7,327 bases of DNA, taken from assembly GCA_030691835.1 (NCBI GenBank), contig JAUYDO010000088.1, forward strand, positions 1-7,327, written 5' to 3'. This DNA comes from Dehalococcoidia bacterium. Lineage in GTDB: Bacteria; Chloroflexota; Dehalococcoidia; Dehalococcoidales; UBA3254. The notes under the pieces were generated by a model. The model saw only the letters and a program-made list of their open reading frames with translations, did no database searches and was not told where the DNA came from. The position numbers and the translations under genes are program-made. Below are positions 1-7,327 of this stretch, piece after piece. How positions within the stretch are numbered: the stretch's first letter is position 1; each line of letters starts with the position of its first letter.

Positions 1-1
1 T

Positions 2-373
2 CCTGAGCACTACGCTCTGCAGGCGGCGGCGGGCCACGACTATGCAGCGTTCTACCGTCGCGAGCTGGTGTGTCGGCGGCAGTTGGGTCAGCCCCCATTC
101 AACGGGCTGGCTAGGCTGCTGTACGCTCATCCTAACGCCGGCGTCTGTCTGAAGGAAGCGGAGCGATTGGCCCGGCAGTTAGCCGCTGAAAGAGATGACC
201 GGGGTCTGTCCGGCGTTGAGATATTGGGTCCTACGCCCGCGTTCATCGGGCGCTTGCGTGGCCGGTATCGCTACCAGCTGCTTCTGCGAGGCGACGACCC
301 GGGCCGGCTCGTTTCCCAGTTGACTCTGCCCCGGGGCTGGGCGGTGGACATTGATCCGGTGGGGCTGGCCTAG
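2..373 (+). CDS. priA: PriA primosomal helicase, C-terminal end (partial)
   Basis: Partial gene, open at the left edge; reading frame 2 runs without a stop from base 2 to the TAG at 371-373, giving about 123 residues. The text matches the C-terminal part of PriA (primosomal protein N'), the 3'-5' DNA helicase that restarts stalled forks by loading the primosome. Recognisable landmarks in order are PEHYALQAAAGHDY, then FYRREL, QLGQPPF, ILGPTPAFIGRLRGRYRYQL and a final PRGWAVDIDPVGL, all typical of the PriA C-terminal domain. The helicase motifs and zinc-binding cysteines lie outside the window. The segment is GC-rich compared with what follows, consistent with host chromosome. priA next to def is a common bacterial order, so this is the left, chromosomal anchor. 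The wording resembles Chloroflexota PriA, which is a memory-based impression. Confidence 0.93.
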   Translation, partial: PEHYALQAAAGHDYAAFYRRELVCRRQLGQPPFNGLARLLYAHPNAGVCLKEAERLARQLAAERDDRGLSGVEILGPTPAFIGRLRGRYRYQLLLRGDDPGRLVSQLTLPRGWAVDIDPVGLA

Positions 374-375
374 TT

Positions 376-405
376 TTGCAAATCTCTGCTTTGTTCCAAT
401 ATAAT
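376..405 (+). promoter_or_regulatory. Sigma70-type promoter of def
   Basis: TTGCAA at 376-381 and a perfect TATAAT at 400-405 are separated by 18 bases, directly after the priA stop codon. Transcription would start near 411-413, about 16 bases before the GTG start of def. A GGGAG ribosome binding site at 414-418 lies nine bases before that start. Confidence 0.7.
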
Positions 406-427
406 CCTGATTCGGGAGCTTGGATTA

Positions 428-880
428 GTGGCTGTTCTACCATTGCGAACTCTTCCTGACCCGCGATTGCGCCTGAAGGCCAAGAGGGTGAGGACTGTTG
501 ATGCCTCCATTCTGAAGCTGATTGATGACATGATCGATACCATGCACCATGTGAACGGTGTAGGACTGGCAGCGCCCCAGGTCGGCGAGAACCTAACGCT
601 GTTCGTTATCCAGACCCCGGCGCTGGAGCTGGTCGCTGTCAACCCGGAGATTACCAAGCAGGCAGGTCAGGACTGGTACACGGAAACGTGTCTCTCTATC
701 CCCGGACGCCGGATGACAATTAAGAGACCGAAGCTCATCAAGTTCCGTTACCAAGACCTGAACGGAATCTGGCATTCTGCCAAGTTCCATGACTTCTACG
801 CGGCTATCGTTGCCCATGAGCTAGACCATCTCAAGGGCGTGCTGATTACCGATTACCTGGGAACGAGTGAGGCTAGATGA
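428..880 (+). CDS. def: Peptide deformylase, with a canonical N-terminal and divergent C-terminal half
   Basis: A 150-residue peptide deformylase, which removes the formyl group from the N-terminal methionine of nascent proteins using a metal ion. All three family motifs are present: GVGLAAPQVG at residues 44-53 (Gln51), ETCLS at 86-90 (Cys88, metal ligand) and HELDH at 130-134 (His130 and His134 as ligands, Glu131 catalytic). Motif 2 is usually EGCLS; here Gly is replaced by Thr. The protein ends 16 residues after HELDH, without the long C-terminal helix of many bacterial enzymes, as in phage-type deformylases. The GTG start is supported by GGGAG nine bases upstream and by the typical opening with LPDP near residue 10. 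The N-terminal third looks like an ordinary chromosomal enzyme whereas the part after the first motif looks unusual, so the gene may be a host/phage hybrid. Its last bases overlap the methyltransferase start (ATGA). Confidence 0.92.
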   Translation: MAVLPLRTLPDPRLRLKAKRVRTVDASILKLIDDMIDTMHHVNGVGLAAPQVGENLTLFVIQTPALELVAVNPEITKQAGQDWYTETCLSIPGRRMTIKRPKLIKFRYQDLNGIWHSAKFHDFYAAIVAHELDHLKGVLITDYLGTSEAR

Positions 881-1413
881 TAATTAACCGAGTCTGGGCA
901 ATGCCGAATAAGTGGACTTTTACCATAAAGCCTATCGCTGAATTGCTTGCTCGGTATGTTGGTGATGGTAAGGGTTGGATTGACCCGTTCGCTGGCATGT
1001 CTAGCCCAGCCGAGTTCACTAATGACCTAAATCCTGAAATGCCAGCAAAGTACCACCTTGATGCTTTTGATTACGTTGATACACTCGAGGGAAACTATAA
1101 GGGCTGTCTTTTTGACCCGCCTTATTCAATTGTCCAAGTAACTCGTAGTTATGCAGATATAGGGTTAAAATCCAAACTAGGATTTTCAACTAACGGAGCA
1201 GAAGACCCCACTGGCGGATTCACAAAAGTCAGGGATAAACTCTCGAGGCGTATTATGCTAAACGGATTAGTTATCTCTTGCGGGTGGAACTCAAGCGGAT
1301 TTGGTAAGTCTCGAGGGTTTAGAATTATCGAAATTTTACTTGTATGTCACGGAGCAACCCACAATGACACCATCGTAACAGTAGAGCATAAAGTAAAAGC
1401 TCATCTCTTCTAA
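877..1413 (+). CDS. Phage-type adenine-specific DNA methyltransferase
   Basis: A 178-residue SAM-dependent DNA methyltransferase of the kind frequent in phages. Motif I is seen as IDPFAG at residues 35-40 (SAM binding) and motif IV as FDPPYS at 79-84 (catalytic), in the order motif I then IV. The opening NRVWAMPNKWTF and the late block CGWNSSGFGKSRGF with CHGATHNDTI are conserved in this small phage family. DPPY points to N6-adenine methylation, probably of phage DNA to evade host restriction; the target site cannot be read from sequence. The protein is short and no separate target-recognition domain is evident. ATG at 877 overlaps the def stop by four bases, suggesting translational coupling. 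ATG at 901 is possible but would lose conserved residues. Base composition is clearly AT-richer than priA. Confidence 0.88.
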   Translation: MIINRVWAMPNKWTFTIKPIAELLARYVGDGKGWIDPFAGMSSPAEFTNDLNPEMPAKYHLDAFDYVDTLEGNYKGCLFDPPYSIVQVTRSYADIGLKSKLGFSTNGAEDPTGGFTKVRDKLSRRIMLNGLVISCGWNSSGFGKSRGFRIIEILLVCHGATHNDTIVTVEHKVKAHLF

Positions 1414-1453
1414 TTCCATAAAGTTCCAGTTAAGTTCCGCACTAATTCCGCAC
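1414..1453 (+). repeat. Four TTCC repeats phased at 10-11 bases
   Basis: TTCC occurs at 1414-1417, 1424-1427, 1435-1438 and 1446-1449, i.e. at steps of 10, 11 and 11 bases, about one helical turn each. The last two copies are extended to TTCCGCAC (1435-1442 and 1446-1453). Such phased short repeats are typical of protein-binding iterons or operator arrays. They lie immediately after the methyltransferase stop codon. Confidence 0.55.
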
Positions 1454-1711
1454 AGTTATCCTCAATCTGGAATTCAAAAACGCACTAAACAAACGCTAAA
1501 TGGACCGGATTGTGCCAGCACGGGCGTATGACCCAAAAGTACCAGGCTGGCGAGCCAAAAGTTCCTCTTCAGTGACATCTCCATCTCCGAATTCCTGTCC
1601 GAAAGCCCCAGTGAGGCTATATGGATGCATCGAAGACACTACTAATAGAGTAACGCTACTGGGCTAGGGATGACTCTGGAAAGGCATTTCGGACCCCGGC
1701 TGAAAATTAGC

Positions 1712-1757
1712 CACCCAGAACCGATGGTTATAAAACTCACCTAACTCACCCAGAACC
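1712..1757 (+). repeat. 11-base direct repeat CACCCAGAACC, two copies
   Basis: CACCCAGAACC is found at 1712-1722 and 1747-1757, start to start 35 bases. The right copy lies 37 bases upstream of the -35 box at 1794, a suitable place for an activator or repressor binding pair. GACC also recurs at 1759, 1764 and 1768. Confidence 0.5.
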
Positions 1758-1793
1758 CGACCAGACCGACCAAAAAATAATCCGCTAGAGGTA

Positions 1794-1821
1794 TTGACAA
1801 ATCCCCAAGCGGATGTATTAT
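1794..1821 (+). promoter_or_regulatory. Strong sigma70-type promoter for the small-gene operon
   Basis: A consensus TTGACA at 1794-1799 and TATTAT at 1816-1821 (one mismatch to TATAAT) with a 16-base spacer. An A-rich stretch (1772-1779) sits just upstream, as in UP elements. It lies about 35 bases before the ATG at 1857 and probably drives the long co-directional gene run that follows. Confidence 0.72.
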
Positions 1822-1856
1822 ATAGATAGAAGACAAAATAAGGAACGGAGGGCAAA

Positions 1857-2171
1857 ATGAGTAACTACACTAGCATGGAATTCCCGCAATTCCTAAAGGA
1901 GTTTACAGAGGCGGCTATCCTGGCAGGGATAGCGACCGAGAACCCGTCACAGGACAACCTAAACCGGGCTCGCCAGAGTGTTGACGAGCTAAAGAGGCGG
2001 GGTGATTGCTACATTGAGGGCGAAGACAATTACAAAAGGCAGATGCCCAATATGTGGTTGCTTCACAACCAGGATAAAGTTGAACATGCCGAGACTCTCA
2101 GGCAGGCTCTTCGAGAAGTGGGTATATGTGTTCTGAAGCGAAGCCTTCAGGAACGAACTATTATCAGATAG
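1857..2171 (+). CDS. Hypothetical protein, 104 residues
   Basis: I do not recognise this protein. The start is well supported: GGAGGG at 1847-1852 lies four bases before the ATG and a strong promoter lies upstream. The product is soluble and mostly helical in appearance, rich in charged residues and Gln/Asn, with no signal peptide, membrane segment or Cys cluster. A helix-like segment around residues 28-48 (ARQSVDELKRRG) and another near 74-90 (EHAETLRQALREVG) are the most regular parts. It is the first gene after the promoter, a position often taken by early phage proteins such as host-takeover factors or small regulators. It is followed by a GC-rich hairpin. Confidence 0.7.
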   Translation: MSNYTSMEFPQFLKEFTEAAILAGIATENPSQDNLNRARQSVDELKRRGDCYIEGEDNYKRQMPNMWLLHNQDKVEHAETLRQALREVGICVLKRSLQERTIIR

Positions 2172-2190
2172 GTTTAACCCCTGACCGGCT

Positions 2191-2220
2191 GCCCGGAGTA
2201 GATGGGTGAGTATTCCGGGC
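2191..2220 (+). promoter_or_regulatory. Intergenic RNA hairpin without U-tract
   Basis: GCCCGGAGTA at 2191-2200 pairs with TATTCCGGGC at 2211-2220: ten pairs, one of them G-U, around a ten-base loop, extendable outward by a few wobble pairs. It lies 20 bases after the stop of the gene at 1857. There is no run of U after it, so it is not a normal intrinsic terminator. Messenger stabilisation, processing or partial termination is more likely. Confidence 0.6.
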
Positions 2221-2226
2221 GGTAGG

Positions 2227-2251
2227 TGAGCGGTTAAGCTCAGAATAAATA
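2227..2251 (+). repeat. Leader module copy 1 (small hairpin plus AATAAATA)
   Basis: TGAGC (2227-2231), six-base loop, GCTCA (2238-2242), one base, then AATAAATA (2244-2251), followed by the ribosome binding site of the gene at 2271. A second copy at 2543-2567 has the same length and spacing and matches at 22 of 25 positions. Repetition in front of two different genes suggests a shared translational or regulatory leader. Confidence 0.6.
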
Positions 2252-2270
2252 AAAAGAGGAGAAAAGGAAA

Positions 2271-2468
2271 ATGAATCACTGGACACCACAGGAAATCAGC
2301 CAATGGGCTGAAAATCTGGCAACTCAACCGAAAGGCTACGGCTGGGTCTCGCAGAGAATCGTGCGGGAAATCCTCCTGGAGGCGGCTAACCAAGCGGAAC
2401 ATGAGCGGGGTTTCAGCCGGGACGATGTGCGGGACATCACCGCACAAATCAATGAGATACAGGCATAA
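2271..2468 (+). CDS. Hypothetical protein, 65 residues
   Basis: An unrecognised small, probably all-helical protein. The ATG is preceded by GAGGAG (2256-2261) and AAGGA (2264-2268). The sequence opens with NHWTPQEISQWAENL, and a similar WTPDQIS stretch occurs upstream of the zinc-finger protein in its extended frame (about 2968-2988), which may be chance. A GWVSQRIVREILLEAANQA stretch at residues 24-42 resembles a helix-turn-helix or a docking helix but is too short to assign. There are no cysteines, signal peptide or membrane segment. Flanked on both sides by hairpins and leader modules. Confidence 0.65.
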   Translation: MNHWTPQEISQWAENLATQPKGYGWVSQRIVREILLEAANQAEHERGFSRDDVRDITAQINEIQA

Positions 2469-2506
2469 GCCGTTAAGGGGAAGTGAATAGGGTTAATAAG
2501 CTGATA

Positions 2507-2540
2507 GGGGGAGTCGAGGGGTTATGGATTTGACTCCCCC
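2507..2540 (+). promoter_or_regulatory. Intergenic RNA hairpin, nine-base perfect stem
   Basis: GGGGGAGTC at 2507-2515 pairs perfectly with GACTCCCCC at 2532-2540 around a 16-base loop. It follows the gene at 2271 by 39 bases and directly precedes leader module copy 2. No U-tract follows, so it is not a standard terminator. It is the second member of a set of three gene-trailing hairpins. Confidence 0.65.
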
Positions 2541-2542
2541 AG

Positions 2543-2567
2543 TGAGCGGGTTAGCTCATAATAAATA
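2543..2567 (+). repeat. Leader module copy 2 (small hairpin plus AATAAATA)
   Basis: TGAGC (2543-2547), six-base loop, GCTCA (2554-2558), one base, AATAAATA (2560-2567), then the ribosome binding site GAGAGGTG (2568-2575) and the ATG at 2580. Architecture is identical to copy 1 at 2227-2251; only two loop bases and the base after the stem differ. Confidence 0.6.
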
Positions 2568-2579
2568 GAGAGGTGCAGA

Positions 2580-2924
2580 ATGGCAACACAGAAAACCTAC
2601 AACATCGGCGACATCGTTAAGTTCACGGACAAGGACGGCAAAGAGAGGGTGGCAGTGGTTTATGAGACGGGGGTATCCTCTGCCCGGGTAGAAACCTTTA
2701 TCGGTGTCGGGAAGATGCGAGACCTGAACACGAAAGACTTCCAGCCGGCGACACAGGCAGACCTGGAGACCTTTATCAAGGCTGAAATCAAGAAGGTCAA
2801 TCTTCTGGATGTGGTAGCACAACTGAACCCGGCGGCAATCATCGAGCGGGAGAAGGCAGAGCACCCGGGCTGGGAAGATGAGGTCAAGGACGAGGGGGAT
2901 GGCGATGAGGACGACAAGGGCTAG
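2580..2924 (+). CDS. Hypothetical protein with SH3-like N-terminus and acidic tail, 114 residues
   Basis: Not assigned to a known family. The start has a good ribosome binding site (GAGAGGTG, four bases before the ATG). Residues 7-45 (YNIGDIVKFTDKDGKERVAV onward) alternate like a small beta-barrel of the KOW/SH3 kind, with a GDIVKF opening. Residues 56-90 look helical. The last 16 residues are very acidic (Asp/Glu/Gly with few Lys), as in proteins that bind basic partners or mimic DNA. The last ~45 bases overlap a second frame that belongs to the extended zinc-finger reading frame. A nine-base hairpin follows 16 bases after the stop. Confidence 0.7.
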   Translation: MATQKTYNIGDIVKFTDKDGKERVAVVYETGVSSARVETFIGVGKMRDLNTKDFQPATQADLETFIKAEIKKVNLLDVVAQLNPAAIIEREKAEHPGWEDEVKDEGDGDEDDKG

Positions 2925-2939
2925 AGCCGGAGCCGGAGC

Positions 2940-2962
2940 GGGGGAGGCGAAGAGCCTCCCCC
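2940..2962 (+). promoter_or_regulatory. GC-rich hairpin after the acidic-tail gene
   Basis: GGGGGAGGC at 2940-2948 pairs perfectly with GCCTCCCCC at 2954-2962 around a five-base loop: the strongest hairpin of the window. It lies 16 bases after a stop codon, like the hairpins at 2191 and 2507 that trail the two preceding genes. The following bases are CCTAATCTGG-like, not a U-tract. Its position argues that the downstream zinc-finger gene starts after it. Confidence 0.65.
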
Positions 2963-2991
2963 TAATCTGGACACCTGACCAAATCTCAACT

Positions 2992-3627
2992 ATGGACAAC
3001 AAGATGACCACTGATGTAAAAGCCAAAAGCCTGTGCGGGATTGCTGACCTGATAGCGGCGATATTCGGCGAGGACCCTGATAAAGTCAGAAGGAATGTCG
3101 GCGCTCCGCCCAAGTATAAGACGATGTTATGTCCCGCCTGTGGCACAGCCTTTGACCCACGCCACGGTCTTAAACATCATAATCGGAAGTATGAGCTAGG
3201 TTTACTCTATTGCTCGCCGGAATGCCTGAGAGCAGCTCGAACTATAATGGTGGTGTGTGATGAGTGTGGAAAGCTATTTCCAAGGGCAACCTTCGTAGTA
3301 GTTAAAGAAGCAAAACAACACCCAGGCAAGATGTTTTTCTGTACGAGAAAATGTTTCGGCAGGTATGCGGGTAAGCACTATGGTTGGAGAATACATCCTG
3401 AAAATATGGGTAGGCACAAGAAGTACGACAAGGATATGGTCTGGCAGAAACATCTGGCGACCGGCTATGGCGGTCAGAGACTTTCACGGATAATCAACGT
3501 GCCGGCTCCAGTAATCGATATGATTATATTCAGAATGAGGGCGATGGGTAAGGTAGATGTACCCACTGCATCCTGGACGAAAGCCAAATCTAAAACTAGC
3601 GGAGGTCAACATGAGCAAAGAGCATAG
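2992..3627 (+). CDS. Double Cys4 zinc-finger protein with C-terminal HTH, likely DNA-binding
   Basis: Counting from ATG 2992 the product has 211 residues. Two zinc modules are visible: Cys47/Cys50 with Cys74/Cys78 (LCPACG to YCSPEC) and Cys89/Cys92 with Cys117/Cys121 (VCDECGK to FFCTRKC), treble-clef or zinc-ribbon-like. Residues about 149-187 (MVWQKHLATGYGGQRLSRII onward) read as a homeodomain-like helix-turn-helix. This combination suggests a phage DNA-binding regulator or recombination accessory protein; no nuclease HNH residues are apparent. The start is uncertain. ATG 2905 has a G-rich ribosome binding site (GAGGGGG, 2892-2898) and would give 240 residues, but would place the strong hairpin at 2940-2962 inside the coding region and overlap the acidic tail of the previous gene. 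ATG 2992 lacks a clear ribosome binding site. The 3' end overlaps the next gene by 17 bases. Confidence 0.8.
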   Translation: MDNKMTTDVKAKSLCGIADLIAAIFGEDPDKVRRNVGAPPKYKTMLCPACGTAFDPRHGLKHHNRKYELGLLYCSPECLRAARTIMVVCDECGKLFPRATFVVVKEAKQHPGKMFFCTRKCFGRYAGKHYGWRIHPENMGRHKKYDKDMVWQKHLATGYGGQRLSRIINVPAPVIDMIIFRMRAMGKVDVPTASWTKAKSKTSGGQHEQRA

Positions 3628-3802
3628 ACATCGACACATTACAAAAATTACGCCATTCTATGAGAGGGAACCCTGGGCACCGGAGCCGACTCCCAGCGAG
3701 TCGGCGGTCAATGAATACCGGCTACGATTTTGTGAACAATGCGGGCGCTGGTATTCAGACCTGGGGCTTACCATCAGGACGGCACCGCCGACCAGGGCAT
3801 AG
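3611..3802 (+). CDS. Small CxxC protein, 63 residues
   Basis: Unrecognised. The ATG at 3611 has GGAGGT at 3601-3606, four bases upstream, better than the earlier ATG at 3557. The protein has a His/Arg-rich N-terminus (SKEHRHRH), a Pro-rich middle and a single FCEQCGRWY knuckle at residues about 40-48. One CxxC pair alone could form half a zinc site or bind zinc as a dimer. It starts inside the end of the zinc-finger gene in another frame, so the two are probably translationally coupled. Confidence 0.6.
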   Translation: MSKEHRHRHITKITPFYEREPWAPEPTPSESAVNEYRLRFCEQCGRWYSDLGLTIRTAPPTRA

Positions 3803-3814
3803 AGGGAGGTTAAG

Positions 3815-4006
3815 ATGGCAACTAAAGGTATCAGAGTTGATATGGAAATCTGGGGAATGTTACATCCGGGTGGTAGCGAAAACAGAACTCCTAACGTAAT
3901 CTTACGCGAGAAGTTGGGCTTACCGCCCCGGAAAGCTTCCGTTCATCAACCCCGTAAGAAGCTGTCGAAATTCAGGCGGATTGTTGACATACTGTGGGTG
4001 AAGTAA
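3815..4006 (+). CDS. Ribbon-helix-helix-like DNA-binding protein, 63 residues
   Basis: The ATG has GGGAGGT at 3804-3810, four bases upstream. Residues 5-36 (KGIRVDMEIWGMLHP, then ENRTPNVILREKLGLP) follow the plan of a ribbon-helix-helix N-terminus as in SeqA and many plasmid or phage repressors: a short beta strand with alternating residues, a first helix, then TPN-capped second helix ending in LREKLGL. The remaining ~25 residues are Lys/Arg-rich (PRKKLSKFRR) and may contact DNA backbone. It is likely a small transcriptional repressor or partition-type factor; the palindrome at 4131-4144 is a candidate target. Family assignment is by pattern only. Confidence 0.65.
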   Translation: MATKGIRVDMEIWGMLHPGGSENRTPNVILREKLGLPPRKASVHQPRKKLSKFRRIVDILWVK

Positions 4007-4130
4007 TGTAGCGCTATTATCGGATAGTTTTTCCAGTCTTGACTTTCGTCTGGTACTGGATGGTGAGGATAGCGACCTTTAATTCCGATTATGGTAACTA
4101 CCTCTATCAAGGTTTTTGTAAAAATGTCTA

Positions 4131-4144
4131 CCTGATTTATCAGG
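4131..4144. promoter_or_regulatory. Palindrome CCTGATTTATCAGG, operator candidate
   Basis: CCTGAT (4131-4136) and ATCAGG (4139-4144) form a perfect six-base inverted repeat with a two-base centre. It lies 11 bases before the AAGGAGG ribosome binding site (4156-4162) of the gene at 4171, in a 164-base gap that otherwise shows no clear promoter. As RNA it would also be a weak hairpin. Confidence 0.45.
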
Positions 4145-4170
4145 GGAAAACTAATAAGGAGGAAATTGTA

Positions 4171-4497
4171 ATGTCTGGCGAGTTTATTTTGGGAGCCAAA
4201 GTTATTATTAACGAGTGCCACTCAATGCCGGATATTGTCGGGAAGACTGGGCAGATAGTAGCACTACTTCTGGTGGAGGAGGCTAATCCCTATCCGCTAA
4301 TTGTCCGTCTCGATGAGCCGATAATGATTTCCCAGAATCTTCCATTCGGGGGCGCGGTTATCTCCCAGCCGTGGCGCGGTCCGCATTACTGCCGTCCGGA
4401 GGAGCTGACCCTTATGGGGGAGAAAACCAACATCCCGGACGCATTCAGCAAGGCTTTCGAGGATAAGCCGAAGGACGGGAAAGATGCAGGTAACTAA
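4171..4497 (+). CDS. Hypothetical beta-rich (SH3/KOW-like) protein, 108 residues
   Basis: Start supported by a perfect AAGGAGG at 4156-4162, eight bases before the ATG. The protein opens with FILGAKVIINECHSMPDIVG and continues with GQIVALLLVEE and PLIVRLDEPI, alternating hydrophobic strands like a small SH3/KOW barrel; WRGPHYCRPEELTLM near residues 68-82 closes the domain. The last ~25 residues are Lys/Asp/Glu-rich and disordered-looking. Function unknown; binding to nucleic acid or a host protein is possible. The end overlaps the following small gene by 14 bases. Confidence 0.7.
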   Translation: MSGEFILGAKVIINECHSMPDIVGKTGQIVALLLVEEANPYPLIVRLDEPIMISQNLPFGGAVISQPWRGPHYCRPEELTLMGEKTNIPDAFSKAFEDKPKDGKDAGN

Positions 4498-4663
4498 ATA
4501 TGCTCTTGCCGACGGTCAGATTTTGGTAGTCTTATCAAACAAAATGAACAACAAGGTACATTTCTTAATAAAGAAATCAGAGCAAGGGGAATTCAACCCG
4601 GTAAGCGCACAATTTGAGTCGGCTATTTTTAATAATGCGAGGGGCGAGGTGAGGGAGTTCTAA
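4484..4663 (+). CDS. Small hypothetical protein, 59 residues
   Basis: A short open frame from ATG 4484 to TAA 4661-4663. AAGGA at 4471-4475 lies eight bases upstream. The product (opening MQVTKYALADGQILVVLSNK) looks like a compact beta-strand protein followed by FNPVSAQFESAIFNNARGE. It overlaps the previous gene by 14 bases and its stop overlaps the next start (TAATG), a tight arrangement that supports it as a real, coupled gene. No family recognised. Confidence 0.65.
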   Translation: MQVTKYALADGQILVVLSNKMNNKVHFLIKKSEQGEFNPVSAQFESAIFNNARGEVREF

Positions 4664-5223
4664 TGCTTGATTACTTTGAACCTCCAGTAAGGCGCGTGTT
4701 TCCGAAAGGCTGGCGGGAGTGTTCTCACTGGCGGGAGCCCGTCTGCATCGGGAGATATGTTGTTACCTGCTCTTCGTTGTTTGCCGGAGCAAGAGCTAAA
4801 ACTGATGGCTTATTACCGCCACCTGACTACGGTATCTACCTGGCAGGGCAATGGCGAGAAAAGCTCGGGGACATCTGGACTAACGGCGCTACCATCCGTA
4901 GTGTTGCCAGAGAGCGTCCCTACCCAGCGCTGGTAATTGACTGGATGGATATGGCGGGAATGACACCGGATAAATTAAACCAGCTCGTGGAAATCTGCCG
5001 GAACAAAATGCGCCAGGGGAAAAGTATCGACATCGGGTGCTTGCAGGGACATGGGAGGTCAGGAACTTTGCTGGCGTGCCTCTTAGCCCGCGTAGAGCAC
5101 CTATCTGCGGCAAGGGCGGTAGAAGAGGTCCACTGGCGCTATTGCCAGCACGCGGTTGAAACACAGAGCCAGCAAAAGGCGGTTGAGGAATATGTCAGGC
5201 AGTACGGAATACGAAGGAGGTGA
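4663..5223 (+). CDS. Protein-tyrosine/dual-specificity phosphatase-like protein
   Basis: A 186-residue protein carrying the CX5R(S/T) signature CLQGHGRSGT at residues 126-135 (catalytic Cys126, phosphate-binding Arg132, Ser133). The signature follows a beta strand, KSIDIG, as in the PTP/DSP fold, and is followed by the long helix LLACLLARVEHLSAARAVEEV typical of the family. The residue before the Cys is Gly instead of the usual His, which would raise the Cys pKa and may weaken activity. A candidate general acid lies in the VIDWMDMAG segment (Asp93 or Asp96). It could dephosphorylate host proteins, or act on RNA 5' ends as some members do; this cannot be decided here. ATG overlaps the preceding stop; GGAG at 4654-4657 is the ribosome binding site. 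Confidence 0.8.
   Translation: MLDYFEPPVRRVFPKGWRECSHWREPVCIGRYVVTCSSLFAGARAKTDGLLPPPDYGIYLAGQWREKLGDIWTNGATIRSVARERPYPALVIDWMDMAGMTPDKLNQLVEICRNKMRQGKSIDIGCLQGHGRSGTLLACLLARVEHLSAARAVEEVHWRYCQHAVETQSQQKAVEEYVRQYGIRRR
5214..5223 (+). promoter_or_regulatory. Perfect Shine-Dalgarno sequence without a nearby start codon
   Basis: AAGGAGGTGA at 5214-5223 is a full complement to the 16S rRNA tail and includes the phosphatase stop codon. No ATG, GTG or TTG opening a usable frame follows at normal distance; the next credible start is ATG 5294, 70 bases downstream with its own weaker GAGG site (5280-5283). It may be a relic, a ribosome standby site or a regulatory pause. Confidence 0.5.
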
Positions 5224-5293
5224 AGGTTATCGATTAACAGCCAGCCAGCATTGGAATAGCTACAAAATATTAAAAAGAAGAGGAAAAATTAAA

Positions 5294-5974
5294 ATGCCAG
5301 TCACGCAGAAAATTGAAATCAATGCACCTAATTTCCAGAGAGCGGTCTTCGGGATCCGCGGGTCGAGTTACCTAGTCATCAACAACTTCGCGCAGAAGGC
5401 GAAACAGCTGATTAAAGAACAGCAGGAGAAAGGTTCCACAGCTAAAAGAGGAGTGAGAGTCGCCAAAGACTTCCAGGCTGATTATGAAGCAGCCAAACAC
5501 GTCTCAACCGAAGGGTGGTGCGGTATTCCTGCGCCGGCTTTCAGGGATGCCATGATAAGTGCTTGCCGGATAGTAGGTTTTCCGATGACACAGGGAAAAC
5601 TGGGGGTCTTCGTCATAGCGGACGGTTTCGAGGTGGACACCGGTAAACCCTTGGTCAAAATAACTAAAGGCGAGCCGCAGTATTTTGAAGCTGAAGTTAG
5701 GCTCCCGACCGGTGTATGTGACTTGAGAGCTCGTCCGCGGTGGGCACCGGGCTGGGAAGCTCAGGTTACCATTGAGTTCGATGCCGATATGATGTCTCTT
5801 AAAGACATCACCAATCTGATGATGCGTGTCGGTAAGCAGGTCGGACTTTGCGAGGGCAGGAATGACAGCAAGAAATCCTGCGGTCAAGGTTGGGGAGCAT
5901 TCGAGCTGGTCGGAGAACCAGCCAAAGAGAAAGAAAAAAAACCAAAGGTGTTTAAGATTCCAAAGGCTTCTTAA
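5294..5974 (+). CDS. Conserved phage protein with RAMP/Cas7-like glycine-rich loop (candidate)
   Basis: A 226-residue soluble protein of a type I recall as widespread but uncharacterised in phages and prophages. Residues 14-40 (FQRAVFGIRGSSYLVINNF, then a basic helix) start the domain; residues 72-100 hold GIPAPAFRDAMISACRIVGF; 123-131 hold KITKGEPQY; 144-154 hold LRARPRWAPGW; 161-190 hold FDADMMSLKDITNLMMRVG leading into the loop GLCEGRNDSKKSCGQGWG at 184-201. The loop type G-x-G-R...G-x-G-W-G near the C-terminus resembles the RNA-binding loop of RAMP proteins (Cas5/Cas6/Cas7), and the strand-rich layout would fit, but this is a fold-level guess. The tail is Lys-rich. ATG 5294 is chosen over upstream in-frame ATGs (5156, 5192) because the conserved region begins there and GAGG lies ten bases before it. 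It sits two genes before the pentamer array. Confidence 0.75.
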   Translation: MPVTQKIEINAPNFQRAVFGIRGSSYLVINNFAQKAKQLIKEQQEKGSTAKRGVRVAKDFQADYEAAKHVSTEGWCGIPAPAFRDAMISACRIVGFPMTQGKLGVFVIADGFEVDTGKPLVKITKGEPQYFEAEVRLPTGVCDLRARPRWAPGWEAQVTIEFDADMMSLKDITNLMMRVGKQVGLCEGRNDSKKSCGQGWGAFELVGEPAKEKEKKPKVFKIPKAS

Positions 5975-6016
5975 TTAGACCTGTATAAAGTTAAAAACAA
6001 GGGAGGAATAAATCAA

Positions 6017-6526
6017 ATGGTCGTAGCCACTAAGAGGAATCCCAAAGTTGTCCCGGTCATCAAGAAAAAGGAATTTGTCCTGGAGCCGACGCGTCAGGAA
6101 ATCCTTCTACCAGAAATGGAGCGTATAAGAAACGAATACGGTGGTGCGCTCCGGGCGCAGGATGTGGTCGCTGATGCGGAGAGCGAAAACTCTCCGCTCC
6201 ACCGGTATTTCACATGGGACGATACTGAAGCTGCCTATCAGCATCGTTTATGGCAAGCCCGCCAACTCATTAGTGCTGTCGTGGTAATGCTCCCTTATGC
6301 CAAGCGGTCCATTACCGCCTACGTGAGTCTCCGGGATGACCGCCGGGTTGGGATATACCGCCCAATCGTGGAAGTTATGTCCAACGCAGATATGCGTAAT
6401 CAATTTCTGGCTGAAGCCCTGGATGACCTTCGTACCTGGGAACGAAAGTACAACCGGCTGGTCGAACTGGTTCCTATCTTCGAGGCTATCAAAAACATCC
6501 GAGGGAAAAACCGCAAGAAGAAATAG
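6017..6526 (+). CDS. Conserved phage protein of unknown function, 169 residues
   Basis: Start supported by GGGAGGA at 6001-6007, nine bases upstream. After a Lys/Arg-rich N-terminus, residues 59-82 hold SPLHRYFTWDDTEAAYQHRL and WQARQL, a signature I recall from many temperate phages of distant hosts, followed by a beta segment (ISAVVVMLP, AYVSLRDDRR, GIYRPIVEVM) and a long helical C-terminus (MRNQFLAEALDDLRTWERKY) ending in a basic KNRKKK tail. There are no catalytic motifs I can name; its basic ends fit nucleic-acid binding. It lies 42 bases after the gene at 5294 and only five bases before the array at 6531, so protein pair and array are likely one transcript and possibly one functional unit. 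Confidence 0.75.
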   Translation: MVVATKRNPKVVPVIKKKEFVLEPTRQEILLPEMERIRNEYGGALRAQDVVADAESENSPLHRYFTWDDTEAAYQHRLWQARQLISAVVVMLPYAKRSITAYVSLRDDRRVGIYRPIVEVMSNADMRNQFLAEALDDLRTWERKYNRLVELVPIFEAIKNIRGKNRKKK

Positions 6527-7260
6527 TCACGGCAGGTATGGCACTGTGAGGTCCGGTTTGGAGATTTGCGGTACGGTACTGTCCGGGATGGTGGCGCAAG
6601 CTGCTTTTAGGTAAGGCAGGTAAGGTGGAGTGGGGTCTGGTACGGTTTTGTTGGGTTGTGTCCGGTATTGTTGGGTCGGGTGTTGCAGGGTATAGCTTGG
6701 TACGTTCCGATAAGGCAAGGCAGGTGAGGAGAGTTGTAGTCTGGTACGGCGCTGTTGGGTTGTGTGTAGTGCGGTAAGGTAAGGCAGGTGCGTTGTGGAA
6801 AAGTACAGTGGGGGTTGGTATGCTATCGTCGGGCAATGTCCGGTCTGGTGAGGTATGGTAAGGCAAGGCAGGTACGGTGCGACGGGGTATAGTTGGGTCG
6901 TGTCCGGTTCGGACGGGTATGGTTATGCAAGGTATGGTGAGATAAGGCAGGTCTGGTCAGGTGATGTGAGGTTTGGTAGCGACGGGCTTGGTATCGACGG
7001 GAGAGGTATGGTGCGGCTAGGCAGGTCAGGTTGGGTATGATAAGGCTGGGTGGCGTAGGGTATGCTAGCGTTTGGATGGATGGGTTCGGTAAGGCAGGTG
7101 TGGTGTGATGAGGTAAGGTAAGGTGTAGTGCGGGAGGTATGGTATGGTGAGGCGCTGTCAAGTAAGGTAGTGTACGGCAAGGCAGGCAAGGTGGGGTGTG
7201 GTAGGGTATGATATGGCAGAGTCTTGCCTGGTGAGGTGAGTTAAGGCAGGTAGGGAGGTC
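6527..7260 (+). repeat. Degenerate pentanucleotide array (GGYNN lattice), G/T-rich
   Basis: An approximately 730-base block of degenerate five-base units, best written G-G-Y-N-N, with two free positions per unit. In 6951-7020 all 14 successive five-base units begin with G, 11 have T or C next and 11 end with G (for example gtctg, gtcag, gtgat). In 6601-6660 I count 26 G, 21 T, 8 A and 5 C, so the strand bias is strong. No protein is convincing: long open frames on the minus strand merely reflect the rarity of stop complements. The GG-N3-GG-N3 spacing also matches a two-layer G-quadruplex pattern in the sense RNA. The block fills exactly the space between the stop of one gene and the ribosome binding site of the next. 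Confidence 0.9.
6531..7251 (+). repeat. Ten GGCAGG punctuation marks dividing the array into nine cassettes
   Basis: GGCAGGT starts at 6531, 6615, 6719, 6783, 6867, 6946, 7020, 7093 and 7245, with GGCAGGC at 7181. Most copies are preceded by AA (AAGGCAGGT). Distances are 84, 104, 64, 84, 79, 74, 73, 88 and 64. Each mark carries a four-base unit gcag where the lattice expects five, so every cassette is 5n+4 long. The 73- and 88-base cassettes each contain one more four-base unit (atgg, ggag). Cassettes thus hold 12 to 20 pentamers. Confidence 0.88.
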
Positions 7261-7264
7261 TTTC

Positions 7265-7327
7265 TTGAACAACCAAGTCTCCGATAGCATCTGGTTGAGC
7301 CCGGACAGAGAAAAATGGGAAAAAGAA
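7265..7327 (+). CDS. Start of a further gene (partial), unknown
   Basis: An open frame beginning with TTG at 7265 runs to the window edge (21 codons; NNQVSDSIWLSPD after the start). GGGAGGT at 7253-7259 lies five bases before it, and codon use returns to normal coding appearance directly after the array. The start codon is inferred; the frame could also begin elsewhere. No family can be named from so little. Confidence 0.5.
   Translation, partial: MNNQVSDSIWLSPDREKWEKE

Follow-up and report, generated by a model that had tools for sequence, protein, structure and literature searches.

The locus described here raises the question of what an intergenic array of G-rich five-base units, placed directly behind a pair of phage genes, is for. 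The window, i.e., the whole stretch of DNA analysed, comprises 7,327 bases and is an entire contig of a 61% complete bacterial assembly. It carries the end of priA and a def gene, followed by a phage-type methyltransferase gene, an HNH-like gene, a phosphatase-like gene, members of the families phrog_4652 and phrog_15946, then the array, and finally the beginning of a further frame. A point of comparison is VIPR (Viral Interference Programmable Repeat), which a preprint of 2026 describes (PMC13142463). Its systems combine Vipr, a small RAMP protein, with an accessory gene and with guide RNAs (vrRNAs) built from 9-16 units, each with invariant GGY and variable NN. We propose that the array probably serves as guide bank for a VIPR system of a prophage, next to a gene for a protein with a predicted Cas7-like fold, a reading to which we assign a probability of roughly 0.87.

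The lattice in the window and its neighbouring genes

The array is a genuine five-base lattice. A sequence-only reading of the window had claimed that the register is kept over about 720 bases, and this was confirmed: the putative vrRNA-type guide array holds it from 6531 to 7258 on the + strand through 148 units (136 of five bases and 12 of four), with a lattice HMM score of 212, compared to at most 23.7 (mean 0.2) for 200 shuffled copies of 6527-7260. The same reading had proposed a lag-5 autocorrelation against shuffled sequence as a check, and the outcome was significant in 300 dinucleotide shuffles of this interval, both for GG pairs (55 observed vs 23.8 expected, sd 4.3, z 7.2) and for single G (z 11.9). 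The lattice that it had called strict stands, but the strictness does not, as exact GGYNN accounts for 81 of the 136 five-base units and NGYNN for 110. Since the HMM was designed after the window had been seen and favours GGY, leaving positions 4 and 5 unmodelled, the base composition seen at positions 1-3 follows in part from the model itself.

Upstream of the array, the vipr-like gene of family phrog_4652 (5294-5974, + strand, 226 aa) encodes a protein with a predicted RAMP (Csm3/Cas7-like) fold. Its structural model matches CRISPR RAMP (Csm3/Cas7) chains, with Foldseek TM-scores at or under 0.5, and both the model and these matches agree with the RRM core and G-loop of the fold; a glycine-rich stretch is conserved. 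At an E-value of 0.001, the protein has 773 relatives. The sequence link to the Vipr of Escherichia phage SUSP1, which we identify as ALH47069 because the 36pp segment reads identically, is weak (hhalign of the profile, E 5.6e-5, probability 66, 59 columns), as is that to 36pp itself (E 0.5). Judged by the fold model, the gene likely encodes the Vipr protein of the system to which the array belongs. The partner gene of family phrog_15946 (6017-6526, + strand, 169 aa) is a conserved neighbour with 60 relatives besides itself and is the probable vipr accessory protein (vap) gene. Its product yielded no Pfam or PADLOC family, no clear match in a fold search, and no match to SUSP1 ALH47068, the likely vap1.

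Searches of the surroundings were largely negative. No sigma-70-like promoter was found in 5900-7327, no tRNA in the window, and no Rfam match at gathering thresholds, while the same Rfam search of 11 loci returned one tRNA and no hammerhead. BLASTN of 5294-7327 against phages gave no match, and BLASTN of the array against its own genome recovered, besides the query, no more than five short matches due to chance. Two further observations concern the upstream genes. The def gene (428-880) overlaps the start of the phage-type methyltransferase gene (877-1413) by four bases, the border between chromosome and phage being indistinct, and the protein of 4663-5223 is dual-specificity-phosphatase-like, whereas its PHROG label, thymidylate synthase, looks wrong.

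Relatives of the locus and controls

Two single-sequence scans, one of genome contigs and one of viral contigs, revealed no relative. We describe 199 loci, all chosen by the two genes, which comprise 4 loci, the best 80 of at least 565, a further 32, the best 80 of at least 561 (one already included), and 4 named phage records; the set represents close relatives on partly overlapping contigs. Both genes were present in 185 of them and a coding-strand lattice in 187, leaving 12 without an array. Among 206 distinct arrays, 201 (the window's included) lie on the coding strand and 5 on the other. The coding-strand arrays are located after phrog_15946 (110), between the genes (47), before phrog_4652 (20), in loci with reversed gene order (13), or where one gene was seen (11), and 195 of them have at least one of the two genes no more than 1 kb away. 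After removal of near-copies and with a score of at least 40, 151 independent arrays remained, all of which belong to a locus with one or both genes and 150 of which are at most 1 kb away, in loci selected by those very genes.

As the loci were fetched via the two genes, the weight of the association rests on the controls and not on co-occurrence alone. When 188 loci were shuffled (2.0 Mb), zero lattice matches resulted, and none was detected in 50,000 bases each of the phages Che8 and Giles. The sequence-only reading had held that recurrence of the pattern at random places in unrelated chromosomes would speak against it; the detector found no match in 383,589 bases of 80 other host contigs. 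In the SUSP1 record (90,743 bases), used as positive control, it reported exactly four arrays, of which three lie to one side of ALH47069/ALH47068 and the fourth to the opposite side, matching the four vrRNAs of the preprint.

Several individual loci deserve mention. In the annotated record of Cyanophage Cy-LDV1, two arrays (L146:7691-7872 and 8474-8630) flank the partner gene, one on each side, and L115:2246-2374 is an opposite-strand lattice of 26 units (score 54) about 5 kb from the gene pair. The array of Gordonia phage UmaThurman (L145:7609-7928), with six GGCA marks, is annotated as protein gene gp40 (7617-7940) but is most likely a guide array. Similarly, gp53 (26802-26966) of Mycobacterium phage Gorge falls within an array (L310:26764-28220), and gp54 of the same phage is a single frame combining the vipr-like and partner proteins, which are separate genes in Saal (gp51 and gp52). 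Three predicted vipr-like proteins (P0080, P0096 and P0174) carry long N-terminal extensions, that of P0080 being rich in R, G and A, which look like translated upstream array following a start called too early.

GGCA marks, modules and target searches

The four-base units had been described as recurring at fixed marks. The units are indeed present (12 of 148), and ten of them are GGCA (6531, 6615, 6719, 6783, 6867, 6946, 7020, 7093, 7181 and 7245), but their distances are not fixed, varying from 64 to 104 bases, with seven of the nine spacings equal to 5n+4. The ten marks delimit nine modules, which are 12-20 units long, all on the + strand and each closed by GGCA: module 1 (6535-6618, 16 units before the mark), module 2 (6619-6722, 20 units), module 3 (6723-6786, 12 units), module 4 (6787-6870, 16 units), module 5 (6871-6949, 15 units), module 6 (6950-7023, 14 units), module 7 (7024-7096, 14 units, one being the 4-mer GGAT), module 8 (7097-7184, 17 units, one being the 4-mer GGGA), and module 9 (7185-7248, 12 units). 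The modules abut, with no space for a tail between them. The claim that NN varies almost freely holds in that all 16 dinucleotides occur in the array, but fails at the last NN before GGCA, which is AA in eight of the nine modules. At modules 2 and 3, the segments 6609-6661 and 6713-6765, which hold the mark and the opening units, agree by 79% over 53 bases and look like the outcome of copying one module and then altering it.

Outside the window, GGCA makes up 712 of the 1,151 four-base units, and successive marks are mostly 8-14 units apart, with a peak at 10, close to the 9-16 repeats given in the preprint. Across the 75 arrays that have four or more modules, 27% of module pairs agree in the NN preceding the mark, against a background of 8.7%, while the other end units examined show an identity of 6-12% between modules of one array, which is about background. 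Because NN identity is raised at the last unit alone, a module appears to consist of a short conserved 3' element and otherwise independent content. We read the module as a guide unit and the GGCA mark as the guide end, with cutting presumably at or near GGCA.

Comparison of close relatives gives an indication of how these arrays change. Four related phages (L055, L062, L065 and L074) differ in whether they carry whole GGCA-ended modules, 49 and 44 bases long, the remainder of the array being retained. Whole five-base unit indels also separate close relatives, as do gaps of 1-4 and 6-8 bases. Substitutions between close pairs, which are not independent, amount to 2.1, 5.8, 8.3, 7.0 and 8.0% at positions 1-5; position 3 is as variable as NN, which speaks against a strong form of the claim that the constant bases are selected. 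The composition of NN is best matched by sense-strand codon positions 1-2 (8,909 units, 467 nats over background), and its position 4 hardly tracks phage GC content (slope 0.20). We do not use the codon fit as proof, since it is equally expected from a plain purine preference at position 4 and the GC slopes match codons poorly.

These observations would also be compatible with a more far-reaching, tentative proposal, which we hold to be possible rather than probable: that the array is a modular and updatable guide bank, in which GGCA-ended cassettes of 5n+4 bases come and go as complete pieces while the register stays intact, forming a phage-borne memory comparable to a CRISPR array, written in a noncontiguous code and operating without Cas1. 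If this were true, a phage lineage could swap its enemy list by whole-module exchange.

Searches for targets of the guides gave a slight excess. With 813 guide pieces against the 2.12 Mb of fetched loci, a skip of one base resulted in 22 matches at a score of at least 32, compared to 3-12 in the controls (the other skips from 0 to 4 and reversed guides); counted by guide, the numbers were 13 and 3-9, respectively. In 24 unit-order shuffles, the guides with strong skip-1 matches averaged 7.8 (sd 2.3, maximum 12), against the 13 observed. An apparent enrichment of matches at codon wobble positions (53/109 vs 27/82) was discarded, as it disappeared against unit-order shuffles (48.6% vs 45.2%, sd 3.4). 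The window's own guides reached a best skip-1 score of 27 in the 80 host contigs, with controls up to 32, and 27 guides of named phages a best skip-1 score of 28 in stretches of eight phage records, at a repeated Che8 site, the skip-3 control also giving 28. A guide piece of twelve units (L070, piece 241) can be fitted to the vipr gene in 11 further loci such that the skipped bases coincide with the wobble positions of codons; we regard it as a lead only, because one of the 24 shuffles had a guide reaching 10 loci. Since these direct tests were indecisive, the skip rule for the present clade rests on published work.

Function of the array and comparison with known systems

A GG every five bases would also suit a protein lattice or a two-tier quadruplex. 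The array, as RNA or DNA, could provide a lattice on which a protein merely counts one GGY per five bases (as a filament seed, a decoy, a TRAP-like ring site, or a two-tier G-quadruplex), with NN as mere spacer. We consider this unlikely. The weak dependence of NN position 4 on phage GC content and the indecisive target tests speak in its favour, but against it stand the modules, in which the 3' end is conserved and NN is otherwise independent, and their gain and loss as wholes. The predicted RAMP fold of the adjoining gene also argues against it, as does the fact that GGY/NN RNAs of this design have been published as guides (PMC13142463). Even less probable is a functionless, degenerate microsatellite generated by strand slippage. 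Whole-unit indels between relatives and the resemblance of modules 2 and 3 are what slippage would leave, but the units are not copies of each other, with every possible NN occurring, the register is kept beside one gene pair in all 151 independent arrays, the distinct arrays lie on the coding strand in 201 of 206 cases, and 383,589 bases of other host contigs contain none. A coding repeat, in which the lattice would encode a low-complexity protein on either strand, is hardly credible despite the gp40 annotation of UmaThurman and open + and - frames in 65 and 86 of the 151 arrays, respectively, because the + frames of the window contain 12-14 stops each and the - frames 2-5 each, and module lengths of 5n+4 and five-base indels shift the frame.

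We thus favour a VIPR guide bank. Transcription of the G-rich strand would give about nine vrRNAs, one per GGCA-ended module, released by cutting at or near GGCA and assembled into RNPs in which successive Vipr subunits are predicted to grip the constant GGY bases; the product of gene 6017-6526 would have an accessory role. The NN pairs would bind double-stranded DNA with one target base skipped per unit (NNxNNx), if the rule of the SUSP1 Vipr extends to this clade, and in this way genes belonging to competing phages or prophages would be repressed. The suggestion that selection maintains the spacing and the constant bases while the variability of NN is put to use is supported by the gene company, the null controls, and the published design of VIPR guides.

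In the published system, NN specifies double-stranded DNA with one target base skipped per unit, as tested by binding, reporter repression and phage defence; the skip code NNxNNx has been shown for the SUSP1 Vipr, and natural guides of two clades aim mostly at a satellite phage and at prophages (PMC13142463). We assign the locus to the same kind of system because its gene pair, with the predicted RAMP fold in one product, fits, as do the GGY/NN array between genes and the phage surroundings. Like the type II system of SUSP1, it is phage-borne, combines a small protein of predicted RAMP fold with one partner gene, and has intergenic alternating GGY/NN units, with arrays on either side of the genes that are found by the same detector. 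At the sequence level, its tandem GGY/NN units agree with the 9-16 units per guide, although the pattern is looser and two of the modules exceed 16 units. It differs in that the SUSP1 Vipr is only distantly similar and ALH47068 is unlike the partner protein here. Moreover, type II guides are RNAs of about 100 nt, each followed by an invariable structured 3' tail (PMC13142463), and those of SUSP1 are separate RNAs, whereas the array described here is continuous and GGCA-ended, with no separate tail. As the modules abut and only the last NN and GGCA are kept, we do not file the locus as type II; we read it as a VIPR member that is non-type II by the tail, and leave its type open. The preprint distinguishes seven VIPR types, of which some have staggered arrays (PMC13142463). 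These staggered types would place many guides in one continuous stretch and are possibly the same class. A literature search by the full name of VIPR returned only this preprint, and further searches listed no other paper on the system.

VIPR is only months old in print, and the current study adds a tail-less array composed of GGCA-ended modules, each of them conserved at its 3' end, which are gained and lost as wholes between related phages. We do not claim these features as unreported, since module marks and turnover may be contained in the preprint's supplement. The locus and its relatives, with their tail-less continuous arrays, form a large clade that includes named, cultured Gordonia and Mycobacterium phages, in which arrays are partly annotated as proteins.

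Class 1 CRISPR-Cas was considered and rejected, given that no near-identical repeat/spacer array and no Cas match among the window proteins scanned were present. The window contains no CRISPR-like repeats, its direct repeats of at least 20 bases being the lattice itself (60-84% alike) and one pair 71% alike and 2.9 kb apart; Cas searches of the scanned window proteins with Pfam and NCBIfam, and of four proteins with PADLOC, found none. The likeness lies in the predicted fold, shared with the class 1 RAMPs (Csm3/Cas7, types III and VII). In Cas7 complexes, RAMPs oligomerise on the guide RNA with periodic contact (PMC13142463), and class 1 CRISPR RAMPs leave a break at every sixth base, in contrast to the five-base lattice found here. 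Whole-module gain and loss would, in addition, allow guide acquisition by phages to be studied directly, a step for which CRISPR uses Cas1.
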